Shown here in pieces: positions 1 to 64,000 of a stretch of 64,000 nucleotides of DNA. Source of the DNA: Kibdelosporangium persicum (lineage in GTDB: Bacteria; Actinomycetota; Actinomycetes; Mycobacteriales; Pseudonocardiaceae); NCBI RefSeq assembly GCF_013280595.1, contig NZ_JAAATY010000006.1, forward strand, positions 1-64,000. Reading direction: 5' to 3'. The position numbers and the translations under genes were made by a program. The stretch's first letter is position 1. Every line of letters begins with the position of its first letter. The notes below the pieces were generated by a model. The model ran no database searches. It saw only the letters and a program-made list of their open reading frames with translations, and had not been told where the DNA came from.

Positions 1-5
1 GAGGT

Positions 6-551
6 TCAGAGGTTGGTCGTGTCCGTTGACGAGGGGCCACCGGGACGTGTCCAGGTGTCGGGTTGTTCGCCGTGACGGCGTAGCCAGCCCTGTAGTTCCT
101 CGGGTGTGGTGTCCAACAGGTGGGCCAGCTCGCCCCACGTGACGCCGTGCGCCACGACGTGCCGCATTACCGCGGTTTCGCGGTAGCGGGCGTCGTCACG
201 GGCGACGCGGATCATGTGCGCGGCGGCGATGGCGTCGTTGCGTTCCAGATGTGGGGCGTGTTCCAGTTCGGGTGAGCGCAGCGCGGCGGGGCCGGCTTTG
301 AACAGGAAGGCGTAGAGCAGGCTGAGCGCGTCCACACGGGGCGCGTTCGGGTCGGCGGCCCACTGCTTTTGCAGGATGCTGCCGTAGCGTTCGGCCAACC
401 GGCGCCGGCCGTGTTCTTGTGCCCGGTACCGTTCCCGCCACGTCCCCGCCACGGGCCTCACGCACCCACTGGAATCCGGGATGGTGGCGGATTCCTCACC
501 GACGTGGACCGGGTTTGCTGGAGTCGAGTCGGTCTCGTGATCACTGGTCAT
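6..551 (-). CDS. HTH-like protein of the integrase operon
   Basis: Third gene of a minus-strand trio; about 181 residues. I place the start at the ATG at 549-551, which lies inside the end of the integrase gene (11-bp overlap). The longer open frame to 728 adds only a Pro/Ser-rich shadow of the integrase. The N-terminal 30 residues are acidic and low in complexity. The middle is Arg/Ala-rich and helical, and residues about 130-165 (VAHGVTWGELAHLLDTTPEE) look like a helix-turn-helix. The overlap suggests translational coupling to the recombinase, so an accessory or regulatory role in recombination is plausible. No named family recognised. The function is inferred from context only. Confidence 0.7.
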   Translation of the reverse strand: MTSDHETDSTPANPVHVGEESATIPDSSGCVRPVAGTWRERYRAQEHGRRRLAERYGSILQKQWAADPNAPRVDALSLLYAFLFKAGPAALRSPELEHAPHLERNDAIAAAHMIRVARDDARYRETAVMRHVVAHGVTWGELAHLLDTTPEELQGWLRRHGEQPDTWTRPGGPSSTDTTNL

Positions 552-1593
552 GGGGGTCACCTCCGGCCTGCTCGGCGAGGGGGTGGGGTTCGCCGGTGAG
601 CGCGGCAAGTGCGGCGGCGATTTCGGGGAGGGTGGCGCGCACGTAAGTGGCGGTGGCGCCGGGTTCGTTGCCGCTGTCGGTGTGCCCGGCGAACGCGCGG
701 GCCACGGCGTAGCCGAAGTTGCGCTCAACCCAGGTAAGGGTGGTGTGCCGCAACCAATGCGTGGAAATCTGCTGAGTCGCTACCCAGGGCAGGTGTTGGC
801 CGATGCGGTGCCACAGGTGGTCATAGCGACGTGAGGTGATCGGCTGGCCGTTGCGGTAGCGCAGCAGTTGCCCGTCCCGGGGTGCGTGCCGGTCTTCGGC
901 GTGGTGGACGAGGTGGGTCATCAGGGTGGGGGAGACCGGTTGCCACCGCACCGTTTCCCCCTTCTCCCGCAGAAAGATCAGGCACTGGTCGGGGTCGAGA
1001 TCCTGAGGACGCAGCGCGAGAGCGCCCGCGCGGCGGCAGGCGGTTTCGGTGTGCAGCCGCAACAACAGGGTGTCGAGTGCCGGATCGTTGCCGGTGGTCG
1101 CCGCGGTGGTGTTGATCTCGGCGAGCCTGTTGTCCGCGACCGCACGGCGGGTGGAAGGCAACCGACGTGGCTTGTCGACCTTGCGCGCGGGGTTGTCGTC
1201 CTTGTGGATCAGTTCGTCGTCTTCGGCGTGCCGGTAGACACACCGCAACGCGGCGATCAAGTGTTCCGCGGCGCTGCGTCCCCCGCGGGAGTTTCGCCGG
1301 GGGACCACGTTGGCTTTGACGTACTCGACCAGTGCCCGGACGTCCGATGAGGTGGGCTCGTCAAGGCGACGTTCGGCCCACTGGGTCAGGATGCGGTTCC
1401 AGTACGAGCCGTAGACCCGGCGGGTGCCCGCACCGACAGCGGCGGACACGACGGGGATGTACTCGGCGAACGTCGGCGCCAGCGGCCGGGTGTCGGGTTC
1501 GGTGATCAGGTCTTGAGCCGACAGGCCCATACCGGCCAACACGACTCGGGCGGCGTCCAACGCGGCCGCCTTGTCCGGTTGGGTGCTGGTCAT
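541..1593 (-). CDS. tyrosine recombinase/integrase
   Basis: A 350-residue site-specific recombinase of the tyrosine family, which cuts and rejoins DNA through a covalent 3'-phosphotyrosine. The N-terminal half (about 40-140) fits a SAM-like core-binding domain. The catalytic half shows the full residue set: Arg187 in TACRRAG, Lys211, His279 and Arg282 in HWLRHT, His304 in AGHTD, and nucleophile Tyr317 in ATYVRAT. The start overlaps the stop of the upstream AbrB-like gene by 4 bp (ATGA), and the stop overlaps the next gene. The gene lies about 0.6 kb from the 3' end of a tRNA-Leu gene, a common integration target. No excisionase is visible here. Either a mobile-element integrase or a domesticated recombinase; the catalytic set looks intact. 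Confidence 0.93.
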   Translation of the reverse strand: MTSTQPDKAAALDAARVVLAGMGLSAQDLITEPDTRPLAPTFAEYIPVVSAAVGAGTRRVYGSYWNRILTQWAERRLDEPTSSDVRALVEYVKANVVPRRNSRGGRSAAEHLIAALRCVYRHAEDDELIHKDDNPARKVDKPRRLPSTRRAVADNRLAEINTTAATTGNDPALDTLLLRLHTETACRRAGALALRPQDLDPDQCLIFLREKGETVRWQPVSPTLMTHLVHHAEDRHAPRDGQLLRYRNGQPITSRRYDHLWHRIGQHLPWVATQQISTHWLRHTTLTWVERNFGYAVARAFAGHTDSGNEPGATATYVRATLPEIAAALAALTGEPHPLAEQAGGDPHDQ

Positions 1594-2069
1594 CGCGGGT
1601 CACCGCCCTCGCCGGGCACAGTGCCGCGGATGGCCTGGTGAACCGTGCTCAACGGATAGACGGTCAACACGTCGTCGCCGGGCATGGCGGCCAGCAACAC
1701 GCGGTCGCCTGTGGACAGTCCGCACCGGGCGCGCAGCGCGGCGGGGATGGCGACATAGGGTTTGTGGCCCAGGGCGAGCATGCCGGCCGGGTCACGACGG
1801 GCGACCACTTTGCGTGGAGTGCCGGTCAGGGTGAGCCGGTCACCGATCTGCCAGCCCAACGCCCGCGTCACACCCCGGTCGGCGATCCTGCCGGATGCGT
1901 CGATCCGGCCCATGCCGTAGATCACATCCACCGGCGGGGCCGCAGGAAGGTCGGGCGGGACGGCCAACGGAAGCACCCGCGCCACACGCGACCCGGCAAG
2001 GTCACCCGAACGTGAGGAACCCTTGCTAGTCGACCATGGGATCACGGGAGCCACGACACGTTCGGTCAT
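1590..2069 (-). CDS. AbrB/SpoVT-like DNA-binding protein
   Basis: First gene of the recombinase operon, 159 residues. Two stretches resemble swapped-hairpin AbrB/MazE half-domains: about residues 55-85 (RIDASGRIADRGVTRALGW then GDRLTL) and about 103-135 (YVAIPAALRARCGLSTGDRV). Such domains bind DNA as dimers and often control mobile elements or toxin genes. The N-terminal 45 residues look disordered. The stop overlaps the integrase start (ATGA), so the two are probably translated together. It may set the level or direction of recombination, which is inference. No toxin partner is next to it, so a simple antitoxin role is less likely. Confidence 0.8.
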   Translation of the reverse strand: MTERVVAPVIPWSTSKGSSRSGDLAGSRVARVLPLAVPPDLPAAPPVDVIYGMGRIDASGRIADRGVTRALGWQIGDRLTLTGTPRKVVARRDPAGMLALGHKPYVAIPAALRARCGLSTGDRVLLAAMPGDDVLTVYPLSTVHQAIRGTVPGEGGDPR

Positions 2070-2167
2070 GGCCGCCCCCGATGAGGGGCACTGAACCAGC
2101 TGTCTGCGACGTCACCATGAGGGTGTTCAAGTACCTGTCGCTGCTGGGGAAATCTCACCTGCTGGAG

Positions 2168-2251
2168 TGTCCGAGGGGGGACTTGAACCCCCACGCCCTT
2201 TACGGGCACTAGCACCTCAAGCTAGCGCGTCTGCCATTCCGCCACCCGGAC
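2168..2251 (-). tRNA. tRNA-Leu(GAG)
   Basis: An 84-nt cloverleaf with a long variable arm, as expected for leucine tRNA. The acceptor pairs GTCCGGG with CTCGGAC, with one G-T pair. The anticodon stem CTAGC/GCTAG holds loop TTGAGGT, giving anticodon GAG. The T arm carries GTTCAAGTC. The discriminator base is A, and no CCA is encoded. The 3' end faces the integrase operon, so the T arm and 3' end form a likely attB/attL site for the neighbouring element. Confidence 0.96.
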
Positions 2252-2348
2252 CTGCGGTCTTGCTGCAGTGGGCATAGCGTAGCGGATGGTTCTTGATCAT
2301 CCCAAATCGGGGGTGGGGTTCGATGAAATCAGTGATAGGAAGGCCCTT

Positions 2349-3695
2349 GTGACTGCACCGTTGCCACCCACCACGCCTGACGTTCCGGACACCTCCCTCG
2401 CCGAGGAGGAGGTCGTCACGCTCGCCAGTGAGCTCATCCGGATCGACACTACGAACACCGGCGACCCGGACACCGTTGTCGGGGAGCGCGCTGCCGCGGA
2501 GTACGTGGCCGAGAAGCTTGCCGAGGTCGGGTACGAGACCACGTACGTCGAGTCGGGGGCGCCTGGCCGGGGCAATGTCGTCGCCCGTCTCGCCGGGAGT
2601 GACCCCAGCCGTGGTGCTTTGCTGGTCCATGGGCATCTTGACGTTGTTCCCGCCGATGCCTCCGAGTGGTCCGTCCACCCGTTCTCCGGGGCTGTTCAGG
2701 ACGGGTACGTCTGGGGCCGCGGCGCCGTCGACATGAAGGACATGGTCGCCATGTCCCTCGCGCTGGCCCGGCGGCTCAAGCGGGACGGTATCCAGCCGAA
2801 ACGGGACATCATCTTCGCCTTCCTCGCCGACGAGGAGGCCGGCGGCCACTACGGGGCGCAATGGCTGGTGGAGAACCGGCCTGACCTGTTCGAGGGCGCC
2901 ACCGAGGCCATCTCCGAGGTCGGCGGGTTCTCTATCACCGTTAAGGACGGTGTCCGGGCGTACCTCATCGAGACCGCCGAGAAGGGCATCGCCTGGATGA
3001 CCCTGCGGGCCCGGGGCCGCGCCGGGCACGGGTCCATGGTTCACGACGACAACGCTGTTACCAAACTCACAGAGGCTGTCACGAGGCTCGGCACGCACCG
3101 GTTCCCGATCGTGCTGACCGACTCGGTCCGGGACTTCCTGCACGGCATCAGCGACATCACCGGGTTCACCGTGGACGAGGACGACCTCGAGGGCTCGGTC
3201 GCCAAACTGGGCAACATCGCCCGGATGATCGGCGCCACGCTCCGGGACACCGCCAACCCGACCATGCTGAAGGCCGGGTACAAGTCCAACGTCATCCCGT
3301 CGGTCGCCGAGGCCACTGTGGACTGCCGGATCCTGCCGGGCCGCCAGGAGGCCTTCGAACGCGAGCTCGACGAGATCCTCGGGCCGGACATCGAGCGGGA
3401 ATGGGTCGGCCTCCCGCCACTCGAGACCACCTTCGACGGTGCCCTCGTCGACCACATGACGGCGTCCATCCTCGCGGAGGACCCCGGGGCGAAGGCCCTG
3501 CCCTACATGCTCTCGGGCGGCACGGACGCCAAGTCGTTCGCTCAGCTGGGCATCCGGTGCTTCGGGTACGCGCCGCTCCGGCTGCCCGCGGACCTGGACT
3601 TCTCCGCCTTGTTCCACGGTGTGGACGAGCGGGTTCCGGTCGACGCGCTGCAGTTCGGCACCCGGGTGCTCGACCGGTTCCTGCGCAACTGCTGA
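2349..3695 (+). CDS. M20 family metallopeptidase
   Basis: Cytoplasmic zinc hydrolase of the M20 (ArgE/DapE/CPG2) clan, 448 residues. It probably acts on a dipeptide or N-acyl amino acid. Metal-site motifs are clear: His96 and Asp98 in HGHLDVVP, Asp128 in GRGAVDMKD, and Glu162/Glu163 in ADEEAGG, with the dimerisation lid between. I chose the GTG at 2349 because AGGAAGG lies 5 bases upstream. An in-frame ATG at 2286 would add 21 residues without a ribosome site. It resembles the M20 peptidases found singly in many actinobacteria. The exact substrate cannot be read from sequence. Confidence 0.92.
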   Translation: MTAPLPPTTPDVPDTSLAEEEVVTLASELIRIDTTNTGDPDTVVGERAAAEYVAEKLAEVGYETTYVESGAPGRGNVVARLAGSDPSRGALLVHGHLDVVPADASEWSVHPFSGAVQDGYVWGRGAVDMKDMVAMSLALARRLKRDGIQPKRDIIFAFLADEEAGGHYGAQWLVENRPDLFEGATEAISEVGGFSITVKDGVRAYLIETAEKGIAWMTLRARGRAGHGSMVHDDNAVTKLTEAVTRLGTHRFPIVLTDSVRDFLHGISDITGFTVDEDDLEGSVAKLGNIARMIGATLRDTANPTMLKAGYKSNVIPSVAEATVDCRILPGRQEAFERELDEILGPDIEREWVGLPPLETTFDGALVDHMTASILAEDPGAKALPYMLSGGTDAKSFAQLGIRCFGYAPLRLPADLDFSALFHGVDERVPVDALQFGTRVLDRFLRNC

Positions 3696-3785
3696 CGTGT
3701 CCGGCGGGTCGGCTTGACGAGGTGTGCTGACACCGTCAGTGTCCGGTGAGGACAGTGAAGGCGTGACCGGCGGCGCGGCGTCCCG

Positions 3786-4214
3786 TCAGGCTTGGGCGGA
3801 TTCGACCGTGCTTCCCGGAGCCGGCTTGCGTCTGATCAGCGACGGCCCGCCGGCGAAACACCAGATCGCGATCACGGGGTCGCAGATCGCGCACCCCAGG
3901 CTGGAATCGTGGGCGAACGGGATGATCGGCGCGCCCTTGATGTGGTGCACGACGTCCCACGCCGTGTGCAACAGCCAGGCGATGCCGATGTACGTCCACG
4001 AGTCCAGTCCGCGGAACGCGCAGTATGTCGCCACAGCGGTGAAGGCGAACTCCCAGCCGCCCATCGCGCCGCCGCTGAGATACGCCGCCCCCGCGCCCGC
4101 CACGAAGATCGCGTTGAACCTGCGGCGGTGTGCCTCGGGGATCAGCGAGTTCAGGGCGGCGAAGCAGAGTCCGATGAGGATCGGCAGCACAACGGTCAGG
4201 ATCACGGCGATCAA
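3786..4214 (-). CDS. DUF6010 family membrane protein
   Basis: A 142-residue integral membrane protein with about four hydrophobic segments. The signature LLHTAWDVVHHIKGAPIIPF followed by SSLGCAICDPVIAIWCF is what I associate with the DUF6010 family, whose role is unknown. Conserved His and Cys residues in that stretch could bind metal, but that is only a guess. The apparent start is TTG at 4214, with a GTG at 4205 as an alternative. It sits alone, convergent with the M20 peptidase and on the same strand as the M15 peptidase gene upstream, 77 bp away. Confidence 0.82.
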   Translation of the reverse strand: MIAVILTVVLPILIGLCFAALNSLIPEAHRRRFNAIFVAGAGAAYLSGGAMGGWEFAFTAVATYCAFRGLDSWTYIGIAWLLHTAWDVVHHIKGAPIIPFAHDSSLGCAICDPVIAIWCFAGGPSLIRRKPAPGSTVESAQA

Positions 4215-4291
4215 CGTAGGTCGCTGATCGCCGTGACACCATGCGGTTTCCGGCCAGATGGCAACGGATAGTCGCCAGCCGGCCGCGGCGG

Positions 4292-5062
4292 TCAGTAGTC
4301 CACCGGGCCTTGCGCCTCGATGCCCTCGCGGGACACGCCACAGTTCGGGGCGGACCAGAAGCGGGTGGAGCGGTGGGCGACGTGGACGTGGTCGTTGTGA
4401 CCGGTGTAGCCCGGGCCGAGGATTTCGTTGAAGCCGTGGTTACGGGCCTGCCGCGCCAACGCGCAGAACCCCTGCGAGCCGGCGCCCAGGTCGACGGCGT
4501 CGCCATACAGGTGACGGCTCGCGGGCGCGCCGCCGACCGCGTTGTTGCAGGCGACGCTACGGAAGCCGCCGTTGACGTCGATCGGCCTGTCGCCCATGGC
4601 ATGCCGCATGGCCTGCAGCTTCCACATGGACACCAGGGCGTTCGCGCGTGCGGTCGCCGCGGAGACGTTGCCGCCCGACCAGTCGGAGTTGCAGTTGTTC
4701 AGCTCGTCGTACGAGAAGTTGACTGGTGTGCAGTCGTTGTCCTGCAGTTCGTAGATCTTCGTGAACGTCGCGGACCCGGCGATGCCGTCGGCTGCGAGGC
4801 CGTAGGCCTGCTGGAACCGGGTCACGGCCGCCTTGGTGGCGGGCCCGAACTGTCCATCGAGGCCGAGGACGCCGCCGTAGCCGGGATAACCGGCCACCCG
4901 GATCTGCAGTTGACGGACGTCGTCGCCCGATGCTCCTTCCGAAAGGGTGCGTCCCCAGGTGTAACAGGCGTCGGCGATCACGGGGTCCGCCTCTGCCGCG
5001 GCGGGCGTGACGCCGACGCCGACGAGCAGGGCGAGCACCGGTAAGACCAAGCGGAGTTTCAT
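4292..5062 (-). CDS. secreted M15 D-Ala-D-Ala carboxypeptidase
   Basis: Exported peptidoglycan hydrolase, 256 residues. It has a Sec signal peptide (about 1-24, cleavage near AAA-EAD), a peptidoglycan-binding domain of the PG_binding_1 type at about 45-105 (GDDVRQLQ then LDGQFGPATKAAV), and an M15A zinc peptidase domain at about 115-245. Zinc motifs are SRHLYGDAVD (His184, Asp191) and DHVH (His225, His227). These match Streptomyces albus-type zinc D-Ala-D-Ala carboxypeptidase. It probably trims cell-wall stem peptides outside the cell. A good ribosome site (AAAGGTGG) precedes the ATG. Confidence 0.93.
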   Translation of the reverse strand: MKLRLVLPVLALLVGVGVTPAAAEADPVIADACYTWGRTLSEGASGDDVRQLQIRVAGYPGYGGVLGLDGQFGPATKAAVTRFQQAYGLAADGIAGSATFTKIYELQDNDCTPVNFSYDELNNCNSDWSGGNVSAATARANALVSMWKLQAMRHAMGDRPIDVNGGFRSVACNNAVGGAPASRHLYGDAVDLGAGSQGFCALARQARNHGFNEILGPGYTGHNDHVHVAHRSTRFWSAPNCGVSREGIEAQGPVDY

Positions 5063-5278
5063 GACAGCGCCACCTTTCGATCACAGGGAGGTGCAGCGTG
5101 TCGAGTCCATCCCGGATTTGTCAATGACCAACCAACTAAACGCCTGGTTTGACGGCGAGAAACCACCCGGATAGCCGCCACGGCAGGCGGAGTGGATCTT
5201 CCCGGGATCGGCCGCTACGGCGGCGTGCCGGGTGAACGTCTTGGTAAGACTGGCTTTCACCGAGTCTTCGCGCAGGCG

Positions 5279-6043
5279 TTACGGATTCACGTACCGCGCG
5301 TTGCGGTCGACGGACTGGTAGATCTCGTTGGCGATCGGCTGGCGGAGTTCCTCGGCGAGGTGGCCGAGCAGACCGGCGGTCCGGGCGAGCAGGGCGAAGC
5401 CGCGGAGCAGTTCGACGGGCAGGCCGAGGTCGGCCAGTGCCGCGCCGCAGACCCCGGCGCCGTTGAGGGGCAGTGTCCGGCCGAGGATCTCCGGCGCGAC
5501 CCGGCCGATGGCCTCGAACAGCGCCAGGTGCGGACCGTAGACGCCCTCCTCCCGGGCGATCCGGATGATCACGGGTGTCCGGGGGTCCTGCCGTTTGTGC
5601 ACGGGATGACCCAGCCCGGGGATCAGCCCGCCCTTGGCCCGTTGTTCGACGATCGCCTGACGAGCCACCGAGTCCCAGTCCGGGGAATCGGTGTCGGTCT
5701 CGGCGAGCACGGCGGCGAGAAAGCGTCCAGTGTCCTCGGTGACCCCGAGGAACCGTGATCCGCCGCCGAGCAGGCCGGCGGCCAGCGCGCCCTGGATCGA
5801 CTCGGGCGCGGACAACAACGTCATCCGCGCGGCGATCGCCGTGGGCGTGAAACCGTGGTCCGCCAACGCCACCAGCACCGTCTCGAACACGCGGGCCTCA
5901 CCGGCACCGGGGCGGCGGTGGGTGACGAGCCAGAACGCCAGTTCGCCGAAGCCGACCTTGCCCATCAGGTCGTCCGCCAGGTTCTGGCCGAGCAGGCTGA
6001 TGGTGTCGGCGTCCGACGTGCCGATCGAGGTGGGGTAGGTCAT
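5279..6043 (-). CDS. citryl-CoA lyase / citrate synthase-like protein
   Basis: Short (254-residue) member of the citrate synthase fold, matching the citryl-CoA lyase branch rather than full-length citrate synthase (about 370-430). The motif GLGHPVHKRQDPRTP (from residue 143) carries the active-site His, and His63 in ADHGFTPTA fits the second. Such proteins cleave or make CoA esters of hydroxy-acids, releasing acetyl-CoA and a keto acid. The ATG overlaps the stop of the CoA-transferase gene (ATGA), so the pair should work in series: the transferase makes the acyl-CoA and this enzyme splits it. The substrate is unknown. An in-frame ATG at 6064 is possible but less attractive. Confidence 0.85.
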   Translation of the reverse strand: MTYPTSIGTSDADTISLLGQNLADDLMGKVGFGELAFWLVTHRRPGAGEARVFETVLVALADHGFTPTAIAARMTLLSAPESIQGALAAGLLGGGSRFLGVTEDTGRFLAAVLAETDTDSPDWDSVARQAIVEQRAKGGLIPGLGHPVHKRQDPRTPVIIRIAREEGVYGPHLALFEAIGRVAPEILGRTLPLNGAGVCGAALADLGLPVELLRGFALLARTAGLLGHLAEELRQPIANEIYQSVDRNARYVNP

Positions 6044-7176
6044 GGTGTCGATTCCTCCAGCCATGCGCGGAGCTCGGCTCCGTGTTCGTCCAGTGCGGGC
6101 GGTGGCAGGTCGTGCCGGGTCCTGGTGGCGCTGAAGGTGATCGGGTTGCGGATCATCGGCAGGTCCTGGACGTCGACCACCGGACGCAGTCCCAGCTCCT
6201 CGGCCAGCGCCACGCCGCCGTCGACGTGGTTGATCGGGCCGCAGGGGATGCCCGCGGCCGACAGTTGCTTGAACCATTCGTCGGCGGGACGCTGCCGGAG
6301 GCGCTCGACCAGCAGCGGCCGGAGGACTTCCCGGTTGCGAGTACGGGCTTCGTTGCTCGAGAACCGTTCGTCCGACAGCAGGTGTGCCAACCCGAGCTCG
6401 TGGCACAGCTTGCGGAACTGGCCGTCGTTGCCCGCGATCACGATCAGGTCCTTGTCCGCGGTCGGCAGCGGTTCGTACGGGAACAGGCTCGGGTGCGCGT
6501 TGCCCATGCGATGGGGCACGACTCCGCCGGACACGTACGCCGAAGTGTGGTTGACCAGCGCCGACAACGCGGAGGACAGGAGGTTGACCTCCACGTGCTG
6601 GCCGGCGCCGGTCTCGTGCCTGTGGTTCAACGCGGCGAGGATGCCGATGGCCGCGTGCATGCCGGTCATCACGTCGAACACCGAGATGCCGGCCCGGTAC
6701 GGCGGCCCGTCCGCGTCCCCGGTCAGGCTCATCAGGCCGGACGCCGCCTGGACGAGCAGGTCGTAACCAGGCAGGGACGCGCCCGCGCCGCTGCCGAAAC
6801 CGCTGATCGACGCGTAGATCAGCCGGGGGTTGTCCTGGCTGACGGTTTTGTAGTCCAGGCCGAACCGGCGCAGTCCGCCCGGCTTGAAGTTCTCGATCAT
6901 GATGTCCGCGCGGGCCGCCAGCCTCCTGGCCAGCCGCAGGTCGTCCGGGTCGGCGAAGTCCAGGGCGATGGACCGCTTGTTGCGGTTGATGCCCAGGTAG
7001 TACGTGGACACGCCGTCGCGCTCGGGCGGAACCCATGTCCGCGTGTCGTCTCCGCCGGGCGACTCCACCTTGATGACCTCGGCGCCCAGGTCGGCCAGCA
7101 ACATCGTGGCGTACGGACCGGCGAGGATCCGGGAGAAGTCGGCGATCAGCAGCCCGTCCAGGGCACCTCGGTCCAT
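6040..7176 (-). CDS. CaiB/BaiF family CoA-transferase
   Basis: Family III CoA-transferase of 378 residues, which moves CoA from a donor thioester to a carboxylic acid. The N-terminal signature FSRILAGPYATMLLADLGAE and the catalytic Asp168 in the stretch RAGISVFDVMTG are present. A ribosome site (GGAGGCAGGG) precedes the ATG at 7176. It heads a two-gene operon with the citryl-CoA lyase-like gene (4-bp overlap) and is divergent from the dioxygenase operon across 127 bp. The context suggests activation of a ring-cleavage product or a dicarboxylic acid, which is inference. Confidence 0.93.
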   Translation of the reverse strand: MDRGALDGLLIADFSRILAGPYATMLLADLGAEVIKVESPGGDDTRTWVPPERDGVSTYYLGINRNKRSIALDFADPDDLRLARRLAARADIMIENFKPGGLRRFGLDYKTVSQDNPRLIYASISGFGSGAGASLPGYDLLVQAASGLMSLTGDADGPPYRAGISVFDVMTGMHAAIGILAALNHRHETGAGQHVEVNLLSSALSALVNHTSAYVSGGVVPHRMGNAHPSLFPYEPLPTADKDLIVIAGNDGQFRKLCHELGLAHLLSDERFSSNEARTRNREVLRPLLVERLRQRPADEWFKQLSAAGIPCGPINHVDGGVALAEELGLRPVVDVQDLPMIRNPITFSATRTRHDLPPPALDEHGAELRAWLEESTP

Positions 7177-7303
7177 CCCTGCCTCCTCGGACAGATGTCC
7201 GCCAAGCGGACGATTGCGATAGCTACATCCTAGGGCTTGCGCACCGATCCGGTCAGTACAAGACTGTACGCATATCGGACCACTGTCCGAATCGAGGAGA
7301 TCG
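7177..7303. promoter_or_regulatory. divergent promoter region with three inverted repeats
   Basis: The 127 bp between the CoA-transferase and dioxygenase genes hold three short perfect inverted repeats: GTCCGC-CAA-GCGGAC (7197-7211), GTACA-AGAC-TGTAC (7256-7269) and CGGAC-CACT-GTCCG (7276-7289). The first and third share CGGAC/GTCCG arms in opposite order. These are good candidates for operators of the IclR-type regulator encoded at 10161, which would then control both arms. Confidence 0.55.
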
Positions 7304-8167
7304 ATGGCTTTCGTCACTGAGGACAACATCACTGATCTCGCGGTCCAGCGCTGGTCCACGGCGCGCTCGCCGCGGACCGCCGAGCTGATGACCGCTCTGG
7401 TACGGCACCTGCACGCCTTCGCCCGCGAGGTCCGGCTGACCGAGGACGAGTGGGCGGCCGCGATGGACTGGCTGGCCGCGACCGGCCGGATCACCGACGA
7501 CAAACGGCAGGAGTTCATCCTGGCCTCCGACGTGCTCGGGCTGAGCACCCTGGTCGTCCAGCTGAACAACCGGTTCTCCGGGAAGGCCACCCCGGCCACC
7601 GTGCTCGGACCGTTCCACATCGACGGATCGCCGCCCGCCGGGTTCGGGCACGACATGTCCGACGGCCTGCCCGGCACACCGCTGTTCATCACCGGCACGG
7701 TGCGGAACACCGACGGAAACCCGCTGCCCGGCGCGGTCCTGGACGTGTGGCAGGCCGACACGGACGGCGTCTACGAGGCCCAACTGCCCGACATCGACGA
7801 GGCCCGGCTGCGCGCGAAGTACCAGACCAGGCAGGACGGCAGCTACTGCGTCCGCACGATCGCGCCGCTCGGCTACGCCATCCCGATGGACGGCCCGGTC
7901 GGAGCGCTGATCGGCCAGACGGAGATCAGTCACTTCCGGCCCGCGCACATCCACTTCCTGCTCGACGAACCCGGTCACCGCAAGCTGATCACGCACCTGT
8001 TCCAGGAAGGCTCCGACTACCTGGACACCGATGTCGTGTTCGGCACCAAGGACGCGCTGGTCGTCCGGTTCGCTGAGAAACCCGCCGGTCCGGCGCCCGA
8101 CGGCACCGAGATCGACCGGCCGTACCTGCACGCCACGTACGACTTCGTGCTCGAGCCCGAACCGTGA
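7304..8167 (+). CDS. intradiol ring-cleavage dioxygenase (hydroxyquinol/catechol 1,2-type)
   Basis: Non-haem Fe(III) dioxygenase of 287 residues that opens a catechol- or hydroxyquinol-like ring between the two hydroxyls. The N-terminal helical dimer/linker domain spans about 1-100 and the beta-sandwich catalytic domain follows. The four iron ligands are visible with family spacing: Tyr157 (DGVYEAQ), Tyr191 (PLGYAIP), His215 and His217 (RPAHIHF). The long N-terminal domain and length favour the catechol/hydroxyquinol 1,2-dioxygenase branch over protocatechuate 3,4-dioxygenase. First gene of an operon with DoxX and amidohydrolase. The ring substrate is not determined. Confidence 0.93.
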   Translation: MAFVTEDNITDLAVQRWSTARSPRTAELMTALVRHLHAFAREVRLTEDEWAAAMDWLAATGRITDDKRQEFILASDVLGLSTLVVQLNNRFSGKATPATVLGPFHIDGSPPAGFGHDMSDGLPGTPLFITGTVRNTDGNPLPGAVLDVWQADTDGVYEAQLPDIDEARLRAKYQTRQDGSYCVRTIAPLGYAIPMDGPVGALIGQTEISHFRPAHIHFLLDEPGHRKLITHLFQEGSDYLDTDVVFGTKDALVVRFAEKPAGPAPDGTEIDRPYLHATYDFVLEPEP

Positions 8168-8673
8168 ACCTCGGCGTGCTGCTGCTCCGGCTGCTGCTGG
8201 CCGCGTTGCTGTTCGGGCACAGCATGCAGAAACTGCGTGGCTGGTTCGGTGGTCTCGGTCCCCGCGGCCACGGACAGATCTTCGACGAGTGGGGGTTCGT
8301 GCCGGGAACGCGGCTGGCCGTCTTCGCCGGGACGCTGGAACTGCTTGGTGCCGCGTCGATCGCGACCGGGCTGCTCACCCCGGCCGGTGCCGCGGTCGTG
8401 ATCGGCACGATGGCGGTGGCCGCGGCCGCCACCGTCCACAACGGATTCTGGGCGAACAGGGGCGGCTGCGAGGTCCCGTTCGTCTACGGCGCGTTGGCCG
8501 CCGTGATCGCCTTCAGCGGGCCGGGGGAGTGGTCACTCGACCACGCGCTCGGCCTGACCTGGAACCTCTGGTGGGGTGTCGTGGCGCTGCTGGCGGGTGT
8601 GCTGGCCGCCGTGCCCCCGATCGCCATGCGAGCCCGTGTCCTGCGGTCACGCGAATCACAGCGAGGTGATTGA
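8164..8673 (+). CDS. DoxX family membrane protein
   Basis: Small four-helix membrane protein (169 residues) of the DoxX group. Typical features are the N-terminal LLLRLLLAALLFGHSMQKL helix and the GTLELLGAASIATGLLTPAG segment. The GTG start overlaps the stop of the dioxygenase gene (GTGA), so the two are co-translated. DoxX-like proteins are linked to quinone or thiosulfate redox chemistry in some organisms. Here it may support the aromatic pathway, for example by handling a quinone intermediate, but this is speculation from position. The C-terminal tail is basic and cytosolic. Confidence 0.85.
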   Translation: MNLGVLLLRLLLAALLFGHSMQKLRGWFGGLGPRGHGQIFDEWGFVPGTRLAVFAGTLELLGAASIATGLLTPAGAAVVIGTMAVAAAATVHNGFWANRGGCEVPFVYGALAAVIAFSGPGEWSLDHALGLTWNLWWGVVALLAGVLAAVPPIAMRARVLRSRESQRGD

Positions 8674-8676
8674 GAT

Positions 8677-10119
8677 ATGGAAGCCGGCAGACCGATTCTG
8701 TTCCGCAACGCCACCGTGCTGTCCATGGACCCGGCGATCGGCGTGGTCGAGGGCGGGGACGTGCTGGTCCGGGGCGAACGGATCGACCAGGTCGGCCGCG
8801 GCCTGACCGCGCCGGGCGACGCCCAGGTGATCGACGCCGCCGGCGGGATCGTGATGCCCGGCATGATCGACACGCACCGGCACATGTGGCAGACGGCGCT
8901 GCGCGGGTTCGGCGCGGACTGGACGCTCACGCAGTACTTCGTCTTCTACTACCTCAACTGGGGCAAGATCTTCCGGCCGGAGGACGTCCACGCGGGCAAC
9001 CTGCTCTCCGCGATCGAGTCGCTCGACGCGGGCGTCACCACCACTTTGGACTGGTCGCACGGGCTGCGTACGCCGGAGCACGGCGACGCCGCGGTGGAGG
9101 CGTTACGTGCGGTGCCTGGCCGGTTTGTGCTGGCGTACGGCAACTTGCTCGGCGCGCCATGGGAATGGGCGAACTCGGCGGAGTTCAGGGCCTTTGTGGA
9201 CCGGAACTTCAGCTCGCCGGACGACATGCTCGGCCTGCAACTGGCTTTCGACATCACGGGCGACGCCGCGTTCCCGGAGAAGGGCGCGTTCGAGGCTGCC
9301 CGCGACCTCGACCTCCGGGTCACCACACACGCCGGAGTCTGGGGCGCGACCACCGACGACAGCATCGATCTGATGTGGCAGCACGGTTTCATGACGCCGA
9401 AGGTCACGTACGTGCACGCCAGCACGCTCAGCCCCGACTCGTACCACCGGATCGCCGCGTCCGGCGGGTCAGTGTCCGTCGCGACGGAAAGCGAGCAGAG
9501 CGCGGGACAGGGGTATCCGACCAGTTGGCGGCTCCGCAAATACGGCATTCCCGCGTCGCTGTCGATGGACACGAGCGTGTGGTGGAGCGCCGACCTGTTC
9601 TCCGCGATGCGCGCGACGTTGTCGGCCGACCGGTCACGCGAACACCTGGAGACCCAGGCCGTGGGGGAGACCGTGGTGCACAACAGCCTTCGTGCCGAGC
9701 ACGTGGTCGAGTGGGCGACGATGGGCGGCGCGCGGACGCTCGGGCTCGACGACGTCATCGGCTCGTTGACGCCGGGCAAGAAGGCGGACGTGGTGCTGAT
9801 CAAGAACGACCGGTCGCCGGTGATGTTCCCGATCCTGCACCCGTACGGCCACGTCGTGTTCCAGGCGGGCCGCGGTGACGTGCACACCGTGCTGGTGAAC
9901 GGCCGGATCGTGAAGTACGAGCACGAACTGGTCGGCATCGACCTCGGCAAGGCACGCAGCGCGGTCACGGCCACGGTGGAGTTCGCCCGGCGGGAGATGG
10001 GCGGTCAGGAGTGGCACGCCTGCATGAACCCGGAGATCCCGGCGACGGACGTGATCGCCAACCCGTATACGTACACCGACTACCAGGGCCAGGGCGTCGC
10101 CGTGCGCAGCGACCCGTGA
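8677..10119 (+). CDS. amidohydrolase family protein (ATZ/TRZ-like)
   Basis: Cytoplasmic metal-dependent hydrolase of 480 residues, related to the cytosine deaminase/atrazine chlorohydrolase/SAH deaminase group. Metal-site residues are visible: His67 and His69 in DTHRH, His218 in TTHAG, His247 in VHAS, Glu271 in ATESEQ and Asp298 in SMDTS. Starts 3 bases after the DoxX stop. Enzymes of this group remove an amino or other leaving group from a ring, so this one could prepare an N-containing or substituted ring for the pathway. The C-terminal tail (about 440-480) is longer than in many relatives. The substrate is unknown. Confidence 0.88.
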   Translation: MEAGRPILFRNATVLSMDPAIGVVEGGDVLVRGERIDQVGRGLTAPGDAQVIDAAGGIVMPGMIDTHRHMWQTALRGFGADWTLTQYFVFYYLNWGKIFRPEDVHAGNLLSAIESLDAGVTTTLDWSHGLRTPEHGDAAVEALRAVPGRFVLAYGNLLGAPWEWANSAEFRAFVDRNFSSPDDMLGLQLAFDITGDAAFPEKGAFEAARDLDLRVTTHAGVWGATTDDSIDLMWQHGFMTPKVTYVHASTLSPDSYHRIAASGGSVSVATESEQSAGQGYPTSWRLRKYGIPASLSMDTSVWWSADLFSAMRATLSADRSREHLETQAVGETVVHNSLRAEHVVEWATMGGARTLGLDDVIGSLTPGKKADVVLIKNDRSPVMFPILHPYGHVVFQAGRGDVHTVLVNGRIVKYEHELVGIDLGKARSAVTATVEFARREMGGQEWHACMNPEIPATDVIANPYTYTDYQGQGVAVRSDP

Positions 10120-10160
10120 TCGGTACGCTGACGAGCGACAACAGGCTGGAAGGACGGCGG

Positions 10161-10961
10161 ATGCGGCGGGACGCGAGCCCGGATTTCATCGAGGCCCTCG
10201 CCCGGGGCCTCGATGTGTTGCGCGGGTTCGAACCGGGCAGGCCGGTGATGACGCTGAGTGAGGTCGCCGCCAAGGCGGACCTCGCCAGGCCCACCGCCCG
10301 GCGCGTCCTGATCACGCTCGAGGCACTGGGGTACGTCCGCGCCGAGGAGGCCGGGTTCTCGCTCACCCCGCGTGTGCTCGAACTCGGCATGGCCTACATC
10401 GGGTCGCGCAACCTGTGGGAGCTGGCCGAGCCGCACCTGCGTGACCTGGTGGCCAGGACGAACGAGTCCTGTTCGATCGCCCAGCTCGACGGCTCGGACA
10501 TCGTCTACGTCGCCCGTGTCGCGGTGCCCAAGCTCGTGGCGTTGTCGGTGACCATCGGCACCAGGTTCCCGGCCATCCAGACGTCGCTGGGCAAAGTGCT
10601 GTTGGCGTCGCTCAGCGGCGACGAACTCGACGAAGTGCTGGCGTCGCCGAGCCGGTCGGGCATCACGCCACGCTGGACCCCGACCCGGCAGGAACTCGAC
10701 GAGCTCCTGCGGGACGTCCGTGCCAAAGGGTGGGTCGCGACGGACCAGGAGCTGGCGCTGGGCATCAGGTCGGTCGCCGCGCCGATCCGCAACGGCGAGG
10801 GCCGCACGATCGCCGCGGTGAACGTCAACGCGCACGCCGCTGAGACGTCGATCGAGCACCTCGTGGAGGACCACCTGCCGCTGCTGTTGCGTGCCGCGGG
10901 CGCCATCAGCGCTGATTGGGCGGCGTGGGAGGCGCGTCCGATCGCCGTGCACGCGGGTTGA
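10161..10961 (+). CDS. IclR family regulator (PcaR/PobR-like)
   Basis: Transcription factor of 266 residues with an N-terminal winged helix (about 10-70; LSEVAAKADLARPTARRVL) and a C-terminal effector domain of the IclR type. The start LARGLDVLRGFE and the domain pattern match regulators of beta-ketoadipate-type aromatic degradation (PcaR, PobR, PcaU). The ATG at 10161 follows GGAAGGA. The gene is 41 bp after the amidohydrolase and probably the last in the operon. It is the obvious candidate to bind the inverted repeats at 7197-7289, responding to a ring-cleavage acid. That link is inferred. Confidence 0.9.
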   Translation: MRRDASPDFIEALARGLDVLRGFEPGRPVMTLSEVAAKADLARPTARRVLITLEALGYVRAEEAGFSLTPRVLELGMAYIGSRNLWELAEPHLRDLVARTNESCSIAQLDGSDIVYVARVAVPKLVALSVTIGTRFPAIQTSLGKVLLASLSGDELDEVLASPSRSGITPRWTPTRQELDELLRDVRAKGWVATDQELALGIRSVAAPIRNGEGRTIAAVNVNAHAAETSIEHLVEDHLPLLLRAAGAISADWAAWEARPIAVHAG

Positions 10962-11127
10962 TCGCCCGTTTGTACCGATCGGCGACGACGCCAGGCCAGG
11001 GCGGCGAACAGCCTCGCCGCCACCACGACCCTCTCGCGTTTCACGGTCCTTCGACACAGAACGGGCGTGGAACATCGGGGCCGGGCGCCGTGTTGCACCC
11101 GGTAGGTCCCGAGCAAAGGAGATCGCG

Positions 11128-11490
11128 GTGGCGACCGTGGAACTGACCGAGGAGAACTTCAACGAGGTCGTGAGTGCGCCGGGGACGGTGCTCGTCGACT
11201 TCTGGGCGTCCTGGTGTGGCCCGTGCCGCATGTTCGCCCCGGTGTACGAGAGCGCGTCGGAGGAGCACGAGGACATCACCTTCGGCACCGTCGACACCGA
11301 GGCTCAGGTCGCGTTGGCACAGGCTTTCGGCATCTCGTCGATCCCCACTCTGATGGCGGTCCGCGATGGTGTTGTCGTGTACGCGCAGCCCGGCGCGTTG
11401 CCCGCGCCCGCGTTGGAGGAACTGATCGGCAAGGTCAAGGATCTCGACATGGACGAGGTCCGTGCCTCGATCGCCAGCGAACAGGCGTAA
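11128..11490 (+). CDS. thioredoxin
   Basis: Cytoplasmic thiol-disulfide oxidoreductase of 120 residues with active site WCGPC (Cys30, Cys33) and the cis-proline segment SSIPTLM. I start at the GTG at 11128, which has AAAGGAGA 5 bases upstream; the longer open frame to 10891 has no family match. It differs from canonical trxA by a slightly longer acidic C-terminal tail. Monocistronic: a 166-bp gap precedes it, and the palindrome at 11509-11558 follows within 20 bp and may end its transcript. Confidence 0.92.
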   Translation: MATVELTEENFNEVVSAPGTVLVDFWASWCGPCRMFAPVYESASEEHEDITFGTVDTEAQVALAQAFGISSIPTLMAVRDGVVVYAQPGALPAPALEELIGKVKDLDMDEVRASIASEQA

Positions 11491-11508
11491 GTTGGCCGCA
11501 TGAGGCGT

Positions 11509-11558
11509 TCCTCGTGAGTGGTTATCAGGGTTCTAACGCCGATAACCACTCACGAGGA
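11509..11558. repeat. dispersed palindrome, copy 1 (likely bidirectional terminator)
   Basis: Perfect 18-bp inverted repeat around a 14-nt centre. The left arm begins TCCTCGTGAGTGGTTATC and the right arm mirrors it; the centre contains GGTTCTAAC. The same CCTCGTGAGTG arms and GTTCTAAC core recur near 34805 and 61126. It lies between the ends of the thioredoxin gene (+) and a small minus-strand ORF, so it could stop transcription from both sides. Confidence 0.85.
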
Positions 11559-11744
11559 GTCCTCGGGCAGTCCGGCGACCAGCAGCGCGGGCAGTCCGCC
11601 GACGGTGACACGTAAGGTGATGAACTCGTGGTCGCCCTGGATCACGCGTGGTGCCCGCATCGAATACAGGTCTTCGCCCGGCCGCAGGCGGTACAGGCTG
11701 ACACGTCGGGTGTGCGTGAGATCGGCCAGTCCGGTGAGCTCCAT
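11550..11744 (-). CDS. small hypothetical protein
   Basis: Possible 64-residue protein starting at the ATG at 11744 with AGAGGTG upstream. It has no clear domain; a short basic stretch (THTRRVSLYRLRPGED) is followed by beta-rich sequence ending LPALLVAGLPEDSS. The last residues are encoded inside the right arm of the palindrome at 11509-11558. Its upstream neighbour on the same strand is the frameshifted LuxR-type regulator. I do not recognise a family. Confidence 0.45.
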   Translation of the reverse strand: MELTGLADLTHTRRVSLYRLRPGEDLYSMRAPRVIQGDHEFITLRVTVGGLPALLVAGLPEDSS

Positions 11745-11843
11745 GGCGACACCTCTCGAAGCTGCTTCGAGCATGCGCCACGCAGGCAACACCTAAGTGG
11801 ACTCCGCCGGCCGGTGTCCGTCAACAACAGGTGAAGTGCGCGT

Positions 11844-12442
11844 TCAGCCCGCCTGCGCCAGCAGCCAGCCGCGGTCGGCGGCCTTGGCACCTGCCTGGAA
11901 CCGGCTGCGCGCACCGAGTCTGGCCATGATCTCGGCCACCGTCCGGCGGATCGTGCGCACGGAGATCTGCAACCGGGTGGCCGCCGACTCGTCGGTGTGC
12001 CCTTCCCACAACAGCGCCAGCACTTCTCGTTGCCGCGGAGTCAGTTCCGACGCCCGCGGCAGGTCGGAAGCGAGGAACGGCACGGCCCGGGCCCAGATCT
12101 GTTCGAACAGCTCCAGCGTGGTCGTGACGACCGCGGGAAGACGGAACACCGCCAGCCGGGCTCGTTCGGTGGGCACGACTACGGTGCAGCCGTCGATCAC
12201 GAGCGCGTCGGCCGGCACGTGTGGCACGGTACGTACCGCGGGCGTAGTCGCCAGGCGCCCGCCAGTAACGCTGTCACACGGGCGGTGTCCGGGACGAGAA
12301 TCCGGCACCGCACGCCCGGCCGGACCTGACCGGGCAGGCGAAAGGTGCTGATCGGGTCGGTGCGGCCCGGGGAAAGGCTGCTCATCACGACGACCTCGGT
12401 GGTGGCCGCGGCGAGCAGCGTGTCGACGTCGTGGCTGTGCAC
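11844..12442 (-). pseudogene. LuxR-type regulator, frameshifted
   Basis: Two overlapping reading frames together make one regulator of about 200 residues. The N-terminal part (GTG at 12442, with GGAGG upstream) reads through RILVPDTARVTALLAG and then runs into nonsense. The rest (from about 12250 down to 11844) continues in another frame as LATTPAVRTVPHVPADALVI and ends in a LuxR-type HTH (LTPRQREVLALLWEG and VRTIRRTVAEIMARLGA). Restoring one base near 12253-12260 would join them. Either a recent pseudogene or a sequencing error. If intact, it would be an HTH regulator of the type with an N-terminal TrmB-like sensor region. Confidence 0.75.
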
Positions 12443-12667
12443 TTCGGGGAACCTCCGATCGGCAGTGACCTCTCGCCGGAATTGGACGACAGGACGTCAG
12501 GGAGAGCTCCCGGAAGCGGTCCGACGGGACGTCCGGTCCGGGTGGACGTCCGGTGTCATGCCGACGGCTCGCCTGTGAACGAGAAGTGAACGGACCGGTT
12601 TTGTATGTTCTCTTGATTCCTTGTGGTTACGGTCCGCGCCGGAATCCAGTGATCCCAAGGGGGAAGC
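12443..12667. promoter_or_regulatory. divergent region with repeated GGACGTC motifs
   Basis: 225 bp between the frameshifted regulator and the small secreted protein gene. GGACGTC occurs three times (12492, 12527, 12544), twice as the longer GGACGTCCGGT spaced 17 bp apart. GACGTC is itself palindromic. The spacing suggests binding sites for a regulator on one face of the helix, possibly the damaged LuxR protein. Confidence 0.4.
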
Positions 12668-13006
12668 GTGTCGATTGTGCGGAGGATCAGCGTTGTGGCG
12701 GTCGCTGTGGCGAGCGCGGGCATCATGGCCGCGAGCCCGGCCGCGGCGGCTCAGCAGTGCGGGAACCTGAGTGGTCCGGCGGGCGGCTCGTTGCCGTTGT
12801 GCAAGTCGTGGAACTGGGACGGCAACGACTACGACGGCAAGTGGTGGACCAACGGCCCGTCGTCGCTGCCGTCGCAGACCTACCTGCAGCGGTCGGAAGA
12901 CGGGACTGTGATCAATTCGTCCTTCTCGGGCAGCTACACCGACGTCAGCAAGATCGCCTTCCGGCTGTGTGACCGCCTGGCCGGCCGCTGCGGCGGTTGG
13001 TGGTGA
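12668..13006 (+). CDS. small secreted protein, Trp/Cys-containing
   Basis: Exported protein of 112 residues with a Sec signal peptide (about 1-28, cleavage near AAA-QQC). The mature part of about 84 residues holds four Cys, which could form two disulfides, and is rich in Trp, Asn, Gly and Ser, ending CGGWW. The start is GTG at 12668 behind AAGGGGGAAGC. A 12-bp stem-loop follows the stop. No family recognised; it could be a small adhesin-, inhibitor- or peptide-like product. It is divergent from a LuxR-type regulator pseudogene. Confidence 0.75.
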   Translation: MSIVRRISVVAVAVASAGIMAASPAAAAQQCGNLSGPAGGSLPLCKSWNWDGNDYDGKWWTNGPSSLPSQTYLQRSEDGTVINSSFSGSYTDVSKIAFRLCDRLAGRCGGWW

Positions 13007-13013
13007 CCCTTCA

Positions 13014-13042
13014 CGCGGTGACCGGCCGGTCCGGTCACCGCG
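13014..13042. terminator. stem-loop terminator between convergent genes
   Basis: Perfect 12-bp inverted repeat CGCGGTGACCGG / CCGGTCACCGCG with a 5-nt spacer. It lies just after the small secreted protein gene (+) and before the end of the TetR gene (-), so it can serve both. No T tract, as usual in high-GC actinobacteria. Confidence 0.7.
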
Positions 13043-13069
13043 TCCACCGGGTCCACTGTGGTCACTGGG

Positions 13070-13711
13070 TCACCTTCTCTTCGGCAGCACGTCGAAGAGG
13101 TTGAGCGGCGCGGGCGGCGGGAGCGGATGGGCGTTGTCCGCCCGGAAGGCGCTGAGAAGATACGCGACCAGTCGCCGGGACGCGGCCAGGGACGCCTCCG
13201 GGGTGCCGGCGATGATCCCGCTGTTGGCCATCAGCACCAGCGTGACGTCATCGAGGGCGAAGTCCGCGCGCAACTGACCGGCCCGCTTGGCACGGTCGAT
13301 CAGCTCCGTCAACGCCGAGTCGGCGCGAGCTCGTTCGCCGTCGATGTCGAACGACTGCGGGAAGGCCGAGACGAACGCGGCGGTGAAGCCGCGGTCGACG
13401 GCGTGCATGGCGCAGATTCGCTCGATCCCGGTGCACAGGCCGTGCCAGGGGTCGGGATCGGCCAGTGCGTCGTCCAGTATCGACACACATTCGGCGAACT
13501 GGTCCGAGAACACTTCCGTGACCAGCGACTCCTTGGTGGGGAAGCGGCGGTAGAGCGTCGCCATCCCGACCCCCGCCCGCCGGGCGATCGCGGCCATCGG
13601 CACGTCGAGGCCACGGCCGGCGAACAACTCGCGGGCGACCTCGACGATCCGGTCGCGGTTCTGCCGCGCGTCGGCACGCATCCGAGAAGCCTCAGTGCTC
13701 ATCCTTCTCAC
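13070..13711 (-). CDS. TetR family regulator
   Basis: Repressor-type protein of 213 residues or slightly fewer. The HTH (about 20-65) is typical: IVEVARELFAGRGLDVPMAA, then VGMATLYRRFPTKESL. The C-terminal ligand-binding part is all-helical. The start is uncertain: GTG at 13711 gives MRRMSTEAS, and the ATG at 13702 is three codons later. It is divergent from the deazaflavin-reductase-like gene across about 75 bp and probably controls it. The Pro-rich tail (LPPPAPLNLFDVLPKRR) is unusual. Confidence 0.9.
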   Translation of the reverse strand: MRRMSTEASRMRADARQNRDRIVEVARELFAGRGLDVPMAAIARRAGVGMATLYRRFPTKESLVTEVFSDQFAECVSILDDALADPDPWHGLCTGIERICAMHAVDRGFTAAFVSAFPQSFDIDGERARADSALTELIDRAKRAGQLRADFALDDVTLVLMANSGIIAGTPEASLAASRRLVAYLLSAFRADNAHPLPPPAPLNLFDVLPKRR

Positions 13712-13784
13712 TTCAGGTCAAGTGGACAGCGGTTTCCACTTACGATGCTACGGTGAAACCAGGATGAATTCGAGGAGGTTTTCT

Positions 13785-14138
13785 GTGCGGGTCGATACGC
13801 CGATCATTCGGCGCGTGGTGGGTCGCGTCAATTCCTGTGCGGTGTCGCTGCGGGATTCACGGCGGCTGGGTCCGCTGGTCAGCAGGCATTTGACGATCGT
13901 CACATACACCGGGCGGCGATCCGGGCGCACTTTCAGCACGCCGGTCGGATATAGCCGGAACGGCGACGTCGTCACGATCGGGGTCAGATTGCCGGAGGCG
14001 AAGAACTGGTGGCGTAATTTTACCGGCGAAGGCGGCCCGATAACACTGGAACTCGACGGCCGGGACCGCACCGGGCACGCGACAGCCGGCCGGGACAAGC
14101 GCGGCCGGCTCAAGGTGACCGTCCGGCTGGACGGATAG
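13785..14138 (+). CDS. nitroreductase/deazaflavin (F420)-dependent family protein
   Basis: Protein of 117 residues of the split-beta-barrel deazaflavin-dependent nitroreductase family (Ddn-like). The signature is RHLTIVTYTGRRSGRTFSTP with later NWWRNF and GGPITLELDGR. Such enzymes use F420H2 to reduce quinones or nitro compounds. I chose the GTG at 13785, with GAGGAGG 6 bases upstream, over the ATG at 13764. It is somewhat shorter than typical (about 130-150). Divergent from a TetR gene that is its likely regulator. Confidence 0.82.
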   Translation: MRVDTPIIRRVVGRVNSCAVSLRDSRRLGPLVSRHLTIVTYTGRRSGRTFSTPVGYSRNGDVVTIGVRLPEAKNWWRNFTGEGGPITLELDGRDRTGHATAGRDKRGRLKVTVRLDG

Positions 14139-14165
14139 CGACGTCCACGGCGTCCCGAGGCCCAC

Positions 14166-14231
14166 ATGCTGGGCCACTCACACGGTGGCTTCGTGGCCCA
14201 GCATTTCGCCCTGAACCACCCGTCCCGCACG
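14166..14231 (+). pseudogene. alpha/beta-hydrolase fragment with stem-loop
   Basis: The 22 codons from the ATG at 14166 read MLGHSHGGFVAQHFALNHPS, a nucleophile-elbow segment (G-H-S-H-G-G) of an alpha/beta hydrolase; nothing hydrolase-like lies around it. The same bases form a perfect 12-bp inverted repeat, ATGCTGGGCCAC (14166-14177) with GTGGCCCAGCAT (14193-14204), which may act as a terminator between the reductase gene (+) and the NmrA gene (-). A gene relic is likely; function as protein is unlikely. Confidence 0.5.
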
Positions 14232-14274
14232 ACTACCCGGTCGCGGGCGTCGAGGTCGCGAGAGGGTGGCCGGT

Positions 14275-15108
14275 TCACGCGTTGGTCGCCCACACCCCAG
14301 TGGCCGCGGCGGTTTTGGCGTAGTCCCGGAACGAGCGCGGTTCGCGGCCGAGTGCCCGGCGGACGCCGTCCTGTGGCTGGGCGTTGCGTCCGTCGAGGAT
14401 GTCGGTGAACAGGTACTTCAGGAAGTCGATGTACTCGGGCTGGTCGCCGATCTCGTGGGCCAGCCCGGCGGCGAACTCGTCGATCGAGATCTTCTCGTAG
14501 CTGATCTCCCGGCCGGACGCGGCCGAGATCTCGGCGATGGCGTCGGCGAAGGACACCGCGTACGGCCCGGTCAGTTCGTAGAGTTCGCCCACATGCCCGG
14601 GTTCGGTCAACGCGGCCACGGCCACGTCCGCGATGTCGTCGACGTCGACGAACGGCTCGACCACGGCACCGGCCGGGAGCCTGACCTGGCCGCTGAGCAC
14701 CGGATCCAGCAGGAAGCTCTCGCTGAAGTTCTGGGCGAACCAGCTGGCACGCAGCACGGTCCACTCAGCGCCGGACTCGCGGACTGCCTGCTCGCTGCGT
14801 TCGGCCTCTTGCTCACCACGGCCGGACAACAGGACAATGCGGGTGACGCCAAGCGAAACGGCGAGTTTCGCGAACGATCCGACGGTCGTCGAGGCGCCGG
14901 CGGCACCGATGTCGGGGTAGTAGGCGATGTACACGGCCGCGGCGCCACGCAGGACCGGCGCCCAGGTGGAGTCGTCCTCCCAGTGGAACGCCGGTTCGGC
15001 GGAACGGGAGCCGATTCGGACCGGCACCCCGCGAGCGGTCAGGCGGTCGGCGATGCGGCCGCCCGTCTTGCCGGTGCCGCCGAGGATCAGGATCGGGTTC
15101 TCTGTCAT
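14275..15108 (-). CDS. NmrA-like NAD(P)-binding protein
   Basis: Rossmann-fold protein of 277 residues in the atypical short-chain dehydrogenase group. The N-terminal nucleotide motif is ILILGGTGKTGGRIADRL. The stretch VTRIVLLSGRGEQEAERSEQ lacks the usual catalytic YxxxK, as in NmrA/NAD(P)H:quinone-type redox sensors. ATG at 15108; longer upstream frames have no family support. It is divergent from an AraC-type gene 80 bp away, a very common pairing in which the AraC protein controls the NmrA gene. May sense redox state or reduce an NAD(P)H-linked substrate. Confidence 0.9.
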   Translation of the reverse strand: MTENPILILGGTGKTGGRIADRLTARGVPVRIGSRSAEPAFHWEDDSTWAPVLRGAAAVYIAYYPDIGAAGASTTVGSFAKLAVSLGVTRIVLLSGRGEQEAERSEQAVRESGAEWTVLRASWFAQNFSESFLLDPVLSGQVRLPAGAVVEPFVDVDDIADVAVAALTEPGHVGELYELTGPYAVSFADAIAEISAASGREISYEKISIDEFAAGLAHEIGDQPEYIDFLKYLFTDILDGRNAQPQDGVRRALGREPRSFRDYAKTAAATGVWATNA

Positions 15109-15188
15109 GGCTCCAGTACACGGCATCCGGATGAGACGAACCATGGTTGAGGAGCTCGTTTCCATAAGCGTGCGTCTAAGGTGGGGGT

Positions 15189-16136
15189 GTGGACGTCCTC
15201 GCCAACCTGCTCGACGGCCCGCGCGCCCGGGGCGCGTTCCTGCTGAAGGCCGTGCTCGACCCGCCATGGAGCATCCACGTGCGGGACGAGGCTCCCCTCG
15301 CGGTGCTCACGATGGTGCGCGGCGGTGGCTGGGTCATTCCGGACGGTGACGAGCCGATGCGGGTGAACGTCGGCGACGTGCTGGTCGTCCGGGGCGTGCG
15401 GCCGTACATCGTGGCGGACGATCCCGCCACGCCACCGCAGGTCGTGATCCATCCGGGCGACCACTGCACCACGCTGTGGGGCGAACCGCTGGCGGAGAAG
15501 CTGGGCCTGGGCGTGCGGACGTGGGGCCACAACGTGGACGGCGGCACGATGATGCTGATCGGCACGTACCACATGTCCGGCGAGGTGACCCGGCGACTGC
15601 TGGACGCGTTGCCGCGCACGCTGATCGTGCCCGCGGGCAGCTGGCATTCGCCGGTCGTGCCGATCCTCGCCGAGGAGATCGTCAAGGACGAGCCGGGCCA
15701 GTCGGTCGTGCTGGACCGGCTGCTCGACCTGTTGCTCATCACGGTCCTGCGCGCGTGGTTCGCCCACGATGACGCCAGGACACCGCTGTGGTACCGGGCG
15801 CACGGCGATCCGGTGGTGGGCGCGGCGTTGCGGATGATCTACAACGACCCCGCCCACCCGTGGACCGTCGCGTCGCTCGCGGACGCGACCGGCGTTTCCC
15901 GCGCCACGTTCGCCCGGCGCTTCACCGAACTCGTCGGCGAATCACCGATGGCGTTCCTGACCGGCTGGCGGCTGGCCCTGGCCGCGGACCTGTTGCAGGA
16001 GCCCGAGACCACGGTCGGGTCGGTGGCCAGGAAAGTGGGCTACGGCAGCAGTTTCGCGCTCAGCGCCGCGTTCAAACGGGTTCGTGGCGTGAGCCCGCAG
16101 GAGCATCGCGAGGCGCTGGCCGGTCAGCGCCGGTAG
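15189..16136 (+). CDS. AraC family regulator with cupin domain
   Basis: Transcription factor of 315 residues. The N-terminal cupin_6-type sensor domain (about 1-190) is followed by a C-terminal double HTH (about 200-305; WTVASLADATGVSRATFARR and VGSVARKVGYGSSFALSAAF). GTG start at 15189. It lies divergent to the NmrA-like gene, which it probably activates. The end overlaps the end of the glycosidase gene by 13 bp (tail to tail). The effector is unknown. Confidence 0.92.
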   Translation: MDVLANLLDGPRARGAFLLKAVLDPPWSIHVRDEAPLAVLTMVRGGGWVIPDGDEPMRVNVGDVLVVRGVRPYIVADDPATPPQVVIHPGDHCTTLWGEPLAEKLGLGVRTWGHNVDGGTMMLIGTYHMSGEVTRRLLDALPRTLIVPAGSWHSPVVPILAEEIVKDEPGQSVVLDRLLDLLLITVLRAWFAHDDARTPLWYRAHGDPVVGAALRMIYNDPAHPWTVASLADATGVSRATFARRFTELVGESPMAFLTGWRLALAADLLQEPETTVGSVARKVGYGSSFALSAAFKRVRGVSPQEHREALAGQRR

Positions 16137-17863
16137 ACGCCGAACTCGTAGAGCGAGTAGCCCCAGCCTGTGCCGCGCGCGGTGCCGTTGACGCGCACGA
16201 ACCGGCCGGACGCGTTGAGCTCGACGGAGTCCACGTTCCCGTCGGCCGAGGTTGTCGAGTACACGGTTCGCCAGGCGTTGCCGTCGTCGGAGGTCTGGAT
16301 CTCGTATGCCTTGCCGTACGCGGTTTCCCACACCAGTTGGACGTGCTGGAAGGCCGTCACCGAGCCGAGGTCGACCTGGATCCACTGTGGATCGCTCCAG
16401 TCGCTGGCCCAGCGGGTGCCCAGGTTTGCGTCGACAGCCAATGCCGGGGTGAACGGCGCACCATCGCCGGCCGTCTGGTGTGAGGATGCCGTGGCAGGGC
16501 GGCCTTGTGCGACGTTCGTTCCGGTGACGGGTGGAGCGACCACCCGCAGTGAACGGGTTTCGATGCCGATGTTGCCGTGCCCGTCCCGGGCGTACAGGTA
16601 CAGCTTCCACACGCCCAGTTGCTGTGGCGCTGTGACCGTGAACGGGCCGTTCCCGGTGAACTGTGCCGCGATGATGCCGCCGGAGTTGTTGATGTACTTG
16701 CTGTTGTAGCCCATCGTGTACGTGACGGCATCGCCGTCGGGATCGGTTACCCGGGCGTCGACGGTGAACGTGCTTCCGGCAGGCACGTCGGTGGTCCGGC
16801 TCAGGTTCATCGACGTGATCACCGGGGGAGTGTTGGTCACGGGCGTGCCGCCGTAGATCTGGCGGACCGCGTAGTACGACAACCGCCGCTCGTTGTTCGG
16901 AATGAGGTTGAACCACACGCCGCCGAAGTCGCCTTCGATGCCGTAATGGAACAGCGTCGCGCCGAGTGCGACACCTGTGTGGCCGGTGATGCACGACCAC
17001 GCGCGGCTGTACCCGTCACGCTTCTGCACGTCGGAAGGCTCGGTCGGAACGCCGTTCGCGTCGTCGGGAACCTCCCATTCACCGGCCGGTCCGGTCTCGG
17101 TGATGATGTACGGCTTGGTGTAGCCGCCGTTGACCCAGTCGCGTTGCACGTCGCAGACGGCGTTGTAGGCGTTCACCGCGTACAGGTCGAGATCGGGCGC
17201 GTGGGCCTTGTAGTACGGCCATGCGCCGGTCCACGCGTCGGTCGAGGTGACCGGGTGGTTCGGGTCGATGCTGTGGATCCGCTGCGCCACCTGGTTGACG
17301 AACTGGACGTACGCGGCGCGCTGCGCCTCGAGTTCGGCGCCGGAGAAGCAGTTCTGCATGCCGAGCACGGACTCGTTGCCCACGTTCCACATCAGGACCG
17401 CGGGATGTTCCCTGTACGTCTCGACCCACCGGGAGAACTCGGTGAGCATGGCCGACTTGTAGTTCGAGTCGGTCACGTAGTTCACGCAGCCGCCGCTGCC
17501 CGGCCCGCCGCCGGGTTGCAGCCAGAACCCGTTGATCACTTTGATCCCGTTGGCCGCGGCGGCGTCGAGCAACGGCAACGTTGTGCCGTCGGTGCCCCAG
17601 GTGCGGACCGTGTTGACGCCCATCGACCGCAGGTCCGGCATCCGGCGGGCGGCCTCGGACATCGGCGGCCCCCAGGTGACGCCTTTCACCACGTAGGGCG
17701 CGCCGTCCACGGTCAACTGCCAGTTGCCCTGGCTGCCCGTCACTCTCGTGACGCTCGGAGCGGCGGCGGCCGCGGTGATGGCTGCCGTGATGACAGAAAA
17801 TCCGGCTAACAGCGCGAACCCGGACAGCAGTGTGACGGCACGGTACAGGGACCGTCGAGTCAT
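16124..17863 (-). CDS. secreted glycoside hydrolase with F5/8-type C domain
   Basis: Exported enzyme of 579 residues. The signal peptide spans about 1-35 (RRSLYR, then a long hydrophobic core ending AAAAAPS). The catalytic TIM barrel (about 45-330) resembles GH2 C-terminal/GH5-like beta-glycanases: WNVGNES contains the likely acid Glu and ITETGPAGEWE the likely nucleophile Glu. A beta-sandwich linker with VTDPDGDAVTY follows (about 335-430), then a CBM32/F5-8C discoidin domain at about 445-579 (ASSHQTAGDG to LYEFGVYRR). It probably cuts a beta-glucan or mannan. A perfect LacI-type palindrome lies 24 bp upstream. Confidence 0.88.
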   Translation of the reverse strand: MTRRSLYRAVTLLSGFALLAGFSVITAAITAAAAAPSVTRVTGSQGNWQLTVDGAPYVVKGVTWGPPMSEAARRMPDLRSMGVNTVRTWGTDGTTLPLLDAAAANGIKVINGFWLQPGGGPGSGGCVNYVTDSNYKSAMLTEFSRWVETYREHPAVLMWNVGNESVLGMQNCFSGAELEAQRAAYVQFVNQVAQRIHSIDPNHPVTSTDAWTGAWPYYKAHAPDLDLYAVNAYNAVCDVQRDWVNGGYTKPYIITETGPAGEWEVPDDANGVPTEPSDVQKRDGYSRAWSCITGHTGVALGATLFHYGIEGDFGGVWFNLIPNNERRLSYYAVRQIYGGTPVTNTPPVITSMNLSRTTDVPAGSTFTVDARVTDPDGDAVTYTMGYNSKYINNSGGIIAAQFTGNGPFTVTAPQQLGVWKLYLYARDGHGNIGIETRSLRVVAPPVTGTNVAQGRPATASSHQTAGDGAPFTPALAVDANLGTRWASDWSDPQWIQVDLGSVTAFQHVQLVWETAYGKAYEIQTSDDGNAWRTVYSTTSADGNVDSVELNASGRFVRVNGTARGTGWGYSLYEFGVYRR

Positions 17864-17886
17864 GGTTACTCCCAACGCAGGGGCTT

Positions 17887-17900
17887 GGAGAGCGCTCTCC
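17887..17900. promoter_or_regulatory. LacI-type operator upstream of the glycoside hydrolase
   Basis: Perfect 14-bp palindrome GGAGAGCGCTCTCC, 24 bp before the glycosidase start. It resembles operators of actinobacterial LacI-family sugar regulators such as CebR (TGGGAGCGCTCCCA). A similar core (GAGAGCGCT) appears at 63856-63873. The LacI gene in this window has a different palindrome, so another regulator probably binds here. Confidence 0.75.
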
Positions 17901-17967
17901 CGAAGGTCACCCGAGTGTTGCCGTGCCATCGCTTCGGTGTCAACCGCCCCGCCTTGCCCGCCAACTT

Positions 17968-17986
17968 CAGATGATGACATCATCTG
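17968..17986. promoter_or_regulatory. palindrome abutting the prolyl oligopeptidase start
   Basis: CAGATGATG-A-CATCATCTG, 9-bp arms with one central base, ending one base before the first ATG at 17988. No Shine-Dalgarno sequence is seen, so the mRNA may be leaderless and the palindrome could be an operator covering the transcription start, or an RNA hairpin that hides the start codon. Confidence 0.5.
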
Positions 17987-17987
17987 G

Positions 17988-20042
17988 ATGATGAGAGCAT
18001 TTGACGAACAGACGCCCCGCCGCCCGGTCAGCAAGACGATCGGCGGCGTGACCTTTGAAGATCCCTACGACTGGCTGCACGCCGAGACCGACGAAGTGCG
18101 GGACTGGCAGCGTGCGCAGGTGTCCAAGGCCATGGCGGCGATCCGGTCGTCGCCGAACTTCGAGCCGGTGCTGGAGTCCGTGCGCGCACGGCCCCTGGCT
18201 GTCGAGGCCACGCTCAGCGCCAGCGTGAAAGCAGCCGGGAAGCGGTTCTGGCTCGGGCGGAACGACAAGGGGACAGCTCAAGTCCTTCGCGTGGACGACC
18301 GGGTCCTCGTCGACTCCGACGACATCACGGCACAGCGCGGAGACGGGCGGCCGACGGCCTTCCTGTACGCGATTCCGTCGCCAGACGGCAGGAAAGTGGC
18401 GTTCAGCCACTCGGCAGGCGGCGAGCCGTTCGGCCACTACGGTGTCGCCGACGTGGAAACCGGCCGGCTGCTGGACGTCGCGGAACCCACCATGCAGGGC
18501 AACATGCTGCGTGTCGACTGGCTGCCGGACGGCACCGGCTTCTTCCTGCACGGCCGCACACCCGAAGGAAAGCACGCACTCCGGTTCGCACGCGTCGCCG
18601 AGGACGCGCCCCAGCACCCGGAGGCGGTGTTCGAGTTCACCGACGTCTCGCCGACCGCTTTGGGCTTGACGCCCCAGGTCTCACCGTCGGGCCGGTACGT
18701 GCTGGGCGTGACCGTGCCGCACGAATACGTGGCGTCCGTGATCGGGGACCTGGAGACCGGGCAATGGCGCCGGTTCACGCCCGCCGGTTTCACCGAAGAA
18801 CTCCACGGCGCCTGGCTCGACGAGGAGACCTACCTGGCGATCGCGACCGACACGCCACGGGGCCGAGTCGTGGCGATCCCGGTGGCGACCTCGACCGACC
18901 GGGAGACCTGGCGGGAGATCATCCCGGCGGGCGAGCGTGTCCTGCGGTCGCTGGACATTGTGGACGGACGGATCGTCATCGCCGCCCTGAAGGACGTCTC
19001 CCTGGACATCAGCGTGCACGAACTGGACGGCACGTTCGTCGGCACCGCACCCCTGCCGCGGGCCAGCGCGTCGTTCGGGCTCGTGCTGGATCGCGTCCGG
19101 CCACGGTCCGAGGAGTTCACCTTCGCGGCCAACACCTTCACGTCGGCCGACACCAAGTACCGGCTGGACGTGGCCGGCGTCGATCTCGAAGTCCTCGAGG
19201 ACGGCGAGACCCTCGACGGCATCACGGTCGAGCAATTCTTCGCGACGTCCGCCGACGGCACCCGCGTGCCGTACTTCGTCCTCGCGTGCGGGGGCGCCAC
19301 CGGCGGAAGGCCGGCACTGGTCAACGCCTATGGCGGGTTCAACATCCCGTGGCTGCCGGTGTTCCTCGGCGACACTCTGCCGTTCCTCGAAGCAGGCGGC
19401 ATCTACGTGCGGGCGAACCTGCGCGGGGGCAGCGAGTACGGGCGCGACTGGTACGAGTCCGGGCGGCGGCAGCACAAACAGAACGTCTTCGACGATCTGC
19501 GGGCGGTCGCCGAAGACCTGCTCGACCGCGGAATCGCCAGTTCGCTGGCGTTCCATGGAGCCTCCAACGGCGGTCTGCTCGCGGGCGTGGCCGCGGTGCA
19601 GCAGCCGGAGCTCTGGCAGGCCGTCGTCGCCCAGGTGCCGGTGCTGGACGTGCTGGAACCACTGTCCGGTGTGGAGGGTGCGGGCGCGATCCTGGCCGTC
19701 TACGCCAAGGATTACGGCGACGCCCAAGATCCCGCTGATGCCAAGGTCATGGCCGCGTACTCGCCGTACCACAACGTGCAGCCGGACGTCGCGTATCCGG
19801 CGGTGCTCCAGGTGATCGGCGAGCACGACATCGGCTGCCCGCCGTTCCAGGGCAGGAAGTTCACGGCCGCCCTGCAGTACGCGACCACGTCGGACCGGCC
19901 CGTGCTGCTGCGGATCTGGGACGACGTCGGTCACGGCAGCATCGATCCGGTGATCGGCGCCGAGGTCCGGGCCGAGATCCTGGCTTTTGTGATGGATCAG
20001 CTCGGTCTCACAGCGCGCCCCACACGCGCGACCGCGCTTTGA
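17988..20042 (+). CDS. prolyl oligopeptidase family serine peptidase (S9A)
   Basis: Probably cytoplasmic serine peptidase of 684 residues that cuts short peptides after proline. The N-terminal segment TIGGVTFEDPYDWLHAETDE is the usual opening of the family. A beta-propeller (about 70-400) is followed by the alpha/beta-hydrolase domain with nucleophile Ser526 in GASNGG and catalytic His649 in DDVGHGS. The start is ATG 17988 or 17991; neither has a ribosome site, and a 19-bp palindrome lies just before. No signal peptide. The end overlaps the LysR gene end by 35 bp, tail to tail. Confidence 0.93.
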   Translation: MMRAFDEQTPRRPVSKTIGGVTFEDPYDWLHAETDEVRDWQRAQVSKAMAAIRSSPNFEPVLESVRARPLAVEATLSASVKAAGKRFWLGRNDKGTAQVLRVDDRVLVDSDDITAQRGDGRPTAFLYAIPSPDGRKVAFSHSAGGEPFGHYGVADVETGRLLDVAEPTMQGNMLRVDWLPDGTGFFLHGRTPEGKHALRFARVAEDAPQHPEAVFEFTDVSPTALGLTPQVSPSGRYVLGVTVPHEYVASVIGDLETGQWRRFTPAGFTEELHGAWLDEETYLAIATDTPRGRVVAIPVATSTDRETWREIIPAGERVLRSLDIVDGRIVIAALKDVSLDISVHELDGTFVGTAPLPRASASFGLVLDRVRPRSEEFTFAANTFTSADTKYRLDVAGVDLEVLEDGETLDGITVEQFFATSADGTRVPYFVLACGGATGGRPALVNAYGGFNIPWLPVFLGDTLPFLEAGGIYVRANLRGGSEYGRDWYESGRRQHKQNVFDDLRAVAEDLLDRGIASSLAFHGASNGGLLAGVAAVQQPELWQAVVAQVPVLDVLEPLSGVEGAGAILAVYAKDYGDAQDPADAKVMAAYSPYHNVQPDVAYPAVLQVIGEHDIGCPPFQGRKFTAALQYATTSDRPVLLRIWDDVGHGSIDPVIGAEVRAEILAFVMDQLGLTARPTRATAL

Positions 20043-20916
20043 GCTGGTCGTGCACCAGGGCGATCGACGGCGTGGCCAACCCACCCGGGCGGGTGACAAG
20101 GAAAGCGGTGTTCAGCGGTTGCACCTGCGCCTGATGCAGGATCTCCACCGAACCCGCGGTGAGCGCGGGCTCGGCGATGTAGCGCGGCAGCACTGAGACG
20201 CCCGCGCCCGCGACCACCGCCGCGAGCACCGCACGCAGGTCCGGGACCGTGATGGACGTGGCATTGGGTGGCCTGCGGCCGAACTCCGACCGCCAGTACC
20301 GGCGGATGATCGGCAGGTTCCGGTCGTAGGCCACCAAAGGCAGGTGCGCCAACGCCTTCACCGGATCCTCGGCCAGCCGGGCGGCGTCGATCGTCCGGGC
20401 GAGCGGCGGTGGTCCGACCAGGATGAACTCCTCGTCGACAAAGGTCGTGACGACGACGTTCCCGCGCTTGGGCCGGATGGCCGACATCACGAGGTCGAGC
20501 TGGTCGTCGTACAGCGCGGCGAGCAGGTTCTCGGCGAGGTCCAGCGTGATGTCCAGCCGAAGACCCCGGCTGGTGAGCGGAGCCAGGGCCGGCAGGATGC
20601 GCGCCGCCATCATCTCGGCGGGCCCGCCGAGCCGCACCGTGCCGGAGACCTGGGAGCCGGTGTCGAGCTCCACTGTGAGCTGATCGAGATGCGGGCCGAC
20701 GCGAGCGGCGAGATCATCGGCGAAGGCCGTGGGGACCACGCCACGGCCGGAACGGACGAACAACGGCGTGCCGAGCTCCTGCTCCAGCTTCGCCAGCTGG
20801 CCACTGACCGCCGGCTGGGTCAGCCCACGCCTGGCGGCGGCCGCGGTGAGCGACCCGGTGCGGTGGATCGCCAGGAACGTGACGAGCAGATCGAGGTTCG
20901 GCACGCAACACCCCAT
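20008..20916 (-). CDS. LysR family regulator
   Basis: Transcription factor of 302 residues with the N-terminal winged helix (about 8-65; GSLTAAAARRGLTQPAVSGQ) and a periplasmic-binding-protein-like effector domain (about 95-295). It is divergent from the DJ-1/PfpI-like gene across 95 bp and is its likely regulator. The 3' end overlaps the prolyl oligopeptidase gene by 35 bp. LysR proteins usually autoregulate from such divergent promoters. The effector is unknown. Confidence 0.92.
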   Translation of the reverse strand: MGCCVPNLDLLVTFLAIHRTGSLTAAAARRGLTQPAVSGQLAKLEQELGTPLFVRSGRGVVPTAFADDLAARVGPHLDQLTVELDTGSQVSGTVRLGGPAEMMAARILPALAPLTSRGLRLDITLDLAENLLAALYDDQLDLVMSAIRPKRGNVVVTTFVDEEFILVGPPPLARTIDAARLAEDPVKALAHLPLVAYDRNLPIIRRYWRSEFGRRPPNATSITVPDLRAVLAAVVAGAGVSVLPRYIAEPALTAGSVEILHQAQVQPLNTAFLVTRPGGLATPSIALVHDQLKARSRVWGAL

Positions 20917-21011
20917 CCATAAGAATCGTTATGGCTCTGGTGAGCCTACCGGATGATTTCTGATGGAATGGCCGTTGTCGTGAGCACCGCGTACGAAAGG
21001 AAGACATCCCG

Positions 21012-21689
21012 ATGGCCAAGGTTCTGATGGTCCTCACCGGCGCCGACTCGCTCGTGATGACCGATGGTTCGGTGCACCCGACCGGCTTCTGGGCCGAGGA
21101 GGTGGCCGCGTCGCACAAGGTGTTCACCGAGGCAGGCATCGACGTCGACATCGCCACCCCGGGCGGTGTGCGGCCGACGCCCGACCAGGGCAGCATGGTC
21201 GCCCCGTTCGTGGAGTACCTGGACGGCATCGCCGACGTCCTCGCCAAGCCGCTCGCGCTCAGCGAGGTGTCCATCGACGACTATGACGCCATCTACTTCC
21301 CCGGAGGTCACGGCCCGATGACCGACCTCGCCCAGGACCCGGACGTGGCACGGCTGCTGCGTGCCTCCGTCGACCAGGGCAAGATCGTCGGCTCGCTGTG
21401 CCATGGTCAGGCCGCGCTGCTGAGCACGGCTGCCGGCGGGGAGTTCGCGTTCGCGGGCAAGCGCCTCACGGTGTTCAGCAACGCCGAGGAGCTCAACGGC
21501 GGCACCGGGGAGAAGACGCCGTACTTCGTCGAGACCCGGCTGCGCGAACTCGGGGCGATCGTCGAGGTCGGCGCGCCGTGGTCGGACACCGTGGTCGTCG
21601 ACGGCACCCTGATCACCGGCCAGAACCCGCAGTCGAGCACACAGACCGCGAACCACGTGGTCGCCGCCTTGCGGAACGAAAGCCGATGA
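21012..21689 (+). CDS. DJ-1/PfpI family protein (Hsp31-like)
   Basis: Cytoplasmic protein of 225 residues of the class I glutamine amidotransferase-like fold. The nucleophile elbow GSLCHGQAAL carries Cys130 followed by His131, and Glu29 near FWAEEV fits the conserved acid. This pattern matches the Hsp31/glyoxalase III-like subgroup, which detoxifies methylglyoxal or repairs glycated products. A GAAAGGAAG ribosome site precedes the ATG. It is followed by a strong terminator. Divergent from a LysR gene, which suggests stress-responsive control. Confidence 0.9.
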   Translation: MAKVLMVLTGADSLVMTDGSVHPTGFWAEEVAASHKVFTEAGIDVDIATPGGVRPTPDQGSMVAPFVEYLDGIADVLAKPLALSEVSIDDYDAIYFPGGHGPMTDLAQDPDVARLLRASVDQGKIVGSLCHGQAALLSTAAGGEFAFAGKRLTVFSNAEELNGGTGEKTPYFVETRLRELGAIVEVGAPWSDTVVVDGTLITGQNPQSSTQTANHVVAALRNESR

Positions 21690-21746
21690 ACGTCGGCACT
21701 GTCTATCATGGACGGTGCCGCGAACGGTTCGATCCTGACACACGTG

Positions 21747-21780
21747 CCGGGGCCGCGCCCGGCACCGGGCGCGGCCCCGG
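21747..21780. terminator. strong bidirectional terminator
   Basis: Perfect 16-bp GC-rich inverted repeat (CCGGGGCCGCGCCCGG and its complement) with only CA between the arms. It sits between the end of the DJ-1 gene (+) and the end of the sugar ABC operon (-), so it can end both transcripts. Confidence 0.85.
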
Positions 21781-21806
21781 GTGAAAGTGCTGTCAGGACA
21801 ACGACT

Positions 21807-22628
21807 TCACTTCACGCCTCCGGCGGTGAGCCCGGCGATGATCCGCCGCTGGAACACCAGGACCAGGACGACCAGCGGGACCGTGACGACCACGCCCGCC
21901 GCCATCTGGGTGCCGAACGGCTGGTCGAAGCCGTACGCGCCGGTGAACCGGGAGATGGCCACGGTCGCGGTCTGCATCGACTTGTCATTCACCATGGACA
22001 ACGCGATGATGAACTCGTTCCACGCCGTGATGAACGTGATGATCGCGGTGGTGAACACGCCGGGCGCGGCCAACGGCAGGATGATCCTGCGGAACGCCTG
22101 CAACCGGGTGCAGCCGTCGATCATCGCCGCCTCTTCGAGCTCCCCGGGCATCTGCCGGAAGAACGCGGTGAGGTTCCACACCGCCAGCGGCAGCGCGAAC
22201 GACATGCTCGGCACGATCATCGCCTGGTAGGTGTTGATCCAGTCGATGTCCGTGACGAGCTTCAGCAACGGCACGACCAGCGAGATGCCGGGGAACATGG
22301 AGGTCGCGATGATCAGCGCGGCGACCGCGTTCTTGAACCGGAACCTCAGCCGGGCCAGGGTGTACGCCGCGGAGAGACCGATCAGCAGGGTCAGCACCGT
22401 GGCGATCCCGGCCACCACCACGCTGTTGACCAGCGCGCGGCCGAACCCGACGTCCACCCCGAACACCGCGGTGAAGTTCGTGACCGAGATGGGGTCCGGG
22501 ATGGGGGACAACGAGAACTGGTCCGACGGACGGCGGAACGCCGACACCAGCATCCAGTAGAACGGCGACAGGCAGTACATCAGGATCGCCGCCAGCCCGG
22601 CGTACCGGAGCACAGCACGAGTGTTCAC
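21807..22628 (-). CDS. sugar ABC transporter permease (MalG/SugB type)
   Basis: Inner-membrane permease of 273 residues with six predicted helices. The cytoplasmic coupling loop EEAAMIDGCTRLQAFRRIIL carries the EAA signature that contacts the ATPase. Carbohydrate-uptake CUT1 family. The start overlaps the stop of the upstream permease gene by 4 bp. Last gene of the LacI/binding protein/permease operon; a terminator lies about 27 bp after its end. Confidence 0.94.
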   Translation of the reverse strand: MNTRAVLRYAGLAAILMYCLSPFYWMLVSAFRRPSDQFSLSPIPDPISVTNFTAVFGVDVGFGRALVNSVVVAGIATVLTLLIGLSAAYTLARLRFRFKNAVAALIIATSMFPGISLVVPLLKLVTDIDWINTYQAMIVPSMSFALPLAVWNLTAFFRQMPGELEEAAMIDGCTRLQAFRRIILPLAAPGVFTTAIITFITAWNEFIIALSMVNDKSMQTATVAISRFTGAYGFDQPFGTQMAAGVVVTVPLVVLVLVFQRRIIAGLTAGGVK

Positions 22629-23605
22629 GCGTGCACCACCCCGGGTCGCACCAACGGTTCTTCCTTACGCGCACGGTCCTTTCTGATGCGTTCCCGCGCC
22701 TCGCCGATCACGTCCGCGCCCAGAAGCTTCACGAACACCAGCGCGACAACAGCGACGTAGCCGAACAAGACCGTGGCGTAGGCCGCGGCGGGCCCGAATC
22801 TGAGGTTGCTGGCCTCGTCCCAGGCCAGCATCGTCAGGGTCTCCACGGATTCCTTGCGGTTGCCGATCAGCACGAACGGCAGGTCGAACATCCGCAACGT
22901 GTCCAGCACCCGGAACAACACCGCGACCACGAGCACCGGCCGGACGAGCGGGAGCGTGATCGAGAAGAACTGGCGGACCGGGCCGGCACCGTCCACTCTG
23001 GCGGCCTCGTAGACGTCCCGCGGGATGATCTGCAGCCCGGCCAGCACCAGCAACCCGATGAACGGCGCGGTCTTCCAGATGTCCGCGATCATCACGGCGG
23101 CCTTGGCCTGCCAGCCCTCGGTGGTCCACAGGACCTGGCTGCCGATGATCGCGTTCGCCACGCCGTCGGCCTGGAAGATCCACTGCCACAGGATCGCCGA
23201 GACGGCCGTGGGGATCGCCCACGGCACCAGGATGCCCGCCCGGACGATGCCACGCCAGCGCAGCGCCTGGTGCATCACCAGCGCCATCGCGACGCCGATG
23301 ACCACCTCGGCGGCCACGGTCACCACGGTGAAGAACGTGGTGTTGCCAAAGGCGTTCCAGAACCGCGCGGCGGCCGGTCCGCTGAACATCGCCGCGTAGT
23401 TGTCCAGTCCGACGAACCGCTCGCCCTGCACGACAAATCCCTCGGCGTCGACCGTCTGCCCGGTCTGGTAGAGCGATTCCCGCAGGGCCGCCACCAGCGG
23501 ATAGCCCACGACCAGGCCGAGCACGACGAAGGTGGGGGACAGCAGCAGGGCGGCGAGCCGTCCGGCTTCACCCGCCGCCCTGCCACGCCGGGGCAGCACG
23601 GTCAC
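22625..23605 (-). CDS. sugar ABC transporter permease (MalF/SugA type)
   Basis: Inner-membrane permease of 326 residues. It has one N-terminal helix more than its partner and the EAA loop DVYEAARVDGAGPVRQFFSI. It pairs with the downstream permease to form the channel of a CUT1 sugar importer. ATGA-type overlaps join it to the genes on both sides. The C-terminal tail is basic and likely cytoplasmic. Confidence 0.94.
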   Translation of the reverse strand: MTVLPRRGRAAGEAGRLAALLLSPTFVVLGLVVGYPLVAALRESLYQTGQTVDAEGFVVQGERFVGLDNYAAMFSGPAAARFWNAFGNTTFFTVVTVAAEVVIGVAMALVMHQALRWRGIVRAGILVPWAIPTAVSAILWQWIFQADGVANAIIGSQVLWTTEGWQAKAAVMIADIWKTAPFIGLLVLAGLQIIPRDVYEAARVDGAGPVRQFFSITLPLVRPVLVVAVLFRVLDTLRMFDLPFVLIGNRKESVETLTMLAWDEASNLRFGPAAAYATVLFGYVAVVALVFVKLLGADVIGEARERIRKDRARKEEPLVRPGVVHA

Positions 23606-24912
23606 TTGAGCAGGTCCTGGAGCTTGACCTGCAACTCCCGCAACGCGGTGCCGCTGTCCTTGGCGCCGGTCAGCGCCGCGTACGCGGCTTCCTGGATCGC
23701 GGTGGTGACGTCGCCGTAGCGCACGGCCTTCGGCCGCGGCTTGGCGCTGAGGATGGACTGCTTGAGGATCGGCAGGTACGGGAACTGCTTGCCCAGCTCA
23801 GGGTCGTCGTACAGCTTGGTGCGGGTCGGCGCCTGCGAGGTGGCCAGCAGGTTCGAGCGCTGGGACACGTCGTTGGTGAAGTACTTGATGAAGTCCAGCG
23901 CGGTCGCCTTGTTCCTGGCGAACGCCGAGATCGCGAAGTTGTGCCCACCGAGGCTGGACACCCCGGGGCCGGCTCCGTCACTGGGCAGCGGCGCGACGTC
24001 GAACTTGCCCGCGACCTGCGACGACCCGTCGGTCTTGTTGGCCAGCGCCCACTGGTAGGGCCATTGCCGCATGAAGACCAGCTCACCGGCCTGGAACGAG
24101 CGGCGGCCGTCCTCCTCCTTGAACGTGATCGCCTTCTGCGGGATGACCCCGCTCTGGAAGCCCCGCACCAGTTTGTCCAGCCCGGCCCTGGCCTGCGGAG
24201 TGTCCACAGTGGGCTTGCCGGACTCGTCCACGATCGTGCCGCCCGCGGAGTTCACCGCCTCGGCGAAGTTCACCGTCAGGCCTTCGAACTTCTCGAACTG
24301 GCCGGTGTAGCAGCCGATGGCCGCGGCTTCGGGCAGCGCCTTGACCTTCTGGCACGCGGCGGTCAGCTCGTCCCAGGTCTTCGGCGGCTGGACGCCCGCC
24401 TTCGCCAGCAGGTCCTTGCGGTAGTACAGCAATCCGCCGTCGGAGTACACCGGCACGGCGTACAGCCTGCCGCGGTACTCGGCCGTGTCCACGGCGGGCT
24501 TGAGGAAGTTCTCCAGGTCGAACTCGTCACGCGGCAACTCGACGACCCAGCGGTTGGCGGCGAACTCGGCCGTCCACACCACGTCGAGGTTGAGGATGGT
24601 GTAGGAGTCGGACTTGACCTGCGCGTTCTGCACCAGCTGCTGGCGCTGGGCGTCCGCGGACTCGGGCAGTTCGACGATCCGGACCTTCTCGTTCGGGTGC
24701 TGGGCGTTCCACTCGTCGGTCAGCCGCTGCATGTTGTTGGACGTGTCCTTGCCGGTGACCATGGTGATCTCGCCACGGCCTTCGAGCGCCGGAGCGGCGT
24801 TCGTGCCCCCGGGAGATCCCGATCCGCCGCTGTCACTGCCGCACGACACGGCCAGTAATCCCACGCAGGCCAAGGCAGCCATGCGCAGCCCGGTCGTCTT
24901 TGACCCCGCCAT
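23602..24912 (-). CDS. sugar ABC transporter substrate-binding lipoprotein
   Basis: Exported solute-binding protein of 436 residues. The N-terminal signal ends in a lipobox LLAVSC (Cys about 24) followed by a Ser/Gly-rich tether. The body resembles CUT1 maltose/trehalose-type binding proteins (for example the segment GLLYYRKDLLAKAGVQPPKT). It captures an oligosaccharide outside the membrane and hands it to the two permeases. No ATPase gene is nearby, so a shared ATPase of the MsiK/SugC type is probably used. It starts 28 bp after the LacI gene, suggesting one operon. Confidence 0.94.
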   Translation of the reverse strand: MAGSKTTGLRMAALACVGLLAVSCGSDSGGSGSPGGTNAAPALEGRGEITMVTGKDTSNNMQRLTDEWNAQHPNEKVRIVELPESADAQRQQLVQNAQVKSDSYTILNLDVVWTAEFAANRWVVELPRDEFDLENFLKPAVDTAEYRGRLYAVPVYSDGGLLYYRKDLLAKAGVQPPKTWDELTAACQKVKALPEAAAIGCYTGQFEKFEGLTVNFAEAVNSAGGTIVDESGKPTVDTPQARAGLDKLVRGFQSGVIPQKAITFKEEDGRRSFQAGELVFMRQWPYQWALANKTDGSSQVAGKFDVAPLPSDGAGPGVSSLGGHNFAISAFARNKATALDFIKYFTNDVSQRSNLLATSQAPTRTKLYDDPELGKQFPYLPILKQSILSAKPRPKAVRYGDVTTAIQEAAYAALTGAKDSGTALRELQVKLQDLLK

Positions 24913-24940
24913 CAGCTTTCTCCCATCACCGGTTGAGGTG

Positions 24941-25960
24941 TCACAAATCCAGGGGCGCGCTGCTCCGCGACACGATCCGGCCGTCCAGCAGCACGCCGGA
25001 CCGGCCTGGCCCCGCGTCGAGCAGCCGGACGAGGGTGGCCGTGATCTCGGCGGCCGGCTGGCGGACAGTGGTCAGCCCGCCTTCCACCGACGTCGCGAGC
25101 AGTGAGTCGTCGAACCCGGTCACCCAGATGTCATGCCCGGGGCGCAGTTCGCGGCGCCGCACCTCGCTGATCACGCCCACCGCGAGCAGGTCACCCGCCG
25201 CGACGATGGCTGTCGGCGGTTGTGCCGCGTCCAGCAGTGTGGCCGCAGCGTGTGCGGCGCCTTCCATGCTGTCCGAATCGGCGTACGCCGCCTGCTCCGG
25301 CAGGCCCAGGCGGCGGCATTCGTCCCGCCATCCGCGCTGACGGTCCTTCGCCGCGCCCACGGGCACCGGATCGCGCCAGCCCAGGAACGCGATCCGGTCG
25401 TGGCCCGCCGAATGCAGCCCGCGGACCAGCTCGGCGCACGCTCCAGCGCCGTCCACGTCGACCCACCGCCCGGGCTGCTCGCCCTGCTCGGGCCAGGTGC
25501 GTCCGAAGGACGCGAACGGGACGCCGCGACTGGCCAGCCACCCGTGCCGGGGGTCTCCGTCGACGGTGTCGGACAGGATGAAGGCGTCCACCGCCCGCTG
25601 GGCGATCAGATCGGCGTACGTGGCCAGGCCTTCGGCACCTTCGGGTGCGGTGAACACCAGCAGGCGCCGCCCGGTGGCCTCGATGGCCTCGGTCAGCGCG
25701 TGCAGGAACGGGTCGGTGAACAGGCTCCGGCCGGGGTGCCGGGCGAGGCAGTAGCCGATCAGCCCGGCCTGGCGGGTGGCCAGGCTGCGCGCGGTCCGGC
25801 TCGGCTGGTAGCCGAGCGATTCGATCGCGGCCCGGACCTTGAGCCGGGTGGCGGGGTCGACCCGCTCGGGGGCGTTGAGCACGTTGGAGACGGTCTGGCG
25901 GGAGACGCCGGCCTGCGCCGCGACCTGCCGAAGCGTCACCGCCTGTCCGTCTGTCGTCAC
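24941..25960 (-). CDS. LacI family regulator of the sugar ABC operon
   Basis: Repressor of 339 residues with an N-terminal LacI HTH and hinge (VTLRQVAAQAGVSRQTVSNV to SLGYQPSRTARSLA) and a periplasmic-binding-protein-like sugar domain. I chose the GTG at 25960, which has GGAGTGGGCA just upstream, over the in-frame start at 25984. First gene of the operon. A perfect 24-bp palindrome centred at 26000/26001 is its likely autoregulatory operator. The inducer is probably the imported sugar or a derivative. Confidence 0.92.
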   Translation of the reverse strand: MTTDGQAVTLRQVAAQAGVSRQTVSNVLNAPERVDPATRLKVRAAIESLGYQPSRTARSLATRQAGLIGYCLARHPGRSLFTDPFLHALTEAIEATGRRLLVFTAPEGAEGLATYADLIAQRAVDAFILSDTVDGDPRHGWLASRGVPFASFGRTWPEQGEQPGRWVDVDGAGACAELVRGLHSAGHDRIAFLGWRDPVPVGAAKDRQRGWRDECRRLGLPEQAAYADSDSMEGAAHAAATLLDAAQPPTAIVAAGDLLAVGVISEVRRRELRPGHDIWVTGFDDSLLATSVEGGLTTVRQPAAEITATLVRLLDAGPGRSGVLLDGRIVSRSSAPLDL

Positions 25961-25988
25961 TGCCCACTCCAGACCGCCGGTCACGCCT

Positions 25989-26012
25989 GGTCATTTGACC
26001 GGTCAAATGACC
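25989..26012. promoter_or_regulatory. 24-bp palindromic operator for the LacI/ABC operon
   Basis: Perfect palindrome with arms GGTCATTTGACC and GGTCAAATGACC and no spacer. The core TTTGACCGGTCAAA has the central CG typical of LacI-family operators. It starts 28 bp upstream of the chosen start of the LacI gene, so binding would block transcription of the whole four-gene operon. Confidence 0.85.
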
Positions 26013-26093
26013 AACTGTGGCCGACCGGTCGCCCCCTGTCAAGGCTGGGCGATCCGTTCGGCCATCACGCGACGGGGAGTGGCCCTGGGTGGC

Positions 26094-26759
26094 TCATGGT
26101 GCGGCAGTGGTGGACACGCGGTGCCGGAATGGTGCACGCGACGCTGCCCGCCACGTGACCAGGGGCAGGAGCAGTTGCGTGAGCGGTCCGACGGCCAATG
26201 CGTAGAGCACGGTGCCGACGCCGACCGTGCCACCCAGCAGCCAGCCCGCTCCGAGCACGATCACTTCGATCCCGGTCCGCACCAGCCGGACCGACCAGCC
26301 GGTACGGGCGGTCAGACCGGTCATCAGCCCGTCGCGCGGGCCGGGGCCGAGGCGGGCGCCGACGTAGACCGCGGTGGCGGCGGCGTTGAGCACGATGCCC
26401 CCGGCCAGGAACACGATCTGCCACGCGAGGAGCCGCTGGTCCGGCAGGACGGCCCTGGCCAGGTCGACCGACACCGAGACCACCACGATGTTGGCGATCG
26501 TGCCGACGCCGGGGCGTTGCCGCAGCGGAATCCACAGCAGCATGACCACCAGCGACACGATGGCCGTGATCGTGCCGAACGTGAGCCCAGTGCGCTTGGT
26601 CAGCCCGTCGGTCAGCACGTCCCACGGGAAGAGGCCCAGGTGGGAGCGGGACAGCATGGCCATGCTGACGCCGTAGAGCACGAGACCGGCGAGCAACTGG
26701 CCGCACCGGCGGACCGGCGCATGACGGAGACTGAGTGAACTGAGATCAACGGGTGCCAC
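26094..26759 (-). CDS. YczE/YyaS/YitT family membrane protein
   Basis: Integral membrane protein of 221 residues with about five helices and the motif SRSHLGLFPWDVLTDGLTKR plus a second half with GPGPRDGLMTGLTARTGWSV, as in the YczE group of unknown transport or regulatory role. I chose the GTG at 26759; the longer frame reads into the neighbouring gene. It is divergent from a MocR-type regulator 61 bp away. YczE-type genes are often paired with a MocR (YczR) regulator, so that gene probably controls this one. Confidence 0.88.
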   Translation of the reverse strand: MAPVDLSSLSLRHAPVRRCGQLLAGLVLYGVSMAMLSRSHLGLFPWDVLTDGLTKRTGLTFGTITAIVSLVVMLLWIPLRQRPGVGTIANIVVVSVSVDLARAVLPDQRLLAWQIVFLAGGIVLNAAATAVYVGARLGPGPRDGLMTGLTARTGWSVRLVRTGIEVIVLGAGWLLGGTVGVGTVLYALAVGPLTQLLLPLVTWRAASRAPFRHRVSTTAAP

Positions 26760-26796
26760 GGCGTCAGTCTCCGGGACAACTGGTCTGGCATTCCAG

Positions 26797-26818
26797 GGCC
26801 AATGGCGGATAATTGGCC
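26797..26818. promoter_or_regulatory. inverted repeat between yczE-like and mocR-like genes
   Basis: GGCCAAT (26797-26803) and ATTGGCC (26812-26818) with an 8-nt spacer, ending two bases before the ATG of the MocR-type gene; no ribosome site is seen there, so that mRNA may be leaderless. A smaller repeat, CTGG-CATT-CCAG, lies at 26785-26796. Likely regulator-binding region for both genes. Confidence 0.5.
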
Positions 26819-26820
26819 TT

Positions 26821-28275
26821 ATGACCGCCACCATCCCGCTGGGAAGCCGCATTTCGGGCGAGAGATTGGCCGTTTTGCTGGGGGAGTGGCGGCGTCGCGG
26901 CTCCCGGCACGGATCGACTGATCTGGCGGCCGCCGTCGAGATGTACGTCCTCGACGGCCAGTTGCCGATCGGGACGCGCCTGCCTGCGGAGCGGGAGCTG
27001 GCGGCCGCCCTGGGCGTGAGCCGCACCCTGATCGGCGCGGCATTGGACCGCCTCAGGGAGGACGGGATCGTCGCCAGCCGTCAGGGCGCGGGATCGTGGA
27101 TCGCGGGCACGGGCGCACGCCGCCGAGACCTCGAGATCCCGGTCACCGACGGCATCTTCGACCTGGCGAAAGCCGCGCCTTCGGCGTTGCCCGGGCTGAC
27201 GGCCGCGGCCGACGCGGCACGCCATGACCTCGCGGCGTACGTCACGGGCAACGGTTACGTCACCGGTGGTCTGCCGTCCCTGCGGTCACGGATCGCCGAG
27301 CGGTACACCGCGCGTGGCCTGCCGACCACCGAGGAGCAGGTGATGATCACCGGCGGCGCGTACTCGGCTTTTGTGCTGTGCCTGCGAATGCTGGCCGGGC
27401 CGGGCGATCGGGTGCTCGTGGAGCAGCCGACGTACCCCAACGCGCTGGACGCGTTGCGCGCCGCGCATGCCCTGCCCGTGCCAGTCGCGCTGGACCCGGG
27501 CGAGGGGTGGGATCTGGCGGGCGTCGAGGCGGCGCTGCGCCAGGCGTCACCCCGGTTCGCCTATCTCATGGCCGACTTCCAGAACCCGACGGGCCATCGG
27601 CTCGATGCCGAGCAGCGGGAGCGTCTCGGTGGCCTGCTCGCCCGCACACGCACGCCGGTCGTCATCGACGAGTCCCTGGTGGAACTCGACTACGACAGTG
27701 ACCCACTCGACGGGCCGCCGCCGCTGGCGTCGTTCGCGGGAGAACTGTCCCTGACTCTCGGCTCGGCCTCGAAGTCGCACTGGGGCGGCCTGCGGCTCGG
27801 CTGGATCCGTGCCTCGGCCGATCTGCTGGACCGGTTGCTGTCCTCGCGGTTCGCCGTGGACCTCGGCGCTCCGGTGTTCGAGCAGTTGGTGCTCGCCGCG
27901 ATGCTGGAACCCGCCGGATACGCGGCGTTGGCCCAGCGGCGGCAGGATTTCCGCGGCCGGCGGGACGCGCTGGCCGCGGCGCTTGGCCACTACTGCCCGG
28001 ATTGGACGTTCACGATGCCGTCCGGCGGGCTTTCGTTGTGGTGCAGGCTGCCCAAGCCGATGAGCACGCGACTGGCCGTGTCCGCGGCGAACCACGGCGT
28101 GCAGCTGGCGCCTGGTTCCCGGTTCGGTGTGCACGGCGGGATGGAACGGTGGTTGCGGGTGCCTTTCGCCCTGCCGTCCGAGCACCTGAGCGAGGCCGTG
28201 CGGCGGTTGAGTCTCGCGGTGGCGTCAGTTCGCAGCTGCGCTGGTGTGCCCGCGGTGAACGTGCCCGTCGCGTAG
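26821..28275 (+). CDS. MocR-type GntR/aminotransferase regulator
   Basis: Fusion protein of 484 residues: an N-terminal GntR winged helix (about 38-110; GTRLPAERELAAALGVSRTL) joined to a fold-type I aminotransferase domain (about 125-470). The PLP-binding Lys is in LTLGSASKSHWGGLRLGW. MocR proteins bind PLP and control vitamin B6 or amino-compound genes. Extra N-terminal residues (about 1-35) precede the HTH. It is divergent from the YczE-like gene, as in the known yczR-yczE arrangement. Its own target and ligand are not established. Confidence 0.93.
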   Translation: MTATIPLGSRISGERLAVLLGEWRRRGSRHGSTDLAAAVEMYVLDGQLPIGTRLPAERELAAALGVSRTLIGAALDRLREDGIVASRQGAGSWIAGTGARRRDLEIPVTDGIFDLAKAAPSALPGLTAAADAARHDLAAYVTGNGYVTGGLPSLRSRIAERYTARGLPTTEEQVMITGGAYSAFVLCLRMLAGPGDRVLVEQPTYPNALDALRAAHALPVPVALDPGEGWDLAGVEAALRQASPRFAYLMADFQNPTGHRLDAEQRERLGGLLARTRTPVVIDESLVELDYDSDPLDGPPPLASFAGELSLTLGSASKSHWGGLRLGWIRASADLLDRLLSSRFAVDLGAPVFEQLVLAAMLEPAGYAALAQRRQDFRGRRDALAAALGHYCPDWTFTMPSGGLSLWCRLPKPMSTRLAVSAANHGVQLAPGSRFGVHGGMERWLRVPFALPSEHLSEAVRRLSLAVASVRSCAGVPAVNVPVA

Positions 28276-28291
28276 GCCGCCCGATGGAGTG

Positions 28292-29551
28292 TCACCAGTC
28301 GTGGACGGTCCCGTCGAGCAACCGGTTCACGGGCAGGTAGGCCGGTGCGTACGGATGCGCGGCGGCGAGTTGCTCGTCGAGCTCGACGCCGATCCCGGGA
28401 GCGTCACCCGGATGCAGGTAGCCGTCGGTGAAGGTGAAGGCGTGCGGGAAAACCTCATGAGTCAGGTCCGTGTACCCGGAGTACTCCTGGATTCCGAAGT
28501 TGTGGATCGCCAGGTCCAGGTGGATTCCGGCGGCCATGCCGACGGGGGAGATGTCCTCGGGGCCGTGAATCCCGCTCCTGATCTGGTGCAGGGCGGCGAA
28601 GTCGAACAGCTTCTTCAGCGGCGTCACTCCTCCGAAGTGCGTGACGGAGGACCGGACGTAGTCGATGAGCTGCTCGTTGACGAGTGTCTGGTAGTCGAAG
28701 ACCGAGTTGAACACCTCGCCGATCGCGAGCGGTGTGGTGGTGTTCCGGCGGACCAGACGCAGCCCGTCCTGGTTCTCCGCCGGTGTGCAGTCCTCCAGCC
28801 AGAACAGGTCGTACGGCTCCAGGTCCCTGCCCAGCCGGGCCGCCTGGATCGGGGTGAGGCGGTGATGGACGTCGTGCAGCAGCGGCAGTCGCGGGCCGAA
28901 CTCGTTGCGGACTTCTTCGAACACCGCGGGCACGTGCCGCATGTAGGCCGCGGAGTCCCAGTCCTCGACCACCGGCAGCACGCCCTGGTCCAGAGTGGAC
29001 CGGACGCCGTACACCTTCCGGAGACCCGGGATGCCGGTCTGCACCCGGATCGCGGGATAGCCCTGGGCGATCCGGGCGTTGATGGAGTCGAACAGCTCGG
29101 GCATGTCGCTTCCGTGCGCGTGCCCGTACGTCCTGACCCGGTCACGGCTTTTGCCGCCGAGCAACTGGTACAGCGGCAGACCGGCCACCTTGGCCTTGAT
29201 GTCCCATAACGCCACGTCCACAGCGGCGATCGCGGCCATCGTGACGGGTCCGCGCCGCCAGTAGGCGCCACGGTAGAGCGACTGCCAGGTGTCCTCGATC
29301 CGGTGCGGGTCCGTGCCGGTCAGCAACGGCACCACGTGTTCGGACAGGTAGGTGGCGACGGCCAGTTCACGGCCGTTGAGCGTGGCGTCGCCGAGCCCGG
29401 TGACGCCGTCGTCGGTCTCGATCTTCAGTGTGACGAAGTTGCGGCCAGGACTGGTCACGATCACGTCCGCGGCGACGATCCATGGATTCCCTTCACCCCT
29501 TGGTCGCCCCGGCAGTCCGGCCGGAGACGGTGGCGAGCGCGAGTTTTTCAC
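28292..29551 (-). CDS. D-mannonate dehydratase family (ManD/RspA-like), start out of frame
   Basis: Enolase-superfamily dehydratase that removes water from a sugar acid such as D-mannonate. The family match is strong from codon 29480-29482 onward ([20 protein letters not shown], then [29 protein letters not shown] and GEVFNS); this gives 396 residues, close to the family length of about 400. The expected start ATG (29481-29483), preceded by GAAGGGAA, is out of frame by one base. The nearest in-frame start is a GTG at 29551, used here, which adds a Pro/Arg-rich tail without a ribosome site. So the gene may carry a small indel at codon 2, or this is a sequencing error. Confidence 0.8.
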
Positions 29552-29688
29552 GGGGTTCAGGGATGGTGTGCATGGCCGGGTAACTGCATCTAGGACTACG
29601 AACACGGTAAAATAGATAGTGACGAAATAAAGCCATCGCAAGGACGGGGCAGCGGGCCCGGCGTCCGCCACCGTCGCCGCGAATTCGC

Positions 29689-30357
29689 TCAGCCTGCTTG
29701 GCAGATTCCGGTGCGCCACGCCCAAGCGGCGACCTCGACCCGGTTGCGCACGCCGAGTTTCCGTTGCACGTTCGCCAGATGCGTTTTCACCGTCGCCTGG
29801 GTGACGTACAACTCGGCCGCGGCTTCCTCGTTCGTTCGGCCTTGTGCGACCAGTTTCACGACCGCCAGTTCCCGCTCGGTCAACGGTTCGATGGGCGCCT
29901 GTTCCGGTGCGGCGGGTTCGTCTGTGCGCTGTGGAGCCAGATGCGACAGCAGCCGGACGGTCACCGTGGGGGAGATCAACGACATCCCGTTGGCCGCCGC
30001 CCGGACGGCCTCGACGAGCAGGGCGGGGGACATGTCCTTGAGCAGGAACCCGCAGGCTCCGTTGCGCAGCGCCCGGTAGACGTACTCGTCCAGGTCGAAC
30101 GTGGTCGCGATCACCACGTTCAGCGGATCGCGGACGTCCGGGCCGGCCAGCAGCCGAGTCGCCTCCAGGCCGTCCAGTCTGGGCATCCGGATGTCGAGCA
30201 GGCACACGTCCGGGCGCAGCCCGCGGGCCTGGTCGACCGCGGCCTCCCCGTCGCCGACGGTCGCGACGACCCGCATGTCGGGCTGGGAGTCGAGGATCAT
30301 CCGGAACGCCGATCGCATCATCTCCTGGTCGTCGGCGATCAGCACACGGATCGTCAT
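29689..30357 (-). CDS. NarL/LuxR-type response regulator
   Basis: Two-component response regulator of 222 residues. The receiver domain (1-120) has Asp9/Asp10 and phosphoacceptor Asp55 in CLLDIRMP. The C-terminal LuxR HTH (about 155-215) reads [20 protein letters not shown] with [14 protein letters not shown]. The ATG overlaps the stop of the histidine kinase gene (ATGA). The ABC exporter operon, divergent from the kinase, is a likely target. Confidence 0.94.
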
Positions 30358-31496
30358 GCCGTTGATGATGGCAGCACGGCGGTGACCGACCATCCGCCAC
30401 CCGTTGGCCCCGCGGTCAGCCGGCCACCGGCCGACTCGACGCGCTCGGTGAGCCCGACCAGACCGAAACCGCCGCTGGGCAGGCCGTTGTCGGCGGCGAT
30501 GCCGTCGTTGGTCACGGTGATCGTCACGGAACTCCCTTCGTCACGCGCGCGGATCTTCACCCGGGTCACCTCCGCAGCGTGCCGCAGGATGTTGGTCAGC
30601 GATTCCTGGACAACGTGTTTCGCCGCGTCGAGCGTCTCCTGCGGAAGATCACGCGCGGCGATGCTCTCGTCGATCGACGTCGTCACCGGGGGACCGGTGA
30701 AGGTGCCCGCGGCCGCGGCCACCGCGTCCGGCAGTGTCTGATGTGGACGGACCGGTTCGCCGTCGTCCCGCAGCACGGTGATCATGCCGCGCATCGACAC
30801 CAGCGCCTGGGAGCCGGCCTTCTCGATCCCGGCGAGCATGTCGTCGAGTGCCTCGGGTGACGGCGGCAGGCCAGCCGCCGTGGTGAACCGCACCGCCTTG
30901 GCCTGTGCGACGATCGCGGTGACGTGATGGGCGACAAAATCGTGCAGGTCACGGGCGTATTCCAGGCGCTGTGCCTGGCGGGCGAGCTCGAAGGCGTCGA
31001 CGCGCCGCCGGTCGTAAAGGCGCATGTACATGCCGAGCATCGCCACGAAGGCCATGCCGAACAGGATCGCCGCGCCCATGAGAGGCCGGTACTCCTCGTC
31101 CGGGAGGCGCAACGGCAACAGCGGCGCCGCGACGACGAACAGCGCCGTCAGCCACGTCGCTGGCAGCGGCCGGAACTGGATGATCACCCTGACCGTCAGC
31201 GTCGCCAGGCCGAGCATCTCGATGATGCCGAAGGTGTTGTCCGGCGGCACCGGCAGTTGCGTGCAGATGATGGTGAACGTGATCGACAGCACGGCGATCG
31301 CGCTGACGGCCGCCGCGGACACGGTCGGCATGAGCAGCGTCGCCACGGGCAGCAGGCCGCAGAGCAGGATGCCGACCGCGCCGGGCACCGACTCGACGCT
31401 GAGCGCCTCGACGATCACCAGGAACACAGCCACCGCGGCGAGCACCGCGGTGGTGACGCGCTGCGGCCAGGAGAGTCTGTCGAAGATGCCCAGCAT
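30354..31496 (-). CDS. sensor histidine kinase (NarX/DesK-like)
   Basis: Membrane sensor kinase of 380 residues. About five N-terminal helices (15-160) without a large extracellular domain suggest membrane or peptide sensing. The HisKA_3 box [15 protein letters not shown] carries the phosphorylated His185; the ATPase end contains [10 protein letters not shown] and [16 protein letters not shown] at 31496. It is the first gene of a pair with the response regulator and is divergent from the ABC transporter genes (149 bp between). Confidence 0.94.
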
Positions 31497-31645
31497 GGCG
31501 GCAACGCTACGACAGCGGTGATCCACCGGCCTCATTCTTTCGGCTGAGCGGTGCCGCTCTCATTCGCCTGTGTGGCTGATCCGCCGGGCCGTCGCCCGCG
31601 CACATGATCGGTGGCGTCAGATCAAGGCGACGAGAACGGTGTGTG

Positions 31646-32389
31646 ATGGATCAGCGAACGGTCGCCGCGGCCGACCAGCTCGGCAAGGTCTACGGAACCG
31701 GCCAGGCGGCCGTGACGGCCCTGGCGGGGGTGTCGGCGCGGTTCCAGCGGGGCGAGTTCACCGCGGTGATGGGGCCGTCCGGCTCGGGCAAGTCGACGTT
31801 CCTGCACTGCCTGGCCGGGCTGGACACGCCGACCTCGGGCAAGGCGTGGATCGGCGGGGTGGACCTCGGCTCGTTGACCGAGGCCAAGCTCACCCGGCTG
31901 CGGCGGGAGAAGATCGGGTTCGTCTTCCAGTCGTTCAACCTGCTGCCCACGCTGACCGCGTGGGAGAACATCGTGTTGCCGCTGTCGTTGGCCGGCGTGC
32001 GTCCGGACACGGCGTGGACCGAGCAGGTCATCGATGCGGTCGGGCTGGCCGACCGGCTCGGCCACCGGCCGTCGGAGCTCTCCGGTGGCCAGCAGCAGCG
32101 CGTCGCCTGTGCTCGGGCGTTGGTCTCGCGGCCGGAGATCATCGCCGCGGACGAGCCGACCGGTAACCTCGACTCCCGTACCGGCGCGCAGATCCTTGGC
32201 TTGTTTCAGATGTGTGCACGCCAATGGGGGCAGACGGTCGTGATGGTCACGCATGACCCGATCGCCGCCGGATACGCCGACCGCGTGCTGTTCCTGGCTG
32301 ACGGACGGCTCGTCGACGAGATGGCGCGGCCGACCGCCGACCGCGTGCTGGACCGGATGCGCCGCTTCGACGCGCAGGCGGTGCACTGA
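31646..32389 (+). CDS. ABC transporter ATP-binding protein (MacB/LolD type)
   Basis: Cytoplasmic ATPase of 247 residues with Walker A GPSGSGKS (43-50), signature LSGGQQQR, and Walker [14 protein letters not shown]. It belongs to the group that powers FtsX-type permeases in antimicrobial peptide resistance, lipoprotein release or macrolide export. The ATG at 31646 has only a weak ribosome site. The stop overlaps the start of the permease gene (TGATG). The divergent two-component system suggests cell-envelope-stress control. Confidence 0.94.
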
Positions 32390-34800
32390 TGTTCCGGATG
32401 GCGATTCGTTCGATCCTGGCTGTAAAAGTCCGTTTCCTGCTGCCGTTGGTGGCCGTCACGCTGGGCGTCGCGTTCGTCTCGGGTTCGCTGCTGTACGGCG
32501 CTTCGGTCCAGGCCACTTTGGATCGTACCCAGCCGGACTTCGCGGTGCAGGTCAGCCCACGGGTGATCACCACGCCGGTGCCCGCGAGCCTGGTGTCACA
32601 GTTGCGCGGCGTGCCCGGTGTCGGCGAAGTACGGCCCGTCGCGGAAGGCCGTGCGTTCATCCTCGACAAGAACGGGTCGCTGGTCGGGCCGCCGGTGCTG
32701 GCCGGTGGCGTGAATTACGACGGTCACCACCGGCTCGTCGGTGGACAGGAACCGGCGTCTTCGGACCAGATCGCGATCGACGACTGGACGGCGAAACGTA
32801 CCGGTTACCAGGTGGGTGATCAGTTCCGTGTCGTCGTCGGCGGGACGGCCCGGCAGGTCCGGCTGGTCGGGATCTTCACTGCCCCGGACGATGCTCGCGT
32901 CGCGCAGGGCGGCACGTTGACCGCGTTTGACGAGGCGACCGCGCGGAACTTGTTCGCCAAGTCGCCGGACAGTTACACGGCGGTCAACCTGACCACGGCT
33001 CCCGGTACGAGTGAGGGCACGCTCGCGGCGAATGTCAGCGCTGTCCTGTCGAGGGACTTCGTCGCCGACACGGCGACGGAGATGACCAAACCGGGCTCCG
33101 ACAACAAACTGACCGAGATCCTGCTGGTGTTCGCCGGTGTGGCGTTGTTCGCGTCGGTTTTCCTCGTGGCCAACACATTCACCATGCTGTCGGCGGCACG
33201 TGCCCGGGAACATGCGCTGCTGCGGGCTGTCGGAGCCGAGCGTCGTTACGTACTGAGGATGGTGCTTACCGAAGCCGTCGTGTTGGGCGTGGTGGCCACG
33301 GTTCTCGGCTATCTGCTGGGGATCGGCGGCGCGGCCCTGTTGAGCTCGCTGTTCTCGGTCACCGACGGGCCACCGGTCGAGTTGCGGGTGTTCGGCGTCG
33401 GCCCGGTTCTCGCCGCGCTCGGTGTCGGCGTGGGCGTGACGGTTCTGGCGGCGTACGTTCCTGCCCGCCGAGCCGGTTCGATTCCGCCGATCGCCGCACT
33501 GCGGACCGGGCTCCCGCCGTCCGGGAAGTCGTTGCGCCGTCGCAACATTACCGGTCTCGTGGTGACCGGTCTCGGCGCGCTAGCCACGGTGGCGGGGTTG
33601 AGTACCCAGGACCTGATCTACTTCGGCGCGCCGCTGTTGCTGATCGGGTTGATCATCCTTACGCCGCTGTTCGGGGTTTGGCTGACCGCGTTGTTGCGGC
33701 GACCGATGACGCGGCTGGCGGGCGTTCGGGGAACGCTGGCCGTGGAGAACACGCGCCGCAATCCGCGCCGGACAGGCGTGACAGCCAGCGCCCTGATGAT
33801 CGGGCTGTCCATTTGCGCCGCTGTGACCGTGCCGATCGCGTCGGTCGCGGCGCAGGACGCGCAGCGTGCGGACACCGGGGATCGTGCGGACATCCGGGTC
33901 ACCGGGATCGATTTCGCCGAGATCGGCCCGGACACCGCGGCCCAGATCGCTCAGCTGCCCGATGTCGCGGCCGTCACGCCGTACGTCCCGGTGAACATCC
34001 AGTTCGGCCGGGACTGGCTGAACGCGGCCGGCGTGAACGCCGCGACGATCGGGGACTTCCTGTCCTTGCACGTCCAGGCGGGCTCTTTGGACCGGTTGGC
34101 CGACGGCATCGCGGTGAGCAGCACGGAGGCCAACCGTCACAACTGGACGGTGGGCAGCGTGGTTCCCGGCAACCTGCCGCTGCCGGTCGTGGCGATCTTC
34201 GACGCGCCTGACGGTTTCCGGTATGAGGCGCTGGTGGACCAGTCCCGAGCGCCTGCGGGAGAGTCACCGTCGACGATCCTGGTCAGGGCGGCGCCGGGGA
34301 AAACCGACAGTCTCAAGGCGGACATCCAGCGCACACTGGACAATCCGACCCTGGTGGTGCGGACCCGGGCGGAGTACGTCGAGGCCGCGGGCGGCGAACT
34401 CGACACCGTGCTGAACGTCCTCTACGCGTTGCTCAGCATCTCGGTGTTGATCGGCGCCCTGGCCGTCGTGAACACGATGACGATGTCCACAATGGAACGG
34501 ATCAGGGAGATCGGCCTGTTGCGCGCGGTCGGTCTCGCCCGTCGTCAGGTCGGTACGATCCTGCGGCTGGAGTCGGTGATCATCGCCGTCCTGGGTGCCG
34601 TGGCCGGACTGGTGGCCGGGTGCGTCGTCGGTGCGGTGGCCGTGCGGAGTCAAGGCGGCATCCCGATCGTCATGCCATGGGACCGGCTGGGCCTGTTCGT
34701 GGTCGTCACGGCCGCGATCGGCATCCTGGCGGCGTTGTGGCCCGCGTGGAAGGCAGCCAGGATCCCGATCCTCCAGGCGGTCCACACCGACACCGACTGA
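32389..34800 (+). CDS. FtsX-like ABC transporter permease
   Basis: Membrane protein of 803 residues with two FtsX-type permease halves. One N-terminal helix and a first extracellular domain (about 40-230) are followed by helices at about 240-355, a short central pair, a second extracellular domain (about 475-680), and three final helices near 685-790. The segment ARAREHALLRAVGAERRYVL repeats in the second half as MERIREIGLLRAVGLARRQV, the FtsX signature. It works with the ATPase next to it, probably as a mechanotransmission-type exporter. A dispersed palindrome follows the stop by 4 bp. Confidence 0.93.
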   Translation: MFRMAIRSILAVKVRFLLPLVAVTLGVAFVSGSLLYGASVQATLDRTQPDFAVQVSPRVITTPVPASLVSQLRGVPGVGEVRPVAEGRAFILDKNGSLVGPPVLAGGVNYDGHHRLVGGQEPASSDQIAIDDWTAKRTGYQVGDQFRVVVGGTARQVRLVGIFTAPDDARVAQGGTLTAFDEATARNLFAKSPDSYTAVNLTTAPGTSEGTLAANVSAVLSRDFVADTATEMTKPGSDNKLTEILLVFAGVALFASVFLVANTFTMLSAARAREHALLRAVGAERRYVLRMVLTEAVVLGVVATVLGYLLGIGGAALLSSLFSVTDGPPVELRVFGVGPVLAALGVGVGVTVLAAYVPARRAGSIPPIAALRTGLPPSGKSLRRRNITGLVVTGLGALATVAGLSTQDLIYFGAPLLLIGLIILTPLFGVWLTALLRRPMTRLAGVRGTLAVENTRRNPRRTGVTASALMIGLSICAAVTVPIASVAAQDAQRADTGDRADIRVTGIDFAEIGPDTAAQIAQLPDVAAVTPYVPVNIQFGRDWLNAAGVNAATIGDFLSLHVQAGSLDRLADGIAVSSTEANRHNWTVGSVVPGNLPLPVVAIFDAPDGFRYEALVDQSRAPAGESPSTILVRAAPGKTDSLKADIQRTLDNPTLVVRTRAEYVEAAGGELDTVLNVLYALLSISVLIGALAVVNTMTMSTMERIREIGLLRAVGLARRQVGTILRLESVIIAVLGAVAGLVAGCVVGAVAVRSQGGIPIVMPWDRLGLFVVVTAAIGILAALWPAWKAARIPILQAVHTDTD

Positions 34801-34804
34801 TCCT

Positions 34805-34852
34805 CCTCGTGAGTGTTTATCCGGGTTCTAACCCTGCTAACCACTCACGAGG
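34805..34852. repeat. dispersed palindrome, copy 2
   Basis: Arms CCTCGTGAGTG (34805-34815) and CACTCACGAGG (34842-34852) are perfect over 11 bp. The inner part is imperfect, but the centre has its own small stem GGGTT-CT-AACCC. It lies between the convergent permease (+) and ceramidase (-) genes and covers the last codons and stop of the ceramidase gene. It matches the copies at 11509 and 61126. Confidence 0.85.
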
Positions 34853-36843
34853 GTGAAGGTGGTGGTTGTGCCGGTGAACGGGGTGATGGCGCCGGTCCAG
34901 CCGTTCTTCCAGTCACCGTTGTGCACGATCCGGTATGTGCCCGGGGGAGTGCCGGCCGGGATCGTCCAGGTGATCGTCGCTTCCGAGTTGGCGATGCCGG
35001 CTCGCTTCCAGTGGTAGCGCGTGGACCAGTCGCCGTCGTCGGCGTGCCGCGTCCAGGTGCCGTCGACAAGGCGTTGCACCTCAAGGAATGTGCCGTTGCG
35101 GTGCAGGTTGTTCTTCGGATGGCCGGTGACGAACACCGCCGTGGCCGTCTGACCGGGCCGGTAGCTCGCGGCCGGCTGGGTCAGGACCTGGCCGAAGCTG
35201 TGTGACGGGTTCTTGTCGTCGAACACCACGCCGGTCTGCAGGTTGATGTCGGTGAACGGGGGTTTGCCCGGCGCCGGGCCCGCGGGCAGTGCGGTCCCGG
35301 CGCGCAGGGATGCCGCGAGTTTGCCGAATTCCTGTTGGTAGGCCGGGGTTGTGTTGCGGCCGAACAGGGTCGAGCCGCCCTCGTACTGCTGGAGGTCGTA
35401 CTCCTCCGGTGTGGTGACGTACTGGCTGTATTCGTTGGCATAGCCCTGGATCAGCACGTGTTCCACCGGAACACCCAGTTCCTGGGCGACACTGCGGCGG
35501 ATGCGCAGCCCGGCGACGATCGTGACCTCGCCGGGAACGGCCACCAGGTGCAGCTGGCCGAGTTTGACGATCTGCAACGGCACGATGTCCGGTGTCGCCT
35601 GCACCATTCCGGTGGGGACGAGTGAGGCCTTCGGGTACTGGCAGTCGCGCAGCCATTGCGGCACTTCGATGTTCAGTGGTTCGAACAGCTTCTTCCACGG
35701 GCTCTGCATGCCTTCGTCGAACCCGGGCAGGGCCGGGCCGTCCTCGACACTGCCCGCCATGGTCGACGCCCCGACGACCCCGGAACACGTGCTGCCCGGT
35801 TTGCCGTCGGTGGTGTACCTGCCGTCCACCGCCACCTTGCTCATGTCCACGAACCGCATCCGGTGGTCGACCGAGCCTGTGATCGCGGTCTGGGGCCCGT
35901 TGTAGATCTCCTGCGCCTTGCGGTTCTGCCGTTCGCCGATGATCCGGGTGTTCTCGACCTCGTCCTCGGTCGGGCCGGAGCCGGGCTTGAGGTTCAGGTT
36001 CGGCGACATGTCCCCGGCGTTGGTGTTCGGGAACGCCGCGACGAACCCCGGCCGGTTGTCCAGATAGCGCACGCCTTCGTCGTCGTGCTCCCACTGGTAG
36101 GCGGCGTAGCCCTTGTTGTCCGGGCTGATCAATGTGTTCGCGTTGGTCATCGACGTGTTGTGCGTGGCGAACCACGTGATCGCGCCGACATCCGTCGACC
36201 CCTGCCTGAGCCGCAGGACTGTCATGGCCGGGTCGATGGCGTTCGGGAAGAAGGCCTTGTCCGGGGCCGCGTTGGCGTTGAACGCCACCCGTGACCGGTT
36301 CACGCTCGCGTTGGTCAGCTCACCGCGGCCGATCGACAGGGAGCCGGGCTTGAGGTCGTCGTGCGCCTCGGTGATCGACTCGACGATGCCGTCGGTGATC
36401 GCGTTGAGCGTCTGCGGCTGCATGCCGAGGATGGAGAGGTTGTACGCGAGGTTGTGTGAGTAACCGCCCGGGCCCGCGTGGGTGTGCGTGGCGGAGAGGA
36501 GCACGTTCTCCTTGGTGTAGAGGTCGCCGTACCGCGGCTTCAGCTTGGCCAGCACGGCTTCCTGAACGGCCCGGAAGATCATCGCGAGGTCGGCGTTGAC
36601 GTACGCCACCCGCTTGCCGCTTGCCCGGTCGACCACGACGTACGCGCGGGACCGCTGGCGCTGGTGGATGCCGGTGGTCTTCTGGTCGAACTTGGAGTAG
36701 CCCATCATGCCGTTCTCGGCGGCGGGCCCGGTGACGTCGGAGATGCCGCGTCCGACCAGGTACGGTTCCGGCGCCGCGGTGGCCGGCAGCCCGGTGAACA
36801 CCAGTGCCGCCGCGAGGACCGCCGGCATGCCCGACCTTCGCAT
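34837..36843 (-). CDS. secreted neutral ceramidase
   Basis: Exported amidase of 668 residues that would split ceramide into sphingosine and fatty acid. A short signal peptide (about 1-24, ending PATAAPE) is followed by the catalytic domain: ATHTHAGPGGYSHN carries zinc-binding His residues, and TWFATHNTSMTNANTL matches the family segment with the active-site Ser. The C-terminal immunoglobulin-like domain (about 510-668) is typical of neutral ceramidases. The ribosome site GGAGGAGCG precedes the ATG. Bacteria seldom make ceramide, so a host or environmental lipid is the likely substrate. The final codons overlap a dispersed palindrome. Confidence 0.92.
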   Translation of the reverse strand: MRRSGMPAVLAAALVFTGLPATAAPEPYLVGRGISDVTGPAAENGMMGYSKFDQKTTGIHQRQRSRAYVVVDRASGKRVAYVNADLAMIFRAVQEAVLAKLKPRYGDLYTKENVLLSATHTHAGPGGYSHNLAYNLSILGMQPQTLNAITDGIVESITEAHDDLKPGSLSIGRGELTNASVNRSRVAFNANAAPDKAFFPNAIDPAMTVLRLRQGSTDVGAITWFATHNTSMTNANTLISPDNKGYAAYQWEHDDEGVRYLDNRPGFVAAFPNTNAGDMSPNLNLKPGSGPTEDEVENTRIIGERQNRKAQEIYNGPQTAITGSVDHRMRFVDMSKVAVDGRYTTDGKPGSTCSGVVGASTMAGSVEDGPALPGFDEGMQSPWKKLFEPLNIEVPQWLRDCQYPKASLVPTGMVQATPDIVPLQIVKLGQLHLVAVPGEVTIVAGLRIRRSVAQELGVPVEHVLIQGYANEYSQYVTTPEEYDLQQYEGGSTLFGRNTTPAYQQEFGKLAASLRAGTALPAGPAPGKPPFTDINLQTGVVFDDKNPSHSFGQVLTQPAASYRPGQTATAVFVTGHPKNNLHRNGTFLEVQRLVDGTWTRHADDGDWSTRYHWKRAGIANSEATITWTIPAGTPPGTYRIVHNGDWKNGWTGAITPFTGTTTTFTLVSG

Positions 36844-36983
36844 CGCTCCTCCTCGCCTCGCCACCGAAATACGCGAAAGGAATTCATCTTTCTCGGCACG
36901 ATAGTGATCCAGCGCATCGAGGACAAGACACAGCGTGATCACCATGGCCTGTCGGTGGGCGCTGCTAGCCTGCGAAGGTGGGG

Positions 36984-37595
36984 ATGACGGAGATCAAGAC
37001 ACTCGATGAACTGGTCGAACTGACGGGGGAGCCGCTCGACCAGGTGCGGTGCAAGATCCAGGACCGGATCGACGCGCACGCCCGCACGCTGATAGCCCAC
37101 TCGCCGTTCGTGCTGTTGGCGACGGCGGCGCCGGACGGTTCCTGTGACGTGTCGCCGCGTGGTGATCCCGCGGGGTCCGTGCTGGTTGTGGACGATCGTA
37201 CGCTGGTGCTCGCCGATCGGCCGGGCAACAAGCTGCACGACAGCCTGCGCAACATCGTGGCCAATCCGCACGCCGGGCTGTTGTTCGTCGTCCCGGGCAT
37301 GAACGAGACGCTGCGGGTGAACGGCCGTGCCAAGCTCGTGTCCGACGCGCCGTTCTTCGAGGACCTCGTGGTCAAGGGCAAGCGGCCGAAGCTGGCCGTG
37401 GTGGTCGAGGTCGAGCAGCTCTACATGCACTGCGCCAAGGCGTTTCTGCGGTCGTCGCTGTGGCGGCCGGAGACCTGGCCGGACCGCGCGACCCTGCCGA
37501 GCATGGGCACGGTCCTCAAGGGCCAGATGGGCCTCCCGCAATCGGTCCCCGAACTCGACGCGATGCTGGAGAAAGGCAGTCAGTACCAGTACTGA
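36984..37595 (+). CDS. PPOX-class flavin-binding protein (MSMEG_1061-like)
   Basis: Predicted cytoplasmic split-barrel FMN (or F420) binding protein of 203 residues. The segment SPFVLLATAAPDGSCDVSPR and the following GNKLHDSLRNIVANPHAGLL are typical of the pyridoxamine 5'-phosphate oxidase-like family, close to MSMEG_1061. The start is ATG 36984 (AAGGTGGGG upstream), or GTG 36978 two codons earlier. Divergent from the ceramidase gene. The natural substrate is unknown. Confidence 0.9.
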   Translation: MTEIKTLDELVELTGEPLDQVRCKIQDRIDAHARTLIAHSPFVLLATAAPDGSCDVSPRGDPAGSVLVVDDRTLVLADRPGNKLHDSLRNIVANPHAGLLFVVPGMNETLRVNGRAKLVSDAPFFEDLVVKGKRPKLAVVVEVEQLYMHCAKAFLRSSLWRPETWPDRATLPSMGTVLKGQMGLPQSVPELDAMLEKGSQYQY

Positions 37596-38181
37596 GCGGG
37601 AAACCGGGGCACGCGTCAGGCGTGCCCCGGCTGAGCCATTCGCGGGCCCAGGTCGACCGCTTCGGGGGTGATCTGGTGGCCGCCTGGGTGGCGGTGCGCG
37701 GTGAGGTTCACCGACCGTTTCCGCAGATGCGCCACCAGGTCCTCGTGTCCAGGCAGACGTGGGACGGTGCCCTCCTGGAAGGGCTGCGTCGCCTTCACGG
37801 CCGGGTGCAGTTCGCCGTCGTCGGCAATGCCTGGCCGCACATGCGCAGCGGGATGGCGAACGCCGGACTTCTGAAGATGGTGGATGTCGTCGTCCTGTCC
37901 TGCGAAATCGGGTTCGCGAAGCCCGATCCCCGCATCTACGCGGCGGCTCGAGACCCTGCGCGACGGCAGCCTCCCGTCTGATGCTGTCGACCGTCGCACC
38001 AAGCTCCCTTACACCGTAGCCTCGCCGCCGCCTGCCCGGCCAGCGCCTGAGCACCTGTCAGGTGCATGGTCGGCGCAGGCTCGTCCTTCAGGTCGGCAGG
38101 TGCGACCCGAAGGACGAGTCGGCCAGGGCGCCGCTTCGACACGGTGGTGGTGAACAGCACTGTCGTCGAAAGGGAACAGGC
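37596..38181. other. 586-bp region with a gene relic, otherwise empty
   Basis: Apart from the HAD fragment described separately, I see no intact gene here. The stretch 38000-38180 includes a near-palindrome made by GCCTGCCCGGCCAGCG and later bases, but nothing convincing. The promoter of the molybdenum hydroxylase operon should lie at its right end. Confidence 0.4.
37664..37981 (+). pseudogene. HAD hydrolase remnant
   Basis: The frame ending at 37981 reads LLEGLRRLHGRVQFAVVGNA, later GLLKMVDVVVLSCEIGFAKP and DPRIYAAA. This is the middle of a HAD-superfamily phosphatase, with motif II-like VGNA and motif III Lys in GFAKPDPRIY. The N-terminal nucleophile motif (DxD) and the C-terminal GD(N/D)xxxD metal motif are both missing, and the sequence becomes unrelated after AAA. 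So it is a truncated relic, not a working enzyme. Confidence 0.6.
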
Positions 38182-38775
38182 ATGTCGGAGGGGACGAACC
38201 GCCGGACGGTTCTTGCCGGAGGGCTCACGGTCGGCGCGGGGCTCGCTGTCGGCTCCACACTGGCCAGGACAGCGACCGCCGGCACGACACCCGCGCCGAA
38301 CACGCGACGGTCGGTGTCTCTGGTGGTCAACGGGACGAGACGGCGCCTCGAGGTCGATCCCCGGACAAGCCTGCTCGACGCCCTGCGCGACCAGGTCGGC
38401 CTGACCGGCGCGAAGAAGGGCTGTGACCAGGGTGCGTGCGGGGCCTGCACGGTGTTGCTGAACGGCAGGCGGGTGCTGTCCTGCCTGACGCTCGCAGTCA
38501 TGCACGACGGCGACGAGGTGACGACTGTCGAAGGGCTCGCCAGCGGCGACCGGCGACACCCGATGCAGCAAGCGTTCATGGACCTCGACGGGTTCCAGTG
38601 CGGGTTCTGCACGTCCGGCCAGATCGTGTCCGCGGTCGGGTTGCTGGCCGAGAAGCCGGACCTGCGGCGCGCGGAGATCCCGGAGCTGATGAGCGGAAAC
38701 CTGTGTCGCTGCGCGGCCTACTGCAACATCCGCGACGCGATCGCGACCGCGGCCGGCCTGGGCGAGGACGGCTGA
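38182..38775 (+). CDS. molybdenum hydroxylase [2Fe-2S] subunit (PaoA-like)
   Basis: Iron-sulfur subunit of 197 residues of a xanthine dehydrogenase-family enzyme. The N-terminus has a twin-arginine signal (NRRTVLAGG, then a hydrophobic stretch to about residue 34), so the folded complex may be exported. The ferredoxin-like cluster ligands are Cys81, 86, 89 and 101. The second cluster uses Cys140, 143, 175 and 177. The arrangement with separate FAD and Mo subunits and a Tat signal on the small subunit is that of E. coli PaoABC aldehyde oxidoreductase. It starts the operon. Confidence 0.93.
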   Translation: MSEGTNRRTVLAGGLTVGAGLAVGSTLARTATAGTTPAPNTRRSVSLVVNGTRRRLEVDPRTSLLDALRDQVGLTGAKKGCDQGACGACTVLLNGRRVLSCLTLAVMHDGDEVTTVEGLASGDRRHPMQQAFMDLDGFQCGFCTSGQIVSAVGLLAEKPDLRRAEIPELMSGNLCRCAAYCNIRDAIATAAGLGEDG

Positions 38776-38776
38776 C

Positions 38777-39757
38777 ATGCGGACCTTCGACTACACGTCG
38801 CCACGCACCGTCGACGAGGCCGTCCGGCTGCTCGCCGACCATCCCGGCGCGGACGTGATCGCCGGCGGCACGGACCTGGTGACGCTCCTGCGTGACGGTA
38901 TCCGGACGCCGACCCACCTCGTGGATGTCAACGGTCTGGGCCTCGACGAGGTGAGCTGGCAGCCCGGTGGGGCGGTCCGGATCGGCGCCCTGTGCCGTAA
39001 CGCGATCGACGACCCCGCGCTGGGCCGCGCGTACCCGGTGCTGGTGAAGGCGTTGCGGGCCGGTGCGTCACCGCAGATCCGCAACCGTGCGACGTTCGGC
39101 GGGAACCTCCTGCAGAGCGTGCGGTGTCCGTACTTCCGGCTCCCCGAGTTCGCCTGCAACCGCCGCACGCCCGGCGCGGGCTGCGCGGCGCTGCACGGCG
39201 ACAGCCGCCACCACGCGATCTTCGGCACGAGCGAGAACTGCATCGCCGTGCACCCGTCGGACTGCGCTGTCGCGCTGCTCGCCCTCGACGCGCATGTGCT
39301 CGTGCAGAGCACCCGAGGCACCCGACGCATCCCCGTCGCCGAACTGCACCGCCTGCCCGGCCGGACGCCGCACGAGGAGCACGCGCTGCGGCGCGACGAG
39401 CTGATCACCGCCGTCGAGTTGCCCGCCGGTCCATTCGGCGCGCATTCGACGTACGTGAAGGCCCGCGATCGGGCCTCTTTCGCCTTCGCGCTCGCCTCGG
39501 CCGCGGCCGTTGTGGCCGTGCGCGGCGGTGTGGTGCGCCGGTCACGGATCTGCCTCGGCGGCGTCGCACCCAAGCCGTGGCGCTCGACCGCCGCGGAAGA
39601 GGCGTTACGCGGTCGCCCGCTCGACGACGCCGTCATCGAGGCTGCCGCCGACGCGGCGACCCGCGACGCGCAGACCCGGCCGGACAACGCGTACAAGGTG
39701 GATCTGGTGCACGGGGTCGTGCGGCAGGCACTGACGGAACTCAGGGAGCAGTCATGA
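38777..39757 (+). CDS. molybdenum hydroxylase FAD subunit (PaoB-like)
   Basis: FAD-binding subunit of 326 residues that passes electrons from the iron-sulfur subunit to the acceptor. The FAD motif VIAGGTDLVTLLRDG is at about 34-48. The stretch RNRATFGGNLLQSVRCPYFR followed by a Cys-rich insert (ACNRRTPGAGCAAL) suggests the extra [4Fe-4S] cluster known from PaoB. Begins one base after the stop of the small subunit gene; its end overlaps the large subunit start by 4 bp. Confidence 0.92.
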   Translation: MRTFDYTSPRTVDEAVRLLADHPGADVIAGGTDLVTLLRDGIRTPTHLVDVNGLGLDEVSWQPGGAVRIGALCRNAIDDPALGRAYPVLVKALRAGASPQIRNRATFGGNLLQSVRCPYFRLPEFACNRRTPGAGCAALHGDSRHHAIFGTSENCIAVHPSDCAVALLALDAHVLVQSTRGTRRIPVAELHRLPGRTPHEEHALRRDELITAVELPAGPFGAHSTYVKARDRASFAFALASAAAVVAVRGGVVRRSRICLGGVAPKPWRSTAAEEALRGRPLDDAVIEAAADAATRDAQTRPDNAYKVDLVHGVVRQALTELREQS

Positions 39758-41976
39758 GCATCGGCACGCCGATCACCCGCATCGAGGCACCGAGCAAGGT
39801 CAACGGGCAGGCCGTCTACACGGCCGACGTCCAGTTGCCGGGCATGGTCCACGCCGTCATGGTCGGCAGCACGATCGCCGCAGGCCGGCTCCGCGCGATC
39901 GACACCCGGGCCGCCGAGTCCGCGCCCGGTGTGCTGGCGGTCCTCACTCATCGCAACGTTCCGCGCTGGCATGGCACGCCGGACGACCTGCACTACGTGG
40001 AGCCGCGGTTCCCGCTGGCCGACACGGAGATCCATTACCACGACCAGTGCGTCGCCGTGGTGGTCGCGACCACGCGGGAGCAGGCCGCGTACGCGGCCGG
40101 GCTTGTCGCCGTCGAGTACGAGGCACGTCCCGTGGTGGCCTCGCTCGACGCGGCGCTGCCCACCGCGCACGAGCCTGTCTGGCGCTTCGAGCCACTGTTC
40201 CCGTCCGTTGTGGAGGTCGGAGGGCCCAAGGAGGCGTTCGCGGGCTCCGCCGCCAAGGTCGACGCCGAGTACCGGACGCCGTACCACAGCCACGCCCCCA
40301 TCGAGCCGAACGCGACCGTCGCCCAGTGGGAGCGCGGCAGGCTGAACATCCACAAGACGAGCCAGGACGTGCACGGCGACCGCCGGATCATCGCCGGCGC
40401 GCTGGGTGTCCCGGCCGACCATGTGCGGGTGTGGTCGACCCTGGTCGGCGGCGCCTTCGGCAACAAGACCACGGTGTGGCCGCACACTCTGCTCGCCGCT
40501 GTCGCGTCCCGGCAGGTCGGGCCGCCCGTGCGGCTCGTGACCACCCGCAAACAGGTCTTCACCGGGCACGGCCACCAGCCGCCGATCATCCAGCATCTTC
40601 GGGTCGGTGCCGACGCCGACGGCACGCTGCGGGCGATCATCCACGAGACCACCAACGGCACCCCGATCCTGTTCGACGACCCCGAGCCCACCATCTCGCC
40701 GAGCGCGAGCATGTACGCGGTGCCCGCACTCGGTGCCTACGTGCGGGTCGCGGACATGCACATGCCCGCCCCCGCCCTCCTGCGCACCCCGGGCGACGGC
40801 CCCGGCATGTTCGCCGTCGGCAGCGCGATGGACGAACTGTCCTACGCGCTGAACCTCGACCCGCTCGAACTGCGCCGCCGCAACCACCTCGCCCACCACC
40901 CCCTCAAGCGCAAACCGTGGAGCGGCAAGCAACTGCTGGACTGCTACGCGCTCGGGGCGGAGCGGTTTGGCTGGGACCGGCGCGCGCCGCGGCCCCGCGC
41001 GATGCGGGACGGCGACGACTGGGTCGGGTTCGGCATGTCCTCCGCGCAGCGCCTCGAGCCCCACACCGCGGCCACCGCGACCGTGGCGATCCTGGACGAC
41101 GGCACCGCCGAGGTTCGGACCTCGATCGCGGAGATCGGCACCGGGAACCTGACGACGCTGGTACAGATCGCCGCGGACGGCACCGGTGTGCCGGTGCGGC
41201 GGTTCGGCATCGTGTCCGGCGACACCGACCTGCCAGAAGCCGCGCCCACCCACGGCTCGCGGTCCACCGGCAGCACGGGCACGGCCGTGCACCTCGCGGC
41301 GCAGAACGCCCGGCTGGCCGCGACCAGGCTCGCCGTGGCCGATCCACGGTCACCGCTGCATGGCCTGCCGACGGACCGGGTCGGTGCGGCGGACGGCCGA
41401 CTGTTCGCGGTGGACGCGCCCGAGCGCGGCGAGTCCTATCAGGACCTGTTGCGACGCAACCACGTCAAGGCCGTCACGGAGGAGGGCCACCACGACCCGA
41501 ACGCGAAGAACCAGCAGTTCGCCTTCGCCACATTCGGCGCACACTTCACCGAGGTCCGCATCAACAGGAACGTGCCGCGCGTACGCGTCACCCGGCACGT
41601 GGCCGTGTTCGCGATCGGCCGCGTGCTCAACCCGAAGACGGCCAGGAACCAGGCGCAGGGCGGCATCGTCTTCGCGGCCGGGCAGACACTCTCCGAGCAG
41701 CTCACACAGGACCCGGCGACCGGCCTGTTCGTCACGCCCGCGTTCACCGACTACCACGTGCCGGTGCACGCCGATGTCGGCGAGATCGACGTGTCGTTCG
41801 TCGAGGAGCCGGACTACAACGCCCACCCGCACGGCGCCAAGGGGCTCGGCGAAGTGGTGTGCGTGGGTGTGCACGCGGCCATCGCAAACGCCGTCTACCA
41901 CGCGACAGGCATCCGCGTGCGCGAACTGCCGATCACCCCGGACAAGCTGGCCCGCCTGGTCAGGGAGTCGGGATGA
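39754..41976 (+). CDS. molybdenum hydroxylase Mo-cofactor subunit (PaoC-like)
   Basis: Catalytic subunit of 740 residues that binds the molybdopterin cofactor and hydroxylates an aldehyde or N-heterocycle. Family marks are the opening TRIEAPSKVNGQAVYTADV, the segment GGAFGNKTTVWPHTLLAAVA, and the catalytic Glu near position 700 in GAKGLGEVV. The substrate-binding Arg/Glu pattern cannot be judged by eye, so aldehyde oxidase and xanthine dehydrogenase remain open. No dedicated XdhC/PaoD maturation gene follows. The end overlaps the end of a response regulator gene by 17 bp. Confidence 0.93.
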   Translation: MSIGTPITRIEAPSKVNGQAVYTADVQLPGMVHAVMVGSTIAAGRLRAIDTRAAESAPGVLAVLTHRNVPRWHGTPDDLHYVEPRFPLADTEIHYHDQCVAVVVATTREQAAYAAGLVAVEYEARPVVASLDAALPTAHEPVWRFEPLFPSVVEVGGPKEAFAGSAAKVDAEYRTPYHSHAPIEPNATVAQWERGRLNIHKTSQDVHGDRRIIAGALGVPADHVRVWSTLVGGAFGNKTTVWPHTLLAAVASRQVGPPVRLVTTRKQVFTGHGHQPPIIQHLRVGADADGTLRAIIHETTNGTPILFDDPEPTISPSASMYAVPALGAYVRVADMHMPAPALLRTPGDGPGMFAVGSAMDELSYALNLDPLELRRRNHLAHHPLKRKPWSGKQLLDCYALGAERFGWDRRAPRPRAMRDGDDWVGFGMSSAQRLEPHTAATATVAILDDGTAEVRTSIAEIGTGNLTTLVQIAADGTGVPVRRFGIVSGDTDLPEAAPTHGSRSTGSTGTAVHLAAQNARLAATRLAVADPRSPLHGLPTDRVGAADGRLFAVDAPERGESYQDLLRRNHVKAVTEEGHHDPNAKNQQFAFATFGAHFTEVRINRNVPRVRVTRHVAVFAIGRVLNPKTARNQAQGGIVFAAGQTLSEQLTQDPATGLFVTPAFTDYHVPVHADVGEIDVSFVEEPDYNAHPHGAKGLGEVVCVGVHAAIANAVYHATGIRVRELPITPDKLARLVRESG

Positions 41977-42613
41977 CTCCGGCCTGCGCCGCGTACACCG
42001 CGAGCCGCGCCCGGTTGGCACATCCGGTCTTCGCCAGCAGACCGCGCAGGTGGGTCTTCACGGTGGTGACGCCGAGGTGCAGCCGCTCGGCGATCTCCGC
42101 GTTGGACAAGCCAGCCCCGACCAGCGCCAGCACGTCGCGTTCCCGCGCGGTCAGGTCGACGGCCGTCTCCGCCGTCGCGCCCGCGGCGGCATGCGCCGCC
42201 ACCGCGCGACGGACCAGGCGGCGCAGCACGGCCGGGCTGAACGGACCGTCCCCGTCAGCCGCACGCCGAACTCCGTCCAGCAACTCGGCGGGGGACGTGT
42301 CCTTGACCAGAAACCCGCAGGCTCCGGCGGCCAGCACCGGATAGAGGTGATCGTCGTCGTCGAAGGTGGTCAGCGCGACCACCCGGGTCGCCGGGCGGGC
42401 GGCCAGAATCCGGCCAGTGGCCGTGACGCCGTCCACACCGGGCATCCGCAGGTCCATCAGCACCACGTCGGGCAGCAACCGCTCGGCGAGGACGACGGCC
42501 TGCTGACCGTTCTCGGCCTCGCCGACCACCGACACGTCCGGCGCCGGCTCGCACAGCGCGCGAAGACCGGCGCGGACCAGCCGCTGATCGTCGACAAGCA
42601 GCACGCGGATCAC
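41960..42613 (-). CDS. NarL/LuxR-type response regulator
   Basis: Response regulator of 217 residues. The receiver phosphoacceptor is Asp54 in VLMDLRMPG. The LuxR HTH near the C-terminus reads LTARERDVLALVGAGLSNAE with VKTHLRGLLAKTG. GTG start at 42613 overlaps the stop of the kinase gene by 4 bp. The gene end overlaps that of the Mo-hydroxylase large subunit, so read-through antisense effects are possible. The target is unknown. Confidence 0.94.
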   Translation of the reverse strand: MIRVLLVDDQRLVRAGLRALCEPAPDVSVVGEAENGQQAVVLAERLLPDVVLMDLRMPGVDGVTATGRILAARPATRVVALTTFDDDDHLYPVLAAGACGFLVKDTSPAELLDGVRRAADGDGPFSPAVLRRLVRRAVAAHAAAGATAETAVDLTARERDVLALVGAGLSNAEIAERLHLGVTTVKTHLRGLLAKTGCANRARLAVYAAQAGVIPTP

Positions 42614-43800
42614 GGCGAGGTCACCCCCAGCCTGAGGTCGTGCGCGGGCAGCACGGCACATTGACGCCATCCCGTACCTTCCGGGCCCACTCTCAGCGTG
42701 CCGCCCAGGAGCTCGACCCGTTCTCGCATGCCTGCCAGGCCGTGCCCGGACGGACCGAGCCGGGCGGGGACACCTCCGCCGTCGTCGCTGACCTCGACCC
42801 GAACGTCGCCGTCCACGAGCTCGACGGACAACCGCACACGCGCTCTCGGCCCGGCGTGCTTCACGGCGTTGGTGAGCCCCTCCTGCGCCAGCCGCAGCAC
42901 CGCGAGCGCGCGTACCGCGTCGAGCCGCGCGACCGCTGGGTCCACGACGGCGTCGACATGGAGCCCGACCTGCCGGCCGCGCTCGACGGCGGCCGCGAGC
43001 GCGGCAGGGAGCTCCGCGGGGTCCACGAGGTCACCGCCGGGCGTGTCCGGTGCCGCCGGATCACGCAGGACGGCCACCAGCCGCCGCAACTCCGCGAGCG
43101 CCGACGTCCCCGTCTCGTGCACGTCGTCCAGCACCTGACGTGCACCCGCGTCACCGGCCGTCCTCAGGTGCCTGGCCACACCCACCCGCAGCACGATCGA
43201 GGCGACATGATGGGCGACCACGTCGTGCAACTCCCGGGCGATGGCCGTGCGTTCCGTCACCCGTGCCATCGCCACTTCCGAACGGCGCAGCCGCTCCTGT
43301 GCCTCCGCCCGCTCCTCCGCCTGCCGCGCCCGCACCCGGAACCCCCTGATGTAGACGCCGAGCACCACCGGCCCACCCACCACGACCGCGGTCTTGTACG
43401 CCTCGTACACCAGGTCCGCGCCGTCGTCAGTGAACGCGATCGCGAGGCGTACCAGGCCCACCACCGCCGCGCCGGCCGACAACCGCCACCCCGACGCACG
43501 CATGGCCAGTTGGAACAGGGCGAAGCTGGCCATGAACTCCACCAGATCCGTGCCGCCGTCCCCGACCCACGCCACCCCGACGAGCAGACCGGCCAGCACG
43601 AGCGCACACGCCCACGGCCACCACGCGGAAAGCGTGCTCACCGTCACCGCCGCGAGCAAGAGCAGCACGCCGAGGACACCGGGTAGGTCCGCCGGGTCGG
43701 TGAGAAACGTCAGGTATCCCGCGCACATCGCCAGCAGGGCGGACACGCGCACGAGCGTCGCTCTGCGGTCGAACAGCCGCTCGATTCGGGACGTCACCAT
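42610..43800 (-). CDS. sensor histidine kinase (NarX/DesK-like)
   Basis: Membrane kinase of 396 residues with about five helices in the first 155 residues, a charged coiled linker (RARQAEERAEAQERLRRSE), the HisKA_3 box IARELHDVVAHHVASI with His192, and an HATPase domain ending GHGLAGMRERVELLGG. It is co-translated with the response regulator. No sensor domain outside the membrane is visible, so the signal probably comes from the membrane. Confidence 0.93.
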   Translation of the reverse strand: MVTSRIERLFDRRATLVRVSALLAMCAGYLTFLTDPADLPGVLGVLLLLAAVTVSTLSAWWPWACALVLAGLLVGVAWVGDGGTDLVEFMASFALFQLAMRASGWRLSAGAAVVGLVRLAIAFTDDGADLVYEAYKTAVVVGGPVVLGVYIRGFRVRARQAEERAEAQERLRRSEVAMARVTERTAIARELHDVVAHHVASIVLRVGVARHLRTAGDAGARQVLDDVHETGTSALAELRRLVAVLRDPAAPDTPGGDLVDPAELPAALAAAVERGRQVGLHVDAVVDPAVARLDAVRALAVLRLAQEGLTNAVKHAGPRARVRLSVELVDGDVRVEVSDDGGGVPARLGPSGHGLAGMRERVELLGGTLRVGPEGTGWRQCAVLPAHDLRLGVTSP

Positions 43801-43944
43801 GAGACCTCGATGAGCCGGGGGCCGGGGCGCCGCCTAGGCTATCGTCGTCATCCTGAGAACCCGGCCAGTCCATTGTGGACGGCACAGGTCGGCCGGTGCC
43901 GACGATCGGCGCAGGCCACCGCGGACCGGTCACCCGGTCATGGG

Positions 43945-43998
43945 TCACTGAGCGCTGAGCTTGTCCCGGTAGGCGATCTCCGAGGGGTCGAGTGTCAT
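43945..43998 (-). CDS. 17-codon ORF coupled to the VOC dioxygenase gene
   Basis: The ATG at 43998 overlaps the dioxygenase stop (ATGA), giving MTLDPSEIAYRDKLSAQ and then TGA. The first residues look like the start of a normal coupled downstream gene, for example an esterase or reductase, that is now cut short. It could be a relic or a tiny coupled peptide. Weak evidence. Confidence 0.3.
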   Translation of the reverse strand: MTLDPSEIAYRDKLSAQ

Positions 43999-44981
43999 CG
44001 CGTGGCCAGCTTCTCCGCGACCTCGGGGTTGTTCTCGTCGGGCAGGTCGAGCTTGGCCAGGCCGGCCCTGATCTGCTCACGGTCGGGCTCCAGCCACGGC
44101 GGCAGCTTCAGCGCCCGGCCGAGCTCCAGCAACGGCTCGTCCACTGTGAACCCGATGTCGTCGGTGGCCACCTCGAGCAGGGTGCCGCCCGGCTCGCGGA
44201 AGTAGATCGAGTGGAAGTACTGCCGGTCCAGGATGGACGTCACGTTCACGCCCTTGCCGACCAGTTCCTCGCGCCACGCCCGCTGGGTCTCGTCGTCGGG
44301 TACGCGCCACGCCACGTGGTGCACGGTGCCGCCCGCGACCAGGCCCTGCGGGGCGTCCGGGGTGACCAGCACGTCAACCAGCGCGCCAGGGCCTCCGTCG
44401 CCCGCGGCGAACCGCAGCCGGTTGCCGTCCTGGTGCTGGAACGTCAGGCCGAGGCCTTCGGTGAGCATCTCGGCGGTGGCGTCCTCCTGGGCCACCGACA
44501 GCGTCACTGAATGCAGGCCGCGGATCGCGTGCTCGGCCGGCACCAACGGCGTGTCCCACGGGGCACGCGGGTCTGGCTGCTTGTGTGCGACGAGCGCGAT
44601 GGTGAGGCCGTCCGGATCGGTGAACGACAGCGTGTCCTCTTCCTCGTGGGTGGTGACCCGGCTGGTCGGCACGCCGGTCCTGCCGAGGTGCTCGGCCCAC
44701 CACCCGATCGAGTTCGCGGGCACGGAGAACGCGGTCGTGGTGGCCTGCCCGGTGCCGTGGCGGCCCTTGGCGACCTGGTTCCACGGGAAGAACGTCATGA
44801 TCGTGCCCGGGCGGCCGGCCTCGTCGCCGTAGTAGAGGTGGTACACGCCGGGGTCGTCGAAGTTGACCGTGGTCTTGACCAGGCGCAGCCCGAGGGTGCG
44901 CGCGTAGAAGTCGACGTTGCGCTGCGGGTTCTCGGCGATGGCCGTGACGTGGTGCAGACCCTGCGTCCTGATCGCCATCAC
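43995..44981 (-). CDS. ring-cleaving dioxygenase, VOC/glyoxalase superfamily (MhqO-like)
   Basis: Cytoplasmic protein of 328 residues with two VOC modules (about 5-145 and 152-290). The first begins LHHVTAIAENPQRNVDFYAR; the second has GLHSVTLSV, VHHVAWRVPDDE and REPGGTLLEVATDDIGF, supplying His and Glu metal ligands. The closest pattern I know is the MhqO/LinE group, hydroquinone-type extradiol dioxygenases. Divergent from a MarR-type regulator gene 103 bp away, as in quinone-responsive mhq systems. Start ATG 44981 or 44978. Confidence 0.88.
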   Translation of the reverse strand: MMAIRTQGLHHVTAIAENPQRNVDFYARTLGLRLVKTTVNFDDPGVYHLYYGDEAGRPGTIMTFFPWNQVAKGRHGTGQATTTAFSVPANSIGWWAEHLGRTGVPTSRVTTHEEEDTLSFTDPDGLTIALVAHKQPDPRAPWDTPLVPAEHAIRGLHSVTLSVAQEDATAEMLTEGLGLTFQHQDGNRLRFAAGDGGPGALVDVLVTPDAPQGLVAGGTVHHVAWRVPDDETQRAWREELVGKGVNVTSILDRQYFHSIYFREPGGTLLEVATDDIGFTVDEPLLELGRALKLPPWLEPDREQIRAGLAKLDLPDENNPEVAEKLATR

Positions 44982-45022
44982 TGCCTCCTGGCTCGTTCCG
45001 CCATGCGGTGTGGAGAAGAATC

Positions 45023-45051
45023 TATCTCGTAAACATCTTTCTCACAAGATA
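45023..45051. promoter_or_regulatory. MarR-type operator candidate
   Basis: TATCTCGT (45023-45030) and ACAAGATA (45044-45051) form an imperfect inverted repeat (7 of 8) in an AT-rich stretch between the divergent dioxygenase and MarR genes. MarR proteins commonly bind such AT-rich repeats and control both genes. Confidence 0.55.
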
Positions 45052-45084
45052 TATTCCGGCGAGTGATCGCGGTAGGCTGTGCGC

Positions 45085-45540
45085 ATGCCGGACGTCGGGG
45101 ATGACGAGATCGTGACGTGGTGGGGCCTGGTGATCGAGGGTTACCAGGCCACGCAGGAGCGCCTGCTGGCCGAGGTGATGAGCCGGCTCGGGCTGGCCCC
45201 CGGGCCGTTCGACATCCTGCTGCGGTTGCTCCGGTCGCCCGGGCACCGGCTGCCGATGACGCGCCTGGCCAGGGAGGCGGCGCTGAGCAGCGGGGGCTTC
45301 ACCAAGATCGCGGACCGGATGACCGAGGCCGGGCTGATTCGGCGGGAACCCAGCGAGACCGACCGGCGGGTGACGCACGCCGTGCTGACCCCGCACGGGC
45401 TGGACATGGCCCGGCGCGCCCGCGAGCTCACCGCCGAGGTGCTGCGGGCACGTGTGCTGGGGCCGCTGGGGGAGCGCCGGTCGACCGAACTGGCCGAAGC
45501 GATGCGAACGCTGCGCGCGACCAACGGGGCCACGGAGTGA
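45085..45540 (+). CDS. MarR family regulator
   Basis: Winged-helix regulator of 151 residues: RLPMTRLAREAALSSGGFTK is the recognition region, and DRMTEAGLIRREPSETDRRV is the wing. It most likely represses the divergent dioxygenase gene and responds to a quinone or phenolic compound. Start ATG 45085, or GTG 45079. A GC-rich stem-loop follows its stop. Confidence 0.92.
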   Translation: MPDVGDDEIVTWWGLVIEGYQATQERLLAEVMSRLGLAPGPFDILLRLLRSPGHRLPMTRLAREAALSSGGFTKIADRMTEAGLIRREPSETDRRVTHAVLTPHGLDMARRARELTAEVLRARVLGPLGERRSTELAEAMRTLRATNGATE

Positions 45541-45597
45541 GCCGGGATCACCGTTGCCGCGCCGCTGAAACGTCAGCTCGCCAGGGTGGTCGGCGGT

Positions 45598-45626
45598 GCC
45601 CGCCGCGGCCGGCGGCCACGGCGGGC
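45598..45626. terminator. stem-loop after the marR-like gene
   Basis: GCCCGCCG (45598-45605) pairs with CGGCGGGC (45619-45626) across a 13-nt loop that is itself GC-rich. It is 58 bp after the MarR stop and likely ends that transcript. No T tract. Confidence 0.5.
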
Positions 45627-45775
45627 GGGAACGGACTCAATCTTCTTGCCAAGAATGTGTCATCACCATGAGCGGGCCGGTCTTCTCGCGGTACGCGTCA
45701 CGTGACGCCATGCCGGGCTCGTGAATCGGCCTCCGGCTCGTTCGGGGGGCGAGCAAGACCGCGCCGGATTTGATG

Positions 45776-46045
45776 TCACCTCCTCGCAGTCCTCTGTGGA
45801 GCGAGACACCAGGCGGCCGGAGGAGAGCGTTCCCGTTGCTCCACCCGGCCCGGTGCCCGCGACGGAGTGCTGACCCAGCGGTCGCGCGGGGGAATCCGCG
45901 GCCACTGCGGACGTGGGCGACGCGGCACGGGGAGGAGGAAGTTCGCGTCGACAATGGCATCGAACTCGGCCCGCACCCAGTCTTGGTCGGCGAGCACGAT
46001 GTCCGCGAACTCCCTGTGCCGCGGCAACACGCTCCGGTCCGGCAT
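45776..46045 (-). CDS. small hypothetical protein
   Basis: Possible 89-residue protein with ATG at 46045 and GGGAGTG upstream. The first 40 residues contain EFADIVLADQDWVRAEFDAI, an acidic, aromatic segment that resembles small actinobacterial proteins of unknown role. The second half is Pro/Arg-rich and low in complexity, which may reflect disorder or a frameshift. Nearby frames look like noise. No function can be assigned. Confidence 0.5.
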   Translation of the reverse strand: MPDRSVLPRHREFADIVLADQDWVRAEFDAIVDANFLLPVPRRPRPQWPRIPPRDRWVSTPSRAPGRVEQRERSPPAAWCLAPQRTARR

Positions 46046-46118
46046 CTCGATCACTCCCAGGACGGCTACACCGGGTCTCTGACCGATACTTTTCTTATAA
46101 CCACGAACCGGGAACGTG

Positions 46119-46784
46119 TCAAGAGGTTGTCAGCAACGGCTCGGCGTCCGTCAGGATTCGTTGTACCGCACGGAGTTCCTCGATCAGTTCGGCCCTGTGC
46201 GCGTGCAGGCGGTCGACCTCGGCCTGTGCTTCGGCGACGATCCTGGCGGCGCGTTCGGTGGCGGCCCGCTCCTGCTCCGCCAGTGCGCGCATGGCCTCGG
46301 CACGGCGCGCGGCCATGGCGGTTTCGAAGTCCGCCTGCACCTGCTCGCGTGCTTGCGCGGCTTGTTCGTCGAGTTCACGACGGCGCCGCGCCGCCTGGCG
46401 GGCCAGTGCGTCGGCCTGGTCGGCCATGGCCCAGCTGTGCCGGGCTGCCGCGCGGGCCCGGGCGGTGATGTCCGCGGCTTCGGCGTTGGCCAGCTCGACC
46501 ATGTGCCGCAGCCGATCGGACAGCGCGTCGGCGGGGATCGGTGTCCGGCTGATCCGGTCGATCCGCGCCCGCAAGGCGTCGATCTGGGCGCGGGCGTCGT
46601 CCAGCTCACGGGCCAGTTGCTCGGTGCGGGCGACCGCCGCGTCCCGGTCGGCCGCGAGGATGGTCATCTCGGCCTCGGCGGTGTGCACGTAGTGCTGGAC
46701 CTGTTCGCGGTCGTATCCCCGCCAGACCAGATCGAAGTCCGTCCGCAGCGGCACCAGATCCTCCCTGACGTCCGTGGCCGTCAC
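46119..46784 (-). CDS. DivIVA-like coiled-coil protein
   Basis: Cytoplasmic protein of 221 residues, nearly all predicted coiled coil. The N-terminal segment LRTDFDLVWRGYDREQVQHY is the DivIVA/GpsB-type membrane- or curvature-binding start. Ala/Arg/Glu heptads run from about 38 to 215. Related actinobacterial proteins (DivIVA, FilP, Scy) organise polar growth and the cytoskeleton. This one is shorter than DivIVA and may be an accessory scaffold. It lies alone, with a 76-bp gap upstream before the MITE region. Confidence 0.82.
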   Translation of the reverse strand: MTATDVREDLVPLRTDFDLVWRGYDREQVQHYVHTAEAEMTILAADRDAAVARTEQLARELDDARAQIDALRARIDRISRTPIPADALSDRLRHMVELANAEAADITARARAAARHSWAMADQADALARQAARRRRELDEQAAQAREQVQADFETAMAARRAEAMRALAEQERAATERAARIVAEAQAEVDRLHAHRAELIEELRAVQRILTDAEPLLTTS

Positions 46785-46871
46785 GGTTTCTCACGCTCCC
46801 TTCGGTGGTGTTGCCGTTGTCCATTGGACAGACGAACACCGGCCGCGTGATGTTCCCGGCCCGCAGCACAT

Positions 46872-47039
46872 CTAGGTCGTGTTTCGAATGTCCCGGTCGA
46901 TGAGAGTCGGGATCGGGGCGGTTCCTGGCGTCGCCGCGGGATCGCCGCGAATACTGGTTGTCTTTGGGCGGTCCCGCGGTGGCGTCAGGGGCCGCATCCG
47001 GCCCGGCTATCGCGATCGGGCATTTGAAACACGGCCTAG
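46872..47039. mobile_element. MITE-like element with CTAG target duplication
   Basis: A 160-bp element (46876-47035) with imperfect terminal inverted repeats of about 23 bp: left GTCGTGTTTCGAATGTCCCG and right, read inward, GCCGTGTTTCAAATGCCCG. It is flanked on both sides by CTAG (46872-46875 and 47036-47039), a YTAR target duplication as made by IS5-family elements. The interior encodes no transposase, so it must be moved in trans. The right CTAG also supplies the stop codon of the DUF2461 gene. Confidence 0.8.
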
Positions 47040-47653
47040 GCGACGGCACCGGCCAGCCAGTCCATCAGGTCGTCCAGTTCCTCGGCGCGCTCAGCGAGCC
47101 ACGCCAAAGCCTCGGCAGTCCACAGACAGTCCTCGTTGGACAGTGTCCGGCCGGCGACGAGTGTCCTGTGGCGCAACAAGTCCGCGTACGGATGGTCGGC
47201 CGGGTACTCGCGTGGCATCCGTTTCATGACATCGCCGGTGATGTCGTAGTCCTTGGCACGGAGTGAATCCAGCAGCGCGGCGAGTTCGCGGCCGCTGTGG
47301 TGCACCGCTGCCCGGTAGCGCGGTACCTGACCGGGATCGGGGTAGTGCCACGCGCCCTTGACGTGCAGGCCGTCCAGGTCGAACCGGACGACGTACTCCA
47401 CGCACCGGGCGATCCGGATGATCCCGCCTTGGTGCTGCCACCAGAACGGGTCCTTGCCGTAACTCCACACGGAGAAGTCGGCGTAGCGCGGGTTGTCGCC
47501 GGCGAGGTCGTTGAGCAGGTCGATCATCGGGCGGCGGACCAGACGCTCCCGGTCCTGACGCAGCCGTTCGCGGGTCTCGTTGGACGGCAGCCCCTCCAGA
47601 CCCAGCAGCACGTCGTACGCCTGCCGCGGCCACCCGGTGAAATGCCTGGTCAC
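47036..47653 (-). CDS. DUF2461 family protein
   Basis: Protein of about 205 residues of the DUF2461 (TIGR02453) family. Marks are FTGWPRQAYDVLLGLEGLPS near the start and YADFSVWSYGKDPFWWQHQG in the middle. The role is unknown; structures are not tied to an activity I can name. GTG 47653 is my start (AGGA upstream); ATG 47674 is the alternative. The stop codon TAG is formed by the CTAG target site of the MITE, so the insertion sits exactly at the 3' end without damaging the gene. Confidence 0.82.
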   Translation of the reverse strand: MTRHFTGWPRQAYDVLLGLEGLPSNETRERLRQDRERLVRRPMIDLLNDLAGDNPRYADFSVWSYGKDPFWWQHQGGIIRIARCVEYVVRFDLDGLHVKGAWHYPDPGQVPRYRAAVHHSGRELAALLDSLRAKDYDITGDVMKRMPREYPADHPYADLLRHRTLVAGRTLSNEDCLWTAEALAWLAERAEELDDLMDWLAGAVA

Positions 47654-47806
47654 CTGGTCATCCTGGCATGGCATGTTTTCGCCGGGCGATGGTTGCGGTC
47701 ACCTGAACGTCCGTGCCGATCGGTCGCCCGCCACTTGCGCGCGATCCAGGTGGTGCGGGTCAACGCGGTCGCCGATCCGCTCGTCGCGACGATCGCCTGA
47801 CCTGGC

Positions 47807-50800
47807 TCAGCGCGCGGGACAGGTGTCCCGGGGCGCCAGCTCCGGCACGAACTGCGCCCACTCCTCAGCGGTGAGGTTGCGCGAGACGGTGCCGCAGATG
47901 CCGTCGGCGACACGTTCGGGATCGGTGTCCCACAGGATGATGGTGCCGTCCGCGCCTGCGGTCGCCAGCGTGCGGCTGTCCGGGCTGAACGCGACCGCCC
48001 GGACTCCGGCCAGGTGCCCGGTGAGGCGCGCGGACACCGTCCGGCGTTCGACGTCCCAGAGCAGCACGGTGTCGTCCGCGCTCGTGTACGCGATGGTCTT
48101 GCCGTCCGGGCTGTACGCGAGGCCGTTGAAGTACGCGTCCTTGTGCCCGGTGAGGCGCGTGATCTGCGCGCCCGTGGCCAGATCCCACAGGATCACGGTC
48201 TGGTCGCTGCTGGCTGACGCCAGAATCCGGCCGTCCGGGCTGAACGCGACACTCCGGGCCCAGCCGCCATGGCCCCGCAACTGCGCCTTGCGCGACCGGG
48301 TCGCGATGTCCCACAAGGTCACCATCTGGTTGTCGTGGTCGGCCACGGCCAGCAGCCTGCCGTCCGGGCTGAACGCGAGCCCGGACGACACGGCGGCGAT
48401 GTCCAGTGTGGCCAGGCGCGTGCGGTTGACCACGTCCCAGAGGATCACCGTCCGGTCCGCGCTCGCCGTCGCGGCCGTGCGCCCGTCGAGGGTCAGGGCG
48501 ACGTCCGTCACCGCCGCGCTGTGGCCAGGCAGGCTGACCGGTGGCGCGCCCGTGGTGAGATCCCAGAGTTCCAGGTCGTTGCCGGGCTGCCCGGGAGGCT
48601 GCCGTGGGGCTTCCTTGACGGTCGCGGCCGTGCGCCCGTCCTGGCTGAACGCGATGCCGTTGACGGAACCGCCGCCGACCTCGACGCGGCGGGGCGAGCG
48701 TGTCCTGACGTCCCACAGGGTCGTGTTGCCCGGGCCGGCCGTGGCGAGCGTCTGGCCGTCCGGCGTGAACGCCATGTCGTAGACGCTGCCGAGGCCGCGC
48801 AACGACGGGGCCTGCGGGTCCCAGAAGATGATCTTGCCCTCCTCGCCCGCGGAGGCCAGCACGCGGCCGTCCGGGCTGAAGGCGAGCGTGTACACGCTGG
48901 CCTGGTGCCCGGCGAGCACCGCGCGCGGCACCCGGTTGGGCACGTCCCACATCCGGATGACCATGTCGTTGCCCGCGCTGACGAGGGTTTTGCCGTCCCG
49001 GCTGAACTTGAGCGCGATCACGGCCTCCTCGGTGTGCCCGGTGAAGGTCGTGATCCTCGTGCGGCCGCGGACATCCCAGAGGTGCACGGCCGGCCCCAAG
49101 CCCGCCGAGGCCAGCATGGTGCCGTCGGCGCTGAAGTCGAGCGACTTCACCGCGCCCACGTTCTCGGCGAGCGTGGCGACGCGCGTCCCGCTCGCGACGT
49201 CCCACATCGCGATGGTCTGGTCGTCGCCGCCGGTCGCGAGCGTCTTGCCGTCAGGGCTGAACGCCAGCGTGGTCACGGCGCCGACATGGCCGGTGAGCGT
49301 GGCCAGAGGCGTCCGGCTGGCGACATCCCACAGCCGGGTCGTCTGATCGTTGCCGGCCGACGCCATCACCCGCCCGTCCGGGCTGAACGCGATCTCCCGG
49401 ACGGTTGCCGTGTGCTGGTCGAACGAACCGGCGATCACACGTTTCTCCAGGTCCCACAGCACCACGCGGGTGTCGTCGCCGCCCGTGGCCGCGAACCTGC
49501 CGTCCGGGGTGGTCGCCAGCGCCTTGAGCCAGGTGTCGTGCCCGGTCATGGTGGCGATCCGGGTACGCCGGGCCGGGTCCCACACCGCGACCGTCCGGTC
49601 GCGTCCGACGCTGACGATCGAGCCGTCCGGCCGGAACGCGATCTGCGACACAGCGCCCGTGTGAGCCGGGAGTTCGGTGCGGTAATCGCTGTGCGCGGAC
49701 ATGCTCAACAACGCACCGCGCGCCTCCAGGGTCGGCTCGGTGCGATATGCCTCGAGGCTGAGCAGTTTCGCGCGCCCGGGATCGGTTTCGGCGATCGTCA
49801 GCGCCTGGGTGGCCAACTGCCGGGAAATGGCGACCTGCCGTGCTTGTTCGGCGTCCTTTCGTTGCTCGACGGCGACGACCGAGATAACGGTCACGACCAC
49901 CAGCAGCACGGCCAGCCCCACCGCGAGATAACGCAATTGCCGGGCGCGTCGCCTGCCCGCCGCGGTTTCCCGTTCCTCCTGCTCGACACTCGCGTCGAGA
50001 AACGCGCGTTCCACCGGATTGAGCGAAGTACCGGCCTTCGCCGCCCATTCCTTCGCGACAATCAACCGGGCGCCGCGATAAAGCGCGCCGGGGTCCTCGC
50101 GGAGCGACGACCACTCCTGGGCGGCTTCGGTCAGATGCCGGTGCGTGCGCAGCCCTTCCCGGTCGGCGGCGAGCCACTGCCGCAACCTCGGCCACGCGTG
50201 GATCAGCGCCTCGTGCGCGATCTCCACGGTCTCGTCGGCGACGGTGATCAGCCGCGCCTCGGCGAGCACGTCGAGGACGTCGGTGGTGTCTTTGTCCACT
50301 TCGGATCGGGTGATCCTACGTTTGGTGTCCTCGGTTCCCTCGCCCAGCGCGGTCAGCCGGAGGAAAAGATCCCGCACGAGGTGCTGCCGTGCCTCGGTAA
50401 GGCCGGAGTAGACGGACTCCGCGGTGCGTGCGAGCGCGCTGTCGACCCCGCCCGCGGCTTGGAATGCCGCGAGCGTCAGCGCGTTTCCCTTACGGCGCCG
50501 CCACGTCTCCCGTAGTGCATGCGACAACAACGGCAGCACACCGGCATTGCCCGCCGCCTGCGCGACAAGTTCGGCGAGCAGGGCACCTTCGACCGTGCAC
50601 CCGGCCCGCACGGCGGGCTGGACGATCGCGCGCCGCAGCTCGCCGGTGGTCATCGGGCCGACGGCGACCTGCGCGTCGACCATGGCCCTGACCAGCCCGG
50701 GATGCCGCGTGCAGTGGCTGTAGAAGTCGGCGCGGACGCCGAGCACGACCTTGGCGCGGCTGTTCGGGCTGGTCACGGCGGTGAGCAGGAGATCGACGAA

Positions 50801-51517
50801 CCTGGTGCGCTCGGCCTCGTCACGGCAGAGCGTGAAGGTCTCCTCGAACTGGTCGACGATGATCAGCACGTCCTCGTCGGCCGCCATCCGCACGGCGCGG
50901 TGCAGATTCTGCGCGTCCGCCATGAAGTCGGTGTGCACCTGGCCCGGGGCGGTCCCGGCGAGTCGTGCGATGTGGACGGCGCACTCCTCGACCGGATGGG
51001 GCCCTGGCGTGAACAACACGACCGGGCCCGTCCAGCGCGGCACCAGCCCGGCGCGCAGCAGCGAGGACTTGCCCGCGCCGGAAGCACCGAACACGGCCAC
51101 GAACCGTTGTCGGATCATCCTCTCTGTGAGCTCGCCGACAAGGTGTTCCCGGCCGTGGAACAGGTCGGCGTCCTCCGGCTGGAACGCGGCCAGACCCACG
51201 TACGGCGCACGGACGTCCGCCTCGGCGTCGGCTGATTTCGTTTCAGTGACTGCAAGTTCCGCCGCGACCTGGTGCCACCGCTGCTCCCACTCCGCCTCGT
51301 CACCGTCACAGGCGCGGACATACGCCAACGCCACGTTGAGGCTGGGCAACTGGCGGCCGTTGGCCGCGCTGGACAGCGTGGTCACCGAGAAGTGCGCACG
51401 CTTGGACAGTTCCCGGTACGTCGGATTGCCGGCCTTCTGCCGCAGCAGCCGCAGGTCGGCGGCGAACCGCAGCAGCGCCGAATCGCCCGTGGCCAGCGGG
51501 CGCTCAGCTCTCGGCAT
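47807..51517 (-). CDS. HTH-STAND NTPase-transmembrane-WD40 protein
   Basis: Large signalling protein of 1236 residues. An N-terminal XRE-like helix-turn-helix (about 10-90; TYRELSKRAHFSVTTLSSAA) is followed by a STAND-type NTPase module with Walker A GASGAGKS (144-151) and Walker B LIIVDQFEE (about 218-226), then helical domains to about 520. One transmembrane helix (about 530-550) comes next, and then 14 WD40 repeats (about 600-1210), enough for two seven-bladed propellers; each repeat reads like AFSPDGRxLASA...LWD. Similar proteins are common in filamentous actinobacteria. The propellers probably sense a ligand and release the NTPase. A good ribosome site (GGAGGGACACC) precedes the ATG. Confidence 0.93.
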   Translation of the reverse strand: MPRAERPLATGDSALLRFAADLRLLRQKAGNPTYRELSKRAHFSVTTLSSAANGRQLPSLNVALAYVRACDGDEAEWEQRWHQVAAELAVTETKSADAEADVRAPYVGLAAFQPEDADLFHGREHLVGELTERMIRQRFVAVFGASGAGKSSLLRAGLVPRWTGPVVLFTPGPHPVEECAVHIARLAGTAPGQVHTDFMADAQNLHRAVRMAADEDVLIIVDQFEETFTLCRDEAERTRFVDLLLTAVTSPNSRAKVVLGVRADFYSHCTRHPGLVRAMVDAQVAVGPMTTGELRRAIVQPAVRAGCTVEGALLAELVAQAAGNAGVLPLLSHALRETWRRRKGNALTLAAFQAAGGVDSALARTAESVYSGLTEARQHLVRDLFLRLTALGEGTEDTKRRITRSEVDKDTTDVLDVLAEARLITVADETVEIAHEALIHAWPRLRQWLAADREGLRTHRHLTEAAQEWSSLREDPGALYRGARLIVAKEWAAKAGTSLNPVERAFLDASVEQEERETAAGRRRARQLRYLAVGLAVLLVVVTVISVVAVEQRKDAEQARQVAISRQLATQALTIAETDPGRAKLLSLEAYRTEPTLEARGALLSMSAHSDYRTELPAHTGAVSQIAFRPDGSIVSVGRDRTVAVWDPARRTRIATMTGHDTWLKALATTPDGRFAATGGDDTRVVLWDLEKRVIAGSFDQHTATVREIAFSPDGRVMASAGNDQTTRLWDVASRTPLATLTGHVGAVTTLAFSPDGKTLATGGDDQTIAMWDVASGTRVATLAENVGAVKSLDFSADGTMLASAGLGPAVHLWDVRGRTRITTFTGHTEEAVIALKFSRDGKTLVSAGNDMVIRMWDVPNRVPRAVLAGHQASVYTLAFSPDGRVLASAGEEGKIIFWDPQAPSLRGLGSVYDMAFTPDGQTLATAGPGNTTLWDVRTRSPRRVEVGGGSVNGIAFSQDGRTAATVKEAPRQPPGQPGNDLELWDLTTGAPPVSLPGHSAAVTDVALTLDGRTAATASADRTVILWDVVNRTRLATLDIAAVSSGLAFSPDGRLLAVADHDNQMVTLWDIATRSRKAQLRGHGGWARSVAFSPDGRILASASSDQTVILWDLATGAQITRLTGHKDAYFNGLAYSPDGKTIAYTSADDTVLLWDVERRTVSARLTGHLAGVRAVAFSPDSRTLATAGADGTIILWDTDPERVADGICGTVSRNLTAEEWAQFVPELAPRDTCPAR

Positions 51518-51861
51518 GGTGTCCCTCCAGGCAGGTGGCACAGGCGCGCGTTGTTCCCGGTTTGTTTGTTCGGTGCGCCGCCCTCGATACGGAACAACCT
51601 AACCGCGTTTAGATCATGCGTCGGCGGCCGGGTCAGGCCGCCGGGTGATCGATGGAGAGGATGAGCAGGGATGTACGGGCAGCGTCAGGACCGCGACTGG
51701 TTCCAAGCTGAGGTGGGGCTCGTCATCGTTTGATCGGCCGTGCGGGCATCCGGGGGCTGGGGGTACCCGGATGCCGGCCGCCTTCCCCGGTGGTGGTGCT
51801 GGGGCGGTGCGGGGTGACAAAGGCCCGGGGCCTTCAAGACAATTTCGCTCACGAGAAATGC
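51518..51861. other. 344-bp non-coding stretch
   Basis: Between the WD40 gene start and the end of the 33-residue gene. It contains GTTGTTCC (51550) and its complement GGAACAAC (51591) as a loose inverted repeat in the WD40 gene promoter region, and a terminator-like stem-loop at 51745-51775. I see no gene. Confidence 0.4.
51745..51775 (-). terminator. stem-loop downstream of the 33-residue membrane protein gene
   Basis: GGCATCCGGG (51745-51754) pairs perfectly with CCCGGATGCC (51766-51775) over an 11-nt loop. It lies 86 bp after the stop of the small minus-strand gene and before the WD40 promoter, so it probably ends the small transcript. Confidence 0.6.
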
Positions 51862-51963
51862 TCAGTGCTTCTTCGTCGCGATGGTGGCCGCCACAATCGC
51901 CCCGATGACGACGAGCACGAAGAGACCGATGATCACGATTTCCAGTCCGCCGAGGTTGCCCAT
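51862..51963 (-). CDS. 33-residue single-pass membrane protein
   Basis: Very short gene: MGNLGGLEIVIIGLFVLVVI and then GAIVAATIATKKH. A polar start, one helix of about 24 hydrophobic residues and a basic Lys-Lys-His end predict an N-out, C-in single-pass peptide. GAGGTC lies 8 bases before the ATG, and a stem-loop follows downstream. Such peptides often tune a membrane protein or stabilise a complex. It lies between the WD40 STAND gene and the antiporter gene; a link to either is only a guess. Confidence 0.7.
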   Translation of the reverse strand: MGNLGGLEIVIIGLFVLVVIGAIVAATIATKKH

Positions 51964-52186
51964 CCGCTGACCTCACTTTCGTTGTCCCACATGTCCGCGA
52001 TTCGGAGTACCCGCGAGCGGACGTCCCTACGCCGCCAGGATCGGCGGGTGCGAGATTCTGGTCACTTTTCCTGACTGTCTGACAACGTGACAAACAAGGC
52101 GGGGCAGCGTCAACCGGTATCTCGTGGTCCACAAGCGACAATCGCGCCGATGTGATCGCGGCGGCGCGATGTGCGAATGTGTAGGC

Positions 52187-53263
52187 ATGAGAGCGCTGAT
52201 CCGGTCCTGGCCCCTTGCCGTCCCGCTGTTCGCGCTGGCCGTTCTCGCGCTGACGTGGGGCATCGAGCTGCCCGTCGTCCTGGTGATCCTCGTGGCGCTG
52301 GCGCTGGCGGGCGCGGTGTCCACGGCGGTGCACCACGCGGAAGTGGTAGCGCACAGGATCGGTGAGCCGTTCGGCTCGCTCGTGCTCGCGGTGGCGGTCA
52401 CCGTGATCGAGGTGGCGCTGATCGTCACGTTGATGGTGTCGGGCGGCCCCGAGACCGCCTCATTGGCCCGCGACACGGTGTTCGCGGCCGTCATGATCAC
52501 GTGCAACGGGATCGTCGGGATCGCCTTACTGGTCGGCGCGACACGGCACCGGGTGATGGTGTTCAACGCCGAGGGCGCCGGCGCCGCCCTGGCGACGGTC
52601 GTGACCCTGGCCACGCTCAGCATGGTCCTGCCGACGTTCACCACGACGACGCCCGGACCGCAGTTCTCGTCGGGTCAGCTGATCTTCGCCGCCCTGGCCT
52701 CGCTGGCCTTGTACGTCCTGTTCGTCTTCACCCAGACGAAGGAGCACCGCGACTTCTTCCTGCCGGTCGGCGTGTCCGCCGAGGACGACCACGCGCCGCC
52801 GCCCACCGTCAGGGCGGCGTGGATCAGCCTCGGCATGCTGCTCGTGTCGTTGGTCGCGGTGGTCGGACTGGCCAAAGTGGAATCGCCCGCCATCGAGGCC
52901 GGTGTCGCGGCGGCCGGTTTCCCGCAGTCCTTCGTGGGGGTGGTGATCGCGTTGCTCGTGCTGCTGCCGGAGACGTTCGCCGCGGTGCGCGCCGCCGCCC
53001 GTGACCGGATGCAGACCAGCCTGAACCTGGGCTTCGGCTCGGCGATGGCGAGCATCGGGCTGACGATCCCCGCCATCGCCGTCGCGTCGATCTGGCTGGA
53101 CGGCCCGCTGCTGCTGGGGCTCGGCGCCACGCAGATGGTGTTGCTGGCCCTCACGTTCGTCGTGGCGATCCTGACCGTGGTTCCGGGCCGGGCGACGCGG
53201 CTGCAGGGCGGGGTGCACCTCGCCCTGCTCGCCGCGTTCCTCTTCCTGGCGATCAGCCCCTAG
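52187..53263 (+). CDS. cation/proton antiporter (CaCA superfamily, ChaA-like)
   Basis: Membrane exchanger of 358 residues with about 11 helices. The two alpha-repeats with acidic motifs are visible: AVAVTVIEVALIVTLMVSGG (first) and VIALLVLLPETFAAVRAAAR (second), where the Glu residues bind the cation. It probably swaps cytosolic Ca2+ or Na+/K+ for protons, as E. coli ChaA does. The start is ATG 52187; an upstream ATG at 52169 is less likely. It ends with a 3-base overlap with the convergent secreted-protein gene. Confidence 0.9.
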   Translation: MRALIRSWPLAVPLFALAVLALTWGIELPVVLVILVALALAGAVSTAVHHAEVVAHRIGEPFGSLVLAVAVTVIEVALIVTLMVSGGPETASLARDTVFAAVMITCNGIVGIALLVGATRHRVMVFNAEGAGAALATVVTLATLSMVLPTFTTTTPGPQFSSGQLIFAALASLALYVLFVFTQTKEHRDFFLPVGVSAEDDHAPPPTVRAAWISLGMLLVSLVAVVGLAKVESPAIEAGVAAAGFPQSFVGVVIALLVLLPETFAAVRAAARDRMQTSLNLGFGSAMASIGLTIPAIAVASIWLDGPLLLGLGATQMVLLALTFVVAILTVVPGRATRLQGGVHLALLAAFLFLAISP

Positions 53264-54462
53264 GACCAGGTGCTGTTGTTCAGCCCGGTCCCGAGATAGA
53301 CCTGGTCGAACGTGTTGCCGTCGGCGTCGTCGGTGTAGGTCAGGAAGATCTGTCCCCACGGGTTGACGCCGACCGCCGGCTCGTCCTGACGGCCGGTCAC
53401 GTTCGTGTTGGCCGTGATCCGGGGCTGGCGGCCCGCGGTCGAACCGTCCGGGTTGACGCCCTGCACGAAGACGTCCTGCGCCTCGGTCCAGTTGACCACC
53501 GCGGCACGCTGGTCGTCGATGCCCACCTGCGGGTCCGTACCGGGCACGTACGTGTCCACTGTGGAAACGGCCGCGCCGGTCGCGGAGAACGAACGCACAC
53601 CGATCTGGACGGTTCCGGTGTGGTCGGTCTCCCAGCCGACGACGTGGTCACCGTTGAAGTTGGCCGCGATGGACGCGTGCTGCTGCTGGCCGCCGCCTTC
53701 GGCGTTCACGCCCGTCTGCGCGAGCTTCACGCCACCGGACGGCGTGAAAGCCTTGCGGGCGACGTTGAAGTAGCCGTTGGCGTCGGTGTCCTCGTCCCAC
53801 ACCACGATCGCGTTCTGCGCCGCGCCCATGGCCACGTCGGGGTTCTGGTGCGTACCGCCGGCCGCGTTCACCTGGACCTCGTAGGCCTTGGTGGTGATCG
53901 AGGTGTACCCCGAGAGCCGGACCGTCGGCGCCGCTGTGCCCTGCTTGTCCTGGAACGCCACCGCGAACCCGGGGCCGTCCGGGTCCGCGGCGACCGCCGG
54001 GTTGATCTGCTGGCCCGCCGAGTTGGCGTTCGCGGTCGCCGAGCCGGTGACCGTGCCCGCGGTGTTCAACGTACGCACCGCGATCTGGTAGTAGCCGTTG
54101 CCGTCCTTGTCATCCGCCCAGACGACGACCGCGGTGCCGTCGTCGTGCAGGGCCACGTCGGGGTGCAGGTGGCTCCAGTTGCCTTCGCCGCCCGCCGAGA
54201 GCTTCTTCTCGTACAGCGAGGTGCCGTCCCGGTACACACGAATCCAGACATCGCTGTGCACGGAGTTCTCCGGCGCGGCGGAGTCACGGTCGTCCTCCCA
54301 GACGACGGCGACATATCCGTTGCGCACGGCCGAAATCGAGGCGTTGTCCTGGTCGCCGGTGGCCGTGCTGTTCGCGGCAGCCCACGTGATGGTGCCGTCC
54401 GCGACGGCCGTGCCCGCGAAGGCCAGCATGCCGACGGCCGTAATGGTGAGTAAGCGCTTCAT
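53260..54462 (-). CDS. secreted repeat protein, propeller-like
   Basis: Exported protein of 400 residues with a signal peptide of about 22 residues (TITAVGMLAFAGTAVADG). The rest is a set of about seven beta-rich repeats of about 50 residues with patterns such as HPDVALHDDGTAVVVWADDK and NPDVAMGAAQNAIVVWDEDT. Acidic loops (D-x-D-x-N-G) could bind Ca2+. The shape is probably a beta-propeller. It starts 11 bp after the stop of the PhoD gene, so the two may share an operon. Enzyme function is not evident; adhesion or ligand binding is possible. Confidence 0.75.
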   Translation of the reverse strand: MKRLLTITAVGMLAFAGTAVADGTITWAAANSTATGDQDNASISAVRNGYVAVVWEDDRDSAAPENSVHSDVWIRVYRDGTSLYEKKLSAGGEGNWSHLHPDVALHDDGTAVVVWADDKDGNGYYQIAVRTLNTAGTVTGSATANANSAGQQINPAVAADPDGPGFAVAFQDKQGTAAPTVRLSGYTSITTKAYEVQVNAAGGTHQNPDVAMGAAQNAIVVWDEDTDANGYFNVARKAFTPSGGVKLAQTGVNAEGGGQQQHASIAANFNGDHVVGWETDHTGTVQIGVRSFSATGAAVSTVDTYVPGTDPQVGIDDQRAAVVNWTEAQDVFVQGVNPDGSTAGRQPRITANTNVTGRQDEPAVGVNPWGQIFLTYTDDADGNTFDQVYLGTGLNNSTWS

Positions 54463-54473
54463 GTCCGTCCCTC

Positions 54474-55982
54474 TCACGGCGCCTGCAGGCCGGGGTTGCC
54501 CGCCTCGATCACGTAACTCTGAATGGTCTTGACCGGCATGTCCCGGACGCTCACCCTGTCCACCGCGCGGAAGTCGACGTTCATCCGCGTCGGCGTGATC
54601 GATGTCCGGACGTAGCCGCGCAGGTTCTTGTAGAACTTCACATGCGGGTTGAGGCTCGACAGGCCGTTGTCCGTGGCGTTGCCGTCCCCGTCCGAGGAGA
54701 CGGACGTGGTGACCAGTTCGGTGCCGATCACCTTGTCCTGGGTGCTGTAGTCGTTCATCAGGTTGCTGGCCCACGAGCGGTGCACGTCACCGGTCAGCAC
54801 GACCGTGCTGGTGTTGCCACGCGCCTGCCAGCCGTCCTGAATCCGCTTGCGGTTGGCGGTGTAGCCGTCCCACGAGTCCATGCTCTTGGTGCCGTCCGCC
54901 TTCGCCAGCTTCTGCGCGAAGAACACCTGCTGCCCGATCAGATCCCACGTGCCCAGGCGCTGTCCCATGCCGTTGAGCAGCCAGCTCTCCTGCGCGGTGC
55001 CGGTCAGCGTCCGGGTCGGCGAGTCGGCCTCGGGGCAGAGCTTCGAGCCGTCGCCACACGCCTGGTCGTCGCGGTACTGACGGGTGTCGAGCATGTGGAA
55101 CGTCGCCAGGCCGCCCCACCTCACACGGCGGTACAGCTGCATGTTCTCCCGAACCGGAGCCTGCGCCGAACGCAGCGGCATGTGCTCGAAGTACGCGCGA
55201 TACGCCGCCTCACGGCGGGCACGGAAATCGCCGGCGGGCGAGGTGTCATTGCGCACGAGGTTGGCGTAGTTGTTCTCGACCTCATGGTCGTCCCACACCA
55301 CAAGCCAGGGCGCGGCGGCGTGCGCGGCCTGCAGATCGACGTCCATCTTGTACAGGGCATGCCGCACGCGGTAGTTCGCGAGACTGGAGATCTCAGCGGC
55401 AGGGGAGTGGGTGCGCACCCGTGCGTTGGCCGCGCCTTCGTAGATGTAGTCGCCCAGATGCAGGATCAGGTCGGGGCGGTCTTCGGCCATTCGCCGGTAC
55501 GCGGTGAAGTATCCGGTCTCGTAGTGCGAGCAGGACGCGAACAGCATCGTCAGCGCGGAACCCGAACCAGGCGCGGGCGCCGTGCGGGCACGACCGACCT
55601 GGGAGATGTGGCCGTCGGCACGGAACCGGTACCAGTACTCACGATCCGGCTGCAGGCCGGCGACCTCGACGTGCACCGTGTGGGCGGAGGCTTGGACGGC
55701 GGTCACCGAGCCGGACGCGGCCAGCTGGCTGAAGGCCTGGTCCAGGCCGACCTGCCAGTCCACGGTGACCGGGGTGTCCGGCATGCCGCCGAGCCCGTCG
55801 GCGTTGAGCGGTCTGGGGGCCAGGCGCGTCCATAACACGAATCCGTCGGCGGTGGGTTCGCCGGACGCCACACCCAGGGTGAACGGGTACGCCAAGGCGT
55901 TCGCGGTGCTCGTGCTGAGCAGCGGCGCCCCCGCGGCGGCCAGGCCACCGACGAGGAACGTCCTTCGATGCAGTCGGGTCAT
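54474..55982 (-). CDS. phoD: alkaline phosphatase PhoD
   Basis: Exported metallophosphatase of 502 residues. A twin-arginine signal (HRRTFLVGGLAAAGAPLLS) sends it out folded. An N-terminal fibronectin-like domain (about 35-140) is followed by the calcineurin-like catalytic domain: FASCSHYETG, LILHLGDYIYEG, VVWDDHEVENNY and VLTGDVHRSW supply the Fe/Ca ligands. It removes phosphate from phosphodiesters or monoesters when phosphate is scarce. It is followed on the same strand by the secreted repeat protein gene. No clear Pho box was seen upstream. Confidence 0.94.
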   Translation of the reverse strand: MTRLHRRTFLVGGLAAAGAPLLSTSTANALAYPFTLGVASGEPTADGFVLWTRLAPRPLNADGLGGMPDTPVTVDWQVGLDQAFSQLAASGSVTAVQASAHTVHVEVAGLQPDREYWYRFRADGHISQVGRARTAPAPGSGSALTMLFASCSHYETGYFTAYRRMAEDRPDLILHLGDYIYEGAANARVRTHSPAAEISSLANYRVRHALYKMDVDLQAAHAAAPWLVVWDDHEVENNYANLVRNDTSPAGDFRARREAAYRAYFEHMPLRSAQAPVRENMQLYRRVRWGGLATFHMLDTRQYRDDQACGDGSKLCPEADSPTRTLTGTAQESWLLNGMGQRLGTWDLIGQQVFFAQKLAKADGTKSMDSWDGYTANRKRIQDGWQARGNTSTVVLTGDVHRSWASNLMNDYSTQDKVIGTELVTTSVSSDGDGNATDNGLSSLNPHVKFYKNLRGYVRTSITPTRMNVDFRAVDRVSVRDMPVKTIQSYVIEAGNPGLQAP

Positions 55983-56269
55983 GAGCTTCTTCTACCTGCG
56001 CCGTGGCACTGTGCGGAAGCCGCGAACCGACTATTTGCAGGACGTTACGCCACCGGCGGCGTGTCCGTCCCGGGAAGTCCACGCTGTGTGTCTATAGTGG
56101 ACTTCGGAGGGTGTCGCCGGTGGTGGGCCGGGCGGCCGCGCGCAGGCGCGGGACCGCCTCACTTACTGTAACCGAAGTCGCCCTGTCAGGTCACGCCGTG
56201 TGACCGTAGTCAGTGATATCCGGTGTGCACGCTCGGATTGGCGGGGGATCCGGGGTTACCGTGCCGGAT

Positions 56270-56620
56270 ATGACCGACCAGCCCGAGTTTCCCCCAGTCT
56301 CGACCGGTGAGGACCGTGCGATGGGCCATGCCCGGGTCGAGTTCGCCGAGATGCTGTTCGCGGAGGCCCCGGACGTCAACGCGGCCCCGCAACCGTCCTC
56401 GGAGCTGACCGCGCAGGTTCAGGCATCGGCGATGTTGGCGCTCTACTACGAGATGCGGCACGGCAACGACCTGCGGGCCGCGCACATCCGTGCCCTGGAG
56501 GCCCACCGGCTCGCCTTGGCGGAGCACGCCGACAGAGTGCCGGACGAGATGCCCGCCCTGGTCTCGGCCGGGCCCGCCGGAGAGCCCGGGCTGCCGCCCG
56601 CCCGCGAACCGATGGACTGA
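56270..56620 (+). CDS. hypothetical protein, helical
   Basis: Protein of 116 residues with ATG at 56270 or GTG at 56261. An acidic disordered start and a Pro-rich end (PPAREPMD) flank a helical core (ARVEFAEMLFAEAP and then SAMLALYYEMRHGNDLRAAH). No family recognised. It is convergent with the YjbR-like gene and stands alone. A cytoplasmic protein is expected. Confidence 0.6.
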   Translation: MTDQPEFPPVSTGEDRAMGHARVEFAEMLFAEAPDVNAAPQPSSELTAQVQASAMLALYYEMRHGNDLRAAHIRALEAHRLALAEHADRVPDEMPALVSAGPAGEPGLPPAREPMD

Positions 56621-56644
56621 CAGCGCACCCCGCCGGGTCAGGGA

Positions 56645-56989
56645 TCAGTAGGGGAACGGCAGCGCGTCGACGAGCTCGTCCGGCGCGGTCAACCGCCAGG
56701 CCTCGTAGACCAGTTCGGACAGCTCGTCGGCCTCGATCCGATCGAGGTACACCACGACCCAGCCGAACCCGCCCGAGGTGAACTGCTCCTCGAACACGTC
56801 CGGCCGCTCGGCCACCAGCGCCAGCTGTTCGGAGATCGTCTGCTTCAACCCGGCGGTCCGCGTCCGCGGCCAGTAGTACCCGAACTTCTTGCCGCGCACG
56901 CTGAACGACGTCCACTTGCTGCCCTCGGCCCGCTCGACCCCGGTCAGCCGGTCGACGATCCGGTGGAACTCATCAGTGTGCACGGCCAT
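56645..56989 (-). CDS. MmcQ/YjbR family protein
   Basis: Small cytoplasmic protein of 114 residues of the MmcQ/YjbR DNA-binding-like family. Typical parts are FHRIVDRLTGVERAEGSKWT and the end segment EELV-like YEAWRLTAPDELVDALP. CyaY-like fold; the real role is unknown, though some members bind DNA. The ATG at 56989 is used; GGGTTGAGGGC lies upstream. Confidence 0.85.
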   Translation of the reverse strand: MAVHTDEFHRIVDRLTGVERAEGSKWTSFSVRGKKFGYYWPRTRTAGLKQTISEQLALVAERPDVFEEQFTSGGFGWVVVYLDRIEADELSELVYEAWRLTAPDELVDALPFPY

Positions 56990-57084
56990 GCCCTCAACCC
57001 CCAACAGTCCAGGCAGGCATTCTAAGGGCCGGGGACCCCTCCCGATCGGCCGTGGTTACCGTCGCCGCGCACAGGGAGAGGGTG

Positions 57085-58329
57085 ATGTGGGTGACGCGGT
57101 GGCTGGCGATCGGACTACTGGGCTTGGGCCTGGTCGGCGCCGGGTGCACGGCGGCCGAGCAGAGCTCGCCGGCGCCGCCACCGCCACCGCCACCGCCACC
57201 GGCGAAGCGTGAGCTGGTCCGCTGGGCGGACGGCATCTGCACGCTGGGCACCGCGATCAAAGGCGTACGGTCCGCGGCGCCCCAGGCCGACACGTCCTCC
57301 GGCACCGCGACAGAGTTCCTCGGCCAGGCCTCGACGTGGGTCGGGGACGCCGAGAAGAAACTGGCGGACCTCGGCACCACGGGCCTCCCACCGGCCGACG
57401 CGTACGCCTCGACCATGAAGGACTGGCTCGGCAAGCTCAAGGAGCAGGTGAACGCCAGGCAGGCACCGGCGGTGGTGTCGACGCTGACCGAGTTCGAGCC
57501 CAAGGACGCCGAGCTGGCCGAACGCACACCGGAGTTGCGGGCGTCCTACGACGTGGCACCGAACTGCACGCCGGTCGGTCAGGCCGGGCCGCTCCGGGAC
57601 CTGGTGGCATGGTCGAACGTGATGTGCGCGAGCGTGCGGACGCTGTCGGAGTTGCGCGTCGATCCTTTGGCGGATCCCGCGGTGAGCGATCCACGGTTCC
57701 AGCAGGCCGCGTGGGCGGCGTTGGGTACGTACATCACCTCGGCCGGACAGCCGTTGACCGACGTGAACTCGCAGCTCAACAACCTGAAACCGACGGGCAT
57801 CGCGGAAGCCGACGCCTACCGGGACCAGACGCTCTCCGCGGTGACCGCCGCGCTCGCCAAGCTCCCGCCGCCCACCGCCGGCAGCAGCGAGTACTTCCAG
57901 CTCCCCTTCGACCAGCTGAAGGCGAAGGCCACCGAGGTCGCCGACATCGTGTCCACCGCCAAACCGAAGGAACCCGGCCTGGACGCCATCGTGGCCAAGG
58001 ACAAGAACCTCGCCGAGGCGCACGCGCTCGCCCCGGCCTGTGAACGTCCACAACAGACCCCGACGACCGCCGCCGACGGAACGGACCTCGCCGCCTGCCA
58101 GGACGGCCAGTGCCAGGTGCTGATCACCGGATCGGCCGACGTGACCGCCGCCGGCTCGACGTTCAAGATCGCGGTGACGAGCTCGGGTGTCACGGTCGCG
58201 GACGCCACCGGCGCGCTGACCCTGGCGCCAGGCGGTGAAGGGTCGTTCGGGAGCGGGACCACGAAGATCACGGTCAAGCTCGTCAGCCTGACCGGGACCG
58301 ACGCGATCGTGGATGTCCGCGGTTCCTGA
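57085..58329 (+). CDS. lipoprotein with polyproline linker
   Basis: Exported lipoprotein of 414 residues. The signal ends in a lipobox LVGAGC, followed by TAAEQSSPA and a run of 10 prolines encoded by CCGCCA repeats (about 57170-57200), which should act as a stiff spacer. The body has helical stretches with four or five Cys and a C-terminal beta-rich part. No family recognised. The start is ATG 57085 or GTG 57082, with GGGAGAGG upstream. Possibly a cell-surface binding protein. Confidence 0.75.
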   Translation: MWVTRWLAIGLLGLGLVGAGCTAAEQSSPAPPPPPPPPPAKRELVRWADGICTLGTAIKGVRSAAPQADTSSGTATEFLGQASTWVGDAEKKLADLGTTGLPPADAYASTMKDWLGKLKEQVNARQAPAVVSTLTEFEPKDAELAERTPELRASYDVAPNCTPVGQAGPLRDLVAWSNVMCASVRTLSELRVDPLADPAVSDPRFQQAAWAALGTYITSAGQPLTDVNSQLNNLKPTGIAEADAYRDQTLSAVTAALAKLPPPTAGSSEYFQLPFDQLKAKATEVADIVSTAKPKEPGLDAIVAKDKNLAEAHALAPACERPQQTPTTAADGTDLAACQDGQCQVLITGSADVTAAGSTFKIAVTSSGVTVADATGALTLAPGGEGSFGSGTTKITVKLVSLTGTDAIVDVRGS

Positions 58330-58382
58330 CCCCCGTGCGGGCCAGATCCGGCGCCGGCCGGCGGGCGAGGCAGAATGCGGCC

Positions 58383-58616
58383 ATGTCTCGTCGCACGTCG
58401 ATTTTCCTGACCGCCTTCGGCGTCTGGTCGTGGGTCATCTGGATCACCTTCGCCAAGAACCTGTGGGACTCCGACCGGGCGTGGGCGGCCGACGGATCGC
58501 CGACCGGGTATTTCATCGTGCACGCGGTGCTGACCGTGGTGTCGTTCGTGCTCGGTACCGTCATCGGCGTCATCGGATGGCGCGGTCTGAAAGCACGACG
58601 GCGGCAATCCGCGTGA
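58383..58616 (+). CDS. SCO4848-type membrane protein
   Basis: Two-helix membrane protein of 77 residues. The sequence LTAFGVWSWVIWITFAKNLW and then YFIVHAVLTVVSFVLGTVIG closely follows the actinobacterial SCO4848 family. Function unknown. In Streptomyces the relative lies near a D-Ala-D-Ala carboxypeptidase gene; here it lies 53 bp after a lipoprotein gene and before an S4 protein gene. The end is basic (KARRRQSA). Confidence 0.85.
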   Translation: MSRRTSIFLTAFGVWSWVIWITFAKNLWDSDRAWAADGSPTGYFIVHAVLTVVSFVLGTVIGVIGWRGLKARRRQSA

Positions 58617-58649
58617 CGCGTCCCTGATCGTCAGCCATCATGTACGGCT

Positions 58650-59015
58650 GTGGAGTCCACCCGTGTGGATCGCTGGTTGTGGGCGGTCCGGCTGACGAAG
58701 ACCCGCTCGGATGCCGCTGCGGCATGCCGAGGCGGCCACGTGCGCGTCAACGGACGCCCCGCGAAGGCCGCCACGAGCGTGACGCCCGGTGACGAGGTCC
58801 GTGCCCGCGTCGGCACCACCACGAGGGTCGTCGAGGTCGTGCGGGTGATCCAGAAACGAGTGGGCGCGCCCGACGCCGTGACCTGCTACATCGACCGCAC
58901 GCCGAAGCCGCCGCCTGAGGCACTGGCCCCGGTGGCCGTCCGCGACCGTGGCACGGGCCGCCCGACCAAGCGGGACCGTCGTGTCCTGGACAAGTTCCGG
59001 ACCGGCCGCGGCTGA
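58650..59015 (+). CDS. S4 domain RNA-binding protein (Hsp15-like)
   Basis: Basic cytoplasmic protein of 121 residues. The S4 domain (about 5-65) reads RVDRWLWAVRLTKTRSDAAA and then GGHVRVNGRPAKAATSVTPG. Related Hsp15 binds 50S ribosomal subunits that carry stalled peptidyl-tRNA and recycles them. The C-terminal tail (TKRDRRVLDKFRTGRG) is highly basic. GTG start at 58650. No heat-shock promoter motif was seen. Confidence 0.9.
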   Translation: MESTRVDRWLWAVRLTKTRSDAAAACRGGHVRVNGRPAKAATSVTPGDEVRARVGTTTRVVEVVRVIQKRVGAPDAVTCYIDRTPKPPPEALAPVAVRDRGTGRPTKRDRRVLDKFRTGRG

Positions 59016-59144
59016 GGTCAGCGTCCCGCACGACGAGATCCGTGCGCTCCACACGGACACCCTCGAGGTCGGCCAGGCCGCGGCACGGGACGACCCGCGG
59101 TCGCACGGATCAGGAATCCGGGACCGCGGGTCCGCTGTGGACTG

Positions 59145-61061
59145 TCAGGCTCCGGCGAGTTGCCAGCCGGTGAACGCCCCGCTGGGGCCGGCGGTGGTCT
59201 GGCGTCGCTCGTACAGCCGGCAATCGCCGCCGACGATCAACAGGCGCACCAGCCCCGCGTTGTCCAGCACGGCCGCGGGCCCGATCTCGCAGTAACCGCC
59301 GAGGTCCTCCCAGGTGCCGAACTGCCCGGTCGGTCCCTGCCTGCTCATGCTGATGCCGTAGTTGTCGTTGCGCGCGAACGCCAGCACGCGCGGGCTGGTA
59401 CCGCCGGTCCGTACGCCGAACGCCGGGCCGACGCCGCCGTGGCCGCCGATGTGGGCCAGCCCGGACCATGTCCCCCCGGGTGTCTGCTCCCGGCTCGTGC
59501 CGATCGTTCCGTCGCCGTGCTCACGGATGATCAGTATCGCGGTGTCGTTGTTCTGCAGCACCGGACTGGGCGTGCCGACCGTCTCCACCGCGGGGAAGTT
59601 CGGGTTCACGCTCGTGCCGCCGCCCGGCGGCTGGGTCCAGTGCTTGATCCAGCCGTTGCTGTCGGCGAAGAGGTTCAGCAGCCCGGTGCTGCTGTTGATC
59701 ACCGTCGGCTGGCCGATCACGTCCGGTCCGCCGCCCACGTCGTACCAGCCGTCGAACACGCTGCCGTTGGGCGTCGTCTGGAAGGCGTTGCTGATCCCCC
59801 CGGACGCGTTGAGCACGTACAGCTCAAGGCAGTTGTCGGTGTTGCGGCCGAAACACGGCACACCGAGCGCCCCGTCGGGAGCGCCGATCGAGGTCCACGC
59901 GCCGAATCCGGCACCCGGCGCGGTCTGCCTGGTGGTCTTGATGTCCCCGGCGAGCAGGTCGAGCACGGCCAGTTGGACGGTGCCGTCGGCGTTGAGTTCC
60001 ATGGCGACGCCGGGCGCGAAGAGACCGGAGATCAGGGTGGCCGGAGCCGACCATGTCGCGCCGCCCGCGTTCTGCCGCCACGCGATGACGTTGTCCCCGC
60101 CGACGACGACGGCGTACAGCGCGCCTGTCCCGTCCTTGATCACGAACGGCTCGGTCACCGGGAAACGCTGGTAGTTGCGTGCCAGGTTGACGTCGAACCC
60201 GTCACCGGTCAGCGGATCGAGCGCCTTGTACTCGAAGTAGGCGGCCCGCTTGGGCTCGTACAGCGGGTTGAAGACGTTCACCGGGGAGACGCTGGTGTTG
60301 TAGCACCGGTAACGGAACAACAGGCACTGGCCAGTCGCGTCCGGACCTTCGTAGGCGCGGACCGCGAGCTGGGCGTGGTAGGTCGCGGCGATGTGGTCGA
60401 TGTGGTCGGCCCAGTACCGGCCGTCCGGTGCCGGGTCCTGAATCCGGATGGTCGTCGGCTGGTACATCGTCAGCAACTCGACCAGGACGTTGTGCAGTTC
60501 CTGGCCGGTGTAGTGCTGGACCTGGGTGACCGGGCCGGGCTCCGGCACGATCGTCGGCGAGCTGAAGCCCGGGTCGTTCCACAGGTTGAGCAACGCGTCG
60601 GGGTGCAGGGCGTCGCCACCGTCCGGCAGGTTGATCCACAGCAGTTGGATGTGCTGGGCGCCGTTGAGGGTGTTGCGCTCGATGATCCGGCCGGCCACCG
60701 TCATGGTGTCGATGGCCCAGTCGCTGGGCACACCGGCCAGCGAGGCGTAGGCGTTCCTGGTTCCCTGGTGCAGCCGCGCGGAGAGCTGCTCACGGGTGAG
60801 CCCGCCTTCGGGCCATCCGTTGTTCTGGTCCGCGGTCAGGTAGATCGTCCGGACCGGCAGGCCCGCCGTGATCGCCGGTTGCAGATCGGGGTTGATGAAC
60901 AGCAACTCGTCGTCGGAGTGCGCGAGGATCGTGACGTAGCTGCCGGTGCTCGGCGCCGCCAGCGCCCGGTTGCGGTCGCGCGGCCGGGTGACGTCCTTGG
61001 CCCACGACGGAGCCTTGAGGTCGACCGGAACCCGTCTGTTGTTGCCGGGTGGGTGTGGCAT
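59145..61061 (-). CDS. PIG-L family deacetylase fused to a propeller-like lectin domain
   Basis: Protein of 638 residues. The N-terminal PIG-L zinc domain (about 40-255) carries AHSDDE (His48, Asp50, Asp51) and HIDH (His220, Asp222, His223), as in enzymes that de-N-acetylate GlcNAc derivatives. The C-terminal part (about 290-638) has about six beta-rich repeats with patterns such as GTWSGLAHIGGHG and GTWEDLGGYCEIGP, resembling PLL/fucose-lectin-type propellers. No signal peptide is visible in the first 40 residues, unusual for a surface-sugar enzyme. It is divergent from the 2-MIB genes, with a dispersed palindrome between. Confidence 0.85.
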   Translation of the reverse strand: MPHPPGNNRRVPVDLKAPSWAKDVTRPRDRNRALAAPSTGSYVTILAHSDDELLFINPDLQPAITAGLPVRTIYLTADQNNGWPEGGLTREQLSARLHQGTRNAYASLAGVPSDWAIDTMTVAGRIIERNTLNGAQHIQLLWINLPDGGDALHPDALLNLWNDPGFSSPTIVPEPGPVTQVQHYTGQELHNVLVELLTMYQPTTIRIQDPAPDGRYWADHIDHIAATYHAQLAVRAYEGPDATGQCLLFRYRCYNTSVSPVNVFNPLYEPKRAAYFEYKALDPLTGDGFDVNLARNYQRFPVTEPFVIKDGTGALYAVVVGGDNVIAWRQNAGGATWSAPATLISGLFAPGVAMELNADGTVQLAVLDLLAGDIKTTRQTAPGAGFGAWTSIGAPDGALGVPCFGRNTDNCLELYVLNASGGISNAFQTTPNGSVFDGWYDVGGGPDVIGQPTVINSSTGLLNLFADSNGWIKHWTQPPGGGTSVNPNFPAVETVGTPSPVLQNNDTAILIIREHGDGTIGTSREQTPGGTWSGLAHIGGHGGVGPAFGVRTGGTSPRVLAFARNDNYGISMSRQGPTGQFGTWEDLGGYCEIGPAAVLDNAGLVRLLIVGGDCRLYERRQTTAGPSGAFTGWQLAGA

Positions 61062-61125
61062 GTCGTTCCCCCTCTGTGTGGTCGGTAGTGCCCAGGCTAG
61101 ACGCGAAGGCGTGCGGAAAGGTTGC

Positions 61126-61177
61126 CCCCTCGTGAGTGTTTGTCAGTGTTCTAACCCTGACAAACACTCACGAGGGG
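61126..61177. repeat. dispersed palindrome, copy 3
   Basis: Perfect 21-bp inverted repeat: arms CCCCTCGTGAGTGTTTGTC + AG and their complement, with a 10-nt centre TGTTCTAACC. It is the longest of the three copies. Unlike the other two it lies between divergent genes (PIG-L and 2-MIB operon), so a pure terminator role does not fit well. Confidence 0.88.
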
Positions 61178-61308
61178 TTCACTGTCGGTCCACTGTGAAC
61201 CACCCGATGGTGCGGCGGCCATCCCCGGCTGGTCGATGCCCGTCGCGGGCACCGGCTGCCAGGCTCGATCAGGTCGGACGAACCGAGCCTCGCAGAGGAG
61301 CCACCCGG

Positions 61309-62157
61309 ATGACCACTGTCCAGTCCACCGAGGGACCGGTGCTACGCAGCGACTACCAGCGCTCCATCGCCGCGTACTGGAACAAGGAGAACGATCCGGT
61401 CAACATCAGGCTGGGCGAGATCGACGGTCTGTACCACCACCACTACGGCATCGGCGACTACGACCCGTCCGTGCTGCGGGCCGGCGACCAGGCCATCATC
61501 GCGGAGATGCACCGCCTGGAGACCGCGCAGGCGAACGTGCTGCTCGACCACCTGGGTGACATCCAGCCGGCGGACCGGTTGATGGACGCGGGGTCCGGCC
61601 GTGGCGGCACCAGTTTCATGGCCAACCAACGATTTGGCTGCCAGGTCGACGGCGTGAGCATCGCCGAGCAGCAGGTCACGTTCGCCAACGACCAAGCACG
61701 GCAACGCAAGGTGGACGACCGCGTGCGGTTCCACTTCCGCAACATGCTGGACACCGGGTTCGGCACCGGTTCGATGCGGGGCGTCTGGACCAACGAGACG
61801 ACGATGTACGTCGACCTGCACGTACTGTTCCGCGAGTTCGCACGGCTGCTGGAGTACGGCGGCCGGTACGTGTGCATCACCGGGTGCTACAACGACGTGA
61901 CCGGCGGGCGTTCCCGCGCGGTGAGCCAGATCGACCAGCACTACATCTGCAACATCCACCCGCGCAGCGAATACTTCAAAGCCCTGTCGGACAACGGGTT
62001 CGTGCCGATCACCGTGGTCGACCTGACCCCGGCGACGATCCCGTACTGGGAACTGCGGGCGCGGTCCTCGGTCGCGACGGGCATCGAGGACACGTTTCTC
62101 ACCGCGTACAAGGAAGGCAGCTTCCACTACCTGTTGATCGCGGCCGACCGAACCTGA
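61309..62157 (+). CDS. geranyl diphosphate 2-C-methyltransferase
   Basis: SAM-dependent enzyme of 282 residues that methylates geranyl diphosphate at C2, the first step of 2-methylisoborneol biosynthesis. The SAM motif I is LMDAGSGRGGTSFMA (about 90-104). Characteristic parts are IDGLYHHHYGIGDYD near the start and FHFRNMLDTGFGTGSMRGVW. AGAGGAG lies upstream of the ATG. It is followed by the synthase gene after 16 bp. The cyclic-nucleotide-binding (EshA-like) gene often found with this pair is not next to it. Confidence 0.95.
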   Translation: MTTVQSTEGPVLRSDYQRSIAAYWNKENDPVNIRLGEIDGLYHHHYGIGDYDPSVLRAGDQAIIAEMHRLETAQANVLLDHLGDIQPADRLMDAGSGRGGTSFMANQRFGCQVDGVSIAEQQVTFANDQARQRKVDDRVRFHFRNMLDTGFGTGSMRGVWTNETTMYVDLHVLFREFARLLEYGGRYVCITGCYNDVTGGRSRAVSQIDQHYICNIHPRSEYFKALSDNGFVPITVVDLTPATIPYWELRARSSVATGIEDTFLTAYKEGSFHYLLIAADRT

Positions 62158-62173
62158 CCACCGGGGACACCAG

Positions 62174-63247
62174 ATGACGGATATCCTTTTCGGACCGTCC
62201 GGCCTGGGCACGTCGGCCGCGCGCATGGCGTCCCGGCGAGATCCGGCCTACGCGGAACGGCAATGGGGTGACGGAACCGCCCCGCCGTTGTACACGCCGG
62301 TCGTGGAACGCGTGAACGAACCCCTCGCCGAGGAGGTGAACCGGCGGCTGGTGACCTGGGCGGGGGAGTGCGGGTTCGACGGGGAGAACCTCGAACTGCT
62401 CGGCAGGGCCGGTTTCGGCAAACTGGCCATGCTGGCCCACCCGGATTCCGACGACCCGGACCACCTGCTGGTGGCGGCCCAGATGAACGCCGCATGGTGG
62501 GCCGCGGACGACCTCTACGCCGACGACAGCGAAATGGGCGCCGTACCAACGGAACTACCCCCTCGGCTCGCGTTGGTGATGGCGGCCATGGACCCCGTCG
62601 CACCGGCAGGGGAATTCACGGCCTCGCTGGAGGAGGCACTCCGGTCGGACCCGATCCTGGTGGCACTGCGCTCAGGCGTGGAACACATCGCCCGGCACGG
62701 TTCGGCGGCGCAGATCCAACGGGTGTGCTACTCGACGTTCGCGATGTTCGTCAGCTGGAACGCCTACGCCGCTTGGCGATACACCGGGTCGTACCCGCCG
62801 GCTTGGGAGTACCTGGCGGCGCGCCAACACGACAGCTTCTACACGTCGATGACCCTGATCGACATTGTCGGCGGCTACGAACTACCCGCGCCGATCTTCT
62901 ACGACCCCCGCGTGCGCCGCGCGGCCACGCAGGCAGGCACCGCGACAGTACTGGTCAACGACCTGCACTCGGTGGCGAAGGATGCGGCTGACGAAAAACC
63001 CGTCTGCAACATGGTTCTGCAGATCGCCGCGGACCGGGACTGCTCGATCCAGGAGGCGACCGAGGCGACCGTCGAGTTGCACAACACCATCGTCCGGGAC
63101 TTCGAGGCAGGCCACCGTAACCTGCGGGCCGTGCCCTCGTTGGAGCTACAGCGGTTCCTGCGCGGGCTTCGCGCCTGGATGGGCGGCGGTTTCGAGTGGC
63201 ATGCGACAAATCCCCGTTACTTCAGCACATCCGGGGAACTCGGCTGA
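62174..63247 (+). CDS. 2-methylisoborneol synthase
   Basis: Terpene cyclase of 357 residues that turns 2-methyl-GPP into the earthy odorant 2-methylisoborneol. The Asp-rich Mg2+ motif is DDLYADD (112-118) and the second metal motif is NDLHSVAKD (262-270); NPRYFS near the end fits the RY pair. It lacks the Pro-rich N-terminal extension of about 80-100 residues in the Streptomyces coelicolor protein (about 440 residues), which is dispensable in some relatives. It forms an operon with the methyltransferase and ends at a 17-bp stem-loop. Confidence 0.96.
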   Translation: MTDILFGPSGLGTSAARMASRRDPAYAERQWGDGTAPPLYTPVVERVNEPLAEEVNRRLVTWAGECGFDGENLELLGRAGFGKLAMLAHPDSDDPDHLLVAAQMNAAWWAADDLYADDSEMGAVPTELPPRLALVMAAMDPVAPAGEFTASLEEALRSDPILVALRSGVEHIARHGSAAQIQRVCYSTFAMFVSWNAYAAWRYTGSYPPAWEYLAARQHDSFYTSMTLIDIVGGYELPAPIFYDPRVRRAATQAGTATVLVNDLHSVAKDAADEKPVCNMVLQIAADRDCSIQEATEATVELHNTIVRDFEAGHRNLRAVPSLELQRFLRGLRAWMGGGFEWHATNPRYFSTSGELG

Positions 63248-63261
63248 GTGATCCGAAGAAC

Positions 63262-63302
63262 AACGAGTGCCACGGCGTACAGGGGACGCCGTGGCACTCG
63301 TT
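63262..63302. terminator. strong terminator after the 2-MIB operon
   Basis: Perfect 17-bp inverted repeat: AACGAGTGCCACGGCGT (63262-63278) and ACGCCGTGGCACTCGTT (63286-63302) with loop ACAGGGG. It is 14 bp after the synthase stop and just before the end of a convergent small gene, so it serves both directions. Confidence 0.9.
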
Positions 63303-63306
63303 TCGC

Positions 63307-63609
63307 TCACCTGACTTCGGGCTGCTTCACGACGATGCTGCCGCCAGACGGGAAGCCGTCAATACGGGAGACGTACGGCTGTCGTGTCCATGGGCCCCTC
63401 TCTGTTGAGCAGGTGACTCGGCAGTAGTCGACGACGACCCGGTACTCGCCGTACTCACAGATGGCCTCTGCCCATGTGTGCCCGTCGGAGTCCGTGGCAC
63501 ACAACACCTCGGCCTTGGCCACTCCAGCCGTCGCGTTGCCCGCGCCGGTGAGGCTGAACGCCGCCAACGCGACCCCGGACGCCGCCAGCACTCGCTTGAA
63601 TCCCCGCAT
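63307..63609 (-). CDS. small secreted protein
   Basis: Exported protein of 100 residues with a signal peptide of about 28 residues (ASGVALAAFSLTGAGNATAG). The mature part has four Cys (for example CATDSDGHTWAEAICEYGEY and CRVTC), likely two disulfides, giving a small stable fold. ATG at 63609 with AGAGGATCGAGC upstream. No family recognised. Expected outside the cell. Confidence 0.7.
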   Translation of the reverse strand: MRGFKRVLAASGVALAAFSLTGAGNATAGVAKAEVLCATDSDGHTWAEAICEYGEYRVVVDYCRVTCSTERGPWTRQPYVSRIDGFPSGGSIVVKQPEVR

Positions 63610-63838
63610 GCTCGATCCTCTCCGTGATGGCCGGGTCACCCCGGCCCGGGATCGATCGTGGCAAAGATTCACGACCTGTGGCGAAAACCGGAAAGTGCTT
63701 CAGCCACAGCTGAAACCGCCTACGCAAGGGCGTGTGGCGGCTCTTGCCTTCCGCGTTCCAGTGCGAACTCGGGGTGCTGGGGCGGGAAAACGTGGTGGTG
63801 CTTCGTGGTGACTCTGACTAGCCTCTGGTGCGAATACT

Positions 63839-63850
63839 TACCACGTGGTA
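63839..63850. promoter_or_regulatory. 12-bp palindrome upstream of the sugar isomerase gene
   Basis: TACCACGTGGTA, a perfect palindrome with a G-box-like CACGTG core, 6 bp before the LacI-type site. It may be a second operator in the promoter of the gene at 63901. Confidence 0.4.
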
Positions 63851-63855
63851 GAAAT

Positions 63856-63873
63856 TGTGAGAGCGCTTCCACA
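63856..63873. promoter_or_regulatory. LacI-type operator upstream of the sugar isomerase gene
   Basis: TGTGAGAGCGCTTCCACA, an 18-bp near-palindrome (one mismatched pair) with the central CG of LacI-family sites. It is 27 bp before the start at 63901 and shares GAGAGCGCT with the site at 17887-17900. Confidence 0.75.
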
Positions 63874-63900
63874 GTCAACGATGCCAGGGGAGTCGGAGTG

Positions 63901-64000
63901 ATGAATGTTTCCGTGCAGCTGTACTCCGTCCGTGACGAGTTCGCCGAGCAGCCCGCCGAGGTCCTCCGCCGCCTCGCGGGAATCGGGTTCACCCAGGTCG
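63901..64000 (+). CDS. sugar phosphate isomerase/epimerase, start only
   Basis: The first 33 codons from the ATG at 63901 read MNVSVQLYSVRDEFAEQPAE and then VLRRLAGIGFTQV. This is the usual opening of xylose isomerase-like TIM-barrel proteins (sugar phosphate isomerases/epimerases). The gene runs off the window. A LacI-type operator upstream suggests control by a sugar. Confidence 0.8.
   Translation, partial: MNVSVQLYSVRDEFAEQPAEVLRRLAGIGFTQV

Follow-up and report, generated by a model that had tools for sequence, protein, structure and literature searches.

In Kibdelosporangium persicum and other Pseudonocardiaceae, the 3' ends of genes are marked by a family of 46-52-bp hairpins whose members, judged from their sequence and position, probably serve as bidirectional I-shaped terminators without a U-tract, a reading that we favour with modest confidence. 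We put a terminator-like role first because the family is strongly tied to gene 3' ends in K. persicum as well as in other genera. We infer that the element acts on transcription: the transcribed stem of about 20 bp would form right behind the stop codon, where it would end or protect the transcript, and it would do so from either side when it stands between convergent genes. A copying process would both produce the copies and preserve their likeness, either as short-patch conversion among them or as template switching from one copy to another, accompanied by the occasional insertion of an element at a gene end.

Palindromes of the analysed stretch

The window, i.e. the whole stretch of 64,000 nucleotides that was analysed, had been described in the initial annotation as containing three related palindromes, with perfect arms of 18 and 21 bp in copies 1 and 3 and outer arms of 11 bp in copy 2. 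All three were found again, and they are listed here with the genes that surround them.

11128..11490, + strand: thioredoxin gene, ending 20 bp ahead of the copy 1 arm
11509..11558, no strand: copy 1 palindrome, arms TCCTCGTGAGTGGTTATC..GATAACCACTCACGAGGA, perfect over 18 bp
11511-11556: 46-bp family element of copy 1
11530-11537: core GTTCTAAC of copy 1
11550..11552, - strand: TGA in the right arm of copy 1, terminating the ORF 11550-11744 (- strand, 64 aa)
32389..34800, + strand: FtsX-type permease gene, converging on copy 2
34805..34852, no strand: copy 2 palindrome, outer arms of 11 bp, middle arms imperfect
34806-34851: 46-bp element of copy 2
34825-34832: core GTTCTAAC of copy 2
34837..34839, - strand: TAG within copy 2, stop codon of the alkaline ceramidase gene
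34837-36843, - strand: alkaline ceramidase gene, on the opposite side of copy 2
59145..61061, - strand: PIG-L domain protein gene, left of copy 3
61126..61177, no strand: copy 3 palindrome, arms perfect over 21 bp
61129-61174: 46-bp element of copy 3
61148-61155: core GTTCTAAC of copy 3
61309..62157, + strand: methyltransferase gene, right of copy 3, found in all six relatives searched

Folding of the three palindromes on both strands gave z-scores from -4.5 to -9.0, and in none of the six folds (three copies, two strands each) was any of 200 shuffles as stable. The core GTTCTAAC occurs three times in the window, each time within a palindrome, against an expectation of 0.25 and with three occurrences reached in 0 of 100 shuffles. 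No Rfam family matched the palindromes at the gathering score; when copy 1 was searched at E 10, the best sub-threshold matches were generic long hairpins, including Actino-pnp at 25.1 of the required 47.7 bits. The sole Rfam match of the window at the gathering score is a tRNA gene (2168-2251, - strand).

Independent gene calls agree with the earlier statement on the neighbours: genes converge on copies 1 and 2 and diverge from copy 3. It should be noted that the right-hand 'gene' of copy 1 is the 64-aa ORF, which has no Pfam match at E 1e-5 and is possibly not a gene. An IclR gene near copy 1 is present in three of six relatives, with 89-90% identity, and in one of them (G065) it is followed by the same thioredoxin gene; the palindrome is absent from the fetched flanks of the relatives that have the IclR gene. 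As for copy 3, it stands where the likeness to the relatives stops. Upstream of the methyltransferase gene, five of the six relatives have a different stretch, by eye the end of a co-directional gene, in the place of PIG-L, and no copy of the palindrome is present at this place in any of the six relatives' pieces. The divergent setting of copy 3 may be the product of a rearrangement.

At copy 2, the ceramidase ends in ..TFT-LVSG in the window, its last four codons (LVSG) and its stop codon lying inside copy 2, and the ends in the relatives are ..TFT-VG (G131, G065 and G093) or VN (G163, i.e. Kibdelosporangium philippinense). In G131, G065, G093 and G027, where the same two genes converge, the gap is occupied by a hairpin of unrelated sequence, with a folding energy of -31 to -46 kcal/mol, a z-score of -3.8 to -4.9 and, in each case, none of 200 shuffles as stable. 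Of all single observations, this swap of hairpins speaks most clearly for the element acting as a terminator hairpin.

Extent of the family

The pattern of exact arms, CTCGTGAGTG-N(8-38)-CACTCACGAG, matches 307 times in the 10.35-Mb genome of K. persicum, and the reversed control pattern 0 times. The dispersed family proposed in the initial annotation thus stands, though its scale of three copies does not. The search for arm pairs, extended to related genomes as had been suggested there, detected exact-arm copies in 73 of the 297 Pseudonocardiaceae genomes drawn and in none of 245 others sampled from the rest of the class, the same order contributing 21 of these. All eight Kibdelosporangium genomes carry copies (307, 302, 89, 86, 53, 12, 5 and 3). 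A covariance model, which allows looser outer arms and was applied to Pseudonocardiaceae only, recognized the family in at least 41 of 100 genomes and at least 22 of 46 genera. In a separate scan of named records, Amycolatopsis, Qaidamihabitans, Prauserella, an Actinophytocola MAG and Kibdelosporangium are among the matches listed.

The plasmid and phage collections searched gave no family match. One IMG/VR contig of 24,552 bases carries a copy at positions 29-74, near the contig end, at a distance of about 65 bp after an ORF resembling, by eye, a tyrosine integrase, and the arms of this copy are like those of genome G002, which belongs to another Pseudonocardiaceae genus. Two arm halves are mixed in many of the copies listed for G002 (e.g. 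GGCAAACAG with GGCATTGAG), leaving a short internal mismatch; the halves seem to be exchangeable in this genome.

Structure and pairing of the element

The element was studied in a readable sample of 1.26 Mb out of 10.35 Mb (contig C1, part of contig C2 and the window), which contained 80 relaxed matches; 70 of them, 46 bp long with at most one mismatch per arm, were kept, and the other 10 were discarded as chance-like or of the wrong length. The element is a palindrome with a fixed length of 46 bp, composed of an outer arm of 10 bp, CTCGTGAGTG, a variable middle arm of 9 bp and the core GTTCTAAC, which flanks a two-base centre (CT or AG) and is present on one strand in 70 of 70 copies. Beyond the 46 bp the information content drops to near background over a distance of about 15 bp, the position profile of the 70 copies being C-rich in the left flank and G-rich in the right. 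The median folding energy is -35.8 kcal/mol.

Pairing between the arms was evaluated in an alignment of 40 rows from many genomes, which were hand-picked mostly from the exact-arm lists, so that the conservation of the outer arms in it is partly due to the choice of rows. Across these rows 95.8% of the cells pair, and changes on both sides of a pair amount to 179, compared with 64 ± 5 in shuffles; the covariation score is 0.49, compared with 0.06-0.12 in slid controls. Pair counts and pair-type counts alone show no excess over shuffles in the same alignment. The double-sided changes confirm the earlier observation that pairing is kept through arm changes, and they support its interpretation as selection or gene conversion for structure. 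Among the 70 copies of K. persicum, pair 11/36 co-varies, being paired in 62 against an expectation of 46. Pairs 17/30 and 19/28 are at chance, with 22 and 31 of 70 paired; as the latter two vary freely, pairing is not needed at every position. In the flanks beyond the 46 bp, pairing is no greater than position preferences predict, and co-variation is absent.

Compensatory arms could also belong to a double-stranded DNA site for a dimeric protein, such as a roadblock or nucleoid protein, in which the arms would co-vary through half-site specificity and not through pairing. The fixed 46-bp length and the invariant core agree with such a site, as do the absence of a G-U excess and of an orientation bias of the core, and the fact that the arms track the genome more than the site (see below). 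We nevertheless consider it quite unlikely, considering that a single genome can harbour two or more arm types and that the letters of the middle arm are almost free across genera while pairing is maintained. In addition, the half-sites do not stand alone in the K. persicum sample, where full elements account for 121 of 123 exact arms and elements interrupted by insertion sequences (IS) for the other two, though seven unpaired arms, two of them ends of an NF041680-type IS, were present in the relatives' stretches. The same count bears on another idea, that the element would serve in the uptake or exchange of DNA in the manner of Neisseria: a conserved 10-mer that forms inverted pairs at gene ends and has species dialects finds a parallel in PMC1852404, but this 10-mer is unpaired only in the two IS-interrupted elements of the K. 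persicum sample. The uptake-sequence idea, very improbable when the arms are not found singly in that sample, was rejected.

Two further observations concern the surroundings of the element. The motif CCC[AT]G[CG]T[CA]A occurs 18 times in register directly beside the palindrome in K. persicum C1 and C2, where it has 10 other intergenic and 98 genic occurrences; with one mismatch allowed and the core oriented as CT, it is on the right side of 19 of 70 copies and on the left side of 8 of 70. It is perhaps the remnant of a longer ancestral element. A hairpin with related arms but of another length, CCCCCTCGTGAGTGGTTCGG..ACTACCTCACGAGGGGG, is present in G131 (about position 13523 of locus L102), G163, G065 and G027; unlike family members, it lies within a stretch of more than 60 bases that is identical in the four relatives, and in G131 it has no Rfam match at E 0.1.

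Position relative to genes

The gene calls used here derive from a home-made codon model. The 70 copies of the 1.26-Mb sample comprise 36 between convergent, 20 between co-directional and 14 between divergent genes, with none inside a gene, whereas the 1121 background gene pairs are 206 convergent, 708 co-directional and 207 divergent, and convergent gaps make up 16% of the intergenic bases. A facing stop codon lies within 60 bp of 54 of the 70 copies, compared with 22.6% of intergenic positions. At those copies 84 facing gene ends were counted, each at most 33 bp away, and at 19 of the 84 the TGA of the arm is itself the stop codon. In the co-directional setting, the upstream stop is nearer than the next start for 19 of 20 copies.

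The same placement is seen in a sample of named loci, which rests on 80 loci out of at least 98 stretches with matches and in which 79 of 85 copies could be classified, six being dropped as too close to the locus end. Here 43 copies are convergent, 34 co-directional and 2 divergent; a facing stop is within 60 bp of 71 of the 79 (50 of 57 in other genera and 21 of 22 in Kibdelosporangium), and 31 of the 120 facing ends use the TGA of the arm as their stop codon.

Several findings count against the terminator reading. Sixteen of the 70 copies are more than 60 bp away from any facing gene end, which bears out the earlier remark that termination alone is insufficient to explain the family. A U-tract is lacking, with a run of four or more T at only 8 of the 84 facing ends, and an RNA-strand signature was not found in 19 co-directional copies, where G-U and A-C mismatches on the sense strand number 7 and 7 and the core shows no preferred direction (8 CT, 11 AG). 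Moreover, the hairpin is not obligatory: a stem score of at least 10 is reached in 29 of the 103 element-free convergent gaps long enough to be scored, and G131, a close relative, has 12 copies against 86 in its sister G065. In a 200-kb stretch of G131 there are 3 strong hairpins of any sequence, versus 16 in the K. persicum stretch.

One copy in a divergent gap precedes a LanKC (class III lanthionine synthetase) gene at C1:582350-585094 of K. persicum, about 75 bp upstream of its start.

Inheritance, gain and likeness of copies

Synteny with four relatives was followed over 200-600 kb. Out of 65 copy-containing gaps on C1 of K. persicum, nine are comparable with K. philippinense, the other 56 lacking one of the two orthologues (48) or being rearranged (8), and at all nine the K. 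philippinense gap holds a copy as well, with the core in the same orientation at seven. Two comparable gaps have a copy solely in K. philippinense and 155 are copy-free in both. Turnover between these two genomes therefore looks slow.

At the nine shared sites pair 11/36 is T-A (6), T-C (1) or G-C (2) in K. persicum and G-C in all nine copies of K. philippinense. Over the 18 variable positions the mean identity is 0.78 between orthologues (one pair being identical), 0.82 and 0.78 between paralogues and 0.72 between random cross pairs, in a matrix that omits species with fewer than four copies and to which named loci may contribute duplicates of copies from fetched stretches. As the identity between orthologues is not above that between paralogues, it seems that rewriting affects the inherited copies jointly, albeit incompletely. 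Copies are alike within genomes, and the arms track the genome more than the site, as in concerted evolution. On this comparison, which covers a small number of orthologous sites, the family probably multiplies slowly and evolves in concert.

The comparison with G065 gave one shared copy, one copy only in K. persicum, two only in G065 and 73 gaps without any. There is also a clean lineage-specific gain: a G065 copy, of that genome's own arm type, is in a 122-bp co-directional gap that measures 69, 69, 71 and 71 bp in four relatives, i.e. the G065 gap is longer by 51-53 bp. In an unrooted tree of 45 proteins, G131 (12 copies) and G065 (86 copies) are joined, with 96% identity, K. philippinense (302 copies) is next to them and K. 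persicum is further out. The copies at C1:565976 and C1:587135 are common to K. persicum and K. philippinense and absent from G131 and G065, a pattern that would point to losses in the G131/G065 line or to double gains. In the gap at C1:587112-587203, the K. philippinense palindrome lies where a gene remnant breaks off, and the counterpart in G131, G065 and G027 is 1.4-2.0 kb long and palindrome-free; the arrival of the palindrome here may have been accompanied by a deletion.

It is also conceivable that these features compose a genome-wide 3'-boundary code, made of several hundred inherited hairpins whose arms would change pairwise in each lineage, through a candidate factor or through hairpin-templated copying, and whose outer CTCGTGAG arm and core would be read by the machinery with no REP transposase involved. 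We advance this idea tentatively and regard it as rather improbable.

Mobility

The gain in G065 is also what would be expected of a non-autonomous mobile palindrome, similar to a MITE or a REP, for which the bias to 3' ends would reflect mere tolerance, other insertions having been purged, and which would have no terminator role. A copy number that varies from 3 to 307 within one genus, the presence of two arm types within one genome and the stop codons in the element, which make an insertion just before a stop almost harmless, would all fit this explanation. We judge it doubtful, however, since the placement at the stop codon is tight, all nine comparable copies are common with K. philippinense and unrelated hairpins fill the copy 2 gap in the relatives. 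In addition, target-site duplications, searched at 114 copies for lengths of 2-6 and 8 bp and offsets of 0-6, gave no clear excess over shuffled flanks, and the recent G065 insertion has none.

No copying enzyme was found for the family. The initial annotation had considered a REP-like hairpin and an associated transposase, but PF01797 (Y1/RAYT transposase) has 0 matches in the K. persicum genome, and it matches in 1 of 13 copy-rich genomes (at least 32 copies) versus 5 of 13 copy-poor ones (at most 12 copies). An origin of the REP/RAYT type was accordingly rejected.

Insertion sequences are themselves found within palindromes. An NF041680-type transposon, whose transposase scores 387.8 bits (below the curated 440), has 13 full-length, near-identical copies in K. 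philippinense (for example C2:518151-519767); such near-identical copies occur in this one genome out of 26, other matches having at most 41% identity over long stretches. All 11 copies read are in palindromes of the TTTTCGCC/TTTTGGCC type, one with a shortened right half, and a 6-bp duplication (GCCGGT or ACCGGC) is present at 8 of the 11 insertions. The palindrome as a MITE of this IS was rejected, because palindrome halves flank the IS on both sides in 11 of 11 cases. In K. persicum, the end of one and the same IS481-family element directly follows the GTTCTAACCC of a half palindrome, behind the core, at C1:315 and C1:92016; the assignment at C1:92016 rests on a 42-residue match (E 2.5e-10), and there the other half of the palindrome was not found by eye.

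If the terminator reading is true, antibiotic-producing actinomycetes would hold a large natural collection of interchangeable hairpins for 3' ends, which combine a fixed length and conserved ends with arms specific to the species. For Amycolatopsis and Kibdelosporangium it would provide a list of candidate terminators acting in both directions, and it would allow asking by what means a dispersed repeat keeps its likeness at inherited sites with no known transposase. In one case, the repeated element stands where relatives have unrelated terminator-like hairpins.

Relation to known elements

No description of this palindrome family was among the matches listed in the literature searched, most subscription papers lying outside its scope, and the main texts of surveys of REPs and hairpins, where searched for these names, do not name Amycolatopsis, Kibdelosporangium or Pseudonocardia (for one of them this holds for Amycolatopsis only).

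The REP literature describes hundreds of extragenic palindromes per genome with a species-specific sequence (PMC2817692), insertion of IS elements into REPs (PMC1525189) and a hairpin of 20-40 bp with a GTAG/CGTC tag at its foot (PMC3733652). The family is similar in being a high-copy extragenic palindrome (307 copies, 0 of 70 sampled copies inside genes) that receives IS insertions. Unlike REPs and BIMEs as portrayed there, it has no Y1_Tnp in K. persicum, consists of a single 46-bp unit, longer than 20-40 bp, and is placed at stop codons; the GTAG/CGTC tag is absent from the hairpin foot in the 70-copy position profile. The likeness to MITEs lies in a short inverted-repeat element with many copies and one clean insertion, polymorphic between relatives, and the difference in the lack of a target-site duplication. 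The sole IS met with palindrome-like ends is the NF041680-type one, itself inserted into palindromes in the 11 of 11 copies read.

Uptake sequences occur largely singly, whereas the arm in the K. persicum sample does not, the two IS-interrupted elements being the only exceptions. In Neisseria and Pasteurellaceae, according to PMC1852404, uptake sequences have a thousand or more occurrences and their inverted pairs at 3' ends form terminators, and it is these pairs that the family resembles, with a short conserved arm in an inverted pair at 3' ends.

With regard to terminators, the element differs from the canonical intrinsic type in having a stem without a U-tract. The nearest parallel would be TRIT, a conserved-sequence hairpin at actinomycete gene ends, reportedly given by Gardner in 2011 (RNIE) as a conserved-sequence terminator model of Mycobacterium tuberculosis. 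By this description the family is like TRIT, being a conserved-sequence hairpin at gene ends; beside it, the arms here are species-specific, and the exact pattern did not detect the family outside Pseudonocardiaceae. TRIT is mentioned in PMC3526491.

The sequence of I-shaped terminators generally differs from gene to gene. With these U-less terminators of high-GC actinomycetes the element shares a strong stem near the stop codon and the absence of a U-tract (54 of 70 copies), and 353 structured 3' ends of the 'HS-U-lack' class have been measured in Streptomyces clavuligerus, as reported in PMC8269248. What sets the Pseudonocardiaceae hairpins apart from I-shaped terminators is the recurrence of a single sequence family, in hundreds of copies that appear to evolve in concert.
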